A DNA stretch of 64,000 nucleotides from Anaerolineales bacterium (GTDB taxonomy: Bacteria; Chloroflexota; Anaerolineae; Anaerolineales; Villigracilaceae): assembly GCA_030680795.1 (NCBI GenBank), contig JAUXUL010000027.1, forward strand, positions 62,001-126,000, in the 5' to 3' direction. The notes beneath the pieces were generated by a model that saw only the letters and a list, made by a program, of their open reading frames with translations, was not told the DNA's origin and ran no database searches. Every line of letters begins with the position of its first letter. Within the stretch, counting starts at the first letter, position 1. Position numbers and translations under genes: made by a program. Shown piece after piece: positions 1-64,000 of this stretch.

Positions 1-45
1 GAGCTTGATCTTTTCAAAGGATTGAATGGATTGAACAGTTTTCAT
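1..45 (-). CDS. 5' end of a gene running off the left edge
   Basis: An ATG on the minus strand at 45 opens a frame that stays open to the window edge and reads MKTVQSIQSFEKIKL. Only 15 codons are visible, so no family can be assigned. The short helical start would fit an ArsR-type regulator, but that is a guess. The gene would diverge from the riboswitch promoter at 121. Confidence 0.4.
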   Translation of the reverse strand, partial: MKTVQSIQSFEKIKL

Positions 46-120
46 GGGCGTTCTCTGATAAGGAAAAACTTAACTGTGAGTTTAAGATAAAAACCTTTAT
101 AAGTCAAGCGGAATTTTTAT

Positions 121-149
121 TTGACATGCCCCATTCGCTATGTTATAAA
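121..149 (+). promoter_or_regulatory. Consensus extended -10 promoter for the SAM riboswitch
   Basis: TTGACA at 121-126 is followed after exactly 17 bases by TATAAA at 144-149, with a TG one base upstream (141-142), an extended -10. Transcription would begin near 156 and read straight into the riboswitch. Confidence 0.85.
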
Positions 150-171
150 ACAGGAACGATTTTGTGATCTG

Positions 172-293
172 TACTCATCCAGAGAGGTGGAGGGAACGGC
201 CCTGTGAAGCCTCGGCAACCGTTTAAGCGGTGCCAACTCCGTCGTAGGAAAACCGTAAAGGTTATCCCTGCGGAAGATGGGAGTTGCGTGTGT
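172..293 (+). promoter_or_regulatory. SAM-I (S-box) riboswitch
   Basis: The run shows the conserved S-box core in order: CTCATCCAGAGAGGTGGAGG, then GGCCCTGTGAAGCCTCGGCAACC split over the next bases, GGTGCCAACTCC, and a closing GATGGGAG that pairs with the first strand (P1). This class binds S-adenosylmethionine and normally turns off methionine or cysteine genes by favouring a terminator. A terminator follows at 301. The expected target, metH, lies about 3.1 kb downstream behind unrelated genes. Confidence 0.93.
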
Positions 294-300
294 TGAAGGA

Positions 301-327
301 CGCCTCTCTTTCTGGAGAGGCGTTTTT
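301..327 (+). terminator. Intrinsic terminator of the SAM riboswitch
   Basis: CGCCTCTC (301-308) and GAGAGGCG (315-322) form a perfect 8-bp stem with a 6-base loop, followed by TTTTT (323-327). It is the expression platform of the S-box element. Confidence 0.92.
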
Positions 328-340
328 GTTGCATATGCTT

Positions 341-424
341 ATGTCTTTGCGAGGGCTGGTGGTTGAGTAGGGCAAGCGCTTTATTCGCCCGTATCGAGAC
401 CCAGCCACCACAATGACGAAAGGA
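341..424. repeat. Inverted-repeat element (CTGGTGG...CCACCA)
   Basis: GGCTGGTGGTTGAGTAG near 354 is partly complementary to CTATCGAGACCCAGCCACCA-like sequence ending near 410. The unit starts CTTTGCGAGG and ends CAATGACGAAAGG, the same outer edges as the longer interspersed repeats at 39.2 and 52.6 kb. It lies between the riboswitch terminator and the first gene. Confidence 0.6.
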
Positions 425-429
425 ATATT

Positions 430-771
430 ATGCAAATCGGCGAAACAATTTACGTAACGACTCGCGAAGAATTCCGCGAGTGGCTGGAAAAAAATCACAA
501 GACCTGCAAAGAGATATGGTTGATTCAGTACAAGAAATTCACGCAAAAACCATCCATCCCTTATGTGGATGCGGTGGAAGAAGCCATCTGCTTTGGCTGG
601 ATTGACGGCTTCGAAAAAGGCATGGATGACCAGCGCTTTGCCAAACGCTTTACGCCGCGCAGGCAGAAATCTCTTTGGACAGACACGAATATTGAGCGCG
701 CGCGCAGAATGATCGAAGAAGGCAAGATGACCGAGGCGGGGCGGGCGATGTTGCCGAAGGGTGTGAAGTGA
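430..771 (+). CDS. YdeI/OmdA-like protein, C-terminally short
   Basis: This 113-residue protein matches the N-terminal half of the YdeI/OmpD-associated family (PF13376 type). The telling stretches are SREEFREWLEKNH-like, PYVDAVEEAICFGWIDG and the R-F-TPRRQKSLWT segment. Family members are usually about 190 residues with a further helical C-terminal part, which is missing here. The stop falls about 25 bases before a REP-like element at 795, so the gene may have been truncated by insertion. Its function is poorly known; some relatives protect against bacteriocins. It is the first gene after the riboswitch, but nothing links it to methionine. Confidence 0.8.
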   Translation: MQIGETIYVTTREEFREWLEKNHKTCKEIWLIQYKKFTQKPSIPYVDAVEEAICFGWIDGFEKGMDDQRFAKRFTPRRQKSLWTDTNIERARRMIEEGKMTEAGRAMLPKGVK

Positions 772-794
772 GTGAAATGAGTTTATGCAATGAA

Positions 795-903
795 CGAGGG
801 GCTAAAGCCGCCTGCTCATTTCATTGAAGCCCTTCGGGCTGACAAGCGAGTCGGTTTCAACCGACTTTCACGAACTGAGGCTGGGATTTATCCCGACGGA
901 CAC
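795..903 (+). repeat. REP-like multi-hairpin element, copy 1
   Basis: The unit reads GGGGCTAAAGCCGCC, a hairpin AAGCCCTTCGGGCTGA, a second hairpin AGTCGGTTTCAACCGACT, then ACTGAGGCTGGGATTTATCCC. It is closely repeated at 1356 in the same orientation on the other side of the transposase gene. This is the arrangement of REP elements around a REP-associated transposase. Confidence 0.8.
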
Positions 904-918
904 AGAAAGGAAACCACC

Positions 919-1332
919 ATGACCTACTGGCGACTCCATTATCACCTCATCTGGGCAACACATGACCGCGAACCCAGCCTCACGCCCGAACGCGAGAAAA
1001 TGTTTTACGGCGTGCTTTACAACAAAGGTAAAGAACTCGGATTGATAATCCACGCCGCTGGTAATATTGAAGACCATGCTCATGTTGTTGCATCCATTCC
1101 ACCAAAACTCGCGGTTGCAGATTGTGTTCGTCATCTCAAGGGCGCAAGCGCATACGCCATTAATCACATGGACGGTAGCGATGGCAAATTCAAATGGCAA
1201 GGCGGATACGGTGCGTTGAGCGTTAGCGAGCGTTCATTGGAAACGGTGATGGAATATGCCGCAAGACAGAAGGAACATCACCGCGATAATAAATTGATTG
1301 CGGTGTATGAGAGAATTGATGAGGAAGAATGA
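919..1332 (+). CDS. REP-associated tyrosine transposase (IS200/IS605 TnpA-like)
   Basis: A 137-residue Y1 HUH transposase. The HUH metal site is H53-A54-H55 (EDHAHV), and the nucleophile is probably Y113 in VMEYAARQKEHH. The FKWQGGYGALSVS and RQKEHHRD segments are family hallmarks. The ATG at 919 is chosen because AAAGG sits 8 bases upstream; an upstream in-frame start at 790 would read through the REP element. There is no partner TnpB and no obvious IS ends, and near-identical REP-like elements lie on both sides, so it fits a domesticated RAYT that acts on these repeats as single-stranded DNA. Confidence 0.9.
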   Translation: MTYWRLHYHLIWATHDREPSLTPEREKMFYGVLYNKGKELGLIIHAAGNIEDHAHVVASIPPKLAVADCVRHLKGASAYAINHMDGSDGKFKWQGGYGALSVSERSLETVMEYAARQKEHHRDNKLIAVYERIDEEE

Positions 1333-1355
1333 ATGAGACAGCGAGGTTTTGTGCG

Positions 1356-1475
1356 ATTTGGGTTGAGCGGGGCTGAAGCCGCCTCCTCAGCACATGGAAG
1401 CCCTGCGGGCTAATCACGCGAGTCCGCTTTAGCGGACTTTCACGCACTGAGGCAGGGATTTATCCCGCCGATTCC
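1356..1475 (+). repeat. REP-like multi-hairpin element, copy 2
   Basis: Same order of parts as copy 1: GGGGCTGAAGCCGCC, AAGCCCTGCGGGCT, AGTCCGCTTTAGCGGACT, ACTGAGGCAGGGATTTATCCCG. The stem-loop arms differ from copy 1 by paired changes (GTCGG/CCGAC versus GTCCGC/GCGGAC), so the hairpins are kept while the sequence drifts. Confidence 0.8.
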
Positions 1476-1564
1476 CCCGTGCGGACACAACCCCGCCGAA
1501 TCCCCGCGCTGGAAGATGTGCAAGGATTGGAAATCTGACCTCTCGTAATGTAGAATGAAGCATA

Positions 1565-2251
1565 ATGCATACTAACCCTGATTGGAAAGAATACGAGAAT
1601 CTCGTTTGTGAAGCAATGAAACAAGAAAACCCCGATTTGAAAATCGAACGCGATATCAAATTACATGGTCATATTTCAGAAACAAAAAGACAAATTGACA
1701 TTGCGGCAAAAGGCAGAATCGCAGGTCATAATGTGTTTGTTGTTATAGACTGCAAAAAATATTCAAGTAAATTAGATGTGAATGATGTCGGAAGTTTTAT
1801 AACATTTTTGAACGATGTTGGCGCAGATATAGGTATCCTTGTAACACAGAAAGGTTTTTCGGAGAGCGCCAAAAACCTAGCAAAAAAGAGTCGTGTTAAA
1901 CTTGAAATTAAAACACTCGAAGAATTGCGCGAATATAAAATCACTTTTGACTATTGTGAAGAATGCGACCGTGGAGAAGATCATTTTCCAGGCGTTATAC
2001 GGTGGACAGGATTTGAAGGTTTGGCTGGTGATATAAACAAAGTAAAAGAAGCAGGTCATTGTGACTGGTGCGGAAGTTTACATATTCGTTGTCAAGACTG
2101 CAATACCATAACAGGCATACCAGAAACACTTTACCAAAAATCTGTTGAATGCCTTGGCAGATGCGGAATAATATTTAGGGTAAATCTTGAATATGTCGGT
2201 CACGGAATGAACGACTTTGTTCTGATTGTAAAAAACAATGATATTGAATAA
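1565..2251 (+). CDS. Mrr-like restriction endonuclease with Cys-rich tail
   Basis: This 228-residue protein has an Mrr_cat-type nuclease core: D45 in RQIDIA and D62-C-K64 in VFVVIDCKKY fit the PD-(D/E)XK pattern with Asp in place of Glu. The GSFITFLNDVGADIGILVTQKGF-like stretch is typical of Mrr relatives, which cut modified or foreign DNA. The C-terminal third carries CxxC-like pairs (CEEC, CDWC, CQDC, CLGRC), probably a zinc ribbon. TAGAAT lies 8 bases before the ATG and there is no clear ribosome-binding site. It is AT-rich compared with metH, which suggests transfer. It may work with the nuclease fusion downstream. Confidence 0.78.
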   Translation: MHTNPDWKEYENLVCEAMKQENPDLKIERDIKLHGHISETKRQIDIAAKGRIAGHNVFVVIDCKKYSSKLDVNDVGSFITFLNDVGADIGILVTQKGFSESAKNLAKKSRVKLEIKTLEELREYKITFDYCEECDRGEDHFPGVIRWTGFEGLAGDINKVKEAGHCDWCGSLHIRCQDCNTITGIPETLYQKSVECLGRCGIIFRVNLEYVGHGMNDFVLIVKNNDIE

Positions 2252-2315
2252 TGCAAAACGAGTCCGCTCCAGTAGACTTCCGAGCACTGAATCTGAGGTT
2301 TATTTCAAGTCGAAT
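2252..2315 (+). repeat. Degenerate REP-like element, copy 3
   Basis: Traces of the same unit are visible: ACGAGTCCGCTCCAGTAGACTTCCGAGCACTGA, then GAGGTTTATTTCAAG in place of GGGATTTATCCC. The hairpins are decayed. It abuts the stop codon of the Mrr-like gene. Confidence 0.5.
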
Positions 2316-2376
2316 TACCATACTGGGGAGGTAGACAGATTGGCATCTTAAATTTTTGCCTTGGAGAAGAAAAACA

Positions 2377-3381
2377 ATGATCAACACTAATATTACAAAA
2401 ATAGGCTTATTGGATAACGCTTTCCATTCCTTGCACCGTGGTTATGAGATGTTTAATAAAGGGAAGCAGAAACAAGACCCTCTGGCTCTAAAAGAAGCCA
2501 TAATCTGGATTCATCATGGAATAGAGCTTTCAATCAAACAATTACTTGTTCAATCAAATGAATATTTGATTTTTGACAATGTCGATAGAGCAGTAGAAAA
2601 ATTATCTCAACTTCGCAAAAAGACTGACATGGGCAACGCTAACGCACTTGACTTATTTGACTATAGTGAAAGCATTACTACCGTAGGTTTTGGTAAATTA
2701 ATCGATAGAGCTGCAATAATGCTAAATCTTCAAGAGCTTGCTCAAGGAACAACGCTGCGAAACAAGATCGACGCATTGACAAGTTACCGCAATAAAATTG
2801 TGCATTACACAATTGAAGTTCAGTTAGACGATGTAATTACCCTTTTGGCTGACTTAGTAGAACCACTTCTGTCATTGTTAGAGCAAGAACTTCAAGACAA
2901 AAAATTTGTAGCAAAATACGCCTCTGCAATTAGAAGAAATGCGCAGCTGGTTTCTGAAACATATCATTTGAAATATGTTGAGACAGAAAAACGAATTATG
3001 CGCCTTATTGAAAAATTTAATGGACAGGAAGTTAGCGGGGTGTTGTTTGGAGTTAGGGGGAAAAGTAAAATCATACTTCCAAAATTTGACTCAATACAAA
3101 AAATATCTGATTCAAAAGATATTGGTTTTGATATTTTAGCAAAAAATAACACAGATATTTGGCCAGTGGAGATAAAACTGGGCAATTTGAATCGTGGTGC
3201 TGTTAATCATCTTATAGATAAAATTCGACGCAACAAAAGTAAATTGAATGAGAACGCGAAGCCCTGGCTCATAGTATTGAGCCCCGAGAAAGCATATATA
3301 AGCGGGGCTTTATACTATAAAGATTTATTTACATCAAATGAAGCAGATATTAAAGAACTAGAACACTTACTTAATTCGTAA
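2377..3381 (+). CDS. HEPN-like domain fused to a PD-(D/E)XK nuclease-like domain
   Basis: A 334-residue protein that I do not recognise as a named family. The N-terminal half is helical with A-I-x-W-I-H-H-G-I-E-L-S-I-K near residue 45 and R138-NKIV-H143, the Rx4-6H motif of HEPN ribonucleases. The C-terminal half has D252 (DIGFDIL) and E265-I-K267 (PVEIKLG), a D...ExK nuclease pattern. The ATG at 2377 is chosen over 2356 because GGAGAAG lies 7 bases upstream. HEPN and PD-(D/E)XK domains are both common in abortive-infection and restriction systems. With the Mrr-like gene it forms an AT-rich pair that may be a small defence unit. Confidence 0.65.
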   Translation: MINTNITKIGLLDNAFHSLHRGYEMFNKGKQKQDPLALKEAIIWIHHGIELSIKQLLVQSNEYLIFDNVDRAVEKLSQLRKKTDMGNANALDLFDYSESITTVGFGKLIDRAAIMLNLQELAQGTTLRNKIDALTSYRNKIVHYTIEVQLDDVITLLADLVEPLLSLLEQELQDKKFVAKYASAIRRNAQLVSETYHLKYVETEKRIMRLIEKFNGQEVSGVLFGVRGKSKIILPKFDSIQKISDSKDIGFDILAKNNTDIWPVEIKLGNLNRGAVNHLIDKIRRNKSKLNENAKPWLIVLSPEKAYISGALYYKDLFTSNEADIKELEHLLNS

Positions 3382-3416
3382 TTTTAATGCTTTTAGTTTA
3401 GGAGAATAAAGATAAC

Positions 3417-6400
3417 ATGAATCGCAAATACACCAACCGCCGTTACCTCGACGCCCTCGAAAAGAAAGTGCTCGTCTTCGATGGGGCGATGGGCACCAGC
3501 CTGCAAACCCAAAACCTCACGGCCGAACATTTTGGCGGCGAGCAATATAACGGATGCAACGACTACCTCGTCATCTCGTATCCTGAAGCCGTAGAAAAAG
3601 TTCACCGCTCGTTTCTCGAAGTCGGCGTGGACGCGCTCGAAACGGACACATTCCGCTCCAACCGTTTGACAATGGTGGAATACAAACTGCAAGACCGCGT
3701 GATCGAGATCAACATGGCTGCTGCAAGCCTCGCGCGCAAGCTTGCCGATGAATATGCCGCCAAAACGGGACAACCCCGCTTTGTCGCAGGTTCCATCGGC
3801 CCCTCAGGTAAACTCCCATCCGCCAATGACCCCGACCTGTCCAACGTCACCTTCGACGAACTCGCCGATGCTTTCCGTGAGCAAGCCGTCGGACTCATTC
3901 AAGGCGGCGTGGATGTTCTCCTTATCGAAACCTCGCAAGACATCCTCGAAGTCAAAGCCGCCATCACAGGCCTGCACAAAGCCTTCGACGAGACTCAAAT
4001 CTATTTGCCGATCCAAGCTCAGGTCACGCTCGACACGACCGGCCGCATGCTGCTCGGTACCGATATCAATGCCGCGCTCGCCATCCTCGAAGGCATGGGC
4101 ATTGATGTCATCGGTCTCAATTGTTCCACGGGTCCCGAACACATGCGTGAGCCAATCCGCATCCTCGGCGAAAATTCCACGCTGCCCGTTTCGTGCATCC
4201 CCAACGCGGGGCTTCCGCTCAACGTGGATGGTCAAGCCGTTTATCCGCTTGAGCCTGAACCGTTTGCGAATGATCTCTATGAATTCGTCACTAAATATAA
4301 TATTTCAGTTGTGGGCGGATGCTGCGGAACGACTCCCGAACACCTGCGACTCTTGATTCAAAAACTGGATTCACTACCCGCGACGAAAAGACCGCTTCGC
4401 TCCACGCCTCAGCTTGCTTCCGCCATGTCGGCAATTTCCATGCGACAGGATCCTCCGCCAACCCTGCTCGGTGAGAGATGCAACGCGCAAGGTTCACGCA
4501 AGTTCAAGCGGCTGCTGCTCGAAGAAGATTACGATGGCATTTTGGAGATCGCGCGCGAACAGGTTGAATTCGGCGCGCACGCCATTGACATTTCCTGCGC
4601 CGTCACCGAACGCCCCGACGAAATTGAACTCATGCGCAAGGTGGTCAAGAAACTTGAGATGGGCGTGGACGTTCCTTTGGTGATTGATACGACCGAATTG
4701 GATGTTCTCGAAGTCGCGCTCAAGACCGCGCCTGGACGTTGTTTGATCAATTCGACACATCTCGAGTCAGGCCGCGAAAAAGCCGATAAGATTTTTAAAC
4801 TTGCAAAAGAACACAATGCCGCTGTTATTGTTTTGACGATTGACGAAAATGGCATGGCAAAGACTCGCGAGAAGAAACTCGAAGTCGCCAAACGCATCTA
4901 CGACATTGCCGTCAACGACCACGGACTCAAGCCCGAAGATTTGGTCTACGACGCCTTGACTTTCACGTTGGCAACTGGTGACGCTGAATTTGTCGACTCG
5001 GCGATTGAGACCATCGAAGGCATCCGCCTCATTAAAGAAAACCTGCCTGGCGTCATGGCTTCCCTTGGCGTAAGTAATTTGTCGTTTGGCCTGGCGCAAC
5101 ATGCGCGCCCCGTGCTCAATTCGATCATGCTTTACCACTGCGTAAAGGCTGGCATGGATATGGCTATTATCAATCCATCGCATGTTACCCCGTATGCAGA
5201 CATCAACGCCGAAGAAAAAGAAATGGCTGAAGACCTGCTCTTCAACCGCCGCGCCGACGCTTTGCAACGCTATATCGAATACTACGATAATGTCACCCCG
5301 CAATCGGCTGAAGACGCTGCGATTGACCCCACCAAAGACATGACGCCCGAACAAAGATTAAATTGGTGCATTGTTCATCGTCACAAGGAAGGCGTGGAAG
5401 CGGATATTGATACCATCATCAACCGCGGCGATTTCCCGACGAAACACGAAGCCGCCGTCTACACTCTCAATAACACTCTGCTCCCCGCCATGAAAGAAGT
5501 CGGTGACAAATTCGGCGCGGGCGAGTTGATCCTGCCTTTCGTATTGCAGTCCGCCGAAGTAATGAAGAAGACCGTCAATCACCTTGAGAATTATCTTGAG
5601 AAAGTTGAAGGCGTCACTAAAGGCACGGTCGTCATTGCCACCGTCTACGGTGATGTGCATGACATTGGCAAGAACCTCGTCAAGACTATTCTCGCCAACA
5701 ACGGCTACACTGTGATTGACCTTGGCAAGCAAGTCCCTGCCGAGACGATCATCACCAAAGCCGTTGAAGCGAATGCTACCGCGATTGGCTTGTCTGCTTT
5801 GCTGGTGTCTACTTCCAAGCAAATGCCTTTGATCGTGAATGAACTCCACCGCCGTGGACACAAAATCCCCGTGCTGGTTGGTGGCGCGGCCATCAATCGC
5901 CGCTTCGGCCGTCGCATTTTATTTGCCGAAGATGGCAATGTCTACGAACCGGGCGTCTTCTATTGCAAGGACGCCTTCGAAGGCTTGGAGACGATGGATC
6001 AGTTGATTGATCCAAATCGCAAACCTGCCCTGCTCGAGCAAATGCACAAAGATGCAGACATGGAAATGGGTCGCGCAAACAACGCTCAACGTTCAAACGT
6101 TAAAACGTCAACGCGTTCTAACATAATACCTATGCCTATTGCTCATCCCGTTAAATGGGGACAGCGAGTCGTAAAAGACATGCCGCTTGAAATGGTGCTC
6201 AAACACCTCAACATCAATGAACTATATCGCCTTTCATGGGGCGCGAAAAATACGCACGGCAAAGAATGGGACAAGATGAAGAAGGAGTTCGACGCCCGCC
6301 TGCAGAAGATGACAAAAGCCGCGCTCAAAGACGGTTGGCTCAAACCTCAAGCCGTCTATGGCTACTTCCCCTGCCAAGCCGATGGCGATGATTTAATTAT

Positions 6401-6929
6401 TTACGACCCTGCTACTTTTGCTGACTCGCCTGAATCGTTGATCCGCTTTTCCTTCCCACGCCAGCCATATGACGAGCATCTTGCACTTTCAGATTATTTC
6501 GCCACCATCGAGTCTGGCAAAATGGACGTAGTCGCATTTCAGGTTGTCACTGTCGGTCAGGAAGCCAGCGAGCGCTTCGACAAAATGCAAAACGCCAACG
6601 ATTACACCGAAGGCTACTTTACTCATGGACTAGCCGTCCAGACCGCGGAAGCGGCTGCGAATTATCTTCATGAACACATCCGCCGCGAAATGGGGCTTGC
6701 CGAAAATCAAGGCAAACGCTACTCATGGGGCTACCCCGCCATCCCAGAATTGGAAGATCATCTAAGAGTATTCCAACTGTTACCCGCCGCTGAAAAGGAA
6801 CTCGGCATAACATTATCTCCCGCGTATCAATTGATCCCCGAACAATCCACCGCCGCGATAATTTTGCATCATCCACAGGCAAAGTATTACAGTGTTGGTG
6901 AATCGCGCGTTGAGCAATTGATGAAGTAG
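3417..6929 (+). CDS. metH: Cobalamin-dependent methionine synthase
   Basis: This 1170-residue protein transfers a methyl group from methyltetrahydrofolate to homocysteine through cobalamin. Domains in order are homocysteine binding (about 1-310; zinc cysteines in GLNCSTGPEHM near 235 and GGCCGTTPEH near 300), folate binding from GERCNAQGSRKF near 351, the cap and B12 domain with GDVHDIGKN near 745, and the AdoMet reactivation domain with RYSWGYP near 1101. Length and order match full-size MetH. GGAG lies 12 bases before the ATG. A low-complexity, AACGTT-rich stretch (about 6080-6125) encodes the linker before the last domain. Its natural control element is probably the S-box at 172. Confidence 0.97.
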   Translation: MNRKYTNRRYLDALEKKVLVFDGAMGTSLQTQNLTAEHFGGEQYNGCNDYLVISYPEAVEKVHRSFLEVGVDALETDTFRSNRLTMVEYKLQDRVIEINMAAASLARKLADEYAAKTGQPRFVAGSIGPSGKLPSANDPDLSNVTFDELADAFREQAVGLIQGGVDVLLIETSQDILEVKAAITGLHKAFDETQIYLPIQAQVTLDTTGRMLLGTDINAALAILEGMGIDVIGLNCSTGPEHMREPIRILGENSTLPVSCIPNAGLPLNVDGQAVYPLEPEPFANDLYEFVTKYNISVVGGCCGTTPEHLRLLIQKLDSLPATKRPLRSTPQLASAMSAISMRQDPPPTLLGERCNAQGSRKFKRLLLEEDYDGILEIAREQVEFGAHAIDISCAVTERPDEIELMRKVVKKLEMGVDVPLVIDTTELDVLEVALKTAPGRCLINSTHLESGREKADKIFKLAKEHNAAVIVLTIDENGMAKTREKKLEVAKRIYDIAVNDHGLKPEDLVYDALTFTLATGDAEFVDSAIETIEGIRLIKENLPGVMASLGVSNLSFGLAQHARPVLNSIMLYHCVKAGMDMAIINPSHVTPYADINAEEKEMAEDLLFNRRADALQRYIEYYDNVTPQSAEDAAIDPTKDMTPEQRLNWCIVHRHKEGVEADIDTIINRGDFPTKHEAAVYTLNNTLLPAMKEVGDKFGAGELILPFVLQSAEVMKKTVNHLENYLEKVEGVTKGTVVIATVYGDVHDIGKNLVKTILANNGYTVIDLGKQVPAETIITKAVEANATAIGLSALLVSTSKQMPLIVNELHRRGHKIPVLVGGAAINRRFGRRILFAEDGNVYEPGVFYCKDAFEGLETMDQLIDPNRKPALLEQMHKDADMEMGRANNAQRSNVKTSTRSNIIPMPIAHPVKWGQRVVKDMPLEMVLKHLNINELYRLSWGAKNTHGKEWDKMKKEFDARLQKMTKAALKDGWLKPQAVYGYFPCQADGDDLIIYDPATFADSPESLIRFSFPRQPYDEHLALSDYFATIESGKMDVVAFQVVTVGQEASERFDKMQNANDYTEGYFTHGLAVQTAEAAANYLHEHIRREMGLAENQGKRYSWGYPAIPELEDHLRVFQLLPAAEKELGITLSPAYQLIPEQSTAAIILHHPQAKYYSVGESRVEQLMK

Positions 6930-7251
6930 CGCAAATTGCCAATTTGCATAGAGGGCAAGATGGCAACTCATAGGCATCGAACTAACGATACGGCAGGTAC
7001 AAGCGTTGCCAATTAGATAGCGTAAACAGAGAGGTCTGGCTCAAGGTGGCGCCTCTTTTCTTGGCATGCGCTTTTGCCGAGCGGCGGGGTTTCTCCGCCA
7101 CCTTGCTTGGATTGCGCAGGATAATCAAACAATAGGGGGCAATTCGTGCCGAGAACGAGAACCAAGTTGAAGATGGTTTTCGCTTCGTACTGGACACTTC
7201 GATTCGCTCAGTGCAAGCCTCTACCTAATTCGTTTTTCTCAGGCATTCGTT
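6930..7251. other. Gene-free stretch between metH and tpx
   Basis: No convincing gene is visible. A 71-codon frame on the minus strand (6982-7197) lacks recognisable motifs and a ribosome-binding site. Inverted bits such as GCAAATTGCCAATTTGC just after the metH stop could form a weak hairpin. It may hold decayed sequence. Confidence 0.4.
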
Positions 7252-7776
7252 TTACTTCAAAGCTTCCTTCGCGGCGTTGATGACTTCATCGTAATTCGGT
7301 TCTTCAACGAGAGTTGGCAGATAGTTGACATAAGTTAATTTGCCATCGCGACCAACAATGAAGACAGAACGGCGCAAGTAGCGGCGTTCCTTGATGACCA
7401 AACCATATTTCAAGCCGAAATCAGTTTCGAGCACATCGGAAACGACTTTGACCTTGTCTACGCCAGCGGCGGCGCACCAGCGCTTTTGCGCCATGGGGAA
7501 ATCAGTGCTGATGGTGTAGATAATGATGTCATCGCCGAGTTTGGCGGCTTCTTCGTTGAAACGACGGGTCTCACGGTCACAGACATCGGTGTCAAGCGAA
7601 GGCACAGCAGATAATATAATCACCTTGCCCTTGGATTCCTGAATCGGATTCACAGGAGCCCAGCCAGGCACAACAGAAGTGAATTCAGGAGCCGTTTGCC
7701 CCACGTTCACTTCATCACCAAGCAGGGTCGCAAATTTATCGCCAAGTTTAAAAACGTCAGTACGAACAGTTGTCAT
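7252..7776 (-). CDS. tpx: Thiol peroxidase (atypical 2-Cys peroxiredoxin, Tpx)
   Basis: A 174-residue peroxiredoxin that reduces hydrogen peroxide and alkyl hydroperoxides using thioredoxin. The peroxidatic cysteine is C66 in PSLDTDVCDRET and the resolving cysteine is C101 in QKRWCAAAG, the Tpx spacing. The remaining segments (YTISTDFPMAQKRW and SDVLETDFGLKYGL) are also family-typical. AAGGAGAAAG precedes the ATG at a good distance. It stands alone; the thioredoxin gene at 19826 could supply its reductant. Confidence 0.95.
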   Translation of the reverse strand: MTTVRTDVFKLGDKFATLLGDEVNVGQTAPEFTSVVPGWAPVNPIQESKGKVIILSAVPSLDTDVCDRETRRFNEEAAKLGDDIIIYTISTDFPMAQKRWCAAAGVDKVKVVSDVLETDFGLKYGLVIKERRYLRRSVFIVGRDGKLTYVNYLPTLVEEPNYDEVINAAKEALK

Positions 7777-8194
7777 GCTTACTTTCTCCTTGTTTATAGA
7801 TAACGAATAGATAGTTGTAAAACGGAAACTCTTACTAGTGATTTGCAGATTTTACTGCATTATTTGCCTGCAATCCCAATCACCGGCTTCCAAATTTCGT
7901 GGATTTGACAGGCATTTGAGATTCGCTTTCAATACTTCGCTATCAAAGAACTCTTAATACTTACTTTAGTAATCACTACGAAATTCTTCAGTGCTTGGTT
8001 GTCGAGCTGGCAGGTTGACGGTTCGCCTGACTCACCTGCATCGGCATACGGCGCAAGTGTCGCGGCTCACCGAGTCGAAACCTTGTCGAGACTCATCTTC
8101 AGTAGTGTCTGCATTATCTTGTCCTCCGCAGGGGACATTTAAACTTTGGCAAAATGGGACATTTCTACTTTGGGCTAAAAAGTCAGCAAATACC
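7777..8194. other. Gene-free stretch upstream of tRNA-Arg
   Basis: The left part holds the divergent control region of tpx. The centre holds scrambled sequence with no supported frame, and the right part carries an IS-end-like pair of direct repeats at 8132-8173. It looks like the scar of old insertions. Confidence 0.45.
8132..8173. repeat. Two 18-base direct repeats resembling a transposon end
   Basis: GGGACATTTAAACTTTGG (8132-8149) and GGGACATTTCTACTTTGG (8156-8173) differ at two positions and lie 24 bases apart. Repeated GGGACATTT sites near an end are typical of IS21-like elements, but no transposase gene is left here. Confidence 0.5.
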
Positions 8195-8223
8195 TTGACC
8201 ATCACCATACATTAAAGTAAAAT
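8195..8223 (+). promoter_or_regulatory. Promoter of tRNA-Arg
   Basis: TTGACC (8195-8200), a 17-base spacer and TAAAAT (8218-8223) place the start near 8230, 12 bases before the mature tRNA. Confidence 0.75.
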
Positions 8224-8241
8224 ACCACCCGCTCAATCAAT

Positions 8242-8318
8242 GCTCTCGTAGCTCAGTGGATTAGAGCGCTTGCTTGCGGAGCAATAGGTCGCAGGTTCGA
8301 GTCCTGCCGGGAGCACCA
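8242..8318 (+). tRNA. tRNA-Arg (anticodon GCG)
   Basis: All four arms fold: acceptor GCTCTCG/CGGGAGC, D stem GCTC/GAGC, T arm GCAGG-TTCGAGT-CCTGC, and CCA is encoded. The anticodon loop is TTGCGGA, giving GCG, which reads CGC and by wobble CGU. The top anticodon pair is C-T, a mismatch. Most bacteria use an ACG anticodon (deaminated to ICG) for these codons. Confidence 0.88.
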
Positions 8319-8356
8319 TGCAAAATGAAGCGGAGAAATTCCGCTTCTTTATTGTT

Positions 8357-8362
8357 TATAAT
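8357..8362 (+). promoter_or_regulatory. -10 box for a leaderless surE transcript
   Basis: TATAAT is followed by six bases and then the surE ATG at 8369, so transcription would begin at or next to the start codon. No ribosome-binding site is present. Confidence 0.65.
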
Positions 8363-8368
8363 GAATGT

Positions 8369-9178
8369 ATGAATCATAAAAAACCACATATCCTTTTAAC
8401 CAACGATGACGGCATCCGTTCGCCCGGCTTATGGGCGGCGGCCAGCGAACTTTCAAAGATCGGCTATGTTACCGTTGCCGCGCCGCGAGAACAATCCACA
8501 GCCATGGGGCGCAGTTTGCCCAGTACCTCAGATGGGATCATTCGCAAGGAACAGGTACAGGTCAACGGTCAGGAGTGGAGCGTTTATGCAGTTGGCGGCT
8601 CCCCGGCCCAGGCCGTCCTGCATGGCATTTTGGAGATCGTCCCGCATAAGCCCGATCTGATCGTCTCTGGGATCAATTATGGTGAAAATGTCGGCTTGGG
8701 CGTGACCATCTCCGGCACGGTAGGTGCGGCCATGGAAGCTGCCGCAATGGGCTATCCAGCGCTGGCCGTCTCGCTTCAAACAGAGGCGCATTATCATCTC
8801 ACACACTCTGAAGATATCGATTTTAAAACCGCGGGATATTTCACCGGCTATTTTGCAAAATTGCTTTTGGAAAAGAAACTTTTCGACGAGGTGGATTTGA
8901 TCAAGGTGGAAGTGCCGAGTCGTGCCACACCTGAAACTGGGTGGCAAATGTCGAGGCTTTCCCGCCTCCGATACTATGAACCGGTCGCCGCTGAAAGGGA
9001 ATCCTGGGATGTACCCGGCTCGGTCTGGTACAGACATGATAACAATCTACCAAATGACCAGGAAGATACCGACGTGTATGTGCTGCGAAATAAAAAAATG
9101 GTCGCTGTTACACCGCTGAATTTGGACCTGACAGCACGTGTGAATCTGAACGACCTCGAAAATTATTTACGTAATTAA
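8369..9178 (+). CDS. surE: 5'/3'-nucleotidase SurE
   Basis: This 269-residue enzyme removes phosphate from nucleoside monophosphates and short oligonucleotides using a divalent metal. The N-terminal ILLTNDDG with D13 and D14 and the downstream GGSPAQAV, VSGINYGENVG and SGTVGAAMEA blocks are diagnostic of SurE. The ATG at 8369 is chosen because it begins the conserved NDDG strand at the usual distance and because TATAAT sits 7 bases before it. The frame extends upstream to the tRNA-Arg end, but that part has no homology. It lies 50 bases after tRNA-Arg. Confidence 0.93.
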   Translation: MNHKKPHILLTNDDGIRSPGLWAAASELSKIGYVTVAAPREQSTAMGRSLPSTSDGIIRKEQVQVNGQEWSVYAVGGSPAQAVLHGILEIVPHKPDLIVSGINYGENVGLGVTISGTVGAAMEAAAMGYPALAVSLQTEAHYHLTHSEDIDFKTAGYFTGYFAKLLLEKKLFDEVDLIKVEVPSRATPETGWQMSRLSRLRYYEPVAAERESWDVPGSVWYRHDNNLPNDQEDTDVYVLRNKKMVAVTPLNLDLTARVNLNDLENYLRN

Positions 9179-9183
9179 TATAT

Positions 9184-9507
9184 TTAAGCACGGATCATCG
9201 TCAACAGCATCTTGAATTTTTGAACCGCCTTCAATGCATGCGGCTGATTGGCAGGCATGATGATCGCATCCCCCATTTTTAACTGAAACGGCTTGCCCGA
9301 AATAGTTACTTCGGCTTGGCCTTCAAGTACATGAACCAATGCGTCGTAAGGCGCGCTGTGTTCGCTTAAACCTTGATCCTTAGCAAATGCAAAAAGCGTG
9401 ACGTTGCCCGCTTCCGCTTTGGTGACCTGGCGGCTGACAACCGCGCCCTCCTGATAGTTCGCCATTTCAGCGAAATTCAATACTTGTGATTTTGGTGCAG
9501 TGGACAT
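9184..9507 (-). CDS. Small cupin-domain protein
   Basis: A 107-residue single-domain cupin. The two short motifs are visible as HSAPYDALVHVLEGQAEVTISG and GDAIIMPANQPHALKA, with His, Glu-like and His positions suited to metal binding. GGAGG five bases before the ATG at 9507 fixes the start. Such proteins are often described only as cupins and the substrate is unknown. It ends close to the surE stop, facing it. Confidence 0.85.
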   Translation of the reverse strand: MSTAPKSQVLNFAEMANYQEGAVVSRQVTKAEAGNVTLFAFAKDQGLSEHSAPYDALVHVLEGQAEVTISGKPFQLKMGDAIIMPANQPHALKAVQKFKMLLTMIRA

Positions 9508-9535
9508 GGGTTCCTCCAAATTTATCTGAAATACT

Positions 9536-9599
9536 GTAGGGGCGACCCGCCCAGCGAGAGCATAAGCACTCTGTCAAACATTGAAGGGTCGCCCCTACG
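9536..9599. repeat. Inverted repeat GTAGGGGCGACC...GGTCGCCCCTAC
   Basis: The arms GTAGGGGCGACCCG and GGGTCGCCCCTAC are complementary and enclose about 35 bases. Relatives occur at 20853, 21670 and 49233. It lies in the gap between the cupin gene and the MFS gene. Confidence 0.8.
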
Positions 9600-9601
9600 C
9601 A

Positions 9602-10822
9602 TTATTTTTCCTCGGGTGGCTTAATGGAACGAAATTCCCTGAACAGCAGAAGATCATACACTATTTTAAGCCCGCCTGAAAAGAAAAAGGGCGCGCTGAA
9701 TAAAACGGGGATGCTGAAGAAAATACCCGTCAGCGCGGGGGAGAGGGAAGCGCCGACAGAGCGGGCAATGGCAGTCACTCCCGCAGCGGCGGATCGTTCG
9801 TCTGGTGCAACAACAGCCATCGTGTAGGATTGACGCGTGGGCACGTCCATCTGGGAGATGCTGAAGCGCAGGAGCAGGAGTCCGATAGCGAGAGACAGGG
9901 ACGGCATCAGCGGTACAAGAATCAAAAGGATGTTGGAAGGAATGTGTGTGAAGACCATCGTGTTGATCAAGCCGATCTTTTCAGCCAGTTTTACCGCCAG
10001 CAAAGCGGAGGTGCCCGCGAGGATGTTGGCAAAGAAGAAGATACTCCCAAGGACTCCCGAATCAATGCCGAATTTAATATGGAACCAGTAAGCGATCATG
10101 CTTTGCACGATCAAGCCGCCTGCAAAAGCGTCGAGAGCAAAAAGAGCACTCAGCTTAATAACCACTTTCTGCGAGCGATGCAAGCCAAACAACTTTTTAG
10201 ATTCTGTTTCTGACCTGGTATTTGTGACTTCAATCGCGGGGGATACAGTCAAAAATAGAATTGTCAGCAGCAGGCCGCCGAGCGCATAGCCCATTAAGAT
10301 GAAACGATAGGATGCCAAAGCAGACCAGCCATCAGTGTGTAAAATCTGTGCCAGCCAGCCGCCGGCCAGCGCGCCAGTGGCAGTGGAAAATGAGCCGACA
10401 AGGTTGTACCACGCAAAGGTCTTCGTCCGTTTTTCATTCGGGATCAGTTGAGTCAAACCGGCCTGTTCCACAGAAAGAAATGGACCGATCTCGTTGCCGC
10501 TTGGGCTGATCACCCCAATGATCGCGGCCGCCATCAATAGGATGATGTTATTGGTGAGGATGAAAACGATCCCGGCGCCCAGCATAAGCAGCGCTCCGAT
10601 CACCAGGGTGCGCTTGCGGCCAAATCCATCTGCATGAGTGGTGAGCCAGAGCGAAATGCCGGCATCGCCTGCCAGCGTGAAGGTGAACAGCAAGCCGATC
10701 TGTTTTTCGGTGAGACCTGTTTCAGCAAGATAAAGCACAAGGATCACCGAAAGAAAACCGTAACAAAACAGGCGGATGATGCGTGTTGCGAACAGCAGGA
10801 TAATGTCTTTGCGATGGGTCAT
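9602..10822 (-). CDS. MFS transporter
   Basis: This 406-residue protein has about 12 hydrophobic segments and the MFS loop signature DGFGRKRTLVIGA between segments 2 and 3. Other typical pieces are a charged central loop near residues 200-215 and RFSISQMDVPTRQSY in the second half. The latter resembles transporters of unknown drug-efflux type, so no substrate can be assigned. It starts 15 bases after the end of the helicase gene on the same strand and may be cotranscribed with it. Confidence 0.85.
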   Translation of the reverse strand: MTHRKDIILLFATRIIRLFCYGFLSVILVLYLAETGLTEKQIGLLFTFTLAGDAGISLWLTTHADGFGRKRTLVIGALLMLGAGIVFILTNNIILLMAAAIIGVISPSGNEIGPFLSVEQAGLTQLIPNEKRTKTFAWYNLVGSFSTATGALAGGWLAQILHTDGWSALASYRFILMGYALGGLLLTILFLTVSPAIEVTNTRSETESKKLFGLHRSQKVVIKLSALFALDAFAGGLIVQSMIAYWFHIKFGIDSGVLGSIFFFANILAGTSALLAVKLAEKIGLINTMVFTHIPSNILLILVPLMPSLSLAIGLLLLRFSISQMDVPTRQSYTMAVVAPDERSAAAGVTAIARSVGASLSPALTGIFFSIPVLFSAPFFFSGGLKIVYDLLLFREFRSIKPPEEK

Positions 10823-10836
10823 TGAGAATGTCTTTG

Positions 10837-13380
10837 TTAACTTAATTCCTTCAATATCGCCAGGGTTTCTTTCTTACCGCCCACACCATTCTCGCCGCCC
10901 GGCCCCACACACGAGGGACAACCATCTTCGCAGGCGCACTCGCTCACCAATTCAAATGCGCGCGCGATCAACTCATCGTGCAGTTCGAATAATTTTTGGC
11001 TGAAACCAATGCCGGCCGGTATAAGATCATATAAAACCACGGTTGGCATGTTGTTGGCAGGCGCCCATGCGGGGTTTGTCTGAACCCCGAGGTCGCGCGT
11101 ATCACACATCAAAAACAACGGGGCAAGATTGCCCAGCGCGAATCCCAAACCAGCAAGTCCGCTGCGAATGCGGACGTTTTGTTCCACCTTGCGATGGCAG
11201 GCGCTGCAAAGCGTGGTGAGGTTTTCCAAGCGATTTGCCTGTTCACGGTCAAGCACGCCATCGCGAATAAAGGCACGGAATGGAATTTTGTGATGCACGC
11301 CATGCTGCCGCCCATTTTCAAGCGCGCCGCAGACTTGGCATTGATATTTGTCACGCGCGCGCCCGTGTTCACGGATCTTCGACCAGTCGGGGCCGTAGTC
11401 GTTTGGGTCGTTTGACCAGGCTCCAGCGTCGCGCAGATGCGAGAGAGCCGCTTCGGAAAGTGAAAGCCAGTAGCCAGTGGTCTGCAATTCGGAGGGAGGC
11501 ATGTCGAGTGGTTCCTGTCCCAAATTTTCATAGGTGAACCAGCGTAATTTTTTAAATCCCACAACCTGGGTCGTGACCTGAATTTCACCATGCGCTTTTT
11601 CCCCGCCGCGGACGGCGGAGTGAGTATTTTTAGATAACACTTCGATCTCGGAATTTTTTTGCGCTTCGGTGTAGTAATCCAAACCAACCGGCACAAGTTG
11701 TGCGATGTGACTTTCGAGGTTGAACTCCTGCACAAAATATTGTTGACCTTCGTGCATGTAGATCGCACCCGGATGCACCATCCAGGCCGCGCTTTCGCCG
11801 TCCACTGTGCCGATCGTTGTTGGTCGTCCATCATCGGCGGCGGATTGCAGTACAACACTTTGAGGCGAGGCGGAACGCAGTGAAATATTTGCAGCGGGAT
11901 ATTGGTCTTTCATCCAATAATATTTTTCATTGGAGAAATGCGACTCTTGATTGGCAACCAGGAATTCAAGATATTCATCCACGAGTTCGCCAGATAACGA
12001 ACCAAAACCTTCGCCCTTTTGAAAAGGTAATTCAAATAAGGCACAGCGCAAGTGCTCCAACAAAATAAGCAGATGATTTGGATTCACCAAAGCCATCTCC
12101 GGTGAACTGCCAAAGAAATATTCGGGATGATGGGCGAGGAACTGGTCGAGCGGATTGGGCGAGGCGACCAGCACAGACACCGCAGGATCATCCCCGCGTC
12201 CGGCCCGACCTGCCTGCTGGCGCGCGCTTGCAATCGTGCCCGGATACCCGACCAGGATTGCCGCGCCGAGTCCGCCGATGTCGATTCCCAATTCAAGCGC
12301 ATTCGTGGCAACCACAGTTTTAACCGAACCATCACGCAGGCCTTGTTCGATCTCGCGGCGTTGAGATGGGAGGTAGCCAGAGCGATAACCCCTTATTTGA
12401 TTTACGAATTTTGATTTACGATTTTCGATTGATGGCTGAGGTTGATTCATCTGAAGATAGGTAAGTATGATTTCAACACTTCTTCTTGTCCGCGCAAAGA
12501 CCACAGACTGTACATCGTGCGCAAGCAAATCATTTGCCAGTCTTACGCTTTCAAGCAGGCTGCTTTTCCTTAATCCCAGCGCAGGGTCTGTGAGGGGTGG
12601 ATTATAAATAATGAAATGACGTTCGCCGCGCGAGGAGCCGTCATTATCAATTAATTCAACCTGTTCTTCTACCAAATTTTCAGCAAGTTCCTTTGGGTTG
12701 CCGATGGTAGCAGAGGCGAGGATGAATTGCGGTTTTGCGCCATAAAAATTTGCAACTCTTTTGAGCCTGCGGATAACGTTGGCGACATGCGATCCAAAGA
12801 CTCCGCGATAGGTGTGGGCTTCGTCAATGACGATGTATTTCAGGTTGGAGAAGAAGTCGCTCCAGTTGGCGTGATGCGGCAGGATGCCTGTGTGGAGCAT
12901 ATCGGGGTTGGATAAAACGATGCGGGCATTCTTGCGGATGGATGATCTTGCTGATTGAGGGGTATCGCCATCGTAGATGGCAGGTGTCAGGTTCCAGGTG
13001 TCAGGTTTCAGGTTTAGGAGGGTGGAAAGTTGATCCTGAGCAAGGGCTTTAGTAGGGAAGAGGTAAAGTGCGCGTGCTTCGGAGTTTTGAAGCATGGTTG
13101 CAAGCACTGGAATGTTGTATGCAAGAGTCTTTCCACTGGCTGTGCCTGTGGCGAGGATGATGTTTTTTCCGGCGCGGGCCTGAGTCCATGCGGAGAGTTG
13201 GTGGGAGTAGAGTTGGTGAATGTCTCGGGTAGATAATGCCTTTCGAAGCGGAGCAGGCAGATCGGTCGGGAAGGGATGCGTTTGCGCGGCGCGCGGGGGA
13301 GTCGTCCTCCACGCGGAAAAGTTTGGCGCGGTGTCCGGGTCCTGTTTCCAAAAGTCAAATAAATATTCGAGTGTGTTCAA
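10837..13380 (-). CDS. DEAD/DEAH-box helicase (YprA/Hrq1 type, DUF1998) with an HNH domain
   Basis: An 847-residue helicase if the TTG at 13380 is the start, 7 bases after the preceding stop. Walker A is ATGTASGKT, Walker B is VIDEAH and motif VI is QQAGRAGRG. The C-terminal DUF1998 metal site is ECACEDGCPSC. Between the helicase core and DUF1998 lies an HNH-type finger: CQVC (681-684), HH (696-697) and CSACH (725-729). Two in-frame low-complexity insertions are visible, LKPDTWNLTP near residue 130 and ENRKSKFVNQI before the GYRSGYLPSQRR motif. Relatives act in DNA repair or defence; the HNH part may add cleavage or structural zinc binding. Confidence 0.88.
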   Translation of the reverse strand: MNTLEYLFDFWKQDPDTAPNFSAWRTTPPRAAQTHPFPTDLPAPLRKALSTRDIHQLYSHQLSAWTQARAGKNIILATGTASGKTLAYNIPVLATMLQNSEARALYLFPTKALAQDQLSTLLNLKPDTWNLTPAIYDGDTPQSARSSIRKNARIVLSNPDMLHTGILPHHANWSDFFSNLKYIVIDEAHTYRGVFGSHVANVIRRLKRVANFYGAKPQFILASATIGNPKELAENLVEEQVELIDNDGSSRGERHFIIYNPPLTDPALGLRKSSLLESVRLANDLLAHDVQSVVFARTRRSVEIILTYLQMNQPQPSIENRKSKFVNQIRGYRSGYLPSQRREIEQGLRDGSVKTVVATNALELGIDIGGLGAAILVGYPGTIASARQQAGRAGRGDDPAVSVLVASPNPLDQFLAHHPEYFFGSSPEMALVNPNHLLILLEHLRCALFELPFQKGEGFGSLSGELVDEYLEFLVANQESHFSNEKYYWMKDQYPAANISLRSASPQSVVLQSAADDGRPTTIGTVDGESAAWMVHPGAIYMHEGQQYFVQEFNLESHIAQLVPVGLDYYTEAQKNSEIEVLSKNTHSAVRGGEKAHGEIQVTTQVVGFKKLRWFTYENLGQEPLDMPPSELQTTGYWLSLSEAALSHLRDAGAWSNDPNDYGPDWSKIREHGRARDKYQCQVCGALENGRQHGVHHKIPFRAFIRDGVLDREQANRLENLTTLCSACHRKVEQNVRIRSGLAGLGFALGNLAPLFLMCDTRDLGVQTNPAWAPANNMPTVVLYDLIPAGIGFSQKLFELHDELIARAFELVSECACEDGCPSCVGPGGENGVGGKKETLAILKELS

Positions 13381-13387
13381 TGTTTTA

Positions 13388-14407
13388 TTACCCCGCCTGC
13401 GCTGAGGGTTCCTCGCCAGCCGTATGCAGGGAGCGGAATGCCCAGGCGCCGATCCCAAACGGGACCCAAAACGTGACGGTGCGATAAGTCAGTGTGATCA
13501 AAACCGCCTGACTCCAGTTGACGTTTAATGTTGTCAGCGCGATTGGTAGAATCCCCTCCACAACGCCGATGCCGGAAGGTGTGGGGGAAACGATCAGGAA
13601 AAGATACGCGATCGAAAAGCCTGCAATAATAGTGCCGGTTGAGAACGGAACTTCAAAAGATAAAAAAGCGCTGATCAGAATCAACATTAACAAGACCTTG
13701 TTAAAAATCCCCCATAGAACAGGTCTCACCAAACTGGACGGTTTTTCAGTCAACCCTGAAAAGCCGTCGGATACTTCGCGGGCAAACTCATGAGCGCGCG
13801 TTTCGCTCAGGTATTCCTGTTTGCGAAAAGACTTTACAATGCGGTTGATGAACCGCGCTGTTTTCGCAAGCAGATTGCCCAGTTTTTCCTCCGAGCGATA
13901 CCCGAGATATAAAATAAAAGCGTATATGACCGCGGTACAAAACAATAAAAATGACGCTGAAATTTCACCGGCATCCAGGTCATGGCGGCGGACAAGCACG
14001 ATCAGCCCCAAGGCCAGGATGACTAAAAATGCCGCCTGATCGAGCAGAAGGAACAAGGCCGCGGCGACGGTGACTTTACCGGCAGGGTGCCCGCGCCGGC
14101 GCGCTTCTGAAGCAAAGAGCGCGATTCCTCCCACGCCCGCAGTGGGTGCGACCACATTGATAAAGTTCGCCGCTGCGGCGATGCGGTTTAACGTCATCGT
14201 CTCTTCATGGACGCCCAGTAAATGGAAAATGGATTGATACATGCGTGCATTGGTAATGAACCAGATCAACTGGACGATGATGGCAAGTATAAAATATCCT
14301 AAATGAGCCTTTTTCAGTGTAAGTACGATCGTTTCAAGCTCGCTGAAACTGATCGCAACGACTGCAATGCCAAGAAAGAGGGCAACGACGATCATTAATT
14401 TTTTCAT
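13388..14407 (-). CDS. Flippase-like membrane protein (UPF0104 / LPG synthase TM family)
   Basis: This 339-residue protein has about eight hydrophobic segments. The motifs APTAGVGGIALFASEARRRG and SPTPSGIGVVEGILP mark the family of lysylphosphatidylglycerol synthase transmembrane regions and related glycolipid flippases. The cytoplasmic transfer domain of LPG synthases is absent, so lipid movement is more likely than aminoacylation. The ATG at 14407 is chosen because TATAAT lies 7 bases upstream; the frame is open 9 codons earlier. The helicase gene follows directly. Confidence 0.82.
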   Translation of the reverse strand: MKKLMIVVALFLGIAVVAISFSELETIVLTLKKAHLGYFILAIIVQLIWFITNARMYQSIFHLLGVHEETMTLNRIAAAANFINVVAPTAGVGGIALFASEARRRGHPAGKVTVAAALFLLLDQAAFLVILALGLIVLVRRHDLDAGEISASFLLFCTAVIYAFILYLGYRSEEKLGNLLAKTARFINRIVKSFRKQEYLSETRAHEFAREVSDGFSGLTEKPSSLVRPVLWGIFNKVLLMLILISAFLSFEVPFSTGTIIAGFSIAYLFLIVSPTPSGIGVVEGILPIALTTLNVNWSQAVLITLTYRTVTFWVPFGIGAWAFRSLHTAGEEPSAQAG

Positions 14408-14414
14408 TGGAAGG

Positions 14415-14420
14415 ATTATA
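14415..14420 (-). promoter_or_regulatory. -10 box for a leaderless transcript of the flippase-like gene
   Basis: On the minus strand TATAAT is followed by CCTTCCA and then ATG, a 7-base gap. No ribosome-binding site is present. Confidence 0.65.
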
Positions 14421-14512
14421 CACAAATAAACCATTGTAAGATTTGGCTGGAGTTTTACCCCACTTAATCCTGAAGAGCCGTTAATTAATAAAGTCGTGGA
14501 CTGTTACGAATT

Positions 14513-14577
14513 AAAATACCGCCCCGCAGGCTGTAGCAATCAAATCATGTTTTGCTAAAAGCCTGCGGGACGGTATT
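14513..14577. repeat. Imperfect inverted repeat AATACCG...CGGTATT
   Basis: AATACCGCCCCGCAGGCT and AGCCTGCGGGACGGTATT pair with one mismatch around a TTGCTA-like centre. It lies between two genes transcribed leftward and could work as a terminator for the response regulator's upstream neighbour or be another mobile repeat. A related CCGTCCCGCAGG piece occurs at 38340. Confidence 0.6.
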
Positions 14578-14583
14578 CATCAA

Positions 14584-15243
14584 TTAATTTGAAATATATT
14601 CTCTCAAATTGTGTTCCACTGAGTAGGCGGCCGCTTCAGCGCGGTTGTTCACGCTCAATTTTGAGAGGATGCTCGAAACATAATTTCTGACAGTGCCTTC
14701 GCCGAGGAACAAACTCTTGGCGATCTCGCGGTTGGTCTTGCCTTCAGAGACCAGCAAAAGCACATGCTTTTCCTGTTGACTTAAATGAGTGAAAGCCGAA
14801 GCTTCCTCCTCTTTGACAGCGCGGCGCACTTCCTGAAACACGCGCTGGGTGACAGCAGGGTCGAGCAATCCTTCACCGCGCCCAACGGATTCAATCGCCT
14901 TGACCAGGTCATCGCTTCCAATTTGCTTGAGGATGTATCCCGAAGCGCCTGCGCGGATCGCGGAGAACAGCATTTCATCCTCGGCGTAGGAAGTGAGCAT
15001 GATTACTTTTGTATTGGGGAATTGATCCACAATTTGTTCGCAGGCTTCGATCCCCGATGTGCCGGGCAGGCGAATATCCATCACAACCACATCAGGTTTC
15101 AGAGAGGCGGTTTGTTCGAGTGCCTCACGCGCTGAGCCAGCTTCTCCGACTACATCAAACTGAGGGTGACGGTCCAGCAGGGATTTCAAGCCGAGCCGAA
15201 CCACCTCGTGATCATCTACCAGGATAATTCGTTGCTTTTTCAT
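14584..15243 (-). CDS. NarL/LuxR-type response regulator
   Basis: A 219-residue two-domain regulator. The receiver domain has the acidic pair D10-D11, the phosphorylation site D56 (VVMDIRLPG) and K in SGYILKQ. The C-terminal HTH is [40 protein letters not shown], typical of LuxR/DevR proteins. No histidine kinase gene adjoins it, so it is an orphan in this window. TAAAAT lies 6 bases before the ATG, suggesting a leaderless message. Confidence 0.92.
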
Positions 15244-15249
15244 GCGTCT

Positions 15250-15255
15250 ATTTTA
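15250..15255 (-). promoter_or_regulatory. -10 box for a leaderless response regulator transcript
   Basis: On the minus strand TAAAAT, AGACGC and then ATG follow each other, placing the start of transcription at the start codon. Confidence 0.6.
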
Positions 15256-15285
15256 CCTCAGGAATATGCAGAAAATGGGCAAAAT

Positions 15286-15756
15286 TCACTGAATTTTCGC
15301 ATTTTTCAACGTCAGCAAGTGTTCCTCAATATGAGCCAGGCTGCGCTCCACCCACAATTGCAATGTCAACCCGTCCCCATTCGTCTCGTGTCGGCTCTCG
15401 CGAGACCAGGCCTCGGGCGGCATGGTTTGCAGAATGTTGCAGAGATCGTCCATATTTGCGGAAAAATCGCTCAAAATGCTCTCAAGCAACTCAGCCTTGT
15501 TGTAATGCTCCGCCATCCACGCATCCGCGTCAAAACTCTTGAATTCGGGCTTCTCCTCATTCAGCGTCCGACGAATGCGCGCGCCGTAGATCATCTTATC
15601 CACATCACGCGTGTGCGCCGCGATCTGATGCACCGTCCATTCGCCGCCCACTTTTGTTAATGGGTCGCTGAACGCCTTGCACGTCGAACAAAATTCCTGT
15701 GCCGCCTCTGCCAGTCTTGCGATCATCTTCACGCGATATTCAAGTAATTCCTTCAT
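15286..15756 (-). CDS. DinB-superfamily protein
   Basis: This 156-residue, all-helical protein has three histidines in DinB-like positions: WTVHQIAAHTRDVD near residues 45-52 and AHIEEHLLTL near the C-terminus. DinB-like proteins are metal-binding and often act as thiol-dependent transferases or stress proteins, but the substrate here is unknown. Its ATG overlaps the stop of the broken SDR gene as ATGA, so the two were once a coupled pair. Confidence 0.78.
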   Translation of the reverse strand: MKELLEYRVKMIARLAEAAQEFCSTCKAFSDPLTKVGGEWTVHQIAAHTRDVDKMIYGARIRRTLNEEKPEFKSFDADAWMAEHYNKAELLESILSDFSANMDDLCNILQTMPPEAWSRESRHETNGDGLTLQLWVERSLAHIEEHLLTLKNAKIQ

Positions 15757-16384
15757 TTTGCCTCCATCAAAGAAAGTATATGTTTGACCACATTCGTAGA
15801 ATTCTCAACGGCATACACATGCACGCCATGTGGACTTAATTCGTGGTCTGCCTGACGGGATAACTCAGCCAGCCCCGCCTTGCTTGATAGATAAGCCCCT
15901 GCCTCTCGCTTCACGTCCACGCCTTCACCTCTCCCGCGACGATATTTATGATCATCCCATTGCCTTTTGACGAAGTCCCCTGCGGGGACGCTGCCTGCAT
16001 CATGCGCCCCACAGACTGGATCATCAAAAATAAACCCGTCAGATTTAGATCCAATGTGCGCTGCCAAGCCCATTCATCCATGTTCAGCAAAGGGGTATGC
16101 GGTTCTACTGCCGCATGATTAATCAGAATATCAATCCTGCTGAAATCATCTTCCACATCCTTGACCAAAGCCTGCGCGCTTACTTTTTTGGTGACATCTT
16201 TTACGTACGCTTTGGCTTTTCCGCCGCGCGCAATAATTCCATCTACCACTTGTTCCACGTTGATGGGGGATATGTCATTTGCGGCAACGAATGCGCTGCG
16301 CTCCACGAAAGCCTCCACCAGTGCGCGTCCTGCGCCCTTCCCGGCACCCGTGATCAAAACAGCTTTATCCTTAATCTAATACAT
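15753..16384 (-). pseudogene. SDR-family oxidoreductase, broken by a stop and a frameshift
   Basis: The likely ATG at 16384 is followed by TAT and then TAG as codon 3, after which the frame continues IKDKAVLITGAGKGAGRAL, the Rossmann nucleotide-binding start. NHAAVEPHTPLLNM and GMIINIVAGEVKAW follow in that frame, which stops at 15911. The rest of the family, REAGAYLSSKAGLAELSRQ with the catalytic Tyr and Lys (Y-LSS-K), continues in another frame and ends at 15753. A single small indel near 15930 would join the halves. Two independent lesions argue for a real pseudogene rather than one sequencing error. Confidence 0.82.
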
Positions 16385-16413
16385 TCTTCACCTGGTACCT
16401 CGCACCTGATACC

Positions 16414-17109
16414 TCAAGAACACACCGGAATCGTATCCGGGTTGATATTTGAGTTCAAGGATAATCCAAAATATGGCGAGGGATCATACGTGTTTTCAAT
16501 TTCCAGTTCGTTCTTGAAATTTCCAAAACCATCATCCTCCACGACTGAAATATGTAAATGCACACCAGTAGGGTTGTTCGGGTCGCCTGAGTAATTTCCT
16601 TGATAGCCTAGCAATGTGCCAGCCTGCACGTAGACCTCCTCTGTGCCGGCTGGGAAATCAGGCGAAACGAATGAATTTCCCTGCTTATCTGCCATGTGAG
16701 TATAGTACACCCAGATCTGGCGGGCAGGCTCAAGCGGGTCCTGCGGCACGCGGATGATGACAGTGGATATCCAATCTGGCTGGCGGGTGAGGTAGCCGGG
16801 GTAAGCGGCAATGATGGGCGTTACGCCAAGCACACACCCTGAGAAAATGTCCACTCCGGTGTGGCGGTGACCGGGGCGGAAGGAATCGTCCCAGATAAAT
16901 CCGATCAAGCCGTTGGTGGGGAAAATGAATGGAGCCTGCCCGCATTTTGTTCCCGCTGTCATCATCAACTCAGGTCTTGAAGCTGAGTCGCGGAACCAAT
17001 TAAAAACTTGTACGCTGCGGGCGGAGCTTCTCCCAAAGTTAAAATACAGGGTTATTCCTGCGGCAGCAATGGCTACAGGGATCGCGAGGAAAATATATTT
17101 TTTGGACAT
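16414..17109 (-). CDS. M23-family metallopeptidase, membrane-anchored
   Basis: A 231-residue protein with an N-terminal hydrophobic anchor (IFLAIPVAIAAAGITLYF) and a LytM/M23 peptidase domain. The zinc ligands are H and D in RHTGVDIF and the HLH in GVHLHISVV. This family cuts peptidoglycan cross-links or is an inactive regulator of other hydrolases. TATAAT stands 7 bases before the ATG. The downstream SDR pseudogene is on the same strand but separate. Confidence 0.88.
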   Translation of the reverse strand: MSKKYIFLAIPVAIAAAGITLYFNFGRSSARSVQVFNWFRDSASRPELMMTAGTKCGQAPFIFPTNGLIGFIWDDSFRPGHRHTGVDIFSGCVLGVTPIIAAYPGYLTRQPDWISTVIIRVPQDPLEPARQIWVYYTHMADKQGNSFVSPDFPAGTEEVYVQAGTLLGYQGNYSGDPNNPTGVHLHISVVEDDGFGNFKNELEIENTYDPSPYFGLSLNSNINPDTIPVCS

Positions 17110-17116
17110 TCAAAGC

Positions 17117-17122
17117 ATTATA
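17117..17122 (-). promoter_or_regulatory. -10 box for a leaderless M23 peptidase transcript
   Basis: On the minus strand TATAAT, GCTTTGA and ATG are consecutive, a 7-base gap with no ribosome-binding site. Confidence 0.65.
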
Positions 17123-17377
17123 AATGTTTTGCAAATTTAGGAAATTACGTTACCTGCACATGTGAAATCTGCGGATGAGAAAACCGCCTTTCGAAACAGA
17201 ATCAGCTGTCGGCGGGGAATAAGGCGAGGCATTTCGTCTAATATAACATTAACTTCAATCAATCCATTTGAAGATATAATCCCCTTTGTCGTCATGTAGA
17301 CTTCGGAAGCTCTTTGCAGGGCTTTCCAGCCTATAAAATTTTTTGCAGATTTCAGAAGTCTGAATTAAGGAAAATAT

Positions 17378-18490
17378 ATGGTATCTGGTTTTGTAACGTT
17401 AATCATCTTCCTGTTCGCGTTGGGCGGGATGATCTTTGTGCATGAATTGGGACACTTTATTGCCGCGCGTTGGGCAAAGATCGAAGTGGAGGAGTTTGGC
17501 TTCGGCTTGCCTTCGTATAAACTTGCGACACTCTTCACTTGGCAGGGGACGGCCTTTACGATTCATGCCTTGCCGCTGGGCGGATTTATTCGACCCAAAG
17601 GCGAGAACGACCCGAATGTGCCCGGCGGACTCGCATCCGCCAACCCGTGGAAGCGCCTGGTGGTTTTGTTCGCGGGTCCGTTGATGAACCTCATTACGGC
17701 TGTCGTGGTTTTTTCATTCCTGATTGCTTATGAAGGCATGCCGGTTCCCGGCTCGATCAAGATCGATTCAGTTGCTGAGAACTCACCCGCACAACTGGCA
17801 AATATTCAATCCGGCGATATCCTGCTTGCCATCAACGGCGAAAGCGTCAGCGAAGTACAGCCAGCTATTGCGATCATCCAGGATAACCTCGACCAACCTG
17901 TTGAGTTATTGATCGAGCGCAACGGCAGGCAGATCACCATCACTGCCACGCCGCTCTCCATCAGAACGAAAAGCGAAGGCGCGCTCGGCGTTGGGCTTGG
18001 ATACCCAACCCGCCCCGCAACATTTGTTGAAAGCATGACAGGTGGATTTGTGATCACGGGCATACAAGCCGCCACCATTGCGTATCTTCCAATTGCACTC
18101 ATTCGCGGCGCAATCGCTCCCGAAGATGCCCGTTTCATCGGTTTCAAAGGCATCTTCGATATATTCGATGTGGCAGTCGAGGAAGATGTATCCAGCCGCC
18201 AGGAGGTTACATCTGCTCCACCTGGTTCAGGCGCACCCAGACCTACAAACTGGACACTTAACCTGATCGGCGTGCTGAGCATCTCGCTCGGCGTGCTCAA
18301 CCTCTTCCCCATCCCCGCGCTGGACGGCGGACGCATCCTTTTCACCCTGCCTGAAATCCTCTTCCGCAAACGCATCCCCGCCGAATGGGAGAACATGGTC
18401 AACGGCATTGCCATGCTCCTGCTTATCAGCCTGATGTTTTTTGTCAACGTGATGGATTTCATTAACCCGGCCTCATTCCCGACCCCATAA
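17378..18490 (+). CDS. rseP: RseP-type site-2 protease (M50)
   Basis: A 370-residue intramembrane zinc protease. HELGH (22-26) in the first membrane helix and NLFPIPALDGGRI near the C-terminus supply the zinc ligands, with one PDZ domain between them (about 125-200; SVAENSPAQLANIQSGDILLAINGE). The family trims membrane-bound anti-sigma factors and signal peptides. An insertion of about 30 residues precedes the second metal motif. AAGGAAAATAT lies before the ATG. The HEAT-repeat gene begins 3 bases after its stop, so the two form an operon. Confidence 0.93.
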   Translation: MVSGFVTLIIFLFALGGMIFVHELGHFIAARWAKIEVEEFGFGLPSYKLATLFTWQGTAFTIHALPLGGFIRPKGENDPNVPGGLASANPWKRLVVLFAGPLMNLITAVVVFSFLIAYEGMPVPGSIKIDSVAENSPAQLANIQSGDILLAINGESVSEVQPAIAIIQDNLDQPVELLIERNGRQITITATPLSIRTKSEGALGVGLGYPTRPATFVESMTGGFVITGIQAATIAYLPIALIRGAIAPEDARFIGFKGIFDIFDVAVEEDVSSRQEVTSAPPGSGAPRPTNWTLNLIGVLSISLGVLNLFPIPALDGGRILFTLPEILFRKRIPAEWENMVNGIAMLLLISLMFFVNVMDFINPASFPTP

Positions 18491-18492
18491 AC

Positions 18493-19482
18493 ATGTCTGA
18501 AACAATTACCTTCCAATCCGTTCTCGATCATCTGTTGGATTCAAAAAAGGACATCCCACACAGCCACCTCCAGCATTATTCCGACCTGGATCCAAAATCC
18601 CTGCGACTTTTTTTGGATGTATGGCCGAGCGTCAAACCTAACCGAAAACTGCTCCTGCTCGAAGAGCTTTTATCGTATCTCAACTCAGAGGTGCTCGTTT
18701 CCTACGAAGGGATCGGCATAGCGCTTTTGAAGGATGCGGATGGAGAAGTCCGCGCACGCGCCATTGGATTGCTGGCCGAATCAAACAACCCCGAACTTGT
18801 TGACATATTAATAGGCATTTTCCTCAATGACGCAGACCTCGCTCCGCGCATGGAATCCGCGAACCTGCTTGGGGAATTTGTCCTGCTTGGCGAATTGGAA
18901 GAACTGGACGAAGAACTGCAACGCAAAGTGGAAGATGCCTTGGTCTCCGTCATCCGGGGCGAAGACAATCCATCTTTGCGCAAACGCGCGCTTGAATCTC
19001 TCGGCTATTCCTCGCGGGATGAAATGGTTAACATCCTCGAATCCGCATTTCAACGCGCAGACCCAGCTTGGGTAGCCAGCGCTTTGCGCGCTATGGGACG
19101 CTCCCACGATAACCGCTGGAATGATGATGTAGTCAGCAAACTACTGGATGAAGACCCACGCATTCGCTTTGCCGCCGTCGAAGCCACAGGCGAACTCGGA
19201 ATTGAAGAAGCAGTCCCGATCATGGTTCAAATGCTTGAAGACGAAGAAGAGGATGATGATGTCATATCTGCGGCGATCTGGTCGCTTTCGCAGATTGGGG
19301 GTGACGATGCGCGCATTTATCTGGTCAATTTGATTGAGCAAACCGAAGACGAAGACCTGACTGCCTTTCTTGAGGACGCCCTCGAAAATCTTGACTTCAA
19401 CGAAGAATTGGACAAGTTCGATCTTTTGTCACTGGATGAAGATAATTTGATTGACGAATTGGATAACGAGGAAGATGAATAA
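18493..19482 (+). CDS. Acidic HEAT-repeat protein
   Basis: This 329-residue protein has repeated helix pairs of about 30 residues, for example DADGEVRARAIGLLAESNNPELVDILIGIF, DNPSLRKRALESLGYSSRDEMVNILESAF and DEDPRIRFAAVEATGELGIEEAVPIMVQML. It is strongly acidic and ends in a run of Asp and Glu. HEAT proteins are scaffolds; the partner is unknown. It is read as one unit with rseP, a 2-base gap apart. Confidence 0.85.
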   Translation: MSETITFQSVLDHLLDSKKDIPHSHLQHYSDLDPKSLRLFLDVWPSVKPNRKLLLLEELLSYLNSEVLVSYEGIGIALLKDADGEVRARAIGLLAESNNPELVDILIGIFLNDADLAPRMESANLLGEFVLLGELEELDEELQRKVEDALVSVIRGEDNPSLRKRALESLGYSSRDEMVNILESAFQRADPAWVASALRAMGRSHDNRWNDDVVSKLLDEDPRIRFAAVEATGELGIEEAVPIMVQMLEDEEEDDDVISAAIWSLSQIGGDDARIYLVNLIEQTEDEDLTAFLEDALENLDFNEELDKFDLLSLDEDNLIDELDNEEDE

Positions 19483-19492
19483 ACAAAAACGC

Positions 19493-19536
19493 TTCCCACA
19501 GGGCGCTCCGCAAAGAGACTCCCCCTGTGGGGCATA
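19493..19536. repeat. Inverted repeat CCCACAGGG...CCCTGTGGGG
   Basis: CTTCCCACAGGGCGCTCCGC is matched by CCCCCTGTGGGG after a short loop. Related pieces occur at 58789 and inside the tRNA-like copy at 54155. Confidence 0.65.
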
Positions 19537-19542
19537 CAACAA

Positions 19543-19566
19543 AAAATCCTCGCCAAGGAGGATTTT
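19543..19566 (-). terminator. Terminator of tRNA-Lys (usable in both directions)
   Basis: AAAATCCTC and GAGGATTTT form a 9-bp stem. On the minus strand the run ends in six Ts just after tRNA-Lys. On the plus strand it would also end the rseP-HEAT transcript. Confidence 0.8.
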
Positions 19567-19571
19567 CTCTG

Positions 19572-19643
19572 TGAGCGCGGAGGGACTCGAACCCTCAACA
19601 AACGGCTTAAAAGGCCGCTGCTCTGCCATTGAGCTACGCGCCC
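19572..19643 (-). tRNA. tRNA-Lys (anticodon TTT)
   Basis: The cloverleaf is complete: acceptor GGGCGCG/CGCGCTC with one G-U pair, D stem GCTC/GAGC, anticodon loop CTTTTAA with TTT, and T arm GAGGG-TTCGAGT-CCCTC. CCA is not encoded. Confidence 0.92.
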
Positions 19644-19825
19644 ATTCGTACAGAGTGCCGCAATATTAACTAAACCAGAATTATGATATTTACTCATAAT
19701 TTCTGTCAATAATTTAGTAACTTATGCAACAAGCGGTAAAGCGGATTGCATTCTATCACGGCAAAATAATGGCGTCAACGTAATAATGACAATCAACACG
19801 GTGTCTATGTGGCTGGAGGCAAAAA

Positions 19826-20149
19826 ATGACAGATGTAAAATATGTAACCGAATCAGACTTTCAAGATGAAGTCATCAGCGCGAAACTGCCCGTCCTTGTG
19901 GACTTCACAGCCGCGTGGTGCCAGCCCTGTAAGATGATCGAACCGATCGTCAAACAACTCGCCGGCGAATGGGAGGGGAGGATCAAGGTTGTAAAGCTCG
20001 ACGCAGATTTGAACCCAAACATCATGATGCAATACGGAGTAATGGGCATCCCGACCCTGATGCTTTTCAAAGGCGGCGAGATCAAGGAACGCATGACGGG
20101 TTTTCAGCCGAAGGAAAAACTGGAAGCCAAAGTCAGCCCGCATGTGTAG
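19826..20149 (+). CDS. trxA: Thioredoxin with a WCQPC active site
   Basis: A 107-residue thioredoxin fold. The active site is W31-C32-Q33-P34-C35, so Gln replaces the usual Gly of WCGPC. The rest is classical: VDFTAAW before it, VVKLDADLNPNIMMQYGVMGIPTLMLFKGGE after it with the cis-Pro of IPT. It probably reduces disulfides in the cytoplasm, including those of Tpx. The Gln could shift its redox potential. GGAGG precedes the ATG. Confidence 0.93.
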   Translation: MTDVKYVTESDFQDEVISAKLPVLVDFTAAWCQPCKMIEPIVKQLAGEWEGRIKVVKLDADLNPNIMMQYGVMGIPTLMLFKGGEIKERMTGFQPKEKLEAKVSPHV

Positions 20150-20151
20150 AG

Positions 20152-20183
20152 GATAGAGCCGGGTTCGCTCGGCTATCTTTTAT
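20152..20183 (+). terminator. Terminator after trxA
   Basis: GAT-AG-AGCCG pairs with CGGCT-ATC through a small bulge, followed by TTTTATT. It starts two bases after the trxA stop codon. Confidence 0.7.
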
Positions 20184-20275
20184 TGACGACTCACCCGCCT
20201 TCATGGTATTATTCGCCCGCTAAAAAATCCAGCCAAAAGCTGGGTTTGTTGTATGTATAACAAGAGGAGAAACTC

Positions 20276-20848
20276 ATAAGCGCTAACGAATTTCGAGTAA
20301 ATGAGGGCATCCGCGTTGCGGAGGTTCGTCTGATCGGTGCAGATGGCGGAAACGTCGGTGTTGTGCCAATTCGCCAGGCTCTGCAAATCGCCCGTGATGC
20401 CGAGATGGATCTGGTTGAAGTCTCACCCGGTGCCACACCCCCAGTTTGCCGTGTAATGGATTTTGGCAAGTTCATTTACGAAAAAGCAAAGAAGGAACGC
20501 GAGGCCAAGAAAACCCAGACCAAGATCGAGCTCAAGGAAATCCGCCTGCGACCGAAGACGAACGTAGCGCATCGCGGTTTCAAAGTGGAGGATGCCCGCC
20601 GCTGGCTCAATCAGGGACATAAAGTGCGCGTGACGGTTAAATTCCGCGGCCGCGAAATGGATTACCCGGAGATCGCACTGGAAGACTTGAAAGAGATCGC
20701 TCAAGACCTTTCTGACATCGCCACGATCGAAGTTGCGCCGCAAATGGAAGGACGCACCATGCTGGTCGTGTTGGTGCCTGCTAAAGGGGTGGTCAAAAAG
20801 AAGGAAAAAGGCGAGCAGGTTGAGGTTAAGTCTGAAGCGGAAGCCTAA
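20276..20848 (+). CDS. infC: Translation initiation factor IF-3 with an ATA start codon
   Basis: A 190-residue IF-3 that keeps the ribosomal subunits apart and checks the start codon. The protein opens with the expected N-terminal domain, FRVNEGIRVAEVRLIGADG, then PVCRVMDFGKFIYE and the C-terminal domain from KEIRLRPKTNVAHRGFKV. No ATG, GTG or TTG exists between an in-frame TAA near 20258 and this conserved region. ATA at 20276 lies 6 bases after AGGAG and is the only sensible start. IF-3 genes in other bacteria use rare AUU-type starts for self-repression, so the same control is likely. It leads the classical infC-rpmI-rplT order. Confidence 0.93.
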   Translation: MSANEFRVNEGIRVAEVRLIGADGGNVGVVPIRQALQIARDAEMDLVEVSPGATPPVCRVMDFGKFIYEKAKKEREAKKTQTKIELKEIRLRPKTNVAHRGFKVEDARRWLNQGHKVRVTVKFRGREMDYPEIALEDLKEIAQDLSDIATIEVAPQMEGRTMLVVLVPAKGVVKKKEKGEQVEVKSEAEA

Positions 20849-20852
20849 AGAA

Positions 20853-20912
20853 GTAGGGGCGACCCGCCCTGAAAGTCAAAGTGTTCTAATGATCTTGAAG
20901 GGTCGCCCCTAC
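20853..20912. repeat. Inverted repeat GTAGGGGCGACC...GGTCGCCCCTAC in the infC-rpmI gap
   Basis: Same arms as the element at 9536, with about 35 bases between them. It starts 4 bases after the infC stop and may also act on the infC transcript by forming a large hairpin. Confidence 0.8.
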
Positions 20913-20987
20913 AGAGTCACTATGTTGATAGTCCGTGGGTGTAATTAAATCCTGCGGTTAATTTTGTCTGAAAGGAGAAAACCAGCA

Positions 20988-21218
20988 ATGCCTCGCAAAG
21001 CAAAGAAGTCTGGTAAATTAAAGCTGAAGACCCATAAAGCGACATCCAAAAGATTTCGTTTAACCGGCTCCGGCATACTTGTGCGAACGAAAGGCGGCAA
21101 AAGCCATTTGCGCCGCCGCACTTCTGACCGCACAAAGGCGTTATTGAGCGAAATGGTTCCCGTCGTTGGACGCAAGTACATTAAACGCATCAAGCGCCTT
21201 GCCCCAAACATGGAATAA
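20988..21218 (+). CDS. rpmI: Ribosomal protein L35
   Basis: A 76-residue, very basic protein beginning MPRKAKKSGKLKLKTHKATSKRFRLTGSG, the L35 signature. AAAGGAG 10 bases upstream fixes ATG 20988 rather than the open frame from 20964. It sits between infC and rplT as in most bacteria. Confidence 0.95.
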   Translation: MPRKAKKSGKLKLKTHKATSKRFRLTGSGILVRTKGGKSHLRRRTSDRTKALLSEMVPVVGRKYIKRIKRLAPNME

Positions 21219-21324
21219 TCAATATTCCGGGTATCGTCAATTTTTGTTTGCGGCTTTCGGGTGTACGCAACTGGCATACGCTGATAGCGTGCCGACGCCC
21301 GCGAGTTTGCAGGAGGTATAAGAA

Positions 21325-21666
21325 ATGCGCGTAAAAGGAGGCCCGCAAGGGCATCTGCGACACAAGAAAATTTTGAAGATCACGAAGGGCCAGCGCGGCT
21401 CGAAGCACTTGTTATTCAAACGCGCGAACGAAGCCATGCTGAAGAGCCTGTGGTACGCCACCCGTGATCGCCGCGTCCGCAAACGCGATCTGCGCAAGTT
21501 ATGGATCGCACGTATCAATGCCGCGGCCCGCATGAATGGCACCACCTACAGCAAATTGGTGGCGGCGCTCAAGAAGGCAAAGATCGAGCTCAACCGCAAG
21601 ATGCTGGCCGATATCGCGGTACGCAATCCGCAGGCATTTGCGGCGGTTGTGGCAAAAACAAAATAA
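21325..21666 (+). CDS. rplT: Ribosomal protein L20
   Basis: A 113-residue basic protein with RRHKKILK-like [30 protein letters not shown] and [20 protein letters not shown], typical of L20, an early-assembly 23S rRNA binder. GGAGGTATAAGA precedes the ATG. In other bacteria L20 represses this operon by binding its leader; the 106-base gap before it could hold such a site, but I see no clear structure. Confidence 0.95.
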
Positions 21667-21669
21667 CCT

Positions 21670-21705
21670 GTAGGGGCGGATCGCGATCCGCCCCTACTAT
21701 TTTTA
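21670..21705 (+). terminator. Palindromic terminator after rplT
   Basis: A perfect 28-base palindrome, GTAGGGGCGGATCG followed by its complement, starts 3 bases after the rplT stop and is followed by TATTTTT. It shares its outer arm with the GTAGGGGCGACC repeat family and seems to double as the operon terminator. Confidence 0.75.
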
Positions 21706-21712
21706 ATGGGGG

Positions 21713-21718
21713 TAAAAT
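21713..21718 (+). promoter_or_regulatory. -10 box for a leaderless macro-domain transcript
   Basis: TAAAAT, TAAACC and ATG are consecutive, a 6-base gap without a ribosome-binding site. Confidence 0.6.
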
Positions 21719-21724
21719 TAAACC

Positions 21725-22291
21725 ATGAATACCATTTTGGTTGAACGCACTCTTTCAACAGGTCAATCCCTGCAAATTGTTCAAGGCGACATAACAACGG
21801 AAGATGTGGATGCCATCGTCAACGCGGCCAATGAACATCTGCAGCATGGCGGCGGTGTGGCTTGGGCTATCGTGCGTCGCGGCGGGGATGTGATCCAGGA
21901 AGAAAGCGACAAGTGGATTCAGCAACATGGACTCGTCTCTCACGCGCTTCCTGCGTGGACCTCGGGCGGAGCACTGCCTGCGAAATATATTATCCACGCT
22001 GTGGGTCCCGTCTGGGGGGATGACGACGAGGATATAAAATTATCGGTTGCCATAACAGGCTCATTACGCTTGGCAGATGAATTGAAATGCGAGTCAATTT
22101 CCATGCCAGCCATTTCAACTGGAATCTTCGGGTTCCCCAAAGATCGCGCGGCGGAAATTATTTTTTCTGCAATTGGAAATTATTTCACCGAAGCCAAAGA
22201 CTCAAACATTCAAACTGTTCGTTTGGTTTTACTTGACCAGGCAACAATTGATGTATTTCTTGAAAAATGGAGAAGGGTTAATGGCAACTGA
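21725..22291 (+). CDS. Macro-domain (ADP-ribose-binding) protein
   Basis: A 188-residue single macro domain. GDITTEDVDAIVNAANEHLQHGGGVAWAI is the ADP-ribose-binding segment with the catalytic-type Asn and the Gly loop, and ISMPAISTGIFGFPKDRAA is the second loop. Relatives remove ADP-ribose from proteins or hydrolyse O-acetyl-ADP-ribose. It follows rplT but has its own -10 box. Confidence 0.9.
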   Translation: MNTILVERTLSTGQSLQIVQGDITTEDVDAIVNAANEHLQHGGGVAWAIVRRGGDVIQEESDKWIQQHGLVSHALPAWTSGGALPAKYIIHAVGPVWGDDDEDIKLSVAITGSLRLADELKCESISMPAISTGIFGFPKDRAAEIIFSAIGNYFTEAKDSNIQTVRLVLLDQATIDVFLEKWRRVNGN

Positions 22292-22339
22292 TTCACCATC
22301 ATTCATTACTCATTCTTCATTAACCATCTCCCATCGCTC

Positions 22340-23149
22340 ATGATCACATCCAATCAAAACTCAAAGATAAGAATTATCCGTGCATTGCAAGGCCGTGCAA
22401 AGGAACGCCGCGAAGCAGGCGCATTTCTCGCGGAAGGTGTGCGGCTGGTGGAAGAAGCGGTAATTAGTAATTGGGAATTTCAATTTGCTTTGTATGATGA
22501 GACACTGAATGGAAGGGGAAGGTCGCAAGTCGAAAGTCTAAGGTCTCGTGGGGTGGATGTGGAGGAAGTTTCGAAAAACGTAATGAAATCTTTGAGCGAA
22601 ACCGAATCTCCACAAGGTATTCTCGCTGTCCTCAGCGATGCCCAATTACCAATCCCTAATTACTGTGATTTCATCATCATCCCCGATCAGATCCGTGACC
22701 CAGGCAATCTTGGCACATTGCTGCGGACTGCGGCCGCGACAGGCGCGCAAGCTGTCTTGATCCCGCCTGAAACCACAGATGCCTTTGCGCCAAAAGTCAT
22801 CCGCTCTGGCATGGGCGCACATTTTAAGTTGCCGATCCACTCGATGACATGGGATGAGATCAATCAAGTTGTCAAGTTGGCAGGCGTTGCCCTGAGTGGC
22901 GAAGCCGTATCGAAGGGTTTACAGGTTTTTCTGGCAGACATGGACGGTCAATCCTGCTGGGAAACCGATTTATGTCAGCCTGTTGCCTTGATCATCGGAA
23001 GTGAATCGGAAGGCGCAAGCGAGTCCGCGCGAGGGTTGGCACATCAGAAGATCAGTATTCCCATGTCTGGCATGATAGAGTCACTGAATGCGGGGGTGGC
23101 TGGGTCAGTGTTGATGTTTGAAGTAGTAAGACAAAGGCGTAATGCGTGA
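22340..23149 (+). CDS. SpoU/TrmH-family RNA 2'-O-methyltransferase
   Basis: A 269-residue enzyme of the TrmH/RlmB type with a short RNA-binding N-terminus. The SPOUT motifs are DQIRDPGNLGTLLRTAAATGA, ALIIGSESEGAS and ISIPMSGMIESLNAGVAGSVLMFE. It would methylate a ribose in rRNA or tRNA using AdoMet in a trefoil knot. Two short AT-rich, mutually inverted segments, near 22460 (GTAATTAGTAATTGGG) and 22648 (CCAATTACCAATCCCTAAT), lie inside the frame and look like repeat insertions. It follows the macro-domain gene by 48 bases. Confidence 0.9.
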   Translation: MITSNQNSKIRIIRALQGRAKERREAGAFLAEGVRLVEEAVISNWEFQFALYDETLNGRGRSQVESLRSRGVDVEEVSKNVMKSLSETESPQGILAVLSDAQLPIPNYCDFIIIPDQIRDPGNLGTLLRTAAATGAQAVLIPPETTDAFAPKVIRSGMGAHFKLPIHSMTWDEINQVVKLAGVALSGEAVSKGLQVFLADMDGQSCWETDLCQPVALIIGSESEGASESARGLAHQKISIPMSGMIESLNAGVAGSVLMFEVVRQRRNA

Positions 23150-23209
23150 TTCATATTACGTAATTTATTTTTCACGTATCACGCATTACGGATTATATTT
23201 AGAGATACC

Positions 23210-24436
23210 ATGAAGATAAGATCAATCACTTATTTCTGTAATCCAAAATTCCCGTTTGATGAAAAAATCCTGCAAAACGCAGGGAAATTTTTGTCCAAAG
23301 CAAAATCCGCGTATGAAGCCGCAGGCTACGAAGTGCAGACTGTACGGCTGGCGACGATTCCGTTTCCAAAATTGCTTGGTGAAAAGCAAATTGATGAATT
23401 GCCTAAATTTGCGTATTATTTTGCGAAGGCAGTTCAAAATGTGGGTATTGCATACGCGTCATTGGGGGCTGCATTGCCTGAATCACCGCGCAGTTATCAG
23501 ATCATTCCTGAGGCGATTGCCGCAAGCGAAAATATTTTCTTTAGCGGCGCAATGACAACTGGCGGCAAAATCCACCTCGCACAAGTCAAAGCCTGTGCGG
23601 AGGTGATCGTCAAGTGCGCGCCGATTGAACCGAATGGATTCGCCAATTTGCGTTTCGCCGCGCTGGCGAATGTCAAAGCGGGTGCGCCATTTTTTCCTGC
23701 CGCGTATCACGATAGTGACTTGCCTGCATATGCAATTGCAACCGAATCCGCGGATTTGGCGGTAGATGCGTTTGCGGATGTAAAAAGTTTAGAAGATTGT
23801 AGAAAAGCTTTAATTTCCGAAATCACCAAACATGGACGAGCCATTGCCCTTATTGCCGAATCCCTAATCCCGAATCCCCAATCCCTAATTTTCAAGGGCA
23901 TTGATTTCTCCCTCGCCCCGTTCCCCGACGATGCTCATTCACTTGGCAATGCAGTTGAAAAAATGGGCGTGCCAAAAATTGGACTGCATGGTTCGCTCGC
24001 CGCAGCTGCAATTCTGACCGAAGCCGTTGAACGCGCAGACTTTCCTCACAATGGTTTCAACGGTTTCATGCAACCCGTGCTCGAAGATTCCGTGCTTGCG
24101 AAACGAGCGGCGGAGGGAACGCTGACGGTAAAAGACGCATTACTTTATTCTGCTGTCTGCGGTACGGGGCTGGATACAATTCCACTGCCAGGCGATACAA
24201 CCGCGCATCAAATCTCCCCGCTTCTGCTTGACTTGTGTGCCTTATCGCTTCGACTGGACAAACCGCTCACTGCGCGGTTAATGCCTGTTCCCGGTAAACA
24301 GGCAGGAGACTCCACTGAATTTGACTTCGCCTTCTTTGCAAACAGCCGTGTCATGTCTTTAGCCTCTACGCCGCTGAATTATCCGCTGGGAGGTAATGAA
24401 AGTTTTTCACTACAAACAAAACCTTCCAACGTTTGA
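23210..24436 (+). CDS. DUF711 family protein
   Basis: A 408-residue protein of the DUF711/UPF0210 family, recognised by AYEAAGYEVQTVRLATIPFP near the start, FSGAMTTGGKIHLAQ, GIDFSLAPFPDDAHSLGNAVEKMG and SAVCGTGLDTIPLPGDTT. The biochemical role is unknown. An in-frame low-complexity insertion, SLIPNPQSLIF (23863-23895), interrupts the strand before the GIDFSLAP motif and derives from the ATCCCTAATCCC repeat. No operon partner is evident. Confidence 0.85.
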   Translation: MKIRSITYFCNPKFPFDEKILQNAGKFLSKAKSAYEAAGYEVQTVRLATIPFPKLLGEKQIDELPKFAYYFAKAVQNVGIAYASLGAALPESPRSYQIIPEAIAASENIFFSGAMTTGGKIHLAQVKACAEVIVKCAPIEPNGFANLRFAALANVKAGAPFFPAAYHDSDLPAYAIATESADLAVDAFADVKSLEDCRKALISEITKHGRAIALIAESLIPNPQSLIFKGIDFSLAPFPDDAHSLGNAVEKMGVPKIGLHGSLAAAAILTEAVERADFPHNGFNGFMQPVLEDSVLAKRAAEGTLTVKDALLYSAVCGTGLDTIPLPGDTTAHQISPLLLDLCALSLRLDKPLTARLMPVPGKQAGDSTEFDFAFFANSRVMSLASTPLNYPLGGNESFSLQTKPSNV

Positions 24437-24446
24437 ATGTTTCGTT

Positions 24447-25001
24447 TTATTCCCGCCAATATTCTCCACCCCCACCTTCGCGTTTCATCAAACCAAATCC
24501 AACCAGTTCACGCCGCAGGGAGGCAGTGTCTTCGTGATAGCCGTTTAAGATTTCATTGACCTGCTTCTCACTGTAGCGTTTGCCGACTTTGAATGCCTTG
24601 ACCACATGGCGCAAAATGGCTTCCAGTTTCTTTCGCTGGGCAGGGATTGTTTTCAGGCTTCCGTCTTTGCGGAGGTAATCTTTGACCACTTTATTATCAT
24701 AAGCACCTGTGTCCACATCCACAACGGCCGCGGCTAGATTGTCCTGTGAGAATAGATCGCGTGATTTGCTTTGCAACGCTTTTTCGTCAAGTTGATAGAC
24801 ATTGTAGTAACTCTCTGTTTTCGCGCTGACCAATCCGATTTGTGCCAGCCTCGCCAGATGATGCGAAACCGTGGATGGTTTCAGGTTGAGCAGGGTGGCG
24901 AGTTCTTCCACACTGTAAGGCTGCTGTGCCAGCAGACCGACGATCTTAAGCCGGTTCGCATCCGCAAAGGCTTTGAAGAAGGTGATGATTTCATCGCTCA
25001 C
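24447..25001 (-). CDS. ArsR-type HTH regulator with DUF2087 domain
   Basis: A 184-residue protein. Residues 1-75 are an ArsR-like winged helix (FADANRLKIVGLLAQQPYSVEELATLLNLKPSTVSHHLARL), and residues 105-184 are DUF2087 (AQRKKLEAILRHVVKAF and YSEKQVNEILNGYHEDTASLRRELVGFGLMKRE). The combination is a known one-component layout, but the ligand is unknown. The start is GTG at 25001 with GGAAG upstream. A truncated look-alike lies just before it at 25013-25099. Confidence 0.9.
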   Translation of the reverse strand: MSDEIITFFKAFADANRLKIVGLLAQQPYSVEELATLLNLKPSTVSHHLARLAQIGLVSAKTESYYNVYQLDEKALQSKSRDLFSQDNLAAAVVDVDTGAYDNKVVKDYLRKDGSLKTIPAQRKKLEAILRHVVKAFKVGKRYSEKQVNEILNGYHEDTASLRRELVGFGLMKREGGGGEYWRE

Positions 25002-25012
25002 GCCATTCTTCC

Positions 25013-25099
25013 TTAGGCGCGTTTCTGCGAAAGCAGTCCGATGATCCGCAGACGGAGCGGGTTGGACACGGCTTTTACAAAATCAAGCATTTCATTCAT
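25013..25099 (-). pseudogene. 28-codon remnant of a second ArsR-type gene
   Basis: The small frame MNEMLDFVKAVSNPLRLRII GLLSQKRA (28 residues) aligns with the first 27 residues of the neighbouring regulator, including the NPLRLRIIGLL helix, then stops. It ends 11 bases before the next start. It is either a decayed tandem duplicate or a translated leader peptide. Confidence 0.65.
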
Positions 25100-25290
25100 G
25101 ATTCACTTCCGTAAATTTATTTAGATGAGCTTCGAATTAGATTTTAGGTACGAAACTGCTTTTTGTCAAGAGCATGTTTGGGGACAGGTGCAAACATGGG
25201 TGCAGGGGGAAGCGAGGTGTCCAAATAACGAATGCGCTGTATGAGTTATAATTTCGATCCGATCAATTCAAATTTACTTTGGAGGAGTCA

Positions 25291-26208
25291 GTGGATCTCT
25301 CGAAGCACGCTTTCTTTGAAGGAAAGATAATTCCCTTAAGCGAGGCAAAGATCAGTATTGCCACGCATGGCTTTCTATATGGGACCGCCGTATTTGGTGG
25401 AATGCGGGCATACTGGAACGAAGAGAAGAAACGTCTCTTCGTTTTTCGTCCTTATGATCATTTTCACCGCTTAATAAATTCAGGGAAAATGATGGCGATG
25501 GACATTCAATACGATGAGGAGAGTTTGACGCAGCTCACGCTGGATGTTTTGCGGACGGATAACTGGCAGCAGGATATATACCTGCGCCCCACTATTTACA
25601 AGGCCGATTTGGGCATCGGTGTGAAACTGCATGATCTAAAAGATGAATTTTGCATGTTCGTCATGAAATTTGAAAAATACATTAAGAACGATACAAATGC
25701 GCACGTGACTTTTTCCTCGTGGCGGCGCATAGACGATAACGCCATCCCTGCACGCGGGAAAGTATCGGGCGCGTATGCAAACTCGGCGCTGATCAAAACA
25801 GATGCGAATCGAGCAGGCTTTGATGAAGCATTGGTGCTTGATCAAAATGGTCACGTCTCCGAAGGTTCGGCAATGAATATTTTTATGATGCGTGACGGAA
25901 TCCTGGTCACACCTCCTGTGACGGACAATATCCTTGAGGGCATTACGCGCCGCTCTATTATTGAATTGGCGCGCAACGAACTTGGGATCCAGGTCGTCGA
26001 ACGCTCGATTGACCGCACCGAAGTTTTTATAGCAGAAGAATTGTTCATGACGGGTACTGCCGCGCAAATTGTGACTGTGACAAAGGTGGATCACCGCCCT
26101 GTCGGTGTGGGGATGATGGGACCAGTCACGATCGAATTACGGTCGCTTTTCGATGATGTGGTGCGCGCAAAACTTCCAAAGTATCAACAGTGGAGTTTGG
26201 AAGTGTAG
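25291..26208 (+). CDS. ilvE: Branched-chain-amino-acid aminotransferase
   Basis: A 305-residue fold-type IV PLP enzyme that transfers amino groups between glutamate and Leu, Ile or Val. The PLP lysine is K157 in PARGKVSGAYANS. THGFLYGTAVFGGMRAYW, HVSEGSAMNIFMMRDG and TDNILEGITRRSIIELA are typical of IlvE. GTG at 25291 follows GGAGG by 5 bases and is preferred over the TTG at 25279. TATAAT near 25248 gives a normal leader of about 35 bases. A strong terminator follows. Confidence 0.93.
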   Translation: MDLSKHAFFEGKIIPLSEAKISIATHGFLYGTAVFGGMRAYWNEEKKRLFVFRPYDHFHRLINSGKMMAMDIQYDEESLTQLTLDVLRTDNWQQDIYLRPTIYKADLGIGVKLHDLKDEFCMFVMKFEKYIKNDTNAHVTFSSWRRIDDNAIPARGKVSGAYANSALIKTDANRAGFDEALVLDQNGHVSEGSAMNIFMMRDGILVTPPVTDNILEGITRRSIIELARNELGIQVVERSIDRTEVFIAEELFMTGTAAQIVTVTKVDHRPVGVGMMGPVTIELRSLFDDVVRAKLPKYQQWSLEV

Positions 26209-26270
26209 TAAGGAAAGCGTATACAAGTAGACAAGTAGATAAGTAGACAGGTAGACACGTAAATAATAAA

Positions 26271-26309
26271 CAAAGTCCGTTGCTGATTAAACAACGGACT
26301 TTGTCTTAT
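26271..26309 (+). terminator. Terminator after ilvE
   Basis: CAAAGTCCGTTG and CAACGGACTTTG form a perfect 12-bp stem around a 9-base loop, followed by TCTTATC. Just before it, 26224-26262 carries four imperfect copies of AAGTAGACA. Confidence 0.75.
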
Positions 26310-26362
26310 CACTTCATACTTCTTTCTTCACCCTTCTCGTCTTTAATTCCTCAAACTCCAGA

Positions 26363-27076
26363 TCAAGGATTCTTCTTGAATCTCACCAGCGCCAGGTTCT
26401 TGGAACAATCTTTGAAGGTATCTATGTAAACATTGTCAGAAAGAGGCTGGCCAACCTGGTCGAGGATCTGAATATACAATTCACCCCTGGATGATAATGG
26501 CACTGTGCCCAGGAAAAATTCGTAGCCGGATTTTCCATAAGCCGGAGCAATACTGCTGACAGTCAACTCATTCTTTGTTTTACCGTTATAAAAACCTACT
26601 AGACGGATGGTGATGCGGAGCATATCTGCATTGTTGGCATCCACAATCGTCCCGCCAACACCCTGCCAGTTGCAACCCAGGTCGGGATGGATGATCGTGC
26701 TGTCAATGTAGGTGACAGTCGAAAGGAAAGGCGCTTTGGGAGTCTTGGACGGAGTCACCAGCGAGACAAGTGTTGGGGATGGTTCCAGGGTAAAAGTTGG
26801 CAAAAGAGTGGGCGTTTCAGTCACATTTACAGGAGTGAGCGTCCAGGTTGGCTGCAATTGAATGGCTGTGATGGTAGGTGTGGGAGGCAAATTAAGGTTA
26901 GGTGGGGAAGGCGGAAAAGGATTAAAAGCGGAGTTGGGCATCAGGAAGATCGCCACAAAGTACAAACCGATACAAATCGAAACGATCAAAGTGAGAATGC
27001 TTAACAAATCCCACAACTCAAGGCGTGAGCTTTGCTTTTTAGGTGCGCGAGAACCTTCATAGTTGTAATTGCTCAT
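26363..27076 (-). CDS. Membrane protein with a Thr/Pro-rich linker, unknown function
   Basis: This 237-residue protein has a short basic N-terminus, one membrane helix (LLSILTLIVSICIGLYFVAIFLM), a Thr/Pro-rich linker of about 55 residues, and an extracellular beta-rich domain (DLGCNWQGVGGTIVDANNADMLRITIRLVGFYNGK to LYIQILDQVGQPLSDNVYIDTF). I do not recognise the domain family. The layout is common for surface proteins in this lineage. Confidence 0.7.
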   Translation of the reverse strand: MSNYNYEGSRAPKKQSSRLELWDLLSILTLIVSICIGLYFVAIFLMPNSAFNPFPPSPPNLNLPPTPTITAIQLQPTWTLTPVNVTETPTLLPTFTLEPSPTLVSLVTPSKTPKAPFLSTVTYIDSTIIHPDLGCNWQGVGGTIVDANNADMLRITIRLVGFYNGKTKNELTVSSIAPAYGKSGYEFFLGTVPLSSRGELYIQILDQVGQPLSDNVYIDTFKDCSKNLALVRFKKNP

Positions 27077-27220
27077 TATGCACTCCGAAATAAATTCTTA
27101 ACTATAATTGACCGTACTGCATTTTTCACCGCGAAGCACGCAAAGATTCACAAGAAAAACTCAAGAATCTTTTTTGTTCTACTTCGTGAACTTCCTTTCT
27201 TCGCGGTAAAATGGGGTAAA

Positions 27221-28111
27221 TTACGGGGCAAATACAATCTCACTATTTGCGCGTTTTTCAGCCAGCCAATTTCTTAAAGCCAGTTCCTGCATGGTCAATA
27301 ATGCATCCGGCGATAATGGATGATCACCGCGTTCAAGCGCCTTAAAGATATGAAAACCAGCATTGGTTGCAATGATCTCAGTATACTCGCCAGCCTGCAA
27401 AGCAAAGACTGCTTCATCGGCGCTCGCATCCAGCAGATAGCCGCGCGGCAGCCAACCTAATTCGCCAAGTGTGATCTGATCATACAATGCCGCAAGTTCA
27501 TCAAAATCTGTTCCAGTTGCCAACTGCTCCAGAGCGCTGCGTGCATTTGCTTCATTATAGGCCAAAATCTGGCGCACATGGATTTGCTCCATAGTCGCTG
27601 GCACCTCCGCAATGATTTTGTCACGCATCCATGCAGATTCAACCGAACGCTTCAAAGCGATTAGGAAAGACACATCGTCATAGCCGTGAGCTGACTGCCA
27701 TGCCAATAAAGCCCCTGCCCCTCCAACTTGAGTTACCAACGCATCCATTCTGGACTTTAGGCCTGCTTCTGTCAAATTGAAATTCGCTTCCCTTGCAGCT
27801 TGTGACAGCAAAAACTGCGCGATCATATCCTCCAGAACGATTCTGTTCGCTTCCTCGTCAGTGACGGTGTTACCAAGCGCAGTTTGTGCGGCTTTGTAAC
27901 GTTCAAGTTCAGCTTGAAACTCAGCGGAGGTGATGTACTCTCCATTCACAATAGCCACCGAAGGCGGGGGTGTGGCAGTAGCAGGCACGGGCGTAGCACT
28001 CGGCAGTCGGGGAGTGGGTGTGCCCGGGTTTAAGAAAGAAGCGCAGGCGCTTAATACAAAAACGAAAACCAGAATCAAAATCTTGTTTAATAAATGGGGT
28101 TTGTAAAACAT
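27221..28111 (-). CDS. Parvulin-type peptidyl-prolyl isomerase lipoprotein
   Basis: A 296-residue lipoprotein: lipobox LSAC after a hydrophobic signal, a TPTP linker, a SurA/PrsA-like N-domain (VNGEYITSAEFQAELERYK) and a PpiC parvulin domain (QIHVRQILAYNEANARSALEQLATGTDFDELAALYDQ to GELGWLPRG). It would help fold secreted proteins outside the membrane. TATAAT lies 7 bases before the ATG, with an extended -10 TGG. Confidence 0.9.
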   Translation of the reverse strand: MFYKPHLLNKILILVFVFVLSACASFLNPGTPTPRLPSATPVPATATPPPSVAIVNGEYITSAEFQAELERYKAAQTALGNTVTDEEANRIVLEDMIAQFLLSQAAREANFNLTEAGLKSRMDALVTQVGGAGALLAWQSAHGYDDVSFLIALKRSVESAWMRDKIIAEVPATMEQIHVRQILAYNEANARSALEQLATGTDFDELAALYDQITLGELGWLPRGYLLDASADEAVFALQAGEYTEIIATNAGFHIFKALERGDHPLSPDALLTMQELALRNWLAEKRANSEIVFAP

Positions 28112-28118
28112 CGTCAGG

Positions 28119-28124
28119 ATTATA
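28119..28124 (-). promoter_or_regulatory. Extended -10 box for a leaderless isomerase transcript
   Basis: On the minus strand TGG, TATAAT, CCTGACG and ATG are consecutive, so the message would begin at the start codon. Confidence 0.65.
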
Positions 28125-28131
28125 CCAACTT

Positions 28132-28167
28132 AAAAAGTTCGGGGCAGGTCTCAGACCTGCCCCGAAC
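28132..28167 (-). terminator. Terminator of the groES-groEL operon
   Basis: GTTCGGGGCAGGTC and GACCTGCCCCGAAC form a perfect 14-bp stem with a 3-base loop. On the minus strand it is followed by TTTTTAAG. Confidence 0.8.
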
Positions 28168-28172
28168 AAAAT

Positions 28173-28216
28173 CCCTCTCCCCGCGAAGCGTGGGAGAGGG
28201 GCAGGGGTGAGGGCAG
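28173..28216. repeat. Short repeat CCTCTCCC...GGGAGAGGGGCAGGGGTGAGGG
   Basis: CCCTCTCCC pairs with GGGAGAGGG across CGCGAAGCG, followed by GCAGGGGTGAGGG. A relative lies in-frame inside the hydantoinase gene at 62680. Confidence 0.7.
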
Positions 28217-28218
28217 GT

Positions 28219-29880
28219 TTAGTAATCCATGCCGCCCATGCCGCCAGGAGGCATGGCAGGGCCTTTATCCTTCTCAGGCATGTCGGTGATGAGCACGTCT
28301 GTGGTGAGGATCATTGCGGCGATGGATGCGGCGTTTTCGAGCGCGCCGCGCACAACCTTGACGGGGTCAATCACGCCCGCTTTGATCATGTCCACGTATT
28401 CGCCGGTCAGCACGTTGAAGCCGATGTTCGAGTTCTTCTTTTCGGCGGCAGTGCGGCGCACTGTGTCAATGATAACGGAACCATCCTCGCCGGCGTTTGA
28501 AGCCAGCCTGCGGATCGGGGCTTCGAGCGCCTTCTTGACAATGTTGATGCCGACCTTGATTTCTTCGTTCTCATCTTCAGAATGTAACTTGGCCAGCTTA
28601 TCAAGTTTGGCAGCGGCGTTGATGAGGGAGATCTCTCCACCAGGGACGATACCTTCCTCAACTGCGGCGCGAGCTGCAGAAAGAGCATCTTCAACGCGGT
28701 GCTTCTTTTCCTTCATCTCAGTTTCGGTCGCGGCGCCTACGCGGATGATGGCAACACCACCGCTGAGCTTGGCGAGACGTTCCTGAAGTTTTTCCTTGTC
28801 GTAATCGCTGGTGCTCTTGTCGGTCTCGATGCGGATTTCCTTGATGCGGCCTTCGATTTCACTCTTCTTGCCCTTGCCGCCAATGATGGTGGTGTTCTCT
28901 TTATCAGAGACAATCTTCTCAGCGCGGCCAAGGTCTTGCACGGTGGTGGATTCGAGTTTGCGGCCAGTCTCTTCAGAGATGACTTGTCCGCCAGTCAGGA
29001 CAGCGATGTCTTGCAGCATGGCCTTGCGGCGATCACCAAAGCCAGGGGCCTTGATGGCCAGCACGTTGAGCATACCGCGGATCTTATTCAAAATGAGGGT
29101 GGCTAGGGCTTCACCGTCCACATCTTCAGCGATGATGACGAGTTCGCGCTTGCCAAGTTGGACGAGTTTCTCGAGCAAAGGAACGATGTCCTGTGCGGCG
29201 GAGATCTTCTTGTCATAGATCAGGACATACGCATCGCTGATTTGGGCTTCCATCTGTTCCGCGCTGGTGATGAAATAGGGCGAGAGATAACCGCGGTCGA
29301 ACTGCATACCCTCGACAAATTCGGTTTCGAACTGCATGGTCTTGGATTCTTCAACGGTGATGACGCCGTCTTTACCGACCTTGTCCATCACGTCCGCGAT
29401 CAATTCACCTATTTCAACATCCGCAGCGGAGTTGGTGGCCACGGAAGAGATTTCTTCGCGGGTATCGATCTTGACTGAATTTTTCTTGAGTTCGGTCACA
29501 ATGGTCTCGGTGGCGAGTTCAATACCCTTCTTGAGCAGCATTGGGTTGTAGCCGGCTTCGAGAGCCTTTAAGCCTTCGGTTACGATGGCATAAGCCAAGA
29601 CAGTGGAGGTGGTTGTACCGTCGCCGGCAATGTCATTGGTTTTCTGAGCGGCTTCCTTCAAAAGCTGTGCGCCCATGTTCTCAAACGGGTCTTCGAGTTC
29701 GATTTCTTTCGCAACCGAGACACCGTCGTGAGTGATGCTTGGGGAACCGAATTTACGGTCAATTGCCACATTGCGGCCTTTGGGGCCGAGCGTTGCGGAA
29801 ACAGCGTTCGCAACCACGGTCATGCCGTTCTTAAGCTTACGGCGGGCTTCTTCTGAAAATACAATTTGTTTAGCAGCCAT
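28219..29880 (-). CDS. groEL: Chaperonin GroEL
   Basis: A 553-residue chaperonin subunit. It has the ATP-binding [23 protein letters not shown] and [11 protein letters not shown] segments, the apical domain GYLSPYFIT, and the Gly-Met tail ending GMGGMDY. It forms the double ring that folds proteins with GroES. It follows groES by 102 bases and is in the same CIRCE-controlled operon. Confidence 0.98.
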
Positions 29881-29982
29881 AGTTCACATCCTTTGAGTTT
29901 TTTGGTTTAGAGTTTTCCTTGGCGCGAAAACTTGCCCTGACGCGAAGCGTGCCGAAGGGAAGGCGCCACAGGAGCGACAGAA

Positions 29983-30279
29983 TTATCCGACGATACCGAG
30001 CAGATCGCTTTCGCGCATGATCAGCAATTTCTTGCCATGCATCTTAACTTCAGTGCCAGAGTACTTGGCGAAAAGCACCATATCGCCAACCTTCACATCC
30101 ATGGCGACGCGTTCGCCCTTGTCATTGCGGTCACCTGGGCCGACAGCCAAGACCTTCGCCTGCTGTGGTTTTTCCTTCGCGGTTTCGGGAATAACAATAC
30201 CGCCAGCGGTCACTTCTTCCTGTTCGATGGGATCCACCAACACGCGGCCGCCCAAAGGTTTAAATGAGATTTTTGCCAT
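29983..30279 (-). CDS. groES: Co-chaperonin GroES
   Basis: A 98-residue cap of the GroEL ring. [40 protein letters not shown] and [15 protein letters not shown] are canonical. ATG 30279 with GGAGG upstream is chosen; the frame continues 15 codons further up through the leader. It is first in the operon, 45 bases after the CIRCE element. Confidence 0.97.
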
Positions 30280-30324
30280 TTCTTGCCTCCATAAAGGGTT
30301 TGGAATTTTTGAATAAACACACAA

Positions 30325-30351
30325 TTAGCACTCGATTACCGAGAGTGCTAA
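30325..30351. promoter_or_regulatory. CIRCE operator (HrcA site)
   Basis: TTAGCACTC, nine bases, GAGTGCTAA: a perfect match to the CIRCE consensus. HrcA would bind here and repress groES-groEL at normal temperature. No hrcA gene is in this window. Confidence 0.97.
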
Positions 30352-30356
30352 TTGCA

Positions 30357-30385
30357 ATATTACCCATTTATATTAGTCAAGTCAA
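30357..30385 (-). promoter_or_regulatory. groES promoter
   Basis: On the minus strand TTGACT, a 17-base spacer and TAATAT lie just upstream of the CIRCE element, which would cover the start of the transcript. Confidence 0.85.
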
Positions 30386-30595
30386 GGGGATTGTAATAAT
30401 TCTTACAAAACTCTGACATGCGACGCCCTTTGACACGGCTTCGCCGATCAGGACATCGCCTCAGACTTAACTGTGGGCTGGTTCAGTTCCAATAAACATT
30501 TCCCCCGCTTTTAGAAAAATACGGACTAATGCTTCGACAGAGTTTCAACCAGCTCAACCTACCAGCTCAGCACAAGCGTCCCCACTCCTGAAACA

Positions 30596-32023
30596 TTACG
30601 GCGTGGCAGTGGCATTAACATTGACGCCAGTGTTTTCCCCAGAATCAAGCGCACAGAAAATTCGCACCACCCCCATATCCGCGGCTATATTAGGGTCGTT
30701 ATCATATTCCGAGGCTTCGATCTCCGCCGCAACAGCCAGCGCTTCGTCACAATGGCTCTTTTTTGGCGTACTCAAGGCCGCCAACTCAGAGGCATAAACA
30801 TCATAGTAGTAAACTGTATTAGCACTAAGTGGGAGACCCACCACATCTGCGGCGGTATCATTTGGTCCACAATCGCCTCGGGCAGGACAGGATTGTTCTG
30901 CGGTACATCCGCGCACGGCACATTCAAGCGCCAGGATACCGGTCTCATAATTGCGATTCTTGTGGTACAGCACGCCCAACTCGCCATAAAGCACCGCATT
31001 GGCAGGTTCAAATTCAATCGCCTTTTGCACATTGCGGATGGCAATAAAGAACTCACCCATCTGGGAGTAAGTCCTCGCGATGGATAAGTACGGGCCTGGG
31101 TCCTGCACACCCAACTGCTGGTTGATACGGGCGGTCTGAGCAAAATATTCCAGTGATTTTTCGTAAAGCTCGCGTTGAATTTGCTCGTTGGGGCTTTCAA
31201 AAGCAAGGCGGCGATACCCTGCCCCCGCCCGCAGATATAGAAAGGTCAGGTTTGGCGTGATGGCAATGGCGCGGTCATAGGCTTCGATGGCAAGCGCATA
31301 TTCACCCAGCGATTCAAGCACAACCGCATTGACGCGGTGCACATCCATCAGTGAAGAGTCGCGCTCCAAAGCCTGCTCAATGTACTGCTGGGCTTGCGTC
31401 CATTTTTGCTGGTCAACCAACACCTCGGCGTAAAATGCCAATGCGAGGGCACTGGCATTGTCCAATTGCAAGGCGCGCACTGCCTCCTGCTCAGATTTTG
31501 TCAGGAGAGTCTGTCTTTCACGTTCATCCGCAACGTAGGATGCTTTCCAATTCAATGCAAAGGCATACACAGCATGAGCATAACTGTTATCAGGGTTTAC
31601 TTCCAGAGCTTTTTCAGCTGAGGCGATTGCTTCGTCCAGATGTACAAGGATGTCAGGTCTTTTGATAAGCTGAGCAGTGGAATAGGTTTGAATGCGCGAC
31701 AACTTCGCCCAAACCTGGGCATTGGTTGGGTCTACCCTGGCAGCTTCCTTGTAAACGGTGATCGCGCCGGGAAGCCTGGTGCCATCAGCCGCAAAAGAAT
31801 CCTCCAGCTTACCGGCTGTAAATAATGCATCCCCTTCAAATGCGTAGGATTGGGCAAAGCGCGTAGGAGTAGGTGTCGGCAAAAACAGCGGCTTAACATC
31901 TCCCTGCTGCACAGAGCGGATCAGCCAAATCCCCCCAAGAATCAAAATAACCCAGAAGAACATGCGATAGGCACTGGATTCAGCGCGGCGGCGAAAGATG
32001 TTGCGTCTTTGGGTTATGTTCAT
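30596..32023 (-). CDS. TPR-repeat membrane protein, second of a tandem pair
   Basis: A 475-residue protein with a membrane helix near the N-terminus (MFFWVILILGGIWLIRSV), a short TPTP linker and a series of TPR units (for example NPDNSYAHAVYAFALNWKASY, ALALAFYAEVLVDQQKWTQAQQYIEQALERD, EYALAIEAYDRAIAITPN and AVLYGELGVLYHKNRNYETGILALECAV). TPRs bind other proteins; the partner is unknown. Its ATG overlaps the stop of its paralogue (ATGA), so the pair is translationally coupled. The C-terminal region holds Cys-containing segments (CAVRGCTAEQSCPARGDC), absent from the first paralogue. Confidence 0.85.
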   Translation of the reverse strand: MNITQRRNIFRRRAESSAYRMFFWVILILGGIWLIRSVQQGDVKPLFLPTPTPTRFAQSYAFEGDALFTAGKLEDSFAADGTRLPGAITVYKEAARVDPTNAQVWAKLSRIQTYSTAQLIKRPDILVHLDEAIASAEKALEVNPDNSYAHAVYAFALNWKASYVADERERQTLLTKSEQEAVRALQLDNASALALAFYAEVLVDQQKWTQAQQYIEQALERDSSLMDVHRVNAVVLESLGEYALAIEAYDRAIAITPNLTFLYLRAGAGYRRLAFESPNEQIQRELYEKSLEYFAQTARINQQLGVQDPGPYLSIARTYSQMGEFFIAIRNVQKAIEFEPANAVLYGELGVLYHKNRNYETGILALECAVRGCTAEQSCPARGDCGPNDTAADVVGLPLSANTVYYYDVYASELAALSTPKKSHCDEALAVAAEIEASEYDNDPNIAADMGVVRIFCALDSGENTGVNVNATATP

Positions 32024-33282
32024 GGTACGGGCGCAGGCACAGCCGTCGAAAGAGGATCAGGTGTGGGCGAAGCAGGAGGCGGAACCGGAGTCTGCAAAAG
32101 ATTTTGTTCACAACGGCTGTTGATCGCCCCGGCATTTTCCACTGCCAGTTCATCCGCTGGAACGCGGGCAATGATCATCTGCGCGATCTGCAAGGCCTCG
32201 CCGCATTTATTTAGACGCGCAAGCGCAAGCCCGTACGTGAAATAATATTCTGCAATGCGGGTGTTCGGGACGAGAACAATCGCATCAAGTTGTACGCCAT
32301 CTTCCGTGAACCCGCCATTGACTACATATCTAAATTGCTCAACGGCTTCGGGCCAATATGCATTGCGATAGTACATCACGCCAAGGTTGCCGCGCAGATT
32401 CGTATCCGCAGGGTTATCTGCCACAGCAGATTCAGCATACTGCATGGCTTTGCCATATTCACCAATGGTGGCGTACGTGCGGGACATATACAAGTCAGGC
32501 AATGGGTTCTCAGGGTTAAGGGCATTTGCACGCGTAAACGATTGCACCGCCTGATCGAAAATCCCTAGGGTGCGGTAATTATTCCCAATGAAAAGATGCA
32601 AGTCCGCAATATTGGGGTTGATCGCAATTGCCGCTTCATATTCACGGATCGCTTCTTCGTAATTTGCTGTGGCTTCAAGGACGATACCGCGCGCGCGATG
32701 GGTTTCCAATGTATTCGGTGCGAGCGCAATGGCAACCTTTGATTCTTCGATGGCTTTTTCAACGCCAGCAAAAGAGCCTATTCCGTTATAGTAGGAATCA
32801 ACCAGTATCTCAACATAGTACGCATGAGCCAGCGCGTTATTGGGGTCCAATTCCAATGCACGCTGGATGTCATCCTCAGCCTGGAGGTAGTCACCTTGAA
32901 AACCAAGCGCCCAAGCGCGCACCGCATACGCCATGGAATTACTGGAATTAAGCAGCAAGGCATCTTCAGCGCTGGTCTGCGCTTCTTTATAATGACCTGC
33001 AAAAACGAGCGCCCGCGCCAGCATAACATGAACAGCGGGATCATCAGGACGCGATGAAATTGCCTTACGATAGGACTCAATGGCAGGGATCAGCTTGCCT
33101 TCCTTGAATAACTCTTCAGCCTGAACAATGAATGTCTCAGGCGCAAGTGTTGGTGTTGGCGAAGATACACCAAGAGGGGTTTGGGTCGGGAGAATGAATC
33201 GATTAATATACGAACCGCCCAACACAAGCAGGCTCAACAATATAATGCGGAACCAGTTCGGCTTTTTCCGCCGGCGGTTCAT
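32020..33282 (-). CDS. TPR-repeat membrane protein, first of a tandem pair
   Basis: A 420-residue protein with a basic N-terminus (MNRRRKKPNW), one membrane helix, a short TPTPTLAPE linker and at least seven TPR-like units, such as GKLIPAIESYRKAISSRPDDPAVHVMLARALVFAGHY and PNIADLHLFIGNNYRTLGIFDQAVQSFTRANALNPE. ATG 33282 with AAGGAAG about 9 bases upstream is chosen over 33309. The linker, anchor and repeat order match the next gene, so they arose by duplication. Function is unknown. Confidence 0.85.
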   Translation of the reverse strand: MNRRRKKPNWFRIILLSLLVLGGSYINRFILPTQTPLGVSSPTPTLAPETFIVQAEELFKEGKLIPAIESYRKAISSRPDDPAVHVMLARALVFAGHYKEAQTSAEDALLLNSSNSMAYAVRAWALGFQGDYLQAEDDIQRALELDPNNALAHAYYVEILVDSYYNGIGSFAGVEKAIEESKVAIALAPNTLETHRARGIVLEATANYEEAIREYEAAIAINPNIADLHLFIGNNYRTLGIFDQAVQSFTRANALNPENPLPDLYMSRTYATIGEYGKAMQYAESAVADNPADTNLRGNLGVMYYRNAYWPEAVEQFRYVVNGGFTEDGVQLDAIVLVPNTRIAEYYFTYGLALARLNKCGEALQIAQMIIARVPADELAVENAGAINSRCEQNLLQTPVPPPASPTPDPLSTAVPAPVP

Positions 33283-33406
33283 GCTCCATTTACTTCCTTT
33301 TAGATACATGAATTCATATTACCATCCGCAGGAAAGCATAGTCAAGCAGGGAAAATTGAACTCTAATTTGCTTCTAACGTCATCGAGAGAATAAACCTGC
33401 TTCTTT

Positions 33407-33769
33407 TTAAGGAAATGCCCATGTCCCCGAGGGATAGGTGATCAGAATCCCATCTTCCAGCGTGATCTGCACCTGTCCCATCCTTATGATTTTCTCATCC
33501 ATTGGAATCATCTGCCAATCTTCAAGATCAGTTTTATAAAGAAAATTCTTTTGATCCGAATCAATCTTTACAAATATCCTGTTGTACGCCACCGAATCAT
33601 CATTGACTTTCTCCAGCCAAAAATGCGGAGTGGAAGCCGAAATCCTAATCGTCACCACACCATCCACAATCTCCACCTTTGCATCTTTTGGGTTTGTCCC
33701 CTGAAACTCTGCAGGCGCGCAAGCCGAAAGAATTAGCATCAAAACAAAAAAACAGATCACTCGTTTCAT
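33407..33769 (-). CDS. Small lipoprotein, unknown function
   Basis: A 120-residue protein with signal peptide and lipobox (CFFVLMLILSACAPAE) and a mature part of about 100 residues rich in beta-strand patterns (AKVEIVDGVVTIRISASTPHFW). ATG 33769 begins the basic-hydrophobic signal; the frame is open 16 codons upstream. No family is recognised. It diverges from trmD. Confidence 0.75.
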   Translation of the reverse strand: MKRVICFFVLMLILSACAPAEFQGTNPKDAKVEIVDGVVTIRISASTPHFWLEKVNDDSVAYNRIFVKIDSDQKNFLYKTDLEDWQMIPMDEKIIRMGQVQITLEDGILITYPSGTWAFP

Positions 33770-33854
33770 TTCGTCCACTCCTTTGATCGGGCAAGGATCA
33801 CAACAAAATTGTAGCAAATCTCAAGGACGCATACAACACATCAAAAAACTTCTA

Positions 33855-33863
33855 TGCTAAAAT
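33855..33863 (+). promoter_or_regulatory. Extended -10 box for a leaderless trmD transcript
   Basis: TG, one base, TAAAAT (33858-33863), then CCCTCC and the ATG at 33870. The gap is six bases. Confidence 0.65.
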
Positions 33864-33869
33864 CCCTCC

Positions 33870-34685
33870 ATGCAATTCGAGGTCTTTTCCCTCCTGCCCG
33901 AAGTATTTCCCTCCTATCTCGAAACCAGTATCATCAAACGCGCCCGTGAACGGGGGTTGATCAACGTGCGCGTGCATAATATCCGCGATTACACACATGA
34001 CAAGCATCACATGACCGACGACACGCCCTTTGGCGGCGGCGGCGGGATGGTCATGAAGCCAGGGCCAGTCTTTGAAGCCATTGAGTCTGTACTGGAACTG
34101 GTTACGCCTCCTTCCCTGCCCCAGCCCTTCGATCAAACTCAGGACAAGCCTGAATCAAACATCCCAATCATTTTACTCACTCCGCAGGGACGTGTCTTCA
34201 ACCAAACCATTGCCCAGGAACTTTCCCAGCACCCGCGCCTGGCCCTGCTCTGCGGCCGCTACGAGGGGGTTGACGAACGCATCCGCGAGCATCTCGTCAC
34301 AGATGAAATCTCCATTGGCGATTATGTGCTGACTGGCGGCGAATTACCCGCGCTCATTCTCATTGACGCAATTGCGCGAATATTACCTGATGTGCTGGGT
34401 GACCCCACCGGCGCGCAGGATGACTCACACGCCATGGGCTTGCTTGAATATCCGCATTACACCCGTCCGCCCGAATTTCGCGGCTGGAAAGCGCCCGATG
34501 TTCTGCTTTCAGGCGATCACGCAAAAATCGAAAAATGGCGCCGTGAACAAGCCTTGCTGCGCACGTTCAACAAAAGACCGGATATGTTGGAAAAAACGGA
34601 ATTAACAAAAGAAGATTTGAAATTTGTCGAAAGTCTTAAGCACGCCCTGAGTAATGTCGAAGGGTCAAAAGTCGAACGACCTTAG
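33870..34685 (+). CDS. trmD: tRNA (guanine-N1)-methyltransferase TrmD
   Basis: A 271-residue SPOUT enzyme that methylates G37 in tRNAs reading CNN codons and so prevents frameshifting. [28 protein letters not shown] and [26 protein letters not shown] are the knot motifs. An in-frame insertion ([10 protein letters not shown], 34126-34158) corresponds to the CTTCGACAGGCTCAGG repeat, and the C-terminal [11 protein letters not shown] (34650-34682) to its reverse. The usual rplS and rimM neighbours are absent. Confidence 0.94.
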
Positions 34686-34719
34686 ACCTTCAACCTTTGA
34701 TCCATCAATGGAGGAAGAA

Positions 34720-35994
34720 ATGAAATTCAGTTATGGCAAGACTTTTCTGCTCGGTTTTGGTTTCCTGGGAATAAGCATTATCTGGCCAATATTTAATCAG
34801 TATATTCCCCTCTTTTTACAAGCTGGCAACCCGGAATTCGAAAGACAGCTATTGGCTGAAGGCCGTGCCATTCCAGATATTGTCGGCTTCGGACTGGCTC
34901 CCAGCCTGGCGCTATTCATCATGACATGGGACAACATTATAAACATGTTCGTCCAACCCTGGGTTGGAGCAAAAAGCGACCAGACTTGGAATCGTTTCGG
35001 CAGACGCAAACCCTGGATATTAATTGGCGCGCCAATTGCCTTACTCGGTTTTGTCTTCATCCCTGTGGCACAATCTGTCCTTGCAATCGCAACGTTCATA
35101 TTGATCACGAACATCGGTATGGCATTGTTCCGCTCGCCAACCGTTGCCTGGCTTGGTGATCTTTTTGAGCCAAAAGACCGAAGCAAGGCAAATGGTGTCA
35201 TTAATCTCATGGGAGGGGTTGGAGGCTTTCTGGCATATTTCGGTGGCGGTTTCCTGTTTAATTCTTTTGGCCGTACAGTCCCATTCCTGGCTGGCGCAAT
35301 CGCAATGGGAGTGGCGTTGATAGTTGTATTAATTTTTATAAAAGAGCCTGAACAAATAAAAACCGAAGTTAAGGAAAAAGAACACAGCGTTTTAGACAAC
35401 TTGAGGGTCGTTTTCGACAACCCCGATAAGAGCGGACTCTATGTATTGCTTGGGATCCTTTTCTGGTTCATGGCATTCAACGCACTTGAGACAGGGCTGT
35501 CATCCTTCGCTGTCTTCACGCTTGGAATGCAGGCAGGCACAGCCTCAATTTATGCCGCTCTTGTAACAATCACATTCATTGTCTTTGCAGTTCCAGCAGG
35601 AAACTTTGGAACTCGCTTTGGACGCGGACCTGTAATTCGAGCCGGACTGATCGGTCTTTCAATTCTAACTTTGGTTGGCTATTTCTTCATTCAAAGCACA
35701 TTGACTTTTGCGATTGTTCTGATCCTGATCGGCGCTTTTTGGGCGATGGTCAATGTAAATAGTCTGCCGCTGGTATACGATCACGGTGATGAAAAGCGTA
35801 TTGGTGCGTTCACGGGTTTGTACTATTTGTCATCACAATTTGCCGCTGTGCTTGGTCCAACACTTGGAGGAATTTTGGTGGATATTCTGGGAGACCAATA
35901 TCGCTGGTTATGGTTATTTTCATCCGTATTTATGGTTGTTGCTCTTGGAATGATGTTTCGTGTCAAGCGCGGCGAAGCGATACGAACAAATTAG
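34720..35994 (+). CDS. MFS transporter, sugar/cation-symporter-like
   Basis: A 424-residue protein with 12 predicted membrane helices. WDNIINMFVQPWVGAKSDQTWNRFGRRKPWILIGAPIAL resembles the GPH/SLC45-type symporters, with the RFGRRKP loop. FRSPTVAWLGDLFEPKDRSKANGVINLMGGVGGF is typical of the same group. GGAGG 5 bases upstream fixes ATG 34720. It is directly followed by the BMP lipoprotein gene (10 bases), so the two may handle a common substrate, perhaps a sugar or nucleoside. Confidence 0.85.
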   Translation: MKFSYGKTFLLGFGFLGISIIWPIFNQYIPLFLQAGNPEFERQLLAEGRAIPDIVGFGLAPSLALFIMTWDNIINMFVQPWVGAKSDQTWNRFGRRKPWILIGAPIALLGFVFIPVAQSVLAIATFILITNIGMALFRSPTVAWLGDLFEPKDRSKANGVINLMGGVGGFLAYFGGGFLFNSFGRTVPFLAGAIAMGVALIVVLIFIKEPEQIKTEVKEKEHSVLDNLRVVFDNPDKSGLYVLLGILFWFMAFNALETGLSSFAVFTLGMQAGTASIYAALVTITFIVFAVPAGNFGTRFGRGPVIRAGLIGLSILTLVGYFFIQSTLTFAIVLILIGAFWAMVNVNSLPLVYDHGDEKRIGAFTGLYYLSSQFAAVLGPTLGGILVDILGDQYRWLWLFSSVFMVVALGMMFRVKRGEAIRTN

Positions 35995-36004
35995 GAAAAA
36001 GGAA

Positions 36005-37072
36005 TTGCGAATTAAGTTAATTATTCTGGCGATTGCATTGCCTGCCCTTACAGCCTGCTTGCAATTGTCAGATTGTTTCCGCGAGGATGTCTTTTGTGCG
36101 GCGCTGGTGACGGATGTGCTGGGTATTGACGATCATGGCATGAATCAAGATACATGGTCAGGATTGGAAGAAGCCCAAGCAAATGGACTCGTTGACCGAA
36201 TCGAATACATCGAATCAGTAGATACACGCGATTATGAAAAGAATATTACCTACTTTGCAGAAAATGGATATGACGTGATCATTACCACAGGAGTTGGTTT
36301 GCAAGATGAGACGCTGCGAGCCGCAGACCTGTATCCCTTCGACCCTGCTCACAACGTCCCGATGCCCTTACGGGAGGGCAAGCCTGATTCCCCGCAGGGG
36401 GCTGTGCCTGTTTTCATCGGTATGAACCAACCTCATGATGAAGTGCGCCCGAACCTCATTCCCATCACATTTGCGGAAGACCAAATGGGATTTGTGGCTG
36501 GGGCATTGGCGGCGCGCATTTCAGAGACGCGAGTCATCGGCGCGGCTTGTGAGACATCAGGCATTGATTCGATGTGGAGATATTGCGAAGGATTCCGCGC
36601 GGGCGCAATATTTGTGGATGTAGATATAAAAGTGCTGGTGATCTATCGCGAGGATGGAAGCCGGGAGAATTTGTTTATTGATGAGGCCTGGGGCTATGAC
36701 ACTGCGCAGAAATTAATTCAACGCGGCGTGGACGTGATCTTCGCCGCAGGCGGGGTCACAGGGCAGGGGGCCTTGCGTGCTGCGGCTGAGGCGCAGGTAA
36801 AAGCAATTGGTGCAGAGCGAGATCAAGGCGCGGTTTTAGGAGAATCTGGTTCGAGTGTAGTGACCTCTATCTATGGTCGCGCCAGTTTCGAGGTCCAAAA
36901 TGTGATGCGACTGCTGAGGGATGGAAATGCCAATCAGCCGCGTTTAAGTCAAATTATGGTTGTGCCATTTGATGAGAAATTCCCCGATAATTTTACGCGG
37001 GAAATGGATGCTTTGCTCTTGAGTCTGTGGAATGGAGATGTCAAGACAAATGTTAACAATGAGAAGCCATAA
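36005..37072 (+). CDS. BMP-family substrate-binding lipoprotein, first copy
   Basis: A 355-residue lipoprotein of the BMP/PnrA-like family, which binds purine nucleosides or related ligands. The lipobox is LTAC, followed by CFREDVFCAALVTDVLGIDDHGMNQDTWSG, the family opening. ITFAEDQMGFVAGALAA and WGYDTAQKLIQRGVDVIFAAGGVTGQGAL also match. TTG at 36005 begins the signal peptide. An in-frame insertion (NVPMPLREGKPDSPQGAVP, about 36355-36412) with two small inverted repeats is missing from its paralogue downstream. No ABC ATPase or permease is nearby. Confidence 0.85.
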   Translation: MRIKLIILAIALPALTACLQLSDCFREDVFCAALVTDVLGIDDHGMNQDTWSGLEEAQANGLVDRIEYIESVDTRDYEKNITYFAENGYDVIITTGVGLQDETLRAADLYPFDPAHNVPMPLREGKPDSPQGAVPVFIGMNQPHDEVRPNLIPITFAEDQMGFVAGALAARISETRVIGAACETSGIDSMWRYCEGFRAGAIFVDVDIKVLVIYREDGSRENLFIDEAWGYDTAQKLIQRGVDVIFAAGGVTGQGALRAAAEAQVKAIGAERDQGAVLGESGSSVVTSIYGRASFEVQNVMRLLRDGNANQPRLSQIMVVPFDEKFPDNFTREMDALLLSLWNGDVKTNVNNEKP

Positions 37073-37091
37073 AATTTGTTCGGGCTGTGGC

Positions 37092-37120
37092 TTGCACTAT
37101 GCATAAATAAGATATATACT
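37092..37120 (+). promoter_or_regulatory. Promoter of the second BMP-family gene
   Basis: TTGCAC, a 17-base spacer and TATACT (37115-37120) give a leader of about 60 bases before ATG 37189. Confidence 0.75.
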
Positions 37121-37133
37121 TGAAATGTCGTAA

Positions 37134-37156
37134 GGCTGTGCTTAAAAAAGCAAGCC
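37134..37156 (+). promoter_or_regulatory. Hairpin in the leader of the second BMP-family gene
   Basis: GGCT-G-TGCTT pairs with AAGCA-AGCC, nine pairs with one bulged G, followed by AAAAAA. No T-run follows, so it is not a plain terminator. It may stabilise the message or be a small control element. Confidence 0.5.
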
Positions 37157-37188
37157 AAAAAACCCTTACTCTTCTAGGAGAAGAAAAA

Positions 37189-38259
37189 ATGAAAAAGTTA
37201 TACTTTGTTATGGCCCTGTTGGTCGTTGCTTCGATGGTTCTCACGGCTTGTGGTAGTGCCGCGCCTAGTGAAGCAGATTGTACCAAGGAAGATGTGTTCT
37301 GCGTTGGCCTGGTGACCGATGTGGGAAAGATCAATGACAAATCCTTCAACCAATCTGCCTGGGAAGGCGCTTTGAAATCCCAAACAGATGGCGTGGCTGA
37401 TTTGGTCCAATTCATTGAAACCGCCGATGCCAAAGATTATGCCAAGAACATTGGCACTTTCGGCGATGCCGGTTTCGATGTGATCGTGACCGTTGGTTTC
37501 GCTCTCGGTGAGGCCACCGTTGCCGCAGCCGCAACATACCCCGATATCTCTTTCATCGGCGTGGATCAGTTCCAGGCTTGGCAGTACGATGACGATGCTT
37601 CCAACGATGTCGCCAATGTGACTGGCTTGGGATTCCCTGAAGATCAGGCTGGCTTCCTCGTCGGCGCCCTGGCCGCGATGATGTCTGAGAGTCATAAGAT
37701 CGGCGCCGTTTGCGGTACCGATGTGGTTCCTCCCGTTTGGCGCTTTGGTGAAGGCTACAAAGCCGGTGCCGCGTATGCAGATGGCATGAATGACACCACC
37801 ACTGAAGTATTCGTTGTCTACCACAGCGATGTGGGTTTCGATAAGACCTTCACCGATCCCGAGTGGGGCGCTCAGACCGCCAAATCCATGATGGATCAGG
37901 GCGCGGACGCGATCTTTGGTTGTGGTGGTCTGACCGGTAATGGCGCTATCACTGCTGCAGCTCAAGCTGGGAAGTACGCCATCGGCGTGGATGCCGACCA
38001 ATACCTGACCCTGCCCGAAGCCGCTCCTCGGATGCTCTCCAGCGCGATGAAACTCATCACCCCTGGTGTTGCCGATCTCGTTGCAGCCGCCAAGGATGGT
38101 AGTATTGTGGCTGGCAATTTCACTGGACTTGCTGGATATGCTCCGTTCCACGATCTTGAGAGCGAAGTTCCTGCCGAAGTCAAAGCCGAGATGGAAAAGA
38201 TCAACACTGGTTTGCTGGATGGGTCCATCTTGACTAACGTTTCTCCAGTCAAGCCGTAA
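37189..38259 (+). CDS. BMP-family substrate-binding lipoprotein, second copy
   Basis: A 356-residue lipoprotein (lipobox LTAC, then CTKEDVFCVGLVTDVGKINDKSFNQSAWEGAL). GFPEDQAGFLVGALAAMMS, WGAQTAKSMMDQGADAIFGCGGLTGNGAI and AIGVDADQY match PnrA/BmpA-type binding proteins. ATG 37189 has TAGGAGAAG upstream. It has its own promoter and a strong terminator, and its codon choice suggests high expression. It is a paralogue of the gene just before it. Confidence 0.92.
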   Translation: MKKLYFVMALLVVASMVLTACGSAAPSEADCTKEDVFCVGLVTDVGKINDKSFNQSAWEGALKSQTDGVADLVQFIETADAKDYAKNIGTFGDAGFDVIVTVGFALGEATVAAAATYPDISFIGVDQFQAWQYDDDASNDVANVTGLGFPEDQAGFLVGALAAMMSESHKIGAVCGTDVVPPVWRFGEGYKAGAAYADGMNDTTTEVFVVYHSDVGFDKTFTDPEWGAQTAKSMMDQGADAIFGCGGLTGNGAITAAAQAGKYAIGVDADQYLTLPEAAPRMLSSAMKLITPGVADLVAAAKDGSIVAGNFTGLAGYAPFHDLESEVPAEVKAEMEKINTGLLDGSILTNVSPVKP

Positions 38260-38280
38260 TTTAGAAATTTGCATGTAACA

Positions 38281-38315
38281 AAAGGGAAAGAGGTTTACGC
38301 CTCTTTCCCTTTTTG
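38281..38315 (+). terminator. Terminator after the second BMP-family gene
   Basis: AAAGGGAAAGAGG and CCTCTTTCCCTTT form a 13-bp stem with a 6-base loop, ending in TTTTTG. Confidence 0.9.
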
Positions 38316-38404
38316 TTTTAAGTTGCTGATGTTACGCACCGTCCCGCAGGTTTATTCTTAAGGCAGGTTTGAATTATACTGAACGCGGGCACAAATAGTG
38401 CTTT

Positions 38405-38530
38405 TGTTCGATGGGATTTGGCGGGGGATGAATCCCCGCCTCAGTACATGCAAGTCGGATTAATCCGACTCGGTGCGTCAGCGCGAAGCGCTTCCACGTT
38501 CTGAGCAGGCAGCTTCAGCCCCGCGAATCA
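38405..38530 (-). repeat. REP-like multi-hairpin element, remote copy
   Basis: Read on the minus strand it has the same order as the elements at 795 and 1356: GCGGGGCTGAAGC, TGCTCAGAACGTGGAAGCGC, AGTCGGATTAATCCGACT, ACTGAGGCGGGGATTCATCCCC. It lies 37 kb from the RAYT gene and forms the left part of the gap before greA. Confidence 0.8.
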
Positions 38531-38545
38531 GGCGGCTTTTGGGTC

Positions 38546-38574
38546 TTGAATCTCATTTTGAATCATGATATAGT
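38546..38574 (+). promoter_or_regulatory. greA promoter
   Basis: TTGAAT, a 17-base spacer and TATAGT (38569-38574) put the transcript start near 38581, directly before a terminator-like hairpin. Confidence 0.8.
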
Positions 38575-38581
38575 AAGCGCG

Positions 38582-38611
38582 ACTTTCCGGACAAGGCCAC
38601 CGGAAGTTTTT
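38582..38611 (+). terminator. Terminator-like attenuator in the greA leader
   Basis: ACTT-T-CCGG pairs with CCGGAAGT, an 8-bp stem with a single bulge, followed by TTTTT. The hairpin begins at the predicted transcript start, 54 bases before the greA ATG. A second hairpin, GCATCTC-TGATTCT-GAGATGC, follows. Confidence 0.75.
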
Positions 38612-38664
38612 AATCACTTGCATCTCTGATTCTGAGATGCAAAATTCATTAGCAGGACATCACC

Positions 38665-39135
38665 ATGACAACCAATTTCCTTACAAAAGTGGGCTTTCAG
38701 AAACTTCAAGAGGAACTGGATCACTTACGCACCACCAAACGAATGGAAGTTGCCGCACGTTTGCACGAGGCAATGGAAGGTGGTGAACTGATCGAGAATG
38801 CCGAATATGAAGCCGCCAAAAACGAGCAGGCTTTTGTGGAGGGCCGCATTCAAGAGTTGGAGCTTCTGCTGGCTACAGCGCAGATCATTGAAGAGAATGG
38901 CAAGGGCAAAAAGACCGACGCCATTCAAGTAGGCACCAAAGTGACCATTAAAGAGGGAAATTTTGATGCTGAAACTTTCATCATCGTGGGTGCGGCGGAA
39001 GCGAACCCGCGCGAGGGAAAGATATCCAATGAGTCGCCGATTGGTAAATCCATTTTGGGCCACAAAGTGGGTGAAACCGTGAAGGTCGAAACCCCCGGCG
39101 GCACCTATAATGTAAAGATCATGAAAGTCGGCTAA
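38665..39135 (+). CDS. greA: Transcription elongation factor GreA
   Basis: A 156-residue factor that makes RNA polymerase cleave backtracked transcripts. The coiled-coil N-terminus holds AMEGGELIENAEYEAAKNEQAFVEGRI, with the acidic tip, and the C-terminal domain carries ESPIGKSILGHKVGETVKVETPGG. The ATG follows a weak AGGACATCACC. Its own leader contains a terminator that could make it self-controlled. It is followed by a repeat tract and then lysS. Confidence 0.96.
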   Translation: MTTNFLTKVGFQKLQEELDHLRTTKRMEVAARLHEAMEGGELIENAEYEAAKNEQAFVEGRIQELELLLATAQIIEENGKGKKTDAIQVGTKVTIKEGNFDAETFIIVGAAEANPREGKISNESPIGKSILGHKVGETVKVETPGGTYNVKIMKVG

Positions 39136-39195
39136 TATTAGGCGCAACTTCACCAGTCCCGCGCGCCTACGCTCGCGGGATTTTTTTTATAACCT

Positions 39196-39345
39196 TCCGT
39201 CATTGCGAGGGCGTTCCCTTCGACAGGCTCAGGGCGACGCTTGTTCTTAGCCCGAAGCAATCCCCAAAAAGGCGAGGAGATTGCTTCCCTTCGACAGGCT
39301 CAGGACAGGCGTCGGGAAGAGCTAATGCCCTCCTCACAAGGACGA
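39196..39345. repeat. Interspersed repeat between greA and lysS
   Basis: The unit starts GTCATTGCGAGGGCG and ends CCTCCTCACAAGGACGAAATG. GAAGCAATCCCC and GGAGATTGCTTC form the inner inverted pair, and CCCTTCGACAGGCTCAGG occurs twice (39217 and 39286). Relatives lie at 341 and 52630. It supplies most of the apparent N-terminal extension of the lysS frame. Confidence 0.8.
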
Positions 39346-39369
39346 AATGAAGAAAGAATAAATACGATC

Positions 39370-40908
39370 ATGGCAGAATATTCAGCACTCGAAAAAATCC
39401 GTTTACAGAAAATCGAAGAACTTCGCGCCGAGGGTATTGACCCCTATCCCACACGCGCCGAGCGGACGCATACCAGCGCGCAAGTCATCGCAGAGTTTGA
39501 AGCCGCCGGGATTTCTACAGACCCAGCCGCCAACGAAGTGAAAGCCACGCTGGCGGGACGCATCCGCGCCAGCCGTGCAATGGGCAAGGTTTCCTTTGCT
39601 CACATTGAAGACAGCGCCGGCAGGATCCAGTTGTTCTTCCGCATCAATGAGCTTGGCAAGGACCGCGTGGATTTCTTCAATCGGATGTTTGACCTGGGTG
39701 ATTTCATCCAAGCCTCGGGAGTAATGTTCCGTACCAAGACTGGCGAGATCACGCTTCACGTCCACGACTTCAAACTGCTTGCCAAATCCATAACCCCTCT
39801 GCCCGCCGACAAAGACGTGACCCAGGAGGATGGCACGGTCATCCGTTATGCCGCGCTCGAGTCGCCTGAAATACGCGCGCGTCAACGCTATGCCGACCTG
39901 GCCGTTAATCCCGAAGTGCGCGAGACATTTCGCAAACGCGCCGCGCTGATCAAAGCCTTGCGGACATTCCTCGACGATCACGAATTCCTTGAAGTGGAAA
40001 CGCCCATCCTCCAGCCCTTATATGGCGGCGCGGCGGCGCGCCCGTTTATGACACATCACAACGAACTCGAGCAGGATATGTATTTGCGCATCTCGTTTGA
40101 GTTGTATCTCAAACGTTTGCTGGTCGGCAACCTCGAACGCGTTTATGAAATTGGGCGCGACTTTCGTAATGAAGGCGTCTCTTTTAAGCATAATCCTGAG
40201 TTCACACAACTCGAGTTTTATTGGGCCTATGCTGATTATCTGCAAGTGATGGAATTGACCGAGCAAATGGTGGCTTATGCCGCCGAAGAGGTGACAGACT
40301 CCACCACGGTCAAGTTTGGCGAACATGTCTTGGATTTCAAGCCACCGTGGAAACGGGTTGAAATGCGGCAGGGCATTCTCGAAACCAGCGGCATTGACTT
40401 TGCTGAACACAAAACTGCCGAGGCGTTGTTCAAAGCGATTAAGCATAAGCAGCCCAAGGCGGCGCCTGACCCGAAATCCACCCGTGGAAAGTTGATAGAT
40501 TTCCTGCTTAGTGAATTCCTCGAGCCAACACTCATCCAACCCACTTTCCTCTACAACTATCCGCGGGATATTTCTCCACTGGCAAAATCCATACCGGGTG
40601 ACCCGCTGACAGTCGAACGTTTTGAAGGATATGTGGCAGGCTTTGAACTATGCAATGCCTTCACCGAACTGAACGATCCGCTTGACCAGGAACAGCGTTT
40701 CCTCGAAATGGGACGTGACTATGCCGCCGATGACAAGGAAAAGCATCCCCTGGACGAGGATTATCTGCGCGCCATGCGTTATGGCATGCCTCCCAATGGC
40801 GGCTTCGGCATGGGCGTGGACCGTCTCGCGATGCTGCTGGTAAACAAGCACTCCATTCGTGACGTTTTGTTGTTCCCCGCTCTTCGCCAGGAAGAGTTCG
40901 GAGAATAA
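39370..40908 (+). CDS. lysS: Lysyl-tRNA synthetase, class II
   Basis: A 512-residue enzyme that charges tRNA-Lys. An OB-fold anticodon domain (LAGRIRASRAMGKVSFAHIEDSAGRIQLFF) is followed by the class II core with motif 1 (EVETPILQPLYGGAAARPF), motif 2 (FRNEGVSFKHNPEFTQLEFY) and motif 3 (GFGMGVDRLAMLL). The frame is open from 39241, but that part encodes the repeat, so ATG 39370 is the start. It is followed by a terminator. Confidence 0.96.
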   Translation: MAEYSALEKIRLQKIEELRAEGIDPYPTRAERTHTSAQVIAEFEAAGISTDPAANEVKATLAGRIRASRAMGKVSFAHIEDSAGRIQLFFRINELGKDRVDFFNRMFDLGDFIQASGVMFRTKTGEITLHVHDFKLLAKSITPLPADKDVTQEDGTVIRYAALESPEIRARQRYADLAVNPEVRETFRKRAALIKALRTFLDDHEFLEVETPILQPLYGGAAARPFMTHHNELEQDMYLRISFELYLKRLLVGNLERVYEIGRDFRNEGVSFKHNPEFTQLEFYWAYADYLQVMELTEQMVAYAAEEVTDSTTVKFGEHVLDFKPPWKRVEMRQGILETSGIDFAEHKTAEALFKAIKHKQPKAAPDPKSTRGKLIDFLLSEFLEPTLIQPTFLYNYPRDISPLAKSIPGDPLTVERFEGYVAGFELCNAFTELNDPLDQEQRFLEMGRDYAADDKEKHPLDEDYLRAMRYGMPPNGGFGMGVDRLAMLLVNKHSIRDVLLFPALRQEEFGE

Positions 40909-40914
40909 AATGAA

Positions 40915-40942
40915 TGGTACAGCGTTGGCTGTGCCATTTTTT
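40915..40942 (+). terminator. Terminator after lysS
   Basis: TGGTACAGC and GCTGTGCCA pair (one G-T) around a 4-base loop and are followed by TTTTTT. The stem starts 7 bases after the lysS stop. Confidence 0.85.
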
Positions 40943-40966
40943 GATAATTTTGTAGGAAAATCAAAA

Positions 40967-42262
40967 ATGAAAGAAGATTTTCAACCGACCCCTGCATACG
41001 CGTTTCAACTAGATTCCCAGGATAAACTGGCATCGTTTAGAGAAGCCTTTGTTATTGATGATCCCAACCTTATCTATCTCGATGGCAATTCACTCGGCCG
41101 TCTGCCCAAAGCCGCCATTGAGCGTGCGAAACAAATTGTGGAAGAAGAATGGGGCCGTGACCTAATTCGTGGTTGGAACAAAGGCTGGTGGGAAGCGCCC
41201 GCGCGCGTGGGGGATAAGATCGGTCATCTCATCGGCGCAGCGCCGGGACAGGTGCTAGTCAATGATACGGTCTCCCTCAACTTGTATAAACTCACGATGG
41301 CGGCGCTGGCTTATCGTCCAGAAAAGAAGCGCATTGTCACAGACACAATGAACTTCCCCTCGGATTTATACATCCTGCAAGGTATTGTTCATTCATTATC
41401 ATTCTCTGGCGGGGCGTTTCGAGACCACGAAGTCATTCGCATTGACTCTACCGATAGCGGCCTCACGCCAGACCTCGCCGCGCTTGAATCAGCCATCAAT
41501 GAAGATACTGCGCTTGTCACGCTTTCTCATGTTCTTTTCAAAAGCGGCTATCTCTACGATATGCAACGCATCACCGAACTCGCGCATCGCAAAGGCGCCC
41601 TCGTATTATGGGATTTGAGTCATTCGGTTGGCTCGCTTCCCGTCGCACTCGATAAATGCAACGCGGATTTCGCCATTGGCTGCACTTATAAATATCTGAA
41701 TGGCGGCCCCGGCGCGCCCGCTTTCCTGTACATCAACAAAGCCATTCAGGAAAAAGTCACTTCGCCCATTTGGGGTTGGTGGGGGCAAAATAATCCCTTT
41801 GCCTTTGGTCTCGATTACGAACCTGCGCCGGGCGCAAACCGCTTCCTTGCCGGCACACAACCCATGATCTCGTTGTTGACCATGGAAGCCGCGCTTGACC
41901 CGCTCCTTAGCGCAGGCATGGACTCCATCCGCGCCAAATCCATCTTGATGACGAACTACGCCTCAACCCTGACCGAAAACCTGCTTGCCCCATTTGGTTT
42001 TTCCCTCGGCTCCCCAGTTGACTCCGCCCGACGCGGCTCGCACATCAGCATTTGCCACACGGACGGCTACCGAATCAACCGCGCCCTGATTGAAGAGATG
42101 AACGTCATCCCCGATTTCCGCGAACCTGATAACATCCGCCTCGGTTTTGCGCCGTTGTACCTCTCATTTATGGAGATATGGGAAGGTTTTGATAGAATCA
42201 AACGCGTGATGACAGAGAAACGCTACGAAAAGTATCCGAAGCAAAAGCTGACAGTGACTTAA
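40967..42262 (+). CDS. kynU: Kynureninase
   Basis: A 431-residue fold-type I PLP enzyme that splits kynurenine to anthranilate and alanine. IYLDGNSLGRLPKAA, VNDTVSLNLYKL, ALVLWDLSHSVGSLPV and the PLP lysine in GCTYKYLNGGPGAPAFLY are diagnostic, and FLAGTQPMISLLTMEAAL follows. ATG 40967 after TAGGAAAA is preferred; the earlier ATG at 40910 would translate the lysS terminator. No other tryptophan-degradation gene is nearby, so it may serve in NAD or anthranilate supply or salvage. Confidence 0.93.
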   Translation: MKEDFQPTPAYAFQLDSQDKLASFREAFVIDDPNLIYLDGNSLGRLPKAAIERAKQIVEEEWGRDLIRGWNKGWWEAPARVGDKIGHLIGAAPGQVLVNDTVSLNLYKLTMAALAYRPEKKRIVTDTMNFPSDLYILQGIVHSLSFSGGAFRDHEVIRIDSTDSGLTPDLAALESAINEDTALVTLSHVLFKSGYLYDMQRITELAHRKGALVLWDLSHSVGSLPVALDKCNADFAIGCTYKYLNGGPGAPAFLYINKAIQEKVTSPIWGWWGQNNPFAFGLDYEPAPGANRFLAGTQPMISLLTMEAALDPLLSAGMDSIRAKSILMTNYASTLTENLLAPFGFSLGSPVDSARRGSHISICHTDGYRINRALIEEMNVIPDFREPDNIRLGFAPLYLSFMEIWEGFDRIKRVMTEKRYEKYPKQKLTVT

Positions 42263-42272
42263 TAAAACAAGA

Positions 42273-42302
42273 CTAGAGAAATCAAATCTCTGGTTTTATT
42301 TT
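42273..42302. terminator. Terminator between kynU and the META-domain gene
   Basis: CTAGAGA and TCTCTGG pair around a 7-base loop and are followed by TTTTATTTTAT on the plus strand. Confidence 0.6.
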
Positions 42303-42316
42303 ATATGGAATCATGC

Positions 42317-42738
42317 CTATTTGTGCGCAAGCACCACTACAGAAGAGCCGTCTGTGGATGTGATTGTCAATAGATCACCGTCGATCCGGTATTTGACAGT
42401 CCTGTCAGAAAGAATACCAAGCACAGCGCCTTCCTGGGATGAAGTTTCAGTGCAGAACATTAAGGTTGAAACAAATGACTCGAAAGTGATCTGATCTCCA
42501 TTCACTTTATAGTCAGCGCCGAAGGAATTACATCCCACATTGCCGCTGAATTGACCGTTTGAGTCAAAGTTGATCGAAGTTTCCACGTTTGGCCCGGCAG
42601 TCGTTGGGTTGGATGCATCGCCGTAAGAATCCAACTTCCATTCCCCGGCAAGGGAGGCGGAGTCCCCGCCAGAGCAGGCAGCTAGAATTAATATTGAAAC
42701 TACGAAAAGCTAATCAAAAGCAAGGATGTTTTTTTCAT
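42317..42738 (-). pseudogene. META/HslJ-domain lipoprotein with a frameshifted signal peptide
   Basis: The mature part, SLAGEWKLDSYG to GSSVVVLAHK, is a META-type domain with FDSNGQFSGNVGCNSFGADYKVNGDQITF. The lipobox LAAC sits in the same frame, but that frame has a TAG only 9 codons earlier. A normal signal start, ATGAAAAAAACATCC (42738), lies in another frame and runs into TAG after 12 codons. One missing base near 42705 would join MKKTSLLLIS to LFVVSILILAAC. It is either a recent inactivation or a sequencing slip. Confidence 0.75.
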
Positions 42739-42814
42739 TTTTATCTCCATGATAGGGTTTCACTTTAATTGACGAAAAATCATGAAATATGTTCCCTGTT
42801 TTAATTAGTGACCT

Positions 42815-42940
42815 TACGCACCAAATTGTGATTCCCTGAGCCTTTCGACTTCGCTCAAGATAAACTCTGCGAAGGGTCTCTACTGCTGAAATACGAGATG
42901 CTTCGCTGCGTTCAGCATGACACTGCGTAAGGCGAGTTAA
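42815..42940. repeat. Interspersed repeat CTTACGCA...TGCGTAAGG
   Basis: ACCTTACGCACCAAAT opens and CACTGCGTAAGGCGAG closes the unit; CCTTTCGACTTCGCTCA, GCGAAGGGTCTCTAC and GCTGCGTTCAGCATGACA lie inside. A related unit is at 46660. Confidence 0.7.
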
Positions 42941-42974
42941 TTATTAAAGGTTGCACGGTACAATATGAGTGCTT

Positions 42975-43634
42975 ATGTCACAGATCAATATTGTTTACCA
43001 GGATTCTCAAATTCTTATTATCAACAAACAGGCGGGTTTATCCGTCCTGCCTGAAGGCTGGGAGAAGGATGCGCCTTATCTGGTTAAAATACTTGAAGAG
43101 CAAATTGAGAAGGTATGGATTGTGCATCGTATTGACAAGGTTACCAGCGGCATTATTATCTTTGCGTTGACAGCCGAGGCGCATCGTTCGTTGAATATTC
43201 AATTTGAAAAACATCAGGTCGAGAAAACGTATCATGCCATTCTCACAGGCGCGCCGAAGTGGGACGAAAAGATCACGAAATTTCCATTGCGTGTGAATGT
43301 CGGCCATAAGCACCGCACGATGGTGGATGATAAAAACGGAGTCCGCTCTGAGACGAGATTTAAGATTCTGAAACGCTATCAGGCCTCAGCTTTGGTGGAG
43401 GCGATGCCGATGACGGGGAGGACGCATCAGATCCGAGTCCATGCCTATGCGTTGGGGCACCCGCTTTTGGGAGACATCCTATACAGCGCGCCTGAAACAG
43501 ATATCATCCCGCGCCCTGCGCTGCATGCGTATTCATTAAAGTTCACGCATCCAAATACAAATGAGAGTTTGACTTTTCAAGCAGAGTATCCAGACGATTT
43601 TCAAACTGCTGTGAAGATGCTGAGAGAGGAATAA
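42975..43634 (+). CDS. RluA-family pseudouridine synthase
   Basis: A 219-residue enzyme that isomerises uridine in rRNA or tRNA. The catalytic Asp is D54 in HRIDKVTSG; INKQAGLSVLP, KTYHAILTG and MTGRTHQIRVHAYALGHPLLGD are typical. There is no S4 domain. ATG 42975 is chosen; GTG 42969 is possible. TACAAT lies 10 bases upstream, so the leader is very short. Confidence 0.92.
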   Translation: MSQINIVYQDSQILIINKQAGLSVLPEGWEKDAPYLVKILEEQIEKVWIVHRIDKVTSGIIIFALTAEAHRSLNIQFEKHQVEKTYHAILTGAPKWDEKITKFPLRVNVGHKHRTMVDDKNGVRSETRFKILKRYQASALVEAMPMTGRTHQIRVHAYALGHPLLGDILYSAPETDIIPRPALHAYSLKFTHPNTNESLTFQAEYPDDFQTAVKMLREE

Positions 43635-43676
43635 GCCGATGCGAAATTATGGTATATTTTGGTCAGGAGCAATGCT

Positions 43677-44354
43677 ATGAATGAGCGAATCCTTATTATC
43701 GAAGATGACCAGGCCATTCTCAAACTGTTGCAGCGTGGTTTGGCTTATGAAGGCTACACGGTGGACACTGCGGTTGATGGGCGCATGGGTTTGATCGCAG
43801 CCCGCGACCACACACCCGATCTTGTTGTGCTGGATTGGATGCTGCCCGGTATGGATGGTTTGGAAGTGTGCCATCGTTTACGGACCGGCGGCTCGATCCC
43901 GATCCTGATGTTGACCGCCAAGGACACGGTGCAGGACCGTATCCAGGGTTTGGACGCGGGCGCGGATGATTACATGGTGAAGCCGTTCAATTTGGATGAA
44001 TTGCTTGCGCGCGTGCGCGCTTTGCTTCGCCGTACACAGCCCGAGCGCATTCCTGTTTTGAAATTTGCAGACCTATCGCTTGATACGGGTTCGCGTCAGG
44101 CTTCACGCGGGACTCGTGTTGTGGCGCTTACTGCAAAGGAGTACGAATTGCTCGAGTTGTTCCTGCGCCATCCAAAACAGGTGTTGACTCGTGAAGTAAT
44201 TTTTGACCGTGTGTGGGGCTATGATTTCGGCGGCGAAAGCAACGTACTCGAAGTGTACATTCGTTATCTGCGTCAGAAATTGGAAGGCGATGGAGAACCG
44301 CGTCTTATCCATACCGTGCGCGGCGTGGGATATGTAATGAGAGAAAATCCGTAA
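43677..44354 (+). CDS. OmpR/PhoB-type response regulator
   Basis: A 225-residue regulator with receiver domain (D10-D11, phosphorylated D53 in [10 protein letters not shown] in [10 protein letters not shown]) and a winged-helix DNA-binding domain ([34 protein letters not shown] to [14 protein letters not shown]). AGGAG lies before ATG 43677. It pairs with the histidine kinase that starts 157 bases later. Confidence 0.95.
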
Positions 44355-44470
44355 TCCGTAAATCGTAAATTTGCTGTCGTACAAATATCAATATGAACCG
44401 CGGAGCCCGCTAAGAAAACCTTTTAAAACTTTGCTCTTTGCGGTAAAAATTTCAGTTTGTATGGTAGGAA

Positions 44471-44510
44471 AATCGTAAATCACTAATCGTAAATCACTAA
44501 TCGTAAATCG
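44471..44510. repeat. 14-base tandem repeat before the kinase start
   Basis: AATCGTAAATCACT is repeated almost three times and ends one base before the kinase ATG, replacing the ribosome-binding site region. The unit resembles the GATTTACGA stretch inside the helicase gene at 12405. Confidence 0.8.
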
Positions 44511-44511
44511 A

Positions 44512-45879
44512 ATGTCCCTGCGCCTGCGCCTTACCTTACTTTACTCAACTTTCATGGGTGGAATTTTGCTCATCTTTGGCGCGACGGTTTATATTCTCGT
44601 TAACGTAATTTTGCTCAATCAAGTGGATACCATGCTGGAAGGTGTGGCGCGTGATATTACACAGGTCACCAAGGTTAATTCGGTGGGGGAGTTGAGCCTG
44701 ATCAGCCTGCCCCCATTGGATATGACATCAAACGCCTATGTGCAGGTTTGGGGAACAGATGGAAGGATCGTTGCAACTTCTCCCAGCATCGGGACATTGA
44801 CCCAACCCCTCGATCCCATCGGACTGAAATCTGGTCTGACCCTCTATGAAGATTCCTATCTCGACGGAGCCCACCTGCGGGTGTTGAGCGTTCCCCTTCA
44901 GTTGGGTGATCGGGTAATCGGAACTTTGCAGGTCGGCGCAAGTTTAACCGTTGTGGATGCAACGCGTAATAACCTGCTTTCGACCATGGTTGTTATTTCA
45001 GTGCTGGCAGTATTATTGGCGATGATCGGTTCCTGGGCGGTGCTGGGACGTGCATTTTACCCTTTGGAAGCCATCACTGAAACAGTGGATCAGATCAACC
45101 GTGCCGATGATCTTTCGCGACGCATCCCTTATCAGGATGAGACGGAAGATGAGGTCGGAAGTTTGGTGGTCTCATTCAATCAAACCCTTGAACGTTTGGA
45201 ATCTCTTTTTACTTCACAACAACGCTTTCTGGCAGATGTCAGCCATGAATTGCGCACGCCATTAACGGTTATTAAAGGCAACGTGGATTTGATGCGCCGC
45301 ATGAAGGCCGCGGACGAAGAATCACTAAGCAGTATTGACCAGGAAGCGGGCCGGCTCACGCGTTTGGTTGGCGGCTTGCTGATGCTGGCGCAGGCGGAAT
45401 CCGGCAAACTGACCCTCAACTTTGCACCTGTGGAATTAGACCTATTGCTGACTGAAGTCTTTACCGAAATGCGCGTGCTGGCCGGCAGTAAAGTGCTTGT
45501 GCATTTAAATGATATTGATCAGGTCATGGTCACTGGAGACCGCGACAGGTTGAAACAGGTTTTATTGAACCTGGTTGCCAATGCAATTCAATACACACCA
45601 CCGGGCGGGGATATTTTCCTTAGCCTTTCCAGGTTGGGGGAACAGGCGCGTATCATCGTCCGTGACACAGGGCCGGGCATCCCAGCCCAGGATTTACCTC
45701 ACATCTTTGACCGTTTCTATCGTGCAGAGAAATCGCGCACGCGTTCAATGACCAGTGGGTTTGGGCTGGGGCTGTCCATTGCGCATTGGATCGTGGAGCA
45801 TCATGGGGGACAGATCAAGGTTGAGTCAAAAGAGGGGAAAGGGACGACCTTTGTGATCTGGTTAGGGATAGTTAAGTAG
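44512..45879 (+). CDS. Membrane sensor histidine kinase
   Basis: A 455-residue kinase. Two membrane helices (about 10-32 and 158-180) flank an extracytoplasmic sensor domain; HAMP (about 180-235), HisKA with H245 in VSHELRTPL, and an ATPase domain with NLVANAIQYTPPGG and DTGPGIPAQDLPHIFDRFYR, SGFGLGLSIAHWIVEHHGG follow. It would phosphorylate the regulator just upstream. No ribosome-binding site is visible because a tandem repeat occupies that position. Confidence 0.95.
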   Translation: MSLRLRLTLLYSTFMGGILLIFGATVYILVNVILLNQVDTMLEGVARDITQVTKVNSVGELSLISLPPLDMTSNAYVQVWGTDGRIVATSPSIGTLTQPLDPIGLKSGLTLYEDSYLDGAHLRVLSVPLQLGDRVIGTLQVGASLTVVDATRNNLLSTMVVISVLAVLLAMIGSWAVLGRAFYPLEAITETVDQINRADDLSRRIPYQDETEDEVGSLVVSFNQTLERLESLFTSQQRFLADVSHELRTPLTVIKGNVDLMRRMKAADEESLSSIDQEAGRLTRLVGGLLMLAQAESGKLTLNFAPVELDLLLTEVFTEMRVLAGSKVLVHLNDIDQVMVTGDRDRLKQVLLNLVANAIQYTPPGGDIFLSLSRLGEQARIIVRDTGPGIPAQDLPHIFDRFYRAEKSRTRSMTSGFGLGLSIAHWIVEHHGGQIKVESKEGKGTTFVIWLGIVK

Positions 45880-45924
45880 TTTGGATAGTTTAGTAGTTGG
45901 GTGGTTAGGTAGTTGTGTTTGGAA

Positions 45925-46623
45925 TTATGGTAATCCCAGGCGTTGATGAGCTTGATTGCATAAGCTAACCCCATATTTTGAATACCATTCATCTAATGCA
46001 ATGCTTGATTCATGTCCATTTATTGCGTCCTGGTAAATGGGTGTGCCATATTGTACGTATCTTTTCGTTTGGTCAGACCATGTCCATTCGGCGCGCTGGA
46101 TGATGCCAATGCCGCCGTTGTAGCCGGCCATGGCGAGGTGTGGGTCACCATTTGCAGCTTCGAGTGAGCGTGCAAGGTAGGCGAGTCCGCGGGTGGCGTT
46201 GGTGTTCGGGTTGTAGGGATTGTCGGTTGAATAGAAGTGAAACGACATCACTTGAAAGAGTCCCATGGCGCCGGCGCTGGATACGGCTCGCGGGTCTCCG
46301 CAGGATTCGATCTGCATGATGGTGGCAACCAGGTTTAGATTAAGATTCGAAGCGGACGCCCACTCAGAGATTGAGTCAGCCCAGTGTTGGACTTCAATTC
46401 TAAAGATGGGGGAAATGCCGCTTGAGGTGGAATCGGGCGGCGCAACCGCAGGTACAGGCAATGGGTTTGTTTTCCATGCAAAGGATGTAAGGATTGCGCT
46501 GATAAATATGACGATGAGCGGCACGATCGCGGCTATCTGCCGACCAGACAAACAGCCGCGCCCTTGATCGTACTGGGTTGCTGCTGTTTGCCGATGGGTT
46601 TTTGTGGAGCGAGCGAGGGGCAT
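45925..46623 (-). CDS. Membrane-anchored lytic transglycosylase (SLT)
   Basis: A 232-residue protein with an N-terminal membrane helix (IAAIVPLIVIFISAILTSF) and an SLT domain: catalytic Glu in MQIESCGDPRAVSSAGAMGLFQVM, then NTNATRGLAYLARSL and MAGYNGG. It would cut the glycan strand of the cell wall. It faces the histidine kinase gene. A low-complexity GTAGTT-rich run (45880-45912) lies between them. Confidence 0.9.
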   Translation of the reverse strand: MPLARSTKTHRQTAATQYDQGRGCLSGRQIAAIVPLIVIFISAILTSFAWKTNPLPVPAVAPPDSTSSGISPIFRIEVQHWADSISEWASASNLNLNLVATIMQIESCGDPRAVSSAGAMGLFQVMSFHFYSTDNPYNPNTNATRGLAYLARSLEAANGDPHLAMAGYNGGIGIIQRAEWTWSDQTKRYVQYGTPIYQDAINGHESSIALDEWYSKYGVSLCNQAHQRLGLP

Positions 46624-46659
46624 GTAATATGTCTCTTTTATGAACTCACCTTACGCTAA

Positions 46660-46762
46660 AACGCTTTTAGGCATGTCACCCTGAGCGATAGCGAAGGGTC
46701 TCTACAATAATCTCAGTGATTCTTCGCTTCGCTCAGAATGACACCGCGTAAGGTGAGTCAGG
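46660..46762. repeat. Interspersed repeat with GCGAAGGGTCTCTAC
   Basis: TCACCCTGAGCGATAGCGAAGGGTCTCTAC is followed by TTCGCTTCGCTCAGAATGACACCGCGTAAGGTGAGTC. The right end matches that of the unit at 42815. Confidence 0.7.
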
Positions 46763-46791
46763 AAGTTGTATATTGTCCTCCCGAAGGACAG

Positions 46792-47562
46792 TTACGCGTC
46801 GTAGTGGCGATCTCCGTTATTTGAACTGTGCGCATTATGAGAGACGGGGTGATAAGTTGGGTCAGGCGGGATGAATGAAGATTGTTGTGAGGTAGTGGGT
46901 ATGGGCGCAGGGCGGAAGGATGCTGTGGAGTTGGCCGGGCGGTTGATCTGTGATGCCGGGCGCAGGGCAGGCTGGTTGACATGCTGATTCACAGGTCGCT
47001 GGGTTTGATATTGACTTTGTTGGGATTGTGCTGTTGTGAAAATGCGCTCGCCGGCGAGGGAAAAGGTGCCGATGATCAGCAAGCGTACCAGCCAGACCAT
47101 GACAGCAACGAAAATGGGCACAGCCTTGGTGAGAGTTTCTACGCTCATTACGGCGCTGGATTGCAGGTTGCCGTTATTAATGATCGCAACAGAGACACCC
47201 CACCATGTAAGTGTGGCGTTGAAGCCTGCCGCCAACAACCAGGCGCCAAAGAGATAATACACTTCGGCGGGTTCGTCTCGACCCTGTTCAGGTGTGAAAA
47301 GGCGGGCGATGCCGGCAAAATCAATGCCGCAGAAGGCAATGGCGAGAATGGTTGCCCAGCGGAAGCCTGCAAATTTCAGGTCGCCGAGCATGTCATGCAG
47401 GGCATATTGTGTAGTGCTGAAGTTGAAGACTTCAAACGCAAGCAGGGCGCTGACGATCATCATGCCCCATGCGGCGCCGCGGTTGAATTTTCTGTTGTGA
47501 ACGAGGCTGTTCCATAGGTTTTTCAAGCCATCCCCAGGTGGATTACGACGGTATGTAGTCAT
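46792..47562 (-). CDS. Four-helix membrane protein under a LexA-type promoter
   Basis: A 256-residue protein with four hydrophobic segments (GAAWGMMIVSALLAFEVF, FRWATILAIAFCGIDFAGIA, YYLFGAWLLAAGFNATLTWWG and VPIFVAVMVWLVRLLIIGTFSLAG) and a Gln/Asn/Pro-rich cytoplasmic tail of about 75 residues. No family is recognised. GGAGG before ATG 47562 fixes the start. Its promoter at 47593 carries a LexA box, so it is probably induced by DNA damage. Confidence 0.75.
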   Translation of the reverse strand: MTTYRRNPPGDGLKNLWNSLVHNRKFNRGAAWGMMIVSALLAFEVFNFSTTQYALHDMLGDLKFAGFRWATILAIAFCGIDFAGIARLFTPEQGRDEPAEVYYLFGAWLLAAGFNATLTWWGVSVAIINNGNLQSSAVMSVETLTKAVPIFVAVMVWLVRLLIIGTFSLAGERIFTTAQSQQSQYQTQRPVNQHVNQPALRPASQINRPANSTASFRPAPIPTTSQQSSFIPPDPTYHPVSHNAHSSNNGDRHYDA

Positions 47563-47592
47563 TTCGACCTCCTTGTCGAGTAAGTTAAGCGA

Positions 47593-47621
47593 ATTATAGA
47601 ACAAGCGTTCTATAATGTCAA
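47593..47621 (-). promoter_or_regulatory. Perfect -35/-10 promoter with a LexA box in the spacer
   Basis: On the minus strand TTGACA, exactly 17 bases, TATAAT. The spacer contains GAACGCTTGTTC, which is GAAC-N4-GTTC, the LexA site of Gram-positive and related bacteria, inside a larger palindrome (ATTATAGAAC...GTTCTATAAT). LexA bound here would block RNA polymerase. Confidence 0.82.
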
Positions 47622-47696
47622 GGGGGAAATGGCCGTTGTTTCCTGGCATTTGACTCATAACTACATTCCCCGTTACACTATCTCAAAATCTTTGAA

Positions 47697-47771
47697 CCTG
47701 CACAGCCCCCTCCGTCCCGCGAAGCGGAACACCTCCCCCAACTTGGGGGAGGGCAGAGGGGGTGTGAAAAT
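47697..47771. repeat. Repeat CCCCTCCG...GGGGGAGGGCAGAGGGGG
   Basis: CCCCCTCCGTCCCGCGAAGCGG, CACCTCCCCC, AACTTGGGGGAGGGCAGAGGGGG: nested inverted parts just before the FAD oxidoreductase gene. A decayed relative is at 58035. Confidence 0.7.
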
Positions 47772-47781
47772 TGGAGACCCC

Positions 47782-49197
47782 ATGTTTTTCTCGAACATTC
47801 CGCGCCCCGCAAGTTTGAAAGCGATTGCGGATGTCAGCCTCACGCCCTTTTGGTTGGACGATCCGCAGCGGCCTGAGAAAACCTCGCCCCTCACTGTAAA
47901 AATCAAAACCGATCTTGTGGTGATCGGCGCAGGCTTTACCGGCTTGTGGACTGCCTTGCAAGCCAAGCAAGCTGACCCAAATCGGGATGTCGTTCTACTC
48001 GAAGGAGGGGAGGCGGCCATCGGCGCAAGCGGACGGAACGGCGGCTTTGTCGCTTCCTCGCTGACACATTCATTTCAAAATGGCATAAACCGTTGGCATA
48101 AAGAACTTGCCAAACTCATTCAATTGGGACATGAGAATCTCAATGGCATTGAAGCCACGATCAAACAATTCAACATTGATTGTGATTTCGTGCGCTCAGG
48201 CGAGCTCAACATTGCCAATGAGCCTTATCAAATCAACGACCTGCGCGAAGAGGCGCAAGAGTCTGCGCGGTATGGGGAGCATATTCAATTCCTCGAGCAG
48301 GAGCAGATCCGCGCACGAGTTAATTCGCCAACATATCTTGCCGCGATCTACGATCCCTTTGTGGCAGTGGTCAACCCCGCGCAGTTAGCGTGGGGATTAA
48401 GAAGAGCCTGCCTCGAGCTTGGAGTCCGCTTGTTCGAGGGCACGCAGGTTACGGGTCTGGAAGAGAAGCGTGATTCTGTTATCGCTAAAACTATGCACGG
48501 CGAAGTCGAATCAAAAAGAGTTGCGCTTGCCACCAATGCATTCCCGCCTTTGCTTAAGCGGCTTTCGTATTATGTCGTGCCCGTTTACGATTATGTTTTG
48601 ATGACCGAACCGCTGTCCAAATCGCAGCAGGATGCAATTGGCTGGCATGGCCGCGAGGGCCTCAGCGACAACGGGAATCAATTCCATTACTATCGCACCA
48701 GCGCGGATGGACGGATTCTATGGGGCGGATACGATGCCATTTATTATCGGAATAACGAAGTGTCGCCGCATCTGGAAAATCACCCCGCCTCTTTCGCCCG
48801 TTTGGCTGAGCACTTCTTCCAAACATTCCCCCAACTGACAGGGTTGCGCTTCACGCACGCCTGGGGCGGAGCGATCGATACATGCTCGCGTTACACCGCC
48901 TTTTGGGGCAAGGCCTATCGTGGCAAGGTTGCGTATGCATTGGGTTATACGGGTCTCGGCGTCGGCGCATCCCGCTTCGGTGCGCAAGTGATGTTGGATT
49001 TATTGGATGATAAAAAGACCGAACGCACCGATTTGCAAATGGTGAAATCAAAACCATTTCCATTCCCGCCTGAACCATTTCGCTCTCCGATTGTCAACTT
49101 CACGCGCTGGTCTTTGGACAAGGCAGATCAAAACGCTGGGAAAAGAAATTTATGGTTGAAGAGCCTTGATGCGTTGGGTATGGGATTTGATTCGTAA
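47782..49197 (+). CDS. FAD-dependent oxidoreductase (DAO family)
   Basis: A 471-residue flavoprotein. The FAD-binding Rossmann motif is VVIGAGFTGLWTALQAK, and ASGRNGGFV and HAWGGAIDTCSRYTAFWGK and YALGYTGLGVGASRFGAQ follow, as in D-amino-acid-oxidase-like and gamma-glutamylputrescine-oxidase-like enzymes. It oxidises an amine or amino acid, substrate unknown. TTGGAGA before ATG 47782 fixes the start; the open frame from 47629 is repeat-derived. Confidence 0.88.
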   Translation: MFFSNIPRPASLKAIADVSLTPFWLDDPQRPEKTSPLTVKIKTDLVVIGAGFTGLWTALQAKQADPNRDVVLLEGGEAAIGASGRNGGFVASSLTHSFQNGINRWHKELAKLIQLGHENLNGIEATIKQFNIDCDFVRSGELNIANEPYQINDLREEAQESARYGEHIQFLEQEQIRARVNSPTYLAAIYDPFVAVVNPAQLAWGLRRACLELGVRLFEGTQVTGLEEKRDSVIAKTMHGEVESKRVALATNAFPPLLKRLSYYVVPVYDYVLMTEPLSKSQQDAIGWHGREGLSDNGNQFHYYRTSADGRILWGGYDAIYYRNNEVSPHLENHPASFARLAEHFFQTFPQLTGLRFTHAWGGAIDTCSRYTAFWGKAYRGKVAYALGYTGLGVGASRFGAQVMLDLLDDKKTERTDLQMVKSKPFPFPPEPFRSPIVNFTRWSLDKADQNAGKRNLWLKSLDALGMGFDS

Positions 49198-49232
49198 AAC
49201 CCGACTGATTTATTGATAACTCACTTTATTAA

Positions 49233-49291
49233 GTAGAGGCAACCCTTCATGGCAATCGGGAGTCCTGCTCCCGCTGGACGGGTTGCCCCTG
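49233..49291. repeat. Inverted repeat GTAGAGGCAACCC...GGGTTGCCCCTG
   Basis: A diverged member of the GTAGGGGCGACC family: outer arms GTAGAGGCAACCC and GGGTTGCCCCTG, with an inner GGGAG-TCCTG-CTCCC hairpin. Confidence 0.7.
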
Positions 49292-49344
49292 TGGTAATCT
49301 TCAACTAAAATGCGAATTGGAGTCAATAATTTCGGGAGTAGATC

Positions 49345-50733
49345 ATGCCCTTAAAAAATATTTTGTTTTCGGAATTCGCAACCCACAGCCGAAAAAAACG
49401 ATCAATTGAGCATTACGGTTATCTGCTCATTTTGGGTTTTTTGTTCCTGTCCCAAATATTTGTTGGAACATTGCTCGCGCGCTTGTATCCAAATGGCGAG
49501 GTGCTCCGGGATTTTAATTTTGGATTTAATCAATTCAAATTGCTGGGGTTGAGGGGCATCCTGGTTGTGATTGTTTTGTTTGGAGTAGTGCTGGTTTTTC
49601 GGCATAAAATAAATACGCAGGCGGCCATTTTTTCTGCTTTTCTTGAAAGGAAAAAATGGCGTGTTACTGTCTTCATCTGGGTGACCGCAGTTATTACGAT
49701 GCTTTTGTTCTTTATCTTCTCCACCCGCTTCATAAATCAAGATGGGCTCAAATTTGAAAGAAAATTCACCAGGGATGTGCCCGTGTTCGGGGCGCATGTA
49801 ACTCATGATGAAATGTGGGAACTTTACTTTCATTCACGCTTTTGGTTCTATACAAACCAGTATTTTGGGTGGGACGTTCCATTTTCCTATCGCGTTATAT
49901 CGAGCTTCATGGGCGGGATTTTTATCTATACCTTATTAAAATATACACATCAGCGGTTTAAAGACAAGTGGTTCGCACTGGCTTTGCTTATTAGCTCGGG
50001 AGGCTATATACAGTTGTTTTTTGGGGATGTGGAAAACTATACAGTCACAGCGGTATTGATCCTTATTTATTTCTGGTCTTCGGATAATTATATTCGAAAG
50101 AAAAACTCCCTGATCGCTCCGACAGTCGTCCTGTCAATCGCATTGGTATTTCATCTTCTGAGCGGATTTTTTCTACCGTCTTTAATTTATCTATATATTT
50201 TGGCGATTCAACGCAAGCAATTTCGTTCTGTAACTTTAGGATTTACTATTTCGGCGCTAATTATTGCGTTGAACCTGGTCTTCTTTTCCTATCAGGGACT
50301 TCCCATAAGTAATCTCTGGACAAACAGTCATGCCTCTGGAGGTGGCGGAAGATATGATCAGTATCTGGTCTCGCCTAGTTTTGAATATTATTCCCAGATC
50401 ATCAATTTACTCTTTCTGCTCGTACCTGCTTTTATTTTTACCATCCCACTATTTGTCTTCAAGCGGATAAAGTATACCGAAGCAAACATTTACTTGTTAA
50501 TTTGCACGACGGGCGCATTGCTGTTGCTTCTTGGCTGGAAGGCGGGATGGGGTGTCTACAACGATTGGAATTTATTCGCCATTACCGCTCTCCCCATATC
50601 CTTGCTTGTTTGGAATAATTTTGACAGCATTTCGGATGTCGGTCTTAAAAATGATGTAGCCTTGATCGCTGGCTTTGTGTTTTCTTTCCACTCTTTAACA
50701 TGGATCATGTCAAATTATATGATTGGACCGTAG
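49345..50733 (+). CDS. Polytopic membrane protein, GT-C-like
   Basis: A 462-residue protein with about 11 membrane helices and large aromatic loops. FFGDVENYTVTAVLILIYFWSS and WGVYNDWNLFAITALPISLLVWN recall GT-C glycosyltransferases, which use lipid-linked sugar donors, but no catalytic DD or DE motif is certain. It is richer in A+T than its neighbours. GGGAG before the ATG supports the start. Confidence 0.65.
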   Translation: MPLKNILFSEFATHSRKKRSIEHYGYLLILGFLFLSQIFVGTLLARLYPNGEVLRDFNFGFNQFKLLGLRGILVVIVLFGVVLVFRHKINTQAAIFSAFLERKKWRVTVFIWVTAVITMLLFFIFSTRFINQDGLKFERKFTRDVPVFGAHVTHDEMWELYFHSRFWFYTNQYFGWDVPFSYRVISSFMGGIFIYTLLKYTHQRFKDKWFALALLISSGGYIQLFFGDVENYTVTAVLILIYFWSSDNYIRKKNSLIAPTVVLSIALVFHLLSGFFLPSLIYLYILAIQRKQFRSVTLGFTISALIIALNLVFFSYQGLPISNLWTNSHASGGGGRYDQYLVSPSFEYYSQIINLLFLLVPAFIFTIPLFVFKRIKYTEANIYLLICTTGALLLLLGWKAGWGVYNDWNLFAITALPISLLVWNNFDSISDVGLKNDVALIAGFVFSFHSLTWIMSNYMIGP

Positions 50734-50999
50734 TTGTATTTTGTGATGCCGGCATGTATAGCCAGAGACCTCTTCGTCGGCTTCGCCATATCATGCCTGA
50801 CCGTATTATACAAACTCTCCGCTTTCAAATCACTTAACGAATGCGTGTCTTTTTGTTTGCGATCATTTCTGAAAATTTGAAACCTTCTTCTTGAGCTGGA
50901 AGCGTGCCAGTGGATACATTACCTGCATCATCGGTCAATACAACAGACGCAGATGCAAAGAGAGCGGTTGAATAAATTGAATCAAAACCGGGTTTATAA
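50734..50999. other. Gene-poor gap, possibly with a decayed gene end
   Basis: A minus-strand frame (YKPGFDSIYSTALFASASVVLTDDAGNVSTGTLPAQEEGFKF) runs through it but has no start of its own and overlaps the M50 gene. It could be the tail of a lost gene. Nothing else is supported. Confidence 0.35.
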
Positions 51000-51641
51000 C
51001 TACCAGAACATGAACTGATCCAACCCCAACCCGGCCAATTGCAACGGGATGCCAGCCAGCCGCGCAAGCAGACCAACAAAGCCCCAGAACAGATTACCGA
51101 TGAATGGAACCTGCCAGAGCAGGATGAGCACGATCCACGCTAACATTCCCTGTGTTTGCGCTAATTTCATGCGGATGTCCATGGGAATGTAGGGTTCAAT
51201 TGCGCCGAAGCCATCGAAGGGGGGCAGCGGAATTAAGTTCAGAACAACTGCTGAGATTTGCAGGAACGCGAGGAAGGCAAGCCCGGGCCAAATGCCTGAG
51301 GCGCTGATCGGCGTCAGTTGCAGGATCAAGCCGAGGATTAAAGCAAGAAGCGCATTGGAGAATGGTCCCGCCAGGGAAACGGCTGTCTCCCATCGTCTGC
51401 TGCGCAATCTCCATCTCTCGATATATACTGCGCCGCCGGGCAAACCAATGCCACCCATCAACAAAAAGATCATTGGCAAAAGCAATGAATAAACGGGATG
51501 CGTATATTTGAGCGGGTTAAAAGTGAGATAGCCTTTGTCTTTTACGGTGATGTCGCCGCCGTAATATGCAACGAGTGCATGAGAAAATTCATGCAGGCAA
51601 AGTGAAAACACCCAGCCGATAATTACAACAAGAAATGTCAT
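51000..51641 (-). CDS. Compact site-2-type metalloprotease (M50)
   Basis: A 213-residue, six-helix membrane protease without a PDZ domain. HEFSH (17-21) and NLIPLPPFDGFGAIEPY supply the zinc ligands; LAGPFSNALLALIL lies between. This compact form is widespread and its substrates are unknown. Its ATG overlaps the galE stop by four bases, so it is translated with galE. Confidence 0.9.
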   Translation of the reverse strand: MTFLVVIIGWVFSLCLHEFSHALVAYYGGDITVKDKGYLTFNPLKYTHPVYSLLLPMIFLLMGGIGLPGGAVYIERWRLRSRRWETAVSLAGPFSNALLALILGLILQLTPISASGIWPGLAFLAFLQISAVVLNLIPLPPFDGFGAIEPYIPMDIRMKLAQTQGMLAWIVLILLWQVPFIGNLFWGFVGLLARLAGIPLQLAGLGLDQFMFW

Positions 51642-52615
51642 TTTTCATATCCGTTCGGGTTTGACTTATGCCACTCCCACGCGCTGGAGAGGATTTCCTG
51701 CATGTTGGTTTGGGTTGGTTTCCAGCCCAATTCGCTGATAATTTTTTTTGGAGATGCAATCAGGCGGGCAGAGTCACCGGGCCTGCGCGGGGATTCAACT
51801 GCGGGAATGGCATGCCCTGTCACTTTTCGCGCGGTCTCGATCACCTCTCGGACAGAGAAACCATTTCCGCTTCCCACGTTGTAGGTCATCGTGTCACGCT
51901 TATCAAGCGCATCCAAAGCCAGGAGATGTGCTGAGATCAAATCCGCAATGTGGATGTAATCGCGGATGCAAGTCCCGTCAGGCGTGGGATAGTCTGTGCC
52001 GAAGATGGTTGCGGATTCAGCTTGTCCCAACGCAATTTGCAGCACACGCGGAATGAGATGCGATTCAGGCTGATGCGCCTCGCCGCGTCCAGGCAATGCA
52101 CCGCAGGCATTGAAATAACGCAAGGCAGCAAAATGCAAGCCATGAATACTGCGATACCAATCAAGGGCTTGTTCAGTCATCAGCTTTGTGTGACCATAGA
52201 CATTGGCGGGGCCAAGCGGGGATTCTTCCGTAAGAGGCTCTTCGCTGGATTGATACACCGCGGCAGTGGAAGAAAGGACTAATTTTTTCACACCAGCCTG
52301 AACTGCAATTTCCATCAATTGCAATGAATTGATCAGGTTATTCCGGAAGAATTTACCGGGATCTTTCATGCTATCGCCGGCTTCAATGAATGCCGCGAAG
52401 TGCATGATGGCATCATATTTTGCAGATGTTAACGTTTCAGCAAGCGCATGACTGTCATCCAGGGAGGCGTGAATGAATTTCGCGCCTGAAGGAATTGCGG
52501 CGCGATGACCTGTAACAAGGGAGTCAAACACTGTGACGGAATGTCCTGCCTTGATCAAGGCTTCAGCTGTGGCAGACCCAATATATCCCGCTCCGCCTGT
52601 AACAAAGATATTCAT
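51638..52615 (-). CDS. galE: UDP-glucose 4-epimerase
   Basis: A 325-residue SDR-type epimerase that interconverts UDP-glucose and UDP-galactose. GGAGYIGSATAE binds NAD; the catalytic residues are S in LSSTAAVY and Y-K in VYGHTKLMTE. ALRYFNACGALP and CIRDYIHIADL are typical of GalE. It leads a two-gene unit with the M50 protease and supplies sugars for envelope glycans. Confidence 0.94.
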   Translation of the reverse strand: MNIFVTGGAGYIGSATAEALIKAGHSVTVFDSLVTGHRAAIPSGAKFIHASLDDSHALAETLTSAKYDAIMHFAAFIEAGDSMKDPGKFFRNNLINSLQLMEIAVQAGVKKLVLSSTAAVYQSSEEPLTEESPLGPANVYGHTKLMTEQALDWYRSIHGLHFAALRYFNACGALPGRGEAHQPESHLIPRVLQIALGQAESATIFGTDYPTPDGTCIRDYIHIADLISAHLLALDALDKRDTMTYNVGSGNGFSVREVIETARKVTGHAIPAVESPRRPGDSARLIASPKKIISELGWKPTQTNMQEILSSAWEWHKSNPNGYEK

Positions 52616-52629
52616 TGATGCTCCTGTTA

Positions 52630-52760
52630 AGTTATGTCATTGCGAGCTGCCAGTGTTCTTCTGACGACGAAGCAATCCCCATCTCAACTGGTAAAACCCC
52701 GCAAAACAGGGGATTGCTTCGGGAAAAACACCCTCGCACCGTCCCCGAATGGGGAATGAC
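52630..52760. repeat. Interspersed repeat GTCATTGCGAG...GAATGACGG
   Basis: GTCATTGCGAGCTGCC opens, GAAGCAATCCCC and GGGGATTGCTTCGG form the inner inverted pair, and GGGAATGACGG closes. It matches the element at 39196 in design. Confidence 0.8.
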
Positions 52761-52790
52761 GGATGTGTGCGGTAGTAAAAAAATTATATC

Positions 52791-53693
52791 CTATTGCTCC
52801 ACAAGTTCTGCCTGCCATGCCTGCGCGTACCAACGCAAATATTCCTGCACATGTGCGCCCCAATAGATTTCAGAATGGTCGCCTGCGTAGAAGTAGTATT
52901 CATGGATGTAATTATTCCGGACCAGCATTTCTTCAAAGACAAGGATGCTGGCCAATTCCCTGTCCGCATCACCCACATCCAACCATAAGCGCGGGCGGTT
53001 TTCTTCGGGAATATTTGTAACGATCTTCTCCACATAGGGGGCATCCTCTTTGAAAATGGCGGGGGAATGCAAACCAAGAGAACCAAACAATTCGGGATAT
53101 TCGAAGCCAAGTTTTACCACCCAGCCGCCGCCGCGCGAGAGACCACCAAGAGAGCGATAGCCGCGTTCTGCTAGCGTGCGGTAATTCTTATCTACATAGG
53201 GGATCAAGTCTTTGATGAAACGATCTCCAAAACCTGCGCCGGCTTGCAAATTCCAAGAACGGTCGTCTGGGAAGACGATCATGAATGAGACGGTCTCTCC
53301 TGAATGGCTCAATTGGTCTGCTATGTTTGGGGCGCCTAATCTCAGCCATTGATCTTGTGTATAGGTTTGCCCATGCAGCAGATAAAGGACTGGATAACTT
53401 GCATCCTCCAATTCCCCGTAGCAAGGCGGGAGATAGATGAGAAATTCCTGTGGTGGATTTGTGTAGGAGATCACATCTTGTTGAATGACGCCGGGCTGGG
53501 TGAGACAGGTCAGCGGGGTGGGAGTGGGCGGAATGGGACTTGGGGTAAAAGTGACTGTGGCGGTGACGGTGGGCGGAGGTGACGTCACTGTTTGAGTTGG
53601 GACGCTTCGCGTGTCATATGAGGCGGCGCAGGCTGAAAGTCCAAATAGAAGCGTAAAATAAGTGACGAATAGAATTGCTTGACGGGTGCACAT
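52791..53693 (-). CDS. Esterase-like lipoprotein (PF00756 type)
   Basis: A 300-residue lipoprotein: lipobox LSAC, a Thr/Pro-rich linker of about 35 residues, then an alpha/beta hydrolase of the enterochelin-esterase/antigen-85 group. LIYLPPCYG and YPVLYLLHGQTYTQDQW lead, the nucleophile is Ser in GGLSRGGGW, and the histidine is in AGDHSEIYW. The substrate is unknown. ATG 53693 is chosen because TATAAT lies 7 bases upstream and it begins the signal peptide. Confidence 0.87.
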   Translation of the reverse strand: MCTRQAILFVTYFTLLFGLSACAASYDTRSVPTQTVTSPPPTVTATVTFTPSPIPPTPTPLTCLTQPGVIQQDVISYTNPPQEFLIYLPPCYGELEDASYPVLYLLHGQTYTQDQWLRLGAPNIADQLSHSGETVSFMIVFPDDRSWNLQAGAGFGDRFIKDLIPYVDKNYRTLAERGYRSLGGLSRGGGWVVKLGFEYPELFGSLGLHSPAIFKEDAPYVEKIVTNIPEENRPRLWLDVGDADRELASILVFEEMLVRNNYIHEYYFYAGDHSEIYWGAHVQEYLRWYAQAWQAELVEQ

Positions 53694-53700
53694 CCTTCGC

Positions 53701-53706
53701 ATTATA
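53701..53706 (-). promoter_or_regulatory. -10 box for a leaderless esterase transcript
   Basis: On the minus strand TATAAT, GCGAAGG and ATG are consecutive, a 7-base gap. Confidence 0.6.
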
Positions 53707-53725
53707 CTCGTCCAGTTCATTTGAT

Positions 53726-53800
53726 CGGGGCGTGGCGCAGTCCGGCTAGCGCGTGGTGCTGAGGCACCAAGGTCGGACGGTTATCGTCTCAAATCCTATA
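53726..53800 (+). pseudogene. tRNA-Pro-derived pseudo-tRNA 1
   Basis: The first 28 bases are identical to the tRNA-Pro that starts 76 bases later. The anticodon arm is TGGTG-CTGAGG-CACCA with a 6-base loop, and the T arm (GGACGGTTATCGTCTCAAATCC) and 3' acceptor are ruined. The anticodon stem differs from copies 2-4 by a paired change (T-A for C-G). Confidence 0.8.
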
Positions 53801-53801
53801 T

Positions 53802-53876
53802 CGGGGCGTGGCGCAGTCCGGCTAGCGCGCTTGCTTTGGGAGCAAGAGGTCGCAGGTTCGAATCCTGTCGCCCCGA
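53802..53876 (+). tRNA. tRNA-Pro (anticodon TGG)
   Basis: A complete cloverleaf: acceptor CGGGGCG/CGCCCCG, D stem GCGC/GCGC, anticodon arm CTTGC-TTTGGGA-GCAAG with TGG, T arm GCAGG-TTCGAAT-CCTGT. CCA is not encoded. It is the only intact member of the local tRNA-Pro family. Confidence 0.93.
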
Positions 53877-53877
53877 C

Positions 53878-54120
53878 TTGTACTATATTTATATTATCCG
53901 CAGTCAACACTTACAACGATATTATGTGGGGTCAACCGAAGATGTGGAAAGACGCTTGCATGACCATAATGTAGGCAAGTCCACTTCAACACGCGCGGGT
54001 ATCCCATGGGAATTGATACATACCGAATCTTTTGCAACACGTTCCGATGCGATGCTTCGTGAACGAAAGATCAAGGCGCGTGGTATTGGACGATATTTTG
54101 CTCATATTCAGTCCGGCTAG
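53878..54120 (+). CDS. GIY-YIG nuclease domain protein abutting tRNA-Pro
   Basis: An 80-residue single GIY-YIG domain of the UPF0213/YhbQ type: YYIYIIRSQ, RYYVGSTEDVERRLHDHN with the catalytic Arg, and the C-terminal RSDAMLRERKIKARG. The only starts are TTG at 53878, one base after the tRNA discriminator C, or frames inside the tRNA. The stop codon TAG lies inside the next tRNA-like copy (GTCCGGCTAG). Thus the gene fills the space between two tRNA-Pro copies exactly. It may be a homing-type or repair nuclease. Confidence 0.82.
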   Translation: MYYIYIIRSQHLQRYYVGSTEDVERRLHDHNVGKSTSTRAGIPWELIHTESFATRSDAMLRERKIKARGIGRYFAHIQSG

Positions 54121-54192
54121 TGCGTGGCGCTTGAAGCGCCAAGGTCGGAGGTTTCCCCACAGGGGGGACGATGCGAATCCTGTCGCCCCGAC
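54108..54192 (+). pseudogene. tRNA-Pro-derived pseudo-tRNA 2, chimeric
   Basis: The copy begins in the D loop (CAGTCCGGCTAG), has the TGGCG-CTTGAAG-CGCCA anticodon arm of copies 3 and 4, then carries an insertion (TCCCCACAGGGGGGACGATG) in the T arm, and ends with the CCTGT-CGCCCCGAC 3' part of the intact tRNA-Pro. So its two ends come from different family members. Confidence 0.8.
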
Positions 54193-54201
54193 AGAAAGAC
54201 C

Positions 54202-54249
54202 AATACCGCCATATCACGCCGTCAATCGGCAAATATAGCGGTATTTTTT
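54202..54249 (+). terminator. Hairpin and T-run after pseudo-tRNA 2
   Basis: AATACCGCCATAT and ATATAGCGGTATT pair (12 of 13) around an inner GCCG-TCAAT-CGGC hairpin, followed by TTTTTT. It is related to the hairpins at 55178 and 57875. Confidence 0.75.
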
Positions 54250-54481
54250 ATGTCCCAAACAAAGATACAGAAGGAATAGCGAGGTACATTCGTGGAGACC
54301 GAGCAAATATTATCAGCGATGCGGGTTCCGCGGCTTCCCTTGATAATTTCTAGGACAAATAACGCATGACATTGTGGGTAGAAATCTTTGTAAGATACGT
54401 ATATAATGGATAAAGAGTATTTGATTTCAATGGGATGTTTTCTCAACATTATGTAAGAACGTAAACCTAAATGGAGCTCCA

Positions 54482-55015
54482 ATGGCATCAAATAAAAAAG
54501 AAGTGACTGAAAAAGCAATGCGAATATATATGGCGATAGAGAAAAATAAGAAATCAATCCTGGGGAAGGCTTTAGATCATGAGAAAAACGTTGATGAACT
54601 AAGCGAGGTAGATATGGCCTTGACTCGATTTGAACATAGTTTCCAAATAATGGAAAATTTGCTCATAAATATCCTTAGAACTGAATCCGGCCAAAGAACG
54701 GAAATAGACGAAAAACGGCATTTGTTTATTAATAAAGCCCTTGATTTGTCATCCGAACTAGAAGCTAAACTCAGAAATCCTGATATAAAATATGCGTTCA
54801 GAAATTTATATTTTGACAAACATACTTGGGATGAAATTCTTGTGTGGCTTGAGATTGATTCCGAAATAGTTCAAAACCGATATGAAGAACTCGCCCATTT
54901 GTTTAAAATCCCATATGACAAGAATGACAAGCTATGGGTACAGAAAATACATGATGAGAATAGCAGAAGAATTGCACAACTAGAAAAGAAAAATAAAGGA
55001 GATACCGTTAAATAA
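54482..55015 (+). CDS. AT-rich helical protein, unknown function
   Basis: A 177-residue, highly charged and probably all-helical protein with no signal peptide. Notable stretches are VDELSEVDMALTRFEHSFQIMENLLINILR and a Lys-rich C-terminus. No family is recognised. It is much richer in A+T than housekeeping genes here and lies between two tRNA-like copies, which suggests acquisition. The start has no clear ribosome-binding site (TGGAGCTCC lies upstream). Confidence 0.65.
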   Translation: MASNKKEVTEKAMRIYMAIEKNKKSILGKALDHEKNVDELSEVDMALTRFEHSFQIMENLLINILRTESGQRTEIDEKRHLFINKALDLSSELEAKLRNPDIKYAFRNLYFDKHTWDEILVWLEIDSEIVQNRYEELAHLFKIPYDKNDKLWVQKIHDENSRRIAQLEKKNKGDTVK

Positions 55016-55100
55016 ATCCCTACACCAAAAGATGCCCGTTCTATGCAGAGGAAATTCATGTAGAAGCAATCGTATGATCGCAATACAAAATATGTTAATT

Positions 55101-55175
55101 TTTAGCGTGGCGCAGTCCGGCTAGCGCGTGGCGCTTGAAGCGCCAAGGTCGGAGGTTCGAATCCTCTCGCCCCGA
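55101..55175 (+). pseudogene. tRNA-Pro-derived pseudo-tRNA 3 (anticodon position TGA)
   Basis: Length and arms match tRNA-Pro, but the 5' acceptor strand (TTTAGCG) no longer pairs with CGCCCCG. The anticodon arm TGGCG-CTTGAAG-CGCCA folds, and the T arm GGAGG-TTCGAAT-CCTCT is intact. The loop would give TGA, a Ser anticodon, but the long variable arm of tRNA-Ser is missing. Confidence 0.75.
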
Positions 55176-55177
55176 CA

Positions 55178-55234
55178 AATACCTCCATATAAGGGATTCT
55201 TCCGTCAATCTGACTGGCATATCCTATATATGGA
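55178..55234 (+). terminator. Hairpin and T-run after pseudo-tRNA 3
   Basis: ATACCTCCATATA and TATATGGAGGT pair, with an inner CCGTCAATC...GACTGG portion, followed by TTTTTCT. The inner CGTCAATC is shared with the hairpin at 54202, while both arms changed together. Confidence 0.75.
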
Positions 55235-55270
55235 GGTTTTTCTAATGTCACGAGTAGAAACTAAACAAAA

Positions 55271-55330
55271 ATGGATGCCTACAATAATATTCGTACCCAT
55301 AAGGCTTTACAGGACTCGTCGCCTCGCCAA
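55271..55330 (+). pseudogene. Relic of an rve-type transposase C-terminus
   Basis: The frame reads MDAYNNIRTHKALQDSSPRQ F, which matches the W-x-x-x-YN-x-x-R-x-H-x-AL-x-x-x-SP ending of IS3-like integrase-core transposases. The upstream part has a frame break (AAATGG ATG) and nothing else of the element is recognisable. The rest of 55235-55564 holds no supported gene. Confidence 0.55.
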
Positions 55331-55564
55331 TTCAAAATGCCTGATTTTGTCTACTTATCATTGGTATATAAAATGGGTACTTGGCAGTGCAGCGGGACAG
55401 TAAAGCCGAAATACACATATACAATGAGATCGACCCGGAAGTAACGGGAGTATACTGGAAGAAACTTCCACGCCCACTGGGGAGGGCTCGAAATTTTGCA
55501 AGAAACTGAATAGACACTAAAACTCACGGAGAAGCATACCGTAGCGCGCAAGCCTGGAGGAATT

Positions 55565-55915
55565 ATGGATAATCAAAATCAAAAATCACAGTTCACCCCT
55601 TTGACCTACATTCTGATTGGTGCAGCGTTAACTCTGGCATACTTATTATTCTTTTCAAACTCATCACCCAATGATTGCAAGATTAAATTCGCGCAGTATG
55701 TGAGAGTGTATGCGGGTCCCGACATCAAATATGATGTAACCACTGTTTTGGGTGAAGGTGACCGTTTGACGCTTTCGTCAGGAAAAAGTACCGACTGGCA
55801 TATTTGGCAAGAAGTTGTGACTGACGATGGTATAAAAGGTTGGGCGGCGGAAAACTGGGAAACCGTCTGCGAAAACTATCCGATATCTATCACCTTTGGT
55901 TTGAACGACCAATGA
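55565..55915 (+). CDS. Membrane-anchored SH3-like protein
   Basis: A 116-residue protein: the short start MDNQNQKSQFTPLTYILIG leads into one membrane helix, then a bacterial SH3-type domain (AQYVRVYAGPDIKYDVTTVLGEGDRLTL to GIKGWAAENWE). GGAGG precedes the ATG. The first 20 residues are shared with the next gene although the outer domains differ. It probably binds cell-wall or protein ligands outside the membrane. Confidence 0.75.
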   Translation: MDNQNQKSQFTPLTYILIGAALTLAYLLFFSNSSPNDCKIKFAQYVRVYAGPDIKYDVTTVLGEGDRLTLSSGKSTDWHIWQEVVTDDGIKGWAAENWETVCENYPISITFGLNDQ

Positions 55916-55933
55916 TGATACTTAGGAGAAATT

Positions 55934-56413
55934 ATGGACAACCAAAAACCGCAAACCAGCCCTTTAACATATATCTTGATTGGGGTTGTGATCGTTCTGT
56001 TACTTCAATACTTGTTTTCAAATAACCAAACTCAATCGTCTTCCCCATTTCAACAAAGCAATCCTACGGTAAATCCATATGAAGAGTGCATCACTTGGCA
56101 AGAAACAGAATATCACGATGGAGAAACCGTTTGTGTAATTGGCAAGATTTTATTTGTTGACAATAGTTATGACGATACGGTACAAGAAAGTTTATGGGCA
56201 GCGTATTTTGGTATGTCTGAAAATTCATTCCAAGTGAGAGCATGGGGAGATAGTTTGGATGAATGGCAAGATAAATGTGTCGTTATACGTGGAACGCTAA
56301 TAGATAGAAGTAAACAAGACCCTAGATGGAGAAATAAGGCTCCTGCAATGGTTAATAGTGAGTTCAGTTCAGATTTCGCAATCCGTGAGGCTCCCGTTGG
56401 GTTATGTCAATAA
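55934..56413 (+). CDS. Membrane-anchored protein with an OB-like outer domain
   Basis: A 159-residue protein whose start (MDNQKPQTSPLTYILIG) and membrane helix copy those of the preceding gene. The outer part, ETVCVIGKILFVDNSY to DKCVVIRGTLIDRSKQDPRWRNKAPAMV, looks like a small beta-barrel; I do not recognise a named family. GGAG lies before the ATG. The two genes, 18 bases apart, form an operon of one anchor with two different outer domains. Confidence 0.7.
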   Translation: MDNQKPQTSPLTYILIGVVIVLLLQYLFSNNQTQSSSPFQQSNPTVNPYEECITWQETEYHDGETVCVIGKILFVDNSYDDTVQESLWAAYFGMSENSFQVRAWGDSLDEWQDKCVVIRGTLIDRSKQDPRWRNKAPAMVNSEFSSDFAIREAPVGLCQ

Positions 56414-56636
56414 AAAATTTTCCGAATATTGAAAACCGGCTAGAAACTGACGAATTTCAAGAGACTGTATTAGCTCTTCAGTTGACAAGCGAGCAACTTT
56501 CACATCCTGCAACAACTTGAAATCTTCCTAATTGTACATAAGTAATTGTTTGTCTACCCAATGCTTTTCGAGGTTTCAAGGTATTAGTCAGCTTCGCGCC
56601 ACGGCAATAACTAAGCAATCGAACCCGGAGGTTATT

Positions 56637-57635
56637 ATGCAAATAAGTCGTTTCTTGTTGTTTGTTATGTTATTGCTTTCAGCTTGTGCGCCTTCACCAT
56701 TGGCTATTCAAACTGCGATAGCGGCGACACAAGCAGTGTGGACGAAAACTCCTTCTCCCACCTCAACCCATACTCCAACACCAACCCAGACACCAACGCC
56801 GACTCTAGGTCCTGGGGAAATCAAGGATTCGAGAGGCGTGAGCATGATTCTTGTTCCTGCGGGTGAATTCACGATGGGAAGCTCGGCGGAGGATGCTATT
56901 GTGGAGTGCCAAAAACGGTCCATAATCCAAAACACGAGTGGATGGGATTGCTCAAAGGACTCGTTCATAGATGGAGAACCCGCGCATACGGTTTATTTGG
57001 ATGCTTATGATATTGATAAATATGAAGTGAGCAATGCCGCATACCGCGCCTGCGTGGAGGCGGGCGAATGTTCTCCACCCGATGATAACTGGACCCCCAT
57101 ACCGAACAGTTATTATGGCAACAGCGCTTACGATGATTACCCTGTTCATGTGGATTGGAACATGGCGAAGGCCTTTTGCGAGTGGAGGGGAGCGCGCCTG
57201 CCGACCGAAGCCGAATGGGAGAAGGCGGCGCGTGGTTCAAATGGAAGCGTATATCCCTGGGGGAATGCTTTTGACGTGACAAAGTTGAATTTCTGTGATA
57301 AGCAGTGTCGTTGGGCAAACAATAACATTAATTACAACGATGGTTTTGCCGAATCCGCGCCTGTGGATTCATATCCAAATGGCGTGAGCCAATATGGAAT
57401 TTATAATATGGCGGGCAATGTCTATGAATGGGTGAATGATTGGTACAGCGAAACGTATTACCAAAGTTCTCCTTCATCGAATCCTTTGGGGCCGAATACA
57501 GGAGAATTTCGAGTGTTGCGTGGCGGCTCATGGTCGTCTAGAAGCGATACCTACTTTCGCTCTACCTTCCGCAACATGAACCCTCCTACGTCCGAGGGAA
57601 GGGACGATGGTTTTCGTTGTGCCCGCTCACCATAG
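56637..57635 (+). CDS. FGE-sulfatase-domain lipoprotein
   Basis: A 332-residue lipoprotein: lipobox LSAC, a Thr/Pro linker of about 30 residues, then a formylglycine-generating-enzyme (SUMF1) type fold. Hallmarks are MILVPAGEFTMGSS, DKYEVSNAAYRACVEAG, PVHVDWNMAKAFCEWRGARLPTEAEWEKAARG, YNMAGNVYEWVNDWY and VLRGGSWSSRS to GFRCAR. The active-site Cys pair of true FGE is not evident, so a binding or structural role is likely. GGAGG fixes ATG 56637. Confidence 0.87.
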   Translation: MQISRFLLFVMLLLSACAPSPLAIQTAIAATQAVWTKTPSPTSTHTPTPTQTPTPTLGPGEIKDSRGVSMILVPAGEFTMGSSAEDAIVECQKRSIIQNTSGWDCSKDSFIDGEPAHTVYLDAYDIDKYEVSNAAYRACVEAGECSPPDDNWTPIPNSYYGNSAYDDYPVHVDWNMAKAFCEWRGARLPTEAEWEKAARGSNGSVYPWGNAFDVTKLNFCDKQCRWANNNINYNDGFAESAPVDSYPNGVSQYGIYNMAGNVYEWVNDWYSETYYQSSPSSNPLGPNTGEFRVLRGGSWSSRSDTYFRSTFRNMNPPTSEGRDDGFRCARSP

Positions 57636-57786
57636 TTCTGCGACCGAAGGGAGTTCTGATTTCTGTAATTCCGATAACAAGCCGCTTGTTTTATCTTGCC
57701 TTTTTCGCAAGCCTACATAATACTTGCGAAGCGTTCAATAACGAACGCTTGCCTAGTGCAAAATTCTATACAACATGACGATGTTT

Positions 57787-57861
57787 TAGGGCGTGGCGCA
57801 GTCCGGCTAGCACGTGGCGCTTGAAGCGCCAAGGTCGGAGGTTCGAATCCTCTCGCCCCGA
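57787..57861 (+). pseudogene. tRNA-Pro-derived pseudo-tRNA 4 (anticodon position TGA)
   Basis: Nearly identical to copy 3. The acceptor strand TAGGGCG pairs at five of seven positions, and the D stem has a GCAC change. The anticodon arm TGGCG-CTTGAAG-CGCCA and the T arm are intact. Confidence 0.75.
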
Positions 57862-57874
57862 CAAAATATTATTG

Positions 57875-57918
57875 ACCGTTGTATTATGTCGACATTCGGC
57901 ATTATATGACGGTATTTT
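57875..57918 (+). terminator. Hairpin and T-run after pseudo-tRNA 4
   Basis: ACCGTTGTATTAT pairs in part with ATTATATGACGGT around TGTCGACATTCGGC, followed by TATTTTTA. The arms are less complete than in the other two hairpins. Confidence 0.6.
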
Positions 57919-58142
57919 TATATCTTACGCAAAAGTAAAAGAAAAATGTACGCTGGGCCGAGTGGCAGGTCTGTTTGCGAAGTTCGCGGGCGTTTTGGTA
58001 GCCTTTGGGTGTGGTTCTACGCGGCGGCATTCATACCCCCTCCGCCCTGCGGGCACCTCCCCCAAATCCGATAGGAGAAGTTTATATGTCAACCCGAATT
58101 CTGAGGTTGGATTTGGAGGAGGACAGGTGGGGGTTACTCATC

Positions 58143-58481
58143 CTACTTCTTCAATAAGGCAACTGCCTTTTCATGCGCTTTTGTTGCCTTCCACTTGGTT
58201 TTAATCAGCACGTGAGCAATATCTTCGTCTAATAACATCGCTGTATAATAGAGGTTCATTTTTTCCCCATATTTTTCTGTGTTTTCGTTGATCATTTTTG
58301 CGACCAATTTCCTCTTAATGTAACTACCAGCCTCCACCCAATCAAAAGCCGCAACTCCTAAACTGACCTGCTGTTCGGAATATCCTTTTTCTTCAAGAAC
58401 TTTTTTAAGTTCCTTTTTTTGGTCGGCATTGTCAATACTTGAAAAAATGTTAAAATTCGATAAATACCTGAAAAATCCCAT
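58143..58481 (-). CDS. Small protein, unknown function
   Basis: A 112-residue soluble, Lys-rich, probably helical protein (NADQKKELKKVLEEKGYSEQQVSLGVAAFDWVEAGSYIKRKLVAKMINENTEKYG). No family is recognised. It lies at the right edge of the tRNA-like tract and is transcribed toward it. Confidence 0.6.
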   Translation of the reverse strand: MGFFRYLSNFNIFSSIDNADQKKELKKVLEEKGYSEQQVSLGVAAFDWVEAGSYIKRKLVAKMINENTEKYGEKMNLYYTAMLLDEDIAHVLIKTKWKATKAHEKAVALLKK

Positions 58482-58880
58482 AACATATCCTTTATCTGTT
58501 TGCCAAGTTCAGTCTATTATTTCGCTGTAAGCCTAATTGTAAAGTTATTATAATCCCAGCAGGCCCAGCGGCAAGTGCAAAAAACAATATTAAAAAGCAA
58601 TTGCTTGTGCTTTTCTGCTAGTTTCCATCGCAAGAATCCTTAATGCTGTACTGGTGAGATACTGGCGCAAAGCCTGGATTTTTCACGCACGATAGCGCAT
58701 GCAAAACCACCGATAACGCTCGCGACATAGGCGCCTGGGTTAACCCTCCTCACCGACACTACCCCACAGAAAGCATGCGGGGCTTCCCACAGGGCGCTTC
58801 GCAGACGCAAACCGTAGACCCTTCCCGCTAGTTAAAGATTTCTAACACGACTGCCTGGGTCTCCTACATTTTAAACTGTG
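58482..58880. other. Gene-free stretch with a GC-rich structured part
   Basis: 58482-58640 is AT-rich and featureless. 58640-58860 is GC-rich with several short inverted parts (GCATGCGGGGCTTCCC, CCCACAGGGCGCTTCGC) and no supported frame on either strand. It may hold a decayed element or an unknown RNA. Confidence 0.4.
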
Positions 58881-58885
58881 TGTGC

Positions 58886-58891
58886 TAAAAT
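58886..58891 (+). promoter_or_regulatory. Extended -10 of the 58.9-61.5 kb operon
   Basis: TG, C, TAAAAT precedes the first ATG by 17 bases and would give a short leader containing AGAGGA. Confidence 0.55.
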
Positions 58892-58908
58892 TGTCCCAGA
58901 GGATCAAC

Positions 58909-59211
58909 ATGGCTAAAAAGATTGACGGCGTTATCGAGGCAGTCCGCTATAAGAATGGACAGATCACACTGGTGCGGGCTTATGAACGGCGGGGCGCTAC
59001 CTTTTCAGATCATGTTCTGTTAGACCGCAAAACACTTCTTGAGCGCTTGCATAAAGGCGAACAATATGTCACCGGTTCACGAAAAGACCTGCTGGCCAGC
59101 ACCTTCACATTTGGAAAGCCGGTCGTCTTAGCGAAGGAAAATAACCGCGAATTCCTTGCCACGCGTGAAAACACAGCCTGTGATGAACTTGAAGATGTGC
59201 CGGTCTTTTAG
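58909..59211 (+). CDS. Small conserved-looking protein, unknown function
   Basis: A 100-residue protein starting MAKKIDGVIEAVRYKNGQITLVRAYERRGATFSD. It is a compact beta-rich sequence with no known motif. AGAGGA before ATG 58909 sets the start. It is first of four genes packed to 61490, so it probably shares a task with the NERD-like protein that follows. Confidence 0.7.
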   Translation: MAKKIDGVIEAVRYKNGQITLVRAYERRGATFSDHVLLDRKTLLERLHKGEQYVTGSRKDLLASTFTFGKPVVLAKENNREFLATRENTACDELEDVPVF

Positions 59212-59221
59212 GTGAAATTCC

Positions 59222-60139
59222 ATGAAAATTATTGACAAAACTCCATTGCAAGACAAGAAGGGTAATATCAGTTTTACTGCCCGTGTCCGTGGGACATTGA
59301 AATACGGATTGAACTGGTATGCCGATCTTGAAGCTCAAAAAAGAGTGATCGCGCAATTAAGCCGTGTACTTGAAAAAGGATTTGTAGTGATTCGCAATTT
59401 CACCCTGCCGGACAGCGAGATCGTGATCCCGATCATCCTGGTTGGCACGGGCGGCATCTTCGTAATATATGTAACAAATGCAAAAGGCTTCTTTGAAGCC
59501 AAAGGAGATCAGTGGAATACGATCAGGGACGGGATTTCCCAACCTGCCAGGATTAATTTGCTCAGTCGTGTAGCGCAACTGACCCGCGCTTTTCAAAAAT
59601 ATTTGGAGATCCATAAATTCAAACTGTCAACAACCCCAGAGTCTGTGCTGATCGCCAGCAACCCCGGCGCGCAAATCGAATCATTGCGCCCTGTGGCGCG
59701 CGTGGTCAGAAGCGATGCAATCAAACAATTCGCCGCCTCGCTTTTGCAGGCGCCCCCCATTATGTCTGCGGGCATGGTCTACGATCTCGGAGATTACATC
59801 ATTGACCCAAGCCTGCGCCGCGAAGCCCCCCCCGCCGGTGATCCTGCAGAAGAACCCTTCTCCCGCGCGCAAGCCATCTTCAGCGCTTCAGACCCGTCAA
59901 AACCATTCGACCCAAATGACCTCGGCTTTGCATTTGAAGATGAAAATGCCCCCCAGGGCGTTCCGCCAAATTTACGCGAAACCAACCCGGCCATTCCATT
60001 GCCCGATCGACAACCCATCCCTGCCAAAGAGAAAATCTTCGGCATGACCAATGCCCAGGTAATCGTGCTGGCAGCCATGTCGCTCATTGAATGCTGCATC
60101 CTGATCGGGTTTGGCGCATTTCTCTACTTGAACCAATAA
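59222..60139 (+). CDS. NERD-like domain protein with C-terminal membrane helix
   Basis: A 305-residue protein. The first 180 residues resemble the NERD (nuclease-related) fold: VIRNFTLPDSEIVIPIILVGTGGIFVIYVTNAKGFFEAKGDQW, although the catalytic Asp and Lys are not clear. A Pro-rich region follows, then a single C-terminal helix (AQVIVLAAMSLIECCILIGFGAFLYL). The function is unknown. The GT2 gene begins 6 bases after its stop. Confidence 0.6.
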   Translation: MKIIDKTPLQDKKGNISFTARVRGTLKYGLNWYADLEAQKRVIAQLSRVLEKGFVVIRNFTLPDSEIVIPIILVGTGGIFVIYVTNAKGFFEAKGDQWNTIRDGISQPARINLLSRVAQLTRAFQKYLEIHKFKLSTTPESVLIASNPGAQIESLRPVARVVRSDAIKQFAASLLQAPPIMSAGMVYDLGDYIIDPSLRREAPPAGDPAEEPFSRAQAIFSASDPSKPFDPNDLGFAFEDENAPQGVPPNLRETNPAIPLPDRQPIPAKEKIFGMTNAQVIVLAAMSLIECCILIGFGAFLYLNQ

Positions 60140-60145
60140 CTCGAA

Positions 60146-60877
60146 TTGTCCACTCCATTTCTATCCATCGTCATACCAGCCCATAATGAAGAAAGCCGCC
60201 TGCCGCGCACGCTCGGGCAGATCTTTTCCTTTCTTGAAAAGCAAACCTATTCATCCGAAGTCATCATTGTGGAAAACGGCAGTTCAGACCGCACACTTGA
60301 GTTCGCGCAGGAATATACCCTGCGCCACCCAAACCTGACTGTCTACCATGAAGAACAACCGGGCAAAGGCAACGCCCTGCGGCGCGGCATATCGGAAGCG
60401 CGCGGTGAATATCGGTTTATCTGCGATGCCGACCTTTCCATGCCGATTGAAGAACTTCATAAATTCCTCCCCCCTGTTCTGAATGATTTTGATATCGCCA
60501 TTGGTTCACGCGAAGCGCCCGGCTCAATTCGTTATCACGAACCATCCTATCGCCATTTAGGCGGGCGCGCCATCAACTTTCTGATCCGGTTATTGATTCT
60601 GCCCGGGTTAAATGACACCCAATGCGGCTTCAAATGTTTTCGCGCTGAAACAACCGAAGTTATTTTTCGCCAGCAAACACTGACAGGCTGGTCCTTTGAT
60701 ATTGAACTTCTTTATCTCGCCCGCCAAAAAATATTAAGGATCAAAGAGGTCCCCATCCAATGGTATTTCGATCCGGACAGCAAAGTCAACGCCGTACGCG
60801 ATGCCTTGCGCATGATCGGCGACATCTTCCGTATTCATCTCAATGCCATGCGCGGCAGGTATGATCTCAAACCCTGA
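60146..60877 (+). CDS. Family 2 glycosyltransferase (DPM-synthase-like)
   Basis: A 243-residue GT2 enzyme with IVIPAHNEESRLPRTLGQI at the donor site, the DAD metal motif (ICDADLSMPIEEL), and NDTQCGFKCFRAE, typical of dolichyl-phosphate-mannose-synthase-like proteins. It would load a sugar onto a polyprenyl phosphate. The start is TTG 60146. Its end overlaps the rnhB start by 17 bases. Confidence 0.9.
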   Translation: MSTPFLSIVIPAHNEESRLPRTLGQIFSFLEKQTYSSEVIIVENGSSDRTLEFAQEYTLRHPNLTVYHEEQPGKGNALRRGISEARGEYRFICDADLSMPIEELHKFLPPVLNDFDIAIGSREAPGSIRYHEPSYRHLGGRAINFLIRLLILPGLNDTQCGFKCFRAETTEVIFRQQTLTGWSFDIELLYLARQKILRIKEVPIQWYFDPDSKVNAVRDALRMIGDIFRIHLNAMRGRYDLKP

Positions 60878-61490
60878 TCTCACACACGAACAACAACTCT
60901 GGTCGGCATACAATTACATCGCGGGGTTGGATGAAGCAGGACGCGGCGCCCTGACCGGACCAGTCTGTGTGGGCGCAGTGATCCTGCCAAATGACAACCC
61001 GCTTCTCTCCCAAGCCTTGAACGGGGTGCGTGATTCCAAACAATTAACTCCCCGTAAGCGTCTCCAACTTATGCCGCGCATCAAAGAGTCTGCGCTGGCC
61101 TGGGGTATTGGCTTTGCCTCCGCAGAAGATATTGACTTGATGGGCATCGTCCCAGGTACACGGCTCGCCGCAAGCCGCGCACTGGCAATGCTCCCGCTCA
61201 CCCCCAATTTTTTACTGACAGATTTCCGCCTCGAACTCCCCGAATTGGATATTTCACAAACTGCGCTCGTCAAAGGAGACCAGCGCTCATTGAGCATTGC
61301 ATGCGCATCCATTCTTGCGAAGACCGCGCGCGATGCATGTATGATCGAAATGGACGAAAAATATCCTGGATATGGATTTGCGCGCCACAAAGGATATGGC
61401 ACACTCTGGCATCGTCGGAAGATCGCGCAGCTAGGTTACTCCCCCATCCATCGAAAAACATTCAAAATAAAAAAAGTAGCGCGAGATTAA
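60861..61490 (+). CDS. rnhB: Ribonuclease HII
   Basis: A 209-residue enzyme that removes ribonucleotides and RNA from DNA hybrids. IAGLDEAGRGALTGPVCVGAVIL holds D24 and E25; DSKQLTPRKR, LLTDFRLELP and KTARDACMIEMDEKYPGYGFARHKGYGT complete the family pattern. ATG 60861 is preferred over 60843. Its stop codon lies inside a palindrome that forms the terminator. Confidence 0.94.
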   Translation: MISNPDLTHEQQLWSAYNYIAGLDEAGRGALTGPVCVGAVILPNDNPLLSQALNGVRDSKQLTPRKRLQLMPRIKESALAWGIGFASAEDIDLMGIVPGTRLAASRALAMLPLTPNFLLTDFRLELPELDISQTALVKGDQRSLSIACASILAKTARDACMIEMDEKYPGYGFARHKGYGTLWHRRKIAQLGYSPIHRKTFKIKKVARD

Positions 61491-61517
61491 TCTCGCGCTG
61501 CACCGTTTACTTTTTCA
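61478..61517. terminator. Palindrome over the rnhB stop codon
   Basis: AGCGCGAGATT is followed directly by its perfect complement, and the rnhB TAA is in its centre. TTTACTTTTT follows. It separates the convergent rnhB and LysM genes. Confidence 0.7.
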
Positions 61518-62343
61518 GGAAACCGCCGCCTGAAAATTTACTTTCTGGTTTGCCGGAGCGCCACGCATAATATCCCAATGCGGCTCCGCCCAGCAGGAAC
61601 AAGGCTCCAAAAATACCAAGGATCGGAGAAGTGCCGCCACCGCTCTCTTCTGCCGCGCTGGGGTCCACCACCACATCCCTGGATTGGATCCCAAAATCCA
61701 CAAAGGCGAGGTCGCCTGCATTCACATCCAGGGCATAATTCAACTCCATGGTCGGGTTGTAATTATCAGGGATACCAACTGTAATGTTGTAATTCCCTTC
61801 CGGGATATCAGAGAAACATATCCCTTGAAAGGCTTCAGGGTCGGCTGGAATGACCGTGTTTTGCGCGGCGGAATATTCGCCATTGATTTCAGTCAGACTG
61901 ACCGCGCCGCCCGCCACAGCAGGCTCGGTCTCTTCGCGCAGGGCATTGCCGTTCGCATCGTCAAATAGCAAAATGCAAACTTCTGTTGTACCAGATAGAG
62001 GCGTGGGAGTGACCGTCGGCACCCCGGGTGTGGGAGATGCGCCGGGAGTGGGAGTCCCTGCAACGGAGATTATCCCGATCAGCAATTCCCGTCCTTCAAT
62101 AAGCGTACAGTTCTCATCCAGGTTTGAATTCAACTGGCGGAGTTGTTCCACACTGATCGCGTTCAAAAGCGAAACACGAGTGCAGGTTTCACCGGGTTGC
62201 ACAACATAAATAATACGCCCGTCTGCGCCCGGAGTGGGCGTGAGGTACTGCTGTGCGTGGGGCGCGGCGTTTACCGGCAGCCACAGCCCAAGCAGGAGCA
62301 AACTAACAAGGGTCAATATGGTAATAAAACGCTTTGGATTCAT
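61507..62343 (-). CDS. Secreted LysM protein with C-terminal membrane anchor
   Basis: A 278-residue protein: signal peptide (FITILTLVSLLLLGLWLPVNAAPHA), a LysM wall-binding domain (IIYVVQPGETCTRVSLLNAISVEQLRQLN to LIEGRELLIG), a TPTPG linker, a CNA-B/SdrD-like fold (CILLFDDANGNALREETEPAVAGGAVSLTE), and a C-terminal helix followed by a basic tail (YYAWRSGKPESKFSGG). It would tie the membrane to peptidoglycan. TATAAT lies 7 bases before the ATG with an extended -10 TGA. Confidence 0.88.
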   Translation of the reverse strand: MNPKRFITILTLVSLLLLGLWLPVNAAPHAQQYLTPTPGADGRIIYVVQPGETCTRVSLLNAISVEQLRQLNSNLDENCTLIEGRELLIGIISVAGTPTPGASPTPGVPTVTPTPLSGTTEVCILLFDDANGNALREETEPAVAGGAVSLTEINGEYSAAQNTVIPADPEAFQGICFSDIPEGNYNITVGIPDNYNPTMELNYALDVNAGDLAFVDFGIQSRDVVVDPSAAEESGGGTSPILGIFGALFLLGGAALGYYAWRSGKPESKFSGGGFLKK

Positions 62344-62350
62344 CCCTGAA

Positions 62351-62356
62351 ATTATA
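62351..62356 (-). promoter_or_regulatory. Extended -10 box for a leaderless LysM transcript
   Basis: On the minus strand TGA, TATAAT, TTCAGGG and ATG are consecutive, a 7-base gap. Confidence 0.65.
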
Positions 62357-62399
62357 TCAGATTCATTTTGGTATAAAATAAAGAGGAAAGAGGAGCGCC

Positions 62400-63848
62400 A
62401 TGAAAACTTTGCTTAAGAACGGAACATTGATCACCGCCTCAGACACATTTCAATCAGATATTTTGATCGAGGACGAAAAGATCGCCCGCCTCGGACTTAA
62501 TCTGGAAGTTGATTCTGACCAGCGGATAGATGCTGCGGGCAAGCTGATCCTGCCCGGCGGCGTGGACCCGCACGTCCATTTGGATTTGCCGATGTTCAAC
62601 ACCGTCTCCTCCGATGACCATTACACGGGTCACAAAGCCGCGGCGTTCGGCGGGACAACCACTGCCATGGACTTCATTCCCCTCACCCCACCCCCTCACC
62701 CTGTGGGAGAGGGGCAAAGGGGTGAGGGAGATTTTCAATATTCCGTTGATTTGTGGATGAAAAAAGCCGAAAAAGCCGCCATTGATTATTCCTTCCACAT
62801 GAACCTGACGCAATTCAATGACAGGATCGCCAAAGAGATTCCATCCTTGCGGGGCATGGGCATTCAAACGCTTAAAGTCTTCACTGCCTACAACGGACGT
62901 TTACGCATTGATGACGGCAGTATCTTCAGAGCCATGCAAATCGCCAGAGACAATGGCATGTTGGTCATGGCGCATTGCGAAAACGGAGATGTCATTGAAA
63001 CGCTTGTCGGGAAGGCGTTGGCGGCAGGTCACACCTCACCCGAATGGCACGCATTGACCAGACCCGGCTGGGGCGCAATCGATGCCACTTTACGAGTAGC
63101 AGGCCTGGCCGCAGAATCCGATGCGTCGGTTTACATCGTCCACATGAATATGGGCGGTGAAGTGGACATGCTCAAGTACGCGCGCGAACGCGGCGTCAAA
63201 GTAATGGGCGAGACTTGTCTGCAATATTTGTTTTTCACAATTGATGACTTGCGCCGCCCCGATGGCGCAAAGTGGATCTGCTCACCGCCGATGCGAACGG
63301 AAAAAGACAACGCGCGTTTGTGGGAAGGCCTGCGTGACGGCATTCTGCAAACGGTTGGCACGGATCATTGTCCATTTTTCTTGGATGGCACGAAGCCAAT
63401 TATTTATGAGGGCAGAGAGATCGCCATTGCAGGCAAGGAACTTGGAAAAGATGATTTCACGAAAATACCGAACGGACTGCCCGGTATTCAAGACCGCCTG
63501 CCTGTCTTATGGACTCAGGGTGTGGGCACAGGCAAGATCAGCGCAAATCAATTTGTTGAGTTGACCAGCGCCAACCCTGCCAGGATATTTGGCTTATATC
63601 CGCGCAAAGGCTCGCTCTTAGTCGGCGCAGATGCGGATATTGTAATTTGGGACCCGCAGAAAAAAGTGAGTTACGGCGTGTCAAAATCACACCAGCGAAC
63701 GGACTACAATCTGTACGAAGGCTGGGAATTGAAAGGCTACCCTGAAAAAGTTTTCCTGCGCGGCAAGTTAATTGTGGATGGGGATGAATGGAAAGGCAAA
63801 CGCGGAGACGGGAAATTCCTGAAACGCGGCGAAGGCGAAATTTTATAG
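62400..63848 (+). CDS. Dihydropyrimidinase / D-hydantoinase
   Basis: A 482-residue amidohydrolase that opens dihydropyrimidine or hydantoin rings. The binuclear metal site is visible: H58 and H60 in DPHVHLD, carboxylated K159 in QTLKVFTAYNG, His in VMAHCEN and VYIVHMN, and Asp in GTDHCPF. An in-frame insertion of about 18 residues (PLTPPPHPVGEGQRGEGD, 62680-62731) is a repeat unit. AAAGAGGAGCGCC precedes the ATG. The next gene, an SbtA-like transporter, starts 21 bases later. Confidence 0.93.
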   Translation: MKTLLKNGTLITASDTFQSDILIEDEKIARLGLNLEVDSDQRIDAAGKLILPGGVDPHVHLDLPMFNTVSSDDHYTGHKAAAFGGTTTAMDFIPLTPPPHPVGEGQRGEGDFQYSVDLWMKKAEKAAIDYSFHMNLTQFNDRIAKEIPSLRGMGIQTLKVFTAYNGRLRIDDGSIFRAMQIARDNGMLVMAHCENGDVIETLVGKALAAGHTSPEWHALTRPGWGAIDATLRVAGLAAESDASVYIVHMNMGGEVDMLKYARERGVKVMGETCLQYLFFTIDDLRRPDGAKWICSPPMRTEKDNARLWEGLRDGILQTVGTDHCPFFLDGTKPIIYEGREIAIAGKELGKDDFTKIPNGLPGIQDRLPVLWTQGVGTGKISANQFVELTSANPARIFGLYPRKGSLLVGADADIVIWDPQKKVSYGVSKSHQRTDYNLYEGWELKGYPEKVFLRGKLIVDGDEWKGKRGDGKFLKRGEGEIL

Positions 63849-63869
63849 TTTGGACGGAGGATAATTCTT

Positions 63870-64000
63870 TTGGAATTAATTACATCGAATTTGTTGACCC
63901 CAATGGTCTTGTGCTATGTTCTGGGACTCATCGCCGGGCGCCTGGGTTCAGACCTGCGCATACCGAATCAATTATACGAGTCCATCACCATTTATTTACT
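63870..64000 (+). CDS. SbtA-like sodium-dependent bicarbonate transporter, 5' part
   Basis: TTG 63870 follows GGAGG by nine bases and opens a frame reading LELITSNLLTPMVLCYVLGLIAGRLGSDLRIPNQLYESIT, which continues beyond the window. NLL-x-P-x-VL-x-x-x-LG-x-x-A-x-x-x-x-SDL-x-IP is the start of the SbtA/DUF897 family. Only 43 codons are visible, so the assignment is tentative. Confidence 0.7.
   Translation, partial: MELITSNLLTPMVLCYVLGLIAGRLGSDLRIPNQLYESITIYL

Follow-up and report, generated by a model that had tools for sequence, protein, structure and literature searches.

The tRNA-Pro(UGG) locus

The window (the whole analysed stretch of 64,000 nucleotides, from the Anaerolineales genome G000) contains one intact tRNA-Pro(UGG) gene and four altered copies between 53726 and 57862, and direct reading bore out this description from the earlier note. 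The intact gene (53802..53877, + strand) was identified by both ARAGORN and Rfam. It is preceded by copy 1 (53726..53801, +), which begins as the 5' half of tRNA-Pro, continues as unrelated sequence, and carries the hairpin TGGTGCTGAGGCACCA (53754-53769) where the anticodon arm would be; in the relative G001, 76-bp units of the same type are arranged in tandem. The intact gene is followed by a previously overlooked GIY-YIG nuclease ORF (53878..54120, +; Pfam PF01541, E 2.1e-16), which extends from the end of the real tRNA, with a possible TTG start right behind it, to a TAG stop within the D-loop of copy 2, and which keeps the conserved residues of its family. Copy 2 (54109..54192, +) is a displaced tRNA-Pro fragment that lacks the 5' acceptor strand, has TGGCGCTTGAAGCGCCA (54125-54141) in the anticodon-arm place, and contains an extra hairpin within the T loop.

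The remainder of the tract alternates between further copies, leader-like sequences, and small genes. Copy 2 is followed by a probable tyrosine recombinase leader remnant (54202..54252, +) with a hairpin, a T-run, and an ATG at 54250 without a gene body, which was assigned by alignment to the G036 leader, comparison with other leaders, and its folding z of -6.5. Beyond an ORF of 177 aa with no confident family (54482..55015, +), the tRNA-Pro-like copy 3 (55105..55176, +; palindrome at 55129-55145) is followed by a second probable recombinase leader remnant (55180..55247, +), a hairpin and then an ATG at 55245. Three ORFs lie between copies 3 and 4: one of 116 aa with a bacterial SH3 domain (55565..55915, +; PF08239, E 1.4e-6), one of 159 aa for which family searches gave no match (55934..56413, +), and one with an FGE-sulfatase (sulfatase-modifying-factor) domain (56532..57635, +; PF03781, E 2.5e-55). 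Copy 4 (57787..57862, +), also tRNA-Pro-like with a palindrome at 57815-57831, is followed by a weaker probable leader remnant (57873..57922, +) that has ATA instead of a start codon at the matching place. An ORF of 112 aa with no confident family (58143..58481, -) precedes the host gene at 58909. With 79 of 82 aligned columns identical, copies 3 and 4 form near-identical direct repeats bounding a 2.6-kb segment. PADLOC matched five tract ORFs to no family and gave weak matches for the GIY-YIG protein, and no recombinase family was matched when the tract ORFs were compared with family profiles.

Scoring each copy with tRNA finders, a check proposed earlier, returned low scores or no call for copies 1-4. 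In Rfam, the real tRNA scored 67.2 bits, copy 3 44.2, and copy 4 41.3, while copies 1 and 2 were not called. ARAGORN labelled copies 3 and 4 as 'Ser UGA', yet they have no long variable arm, and their acceptor stems are incomplete or mismatched; a complete cloverleaf with a matching identity is lacking in all four copies. The common arm reported earlier was confirmed, TGGCGCTTGAAGCGCCA in copies 2-4 and TGGTGCTGAGGCACCA in copy 1, but its interpretation as an arm selected for tRNA structure was not supported: the arm is swapped whole and the palindrome also occurs outside tRNAs. In the tRNA-Pro copies of other genomes, either TGGCGC..GCGCCA or TCCCGAC..GTCGGGA was found at the arm place, so that the arm is exchanged across genomes as one unit. 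A set of related tRNA-like RNAs acting as regulators or as decoys, for instance for anticodon nucleases, would fit the stable hairpins, the orientation of the copies in the tRNA direction, and a promoter-like TTGACG..TATACT read by eye upstream of copy 1. We regard this reading as very improbable, given the broken acceptor stems, the loss of one half (5' or 3') from altered copies, and the unrelated palindrome at the same arm place in other genomes.

GIY-YIG genes beside tRNA genes

Homologues of the nuclease were found in 9 of the 150 genomes of the family; eight lie directly 3' of tRNA-Pro(UGG) at the same locus, and the ninth is at a contig start. The nuclease gene in G001 has an internal stop, that in G361 is not accompanied by a displaced copy, and G531 retains a short remnant only. 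Comparison of the locus among relatives, also proposed earlier, revealed different distances between tRNA-Pro(UGG) and the host gene that follows: five genomes with no insert on that side have 92-161 bp, seven that carry the nuclease gene have 300-440 bp, and the window has 5032 bp. The gene thus stands alone beside its presumed target and is present in some alleles and absent from others. Its GIY-YIG domain keeps the conserved Y, R, and E; in an alignment of 110 homologues, which left out sequences with a stop or shorter than 56 residues, R25 was conserved in 110/110, E61 in 108/109, Y15 in 108/110, and H29 in 109/110. The nearest solved sequences are small GIY-YIG proteins of UPF0213 (PDB 1ywl, E 3.5e-6; 1zg2, E 6.2e-6), whose entries carry the name 'hypothetical', while SLX1 matched weakly (E 0.064).

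Homologous loci in other genomes were collected from 28 GIY-YIG rows (L187-L214) in 16 genomes chosen by the altered-copy pattern and, from the matches listed, 26 new automatic loci, 20 regions taken mostly because several matches clustered, and 40 further regions in roughly list order; the sample is ranked by similarity and comes mostly from one class. Removal of nine duplicates from 114 loci left 105 distinct loci. Among the matches listed, 88 of the 105 had a tRNA gene on the same strand within 300 bp, 14 of the remaining 17 were near contig ends, and none had an opposite-strand tRNA alone. After L289 was left out (region too short), the 87 analysed loci, again among the matches listed, involved 13 tRNA isotypes.

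A displaced piece of the neighbouring tRNA, defined as a common stretch of at least 13 bases, was present on the far side of the gene in 67 of these 87 listed loci, compared with 23 of 1044 decoy pairs; several of the 20 loci that failed the criterion show broken copies by eye. The proportion was 16/22 in the pattern-picked group, 17/21 in the automatic group, 10/13 in the array-chosen group, and 24/31 in list order. An earlier alignment test of 28 loci, which include two overlapping pairs, had ranked the true tRNA above all 15-18 decoys at 19 of the 24 loci with a tRNA. The displaced pieces are broken at the D loop, the anticodon arm, or the T loop, often with a palindrome present, and a stem of at least 7 was detected in 65/87 loci vs 42/435 shuffles (among the matches listed). 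For the 51 tRNAs shorter than 80 nt, the breakpoints fell in the D loop (4), at the 5' edge (5) or 3' edge (20) of the anticodon arm, in the T loop (18), or elsewhere (4); that is, 47 of 51 were at loops or arm edges among the matches listed. The tandem arrays among the matches listed had five units at a tRNA-Asp gene and three each at tRNA-Pro and tRNA-Ser. The palindrome was present at 8 of 10 Pro loci in the pattern-picked genomes and at 11 of 23 in the class sample. In 34 stretches with the altered-copy pattern, four (L153, L155, L158, and L175) had no tRNA, GIY-YIG, or tRNA-like context nearby, and the pattern was not found in IMG/VR.

Palindromes and probable recombinase leaders

The arm in the window, TGGCGC-n-GCGCCA, is a palindrome of the kind seen in displaced pieces elsewhere. 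In the whole genome, TGGCGC..GCGCCA occurs at 10 sites, three of them in the tract, against one site for a reversed control pattern; nine genomes that have an altered tRNA copy gave ratios to the control of 4 to 29, and three that lack one gave 1.5 to 2. A set of 137,555 bp lying outside the surroundings of nuclease genes contained TCCCGA..TCGGGA seven times, vs once for its control, and no TGGCGC..GCGCCA. REP palindromes, associated with transposases, are short and dispersed with varying stems and loops, and Chloroflexi are listed among their carriers (PMC3733652). The palindromes here resemble that description in being short and dispersed with changing stems and loops, and REP frames with changing tips are abundant, including GTAG-type frames. 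They differ in that the tract palindromes sit in tRNA arms, with tRNA sequence rather than GTAG upstream, and beside a GIY-YIG gene rather than a Y1 transposase gene. Y1 transposases (PF01797) were found in 14 of 14 genomes whether the tract was present or absent, so that their presence does not discriminate.

These dispersed palindromes, common REP frames, and ubiquitous Y1 transposases, together with the single nuclease locus within the family, would fit a history in which tandem tRNA duplicates simply decayed and collected REP-like palindromes at random, while the GIY-YIG gene was passively inherited as their neighbour. The link of GIY-YIG genes to 13 tRNA isotypes elsewhere (among the matches listed), the preserved active-site residues, and the concentration of breakpoints at loops or arm edges argue against this, and we consider it quite unlikely.

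The palindrome was also considered as the tip of a longer palindrome, and this was rejected: re-paired flanks gave 3.00 and reached up to 4.03, so the observed flank complementarity of 3.34 is not significant. Of 32 dispersed palindromes in the two genomes G000 and G001, only some showed the longer structure: three had 9-10 of 10 complementary flank positions, and seven were in a GTAG-type frame. Very small mobile repeats have reportedly been described in cyanobacteria (Elhai 2008). The small GIY-YIG protein may itself recognise hairpins or cruciforms; its substrate, and the end of the element, would then be the palindrome in the displaced arm, and solo copies of these palindromes elsewhere in the genome would be its non-autonomous offspring. 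If true, the nuclease and palindrome would form a pair analogous to RAYT and REP, with a GIY-YIG protein as the enzyme and tRNA genes as the sites where it resides. The genome-wide ratios and the excess of TCCCGA..TCGGGA favour such a pair, while the absence of TGGCGC..GCGCCA from the same 137,555 bp and the unremarkable flanks speak against it; on balance it is doubtful.

The covarying hairpins noted earlier 3' of copies 2-4 were borne out and fold better than shuffles (z for the 72 bases 5' of the start position: copy 2, -6.5; copy 3, -5.5; copy 4, -3.6). These 'terminator-like' hairpins sit immediately 5' of a start codon (or of ATA after copy 4). In relatives, a tyrosine recombinase family was found in 18 of 150 family genomes at 21 loci, 20 of which adjoin a tRNA gene, whole or as a 5' fragment, and the recombinase gene starts roughly 25-140 bp 3' of the tRNA after a structured leader; start codons were picked by script and are doubtful at some of the 21 loci (e.g., L126 and L137). 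The hairpins after copies 2 and 3 resemble this leader; alignment was poor for the tail of copy 4 and for the leader of G008. Of 10 recombinase regions studied in relatives, 4 lie between direct repeats of 45-105 bp inside the tRNA; the other six yielded none, in several cases because the contig ends. IMG/VR contained no relative of the recombinase.

The possibility of a gene-cassette array, in which altered tRNA-like copies would be dedicated attachment sites of a cassette-swapping recombinase, bears on these observations. The near-identical copies 3 and 4 around the 2.6-kb segment, the recombinase-like leader behind each of copies 2-4, and the different content among relatives are compatible with it. 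What is supported of that idea is that the copies mark boundaries of DNA inserted at a tRNA gene, with variable content; a dedicated tRNA-derived site is not supported, as the altered arm adjoins the recombinase at none of the 21 loci in relatives. Furthermore, no recombinase of this family was detected in the window genome at E 1e-40, and altered copies adjoin GIY-YIG genes in Bacteroidetes and Ignavibacteriae contigs that were examined for tRNA and GIY-YIG genes. No integron integrase was identified; the relatives' recombinase scored 84.2 bits against TIGR02249, below the cut-off of 265. A cassette array is accordingly improbable.

Probable nested insertions at one tRNA gene

The tract is probably (roughly 70%) the product of nested insertions at one tRNA-Pro gene, by SegB-like free-standing GIY-YIG units and by integrative elements since decayed. 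This reading builds on what was observed: the architecture, the linkage to tRNA genes, the displaced copies, the similarity of the leaders, and the differences among relatives. In the first layer, a free-standing GIY-YIG gene would settle in a tRNA gene, leaving the intact tRNA on one side and, on the other, a displaced fragment in which a small palindrome interrupts, or takes the place of, a natural arm or loop (D, anticodon, or T). Both a 5' unit (copy 1) and a 3' unit (GIY-YIG gene and copy 2) are present at the tRNA-Pro; such units multiply in tandem and can lose the nuclease gene. The nuclease would presumably cut gene-free alleles at the tRNA and be copied in by repair, as in homing, and the palindrome may protect the leftover half-site from recutting and from acting as a tRNA.

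SegB of T-even phages is described as a free-standing GIY-YIG homing endonuclease linked to many tRNA isotypes, with tandem amplification of tRNA and nuclease gene after breaks and recombination, and with a short sequence common to the tRNA 5' region and the gene 3' region (PMC13096335). The free-standing gene, the many isotypes, and the tandem units are shared with the loci studied here. The latter differ in their location in bacterial chromosomes, the short single-domain protein, the position of the gene right where the tRNA ends, and the tRNA fragment, broken by a hairpin, at its far end, a scar that does not appear in the parts of the SegB account considered (PMC13096335). In a literature search of titles and abstract openings, with most subscription journals and bioRxiv outside its scope, GIY-YIG genes with displaced hairpin-broken tRNA fragments were not found.

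The second layer would consist of integrative elements of 4-10 kb, with a tyrosine recombinase gene closely behind the tRNA after a structured leader, which in the window would survive as the leader remnants after copies 2-4 and the small genes. Known tRNA-targeting integrative elements with a tyrosine recombinase have partial and complete tRNA copies around the element (PMC9897764). The elements in relatives are similar in these tRNA copies, in containing the recombinase, and in their direct repeats within the tRNA, to which copies 3 and 4 may correspond in the window; they differ in that the recombinase gene follows so closely behind the tRNA, after a structured leader, and the window has leaders alone. 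Copies 3 and 4 may have arrived with recombinase elements, and the tract ORFs would then be their cargo.

If this reading is true, homing-type free-standing nucleases, best known from phages, would be established residents of bacterial chromosomes, next to tRNA genes that cover at least 13 isotypes, and would leave a recurring scar open to computational search. One class of odd 'tRNA genes' would then be accounted for, here the two 'tRNA-Ser' calls, as would short GIY-YIG ORFs whose reading frame extends out of a tRNA. The reading also raises a testable question, namely what role a palindrome in a broken tRNA arm may play for a DNA-cutting element.

Nuclease gene between the tRNA-Pro copies

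We read the tract as the product of nested insertions at tRNA-Pro, probably (at about 0.7) of SegB-like GIY-YIG nuclease units and of integrative elements that have since decayed. It is bordered on the left by a host esterase gene on the minus strand (52791-53720) and on the right by a host gene starting at 58909. Direct reading and tRNA calling bore out one intact tRNA-Pro(UGG) (53802-53877) and four tRNA-Pro-derived copies (53726-57862), as the earlier note had described, and a palindromic hairpin was read at the anticodon-arm position of all four copies (TGGTGCTGAGGCACCA in copy 1, TGGCGCTTGAAGCGCCA common to copies 2-4). Copy 1 has retained its 5' half and lost its 3' half, and copies 2-4 have retained the 3' half and lost part of the 5' end. 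What that note had overlooked was an ORF immediately behind the real tRNA. A TTG at 53878 may be its start, and its TAG stop (54118-54120) sits in the D-loop of copy 2; its domain was identified as a GIY-YIG nuclease (PF01541, E 2.1e-16). In 110 aligned homologues, R25 was invariant and Y15, G17, H29, E61, and K65 were each conserved in at least 106, and the nuclease looks active as judged from sequence. The closest solved sequences were UPF0213 proteins; SLX1, a structure-specific nuclease, was a weak match.

The GIY-YIG protein was found in nine of 150 genomes of the host's bacterial family, and tRNA-Pro(UGG) directly precedes its gene in eight, the ninth (G508) beginning at a contig start. 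A displaced tRNA-Pro piece, in which a palindrome of the TGGCGC..GCGCCA type (T) takes the place of a tRNA arm, lies behind the nuclease gene in seven genomes (the window's own, G000, and G001, G033, G279, G508, G524, and G535); only a short remnant was read by eye in G531, and no such piece was read behind the gene of G361. The interval between tRNA-Pro(UGG) and the following host gene spanned 92-161 bp in the five genomes that have no insert on this flank (G002, G014, G015, G019, and G031), 110 bp at the right junction of G036, 178 bp in G556 (locus L160, with a T-carrying unit upstream), 300-440 bp in seven genomes carrying the nuclease gene, and 5032 bp in the window.

Nuclease genes at tRNA genes beyond the family

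From 16 genomes picked through the T-tipped-copy pattern (13 GIY-YIG-positive) and a class sample of 294 genomes (107 positive), 105 distinct GIY-YIG loci were assembled among the matches listed. A same-strand tRNA lay within 300 bp of the gene at 88 of them; 14 of the remaining 17 were near contig ends, and none of these 17 had an opposite-strand tRNA as its sole tRNA neighbour. The 87 analysed loci represented 13 tRNA isotypes, and in 67 of them a stretch of 13 or more bases identical to that tRNA recurred beyond the nuclease gene, compared with 23 of 1044 decoy pairs made with tRNAs of other isotypes. Breakpoints of the displaced piece were classed for the 51 tRNAs shorter than 80 nt, with 16 longer Ser and Leu tRNAs listed only. 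The classed breaks fell in the D loop (4), at an edge of the anticodon arm (5 on the 5' side and 20 on the 3' side), in the T loop (18), or elsewhere (4). Perfect stems of at least 7 were present in 65/87 regions versus 42/435 shuffles, some being terminator-like or AT-rich and outside the tRNA piece. The palindrome was T at 19 and TCCCG..CGGGA at 9 of the 33 tRNA-Pro loci; the corresponding numbers at the 54 non-Pro loci were 1 and 25. Units also occurred in tandem, as an array of five 315-bp units at tRNA-Asp and as arrays of three at both tRNA-Pro and tRNA-Ser.

Passive decay, with the GIY-YIG gene as an inherited bystander at the tRNA locus, is an unlikely account of these pieces. Because the nuclease was seen at one locus only within the family, and because 20 of the sampled GIY-YIG regions were chosen mostly for their arrays, the weight of passive decay was raised and that of nested insertion slightly reduced.

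Palindromes in other genomes

Upstream of its tRNA-Pro(UGG), G001 carries four tandem T units at 76-bp spacing; a different contig of this genome has three more, and one lies at its tRNA-Pro(GGG). The tRNA-Pro(GGG) of G033 has units on either side. The T arm, too, is replaced by a T palindrome in G524, and G535 has an additional one in the D arm. The T-tipped-copy pattern was found in 4/396 class genomes and in 34 stretches among named GTDB contigs (four off-target), some of which we matched to genomes G001, G033, G279, G353, G508, and G535; the stretches include Chloroflexi, Bacteroidetes, Ignavibacteriae, Melioribacter, Stygiobacter, and Calditrichaeota records. A tRNA-Pro lay within 1500 bp in 23 of the 34, and a GIY-YIG match was present in 17.

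Forward genome-wide counts of T against a reversed-pattern control, tract copies included, were 10/1 (G000), 48/4 (G001), 35/7 (G033), 28/6 (G531), 19/3 (G535), 14/2 (G279), 20/5 (G353), 29/1 (G524), and 50/3 (G508) in genomes with a T-tipped copy, and 9/6 (G361), 7/4 (G021), and 6/3 (G026) in three without. Some T copies sit at the tips of REP-type palindromes, and flank complementarity of T copies overall was not above chance re-pairing. The surroundings of the GIY-YIG loci in the other sample, 137,555 bp clear of nuclease genes, contained no T, and TCCCGA..TCGGGA occurred 7 times versus 1 for its control. A REP frame, TCGAGTAG..CGTATCGA, was seen in 20 of 22 family genomes (e.g., G524 and G508); its palindromic tips differ strongly inside a single genome, as if exchanged. 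The window also holds a Y1 transposase domain at 925-1269 (G000:C8:62925-63269; E 1.4e-20) and a SAM riboswitch at 172-283 (74.3 bits).

Recombinase elements and a probable nested insertion

The hairpins behind copies 2-4 aligned with a tyrosine recombinase leader of G036, whose gene lies behind a tRNA-Pro broken in the T loop, clearly for copies 2 and 3 and more weakly for copy 4; the G008 recombinase leader aligned poorly. Folding z-scores were -6.5, -5.5, and -3.6 after copies 2, 3, and 4, and -0.6 to -6.7 at the 21 loci (18 of 150 family genomes) with this recombinase. All of these loci except L140 lie behind a tRNA gene or 5' tRNA fragment (14 same-strand ARAGORN calls and six fragments identified by eye). 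Direct repeats of 45-105 bp within the tRNA bound four of ten regions examined, giving elements of 4.0-9.9 kb; no bounding repeats were found in the other six, in several of them because the contig stops shortly behind the gene. Within the same recombinase family, the repeats cover 5' tRNA sequence in L143 and 3' tRNA sequence in L141, L146, and L150. The L150 element (G526), at tRNA-Pro(GGG), carries a further recombinase-like ORF of 304 aa, identified by eye, and another T-tipped tRNA-like copy lies beyond its right end. Contigs G008:C353, G036:C94, G036:C95, G452:C50, and G483:C265 end about 40-330 bases past the recombinase gene, hinting at repeats there. A search of G000 at E 1e-40 did not find this recombinase. 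Since the hairpins resemble recombinase leaders, what lies behind each of copies 2-4 is probably a decayed element start, and the intervening ORFs (177 aa, SH3, 159 aa, FGE-like, and 112 aa) are likely element cargo.

SegB is a GIY-YIG nuclease linked to tRNA genes and to the tandem amplification of these genes (PMC13096335). If the small nuclease behaves analogously, it would cut nuclease-free alleles at the tRNA, and its gene would be copied in during repair. Beyond the architecture itself, we infer that the intact tRNA would stay with the host and the leftover half be displaced, that a palindrome placed in an arm of that half would ruin both the site of cutting and the spurious tRNA, and that integrative elements may later use the same tRNA. 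No description of a nuclease gene with a hairpin-broken tRNA scar was found in the literature searched. Free-standing nucleases at tRNA genes are already known from phages, SegB included; the bacterial form, with its hairpin-broken tRNA pieces, is a new version of this arrangement.
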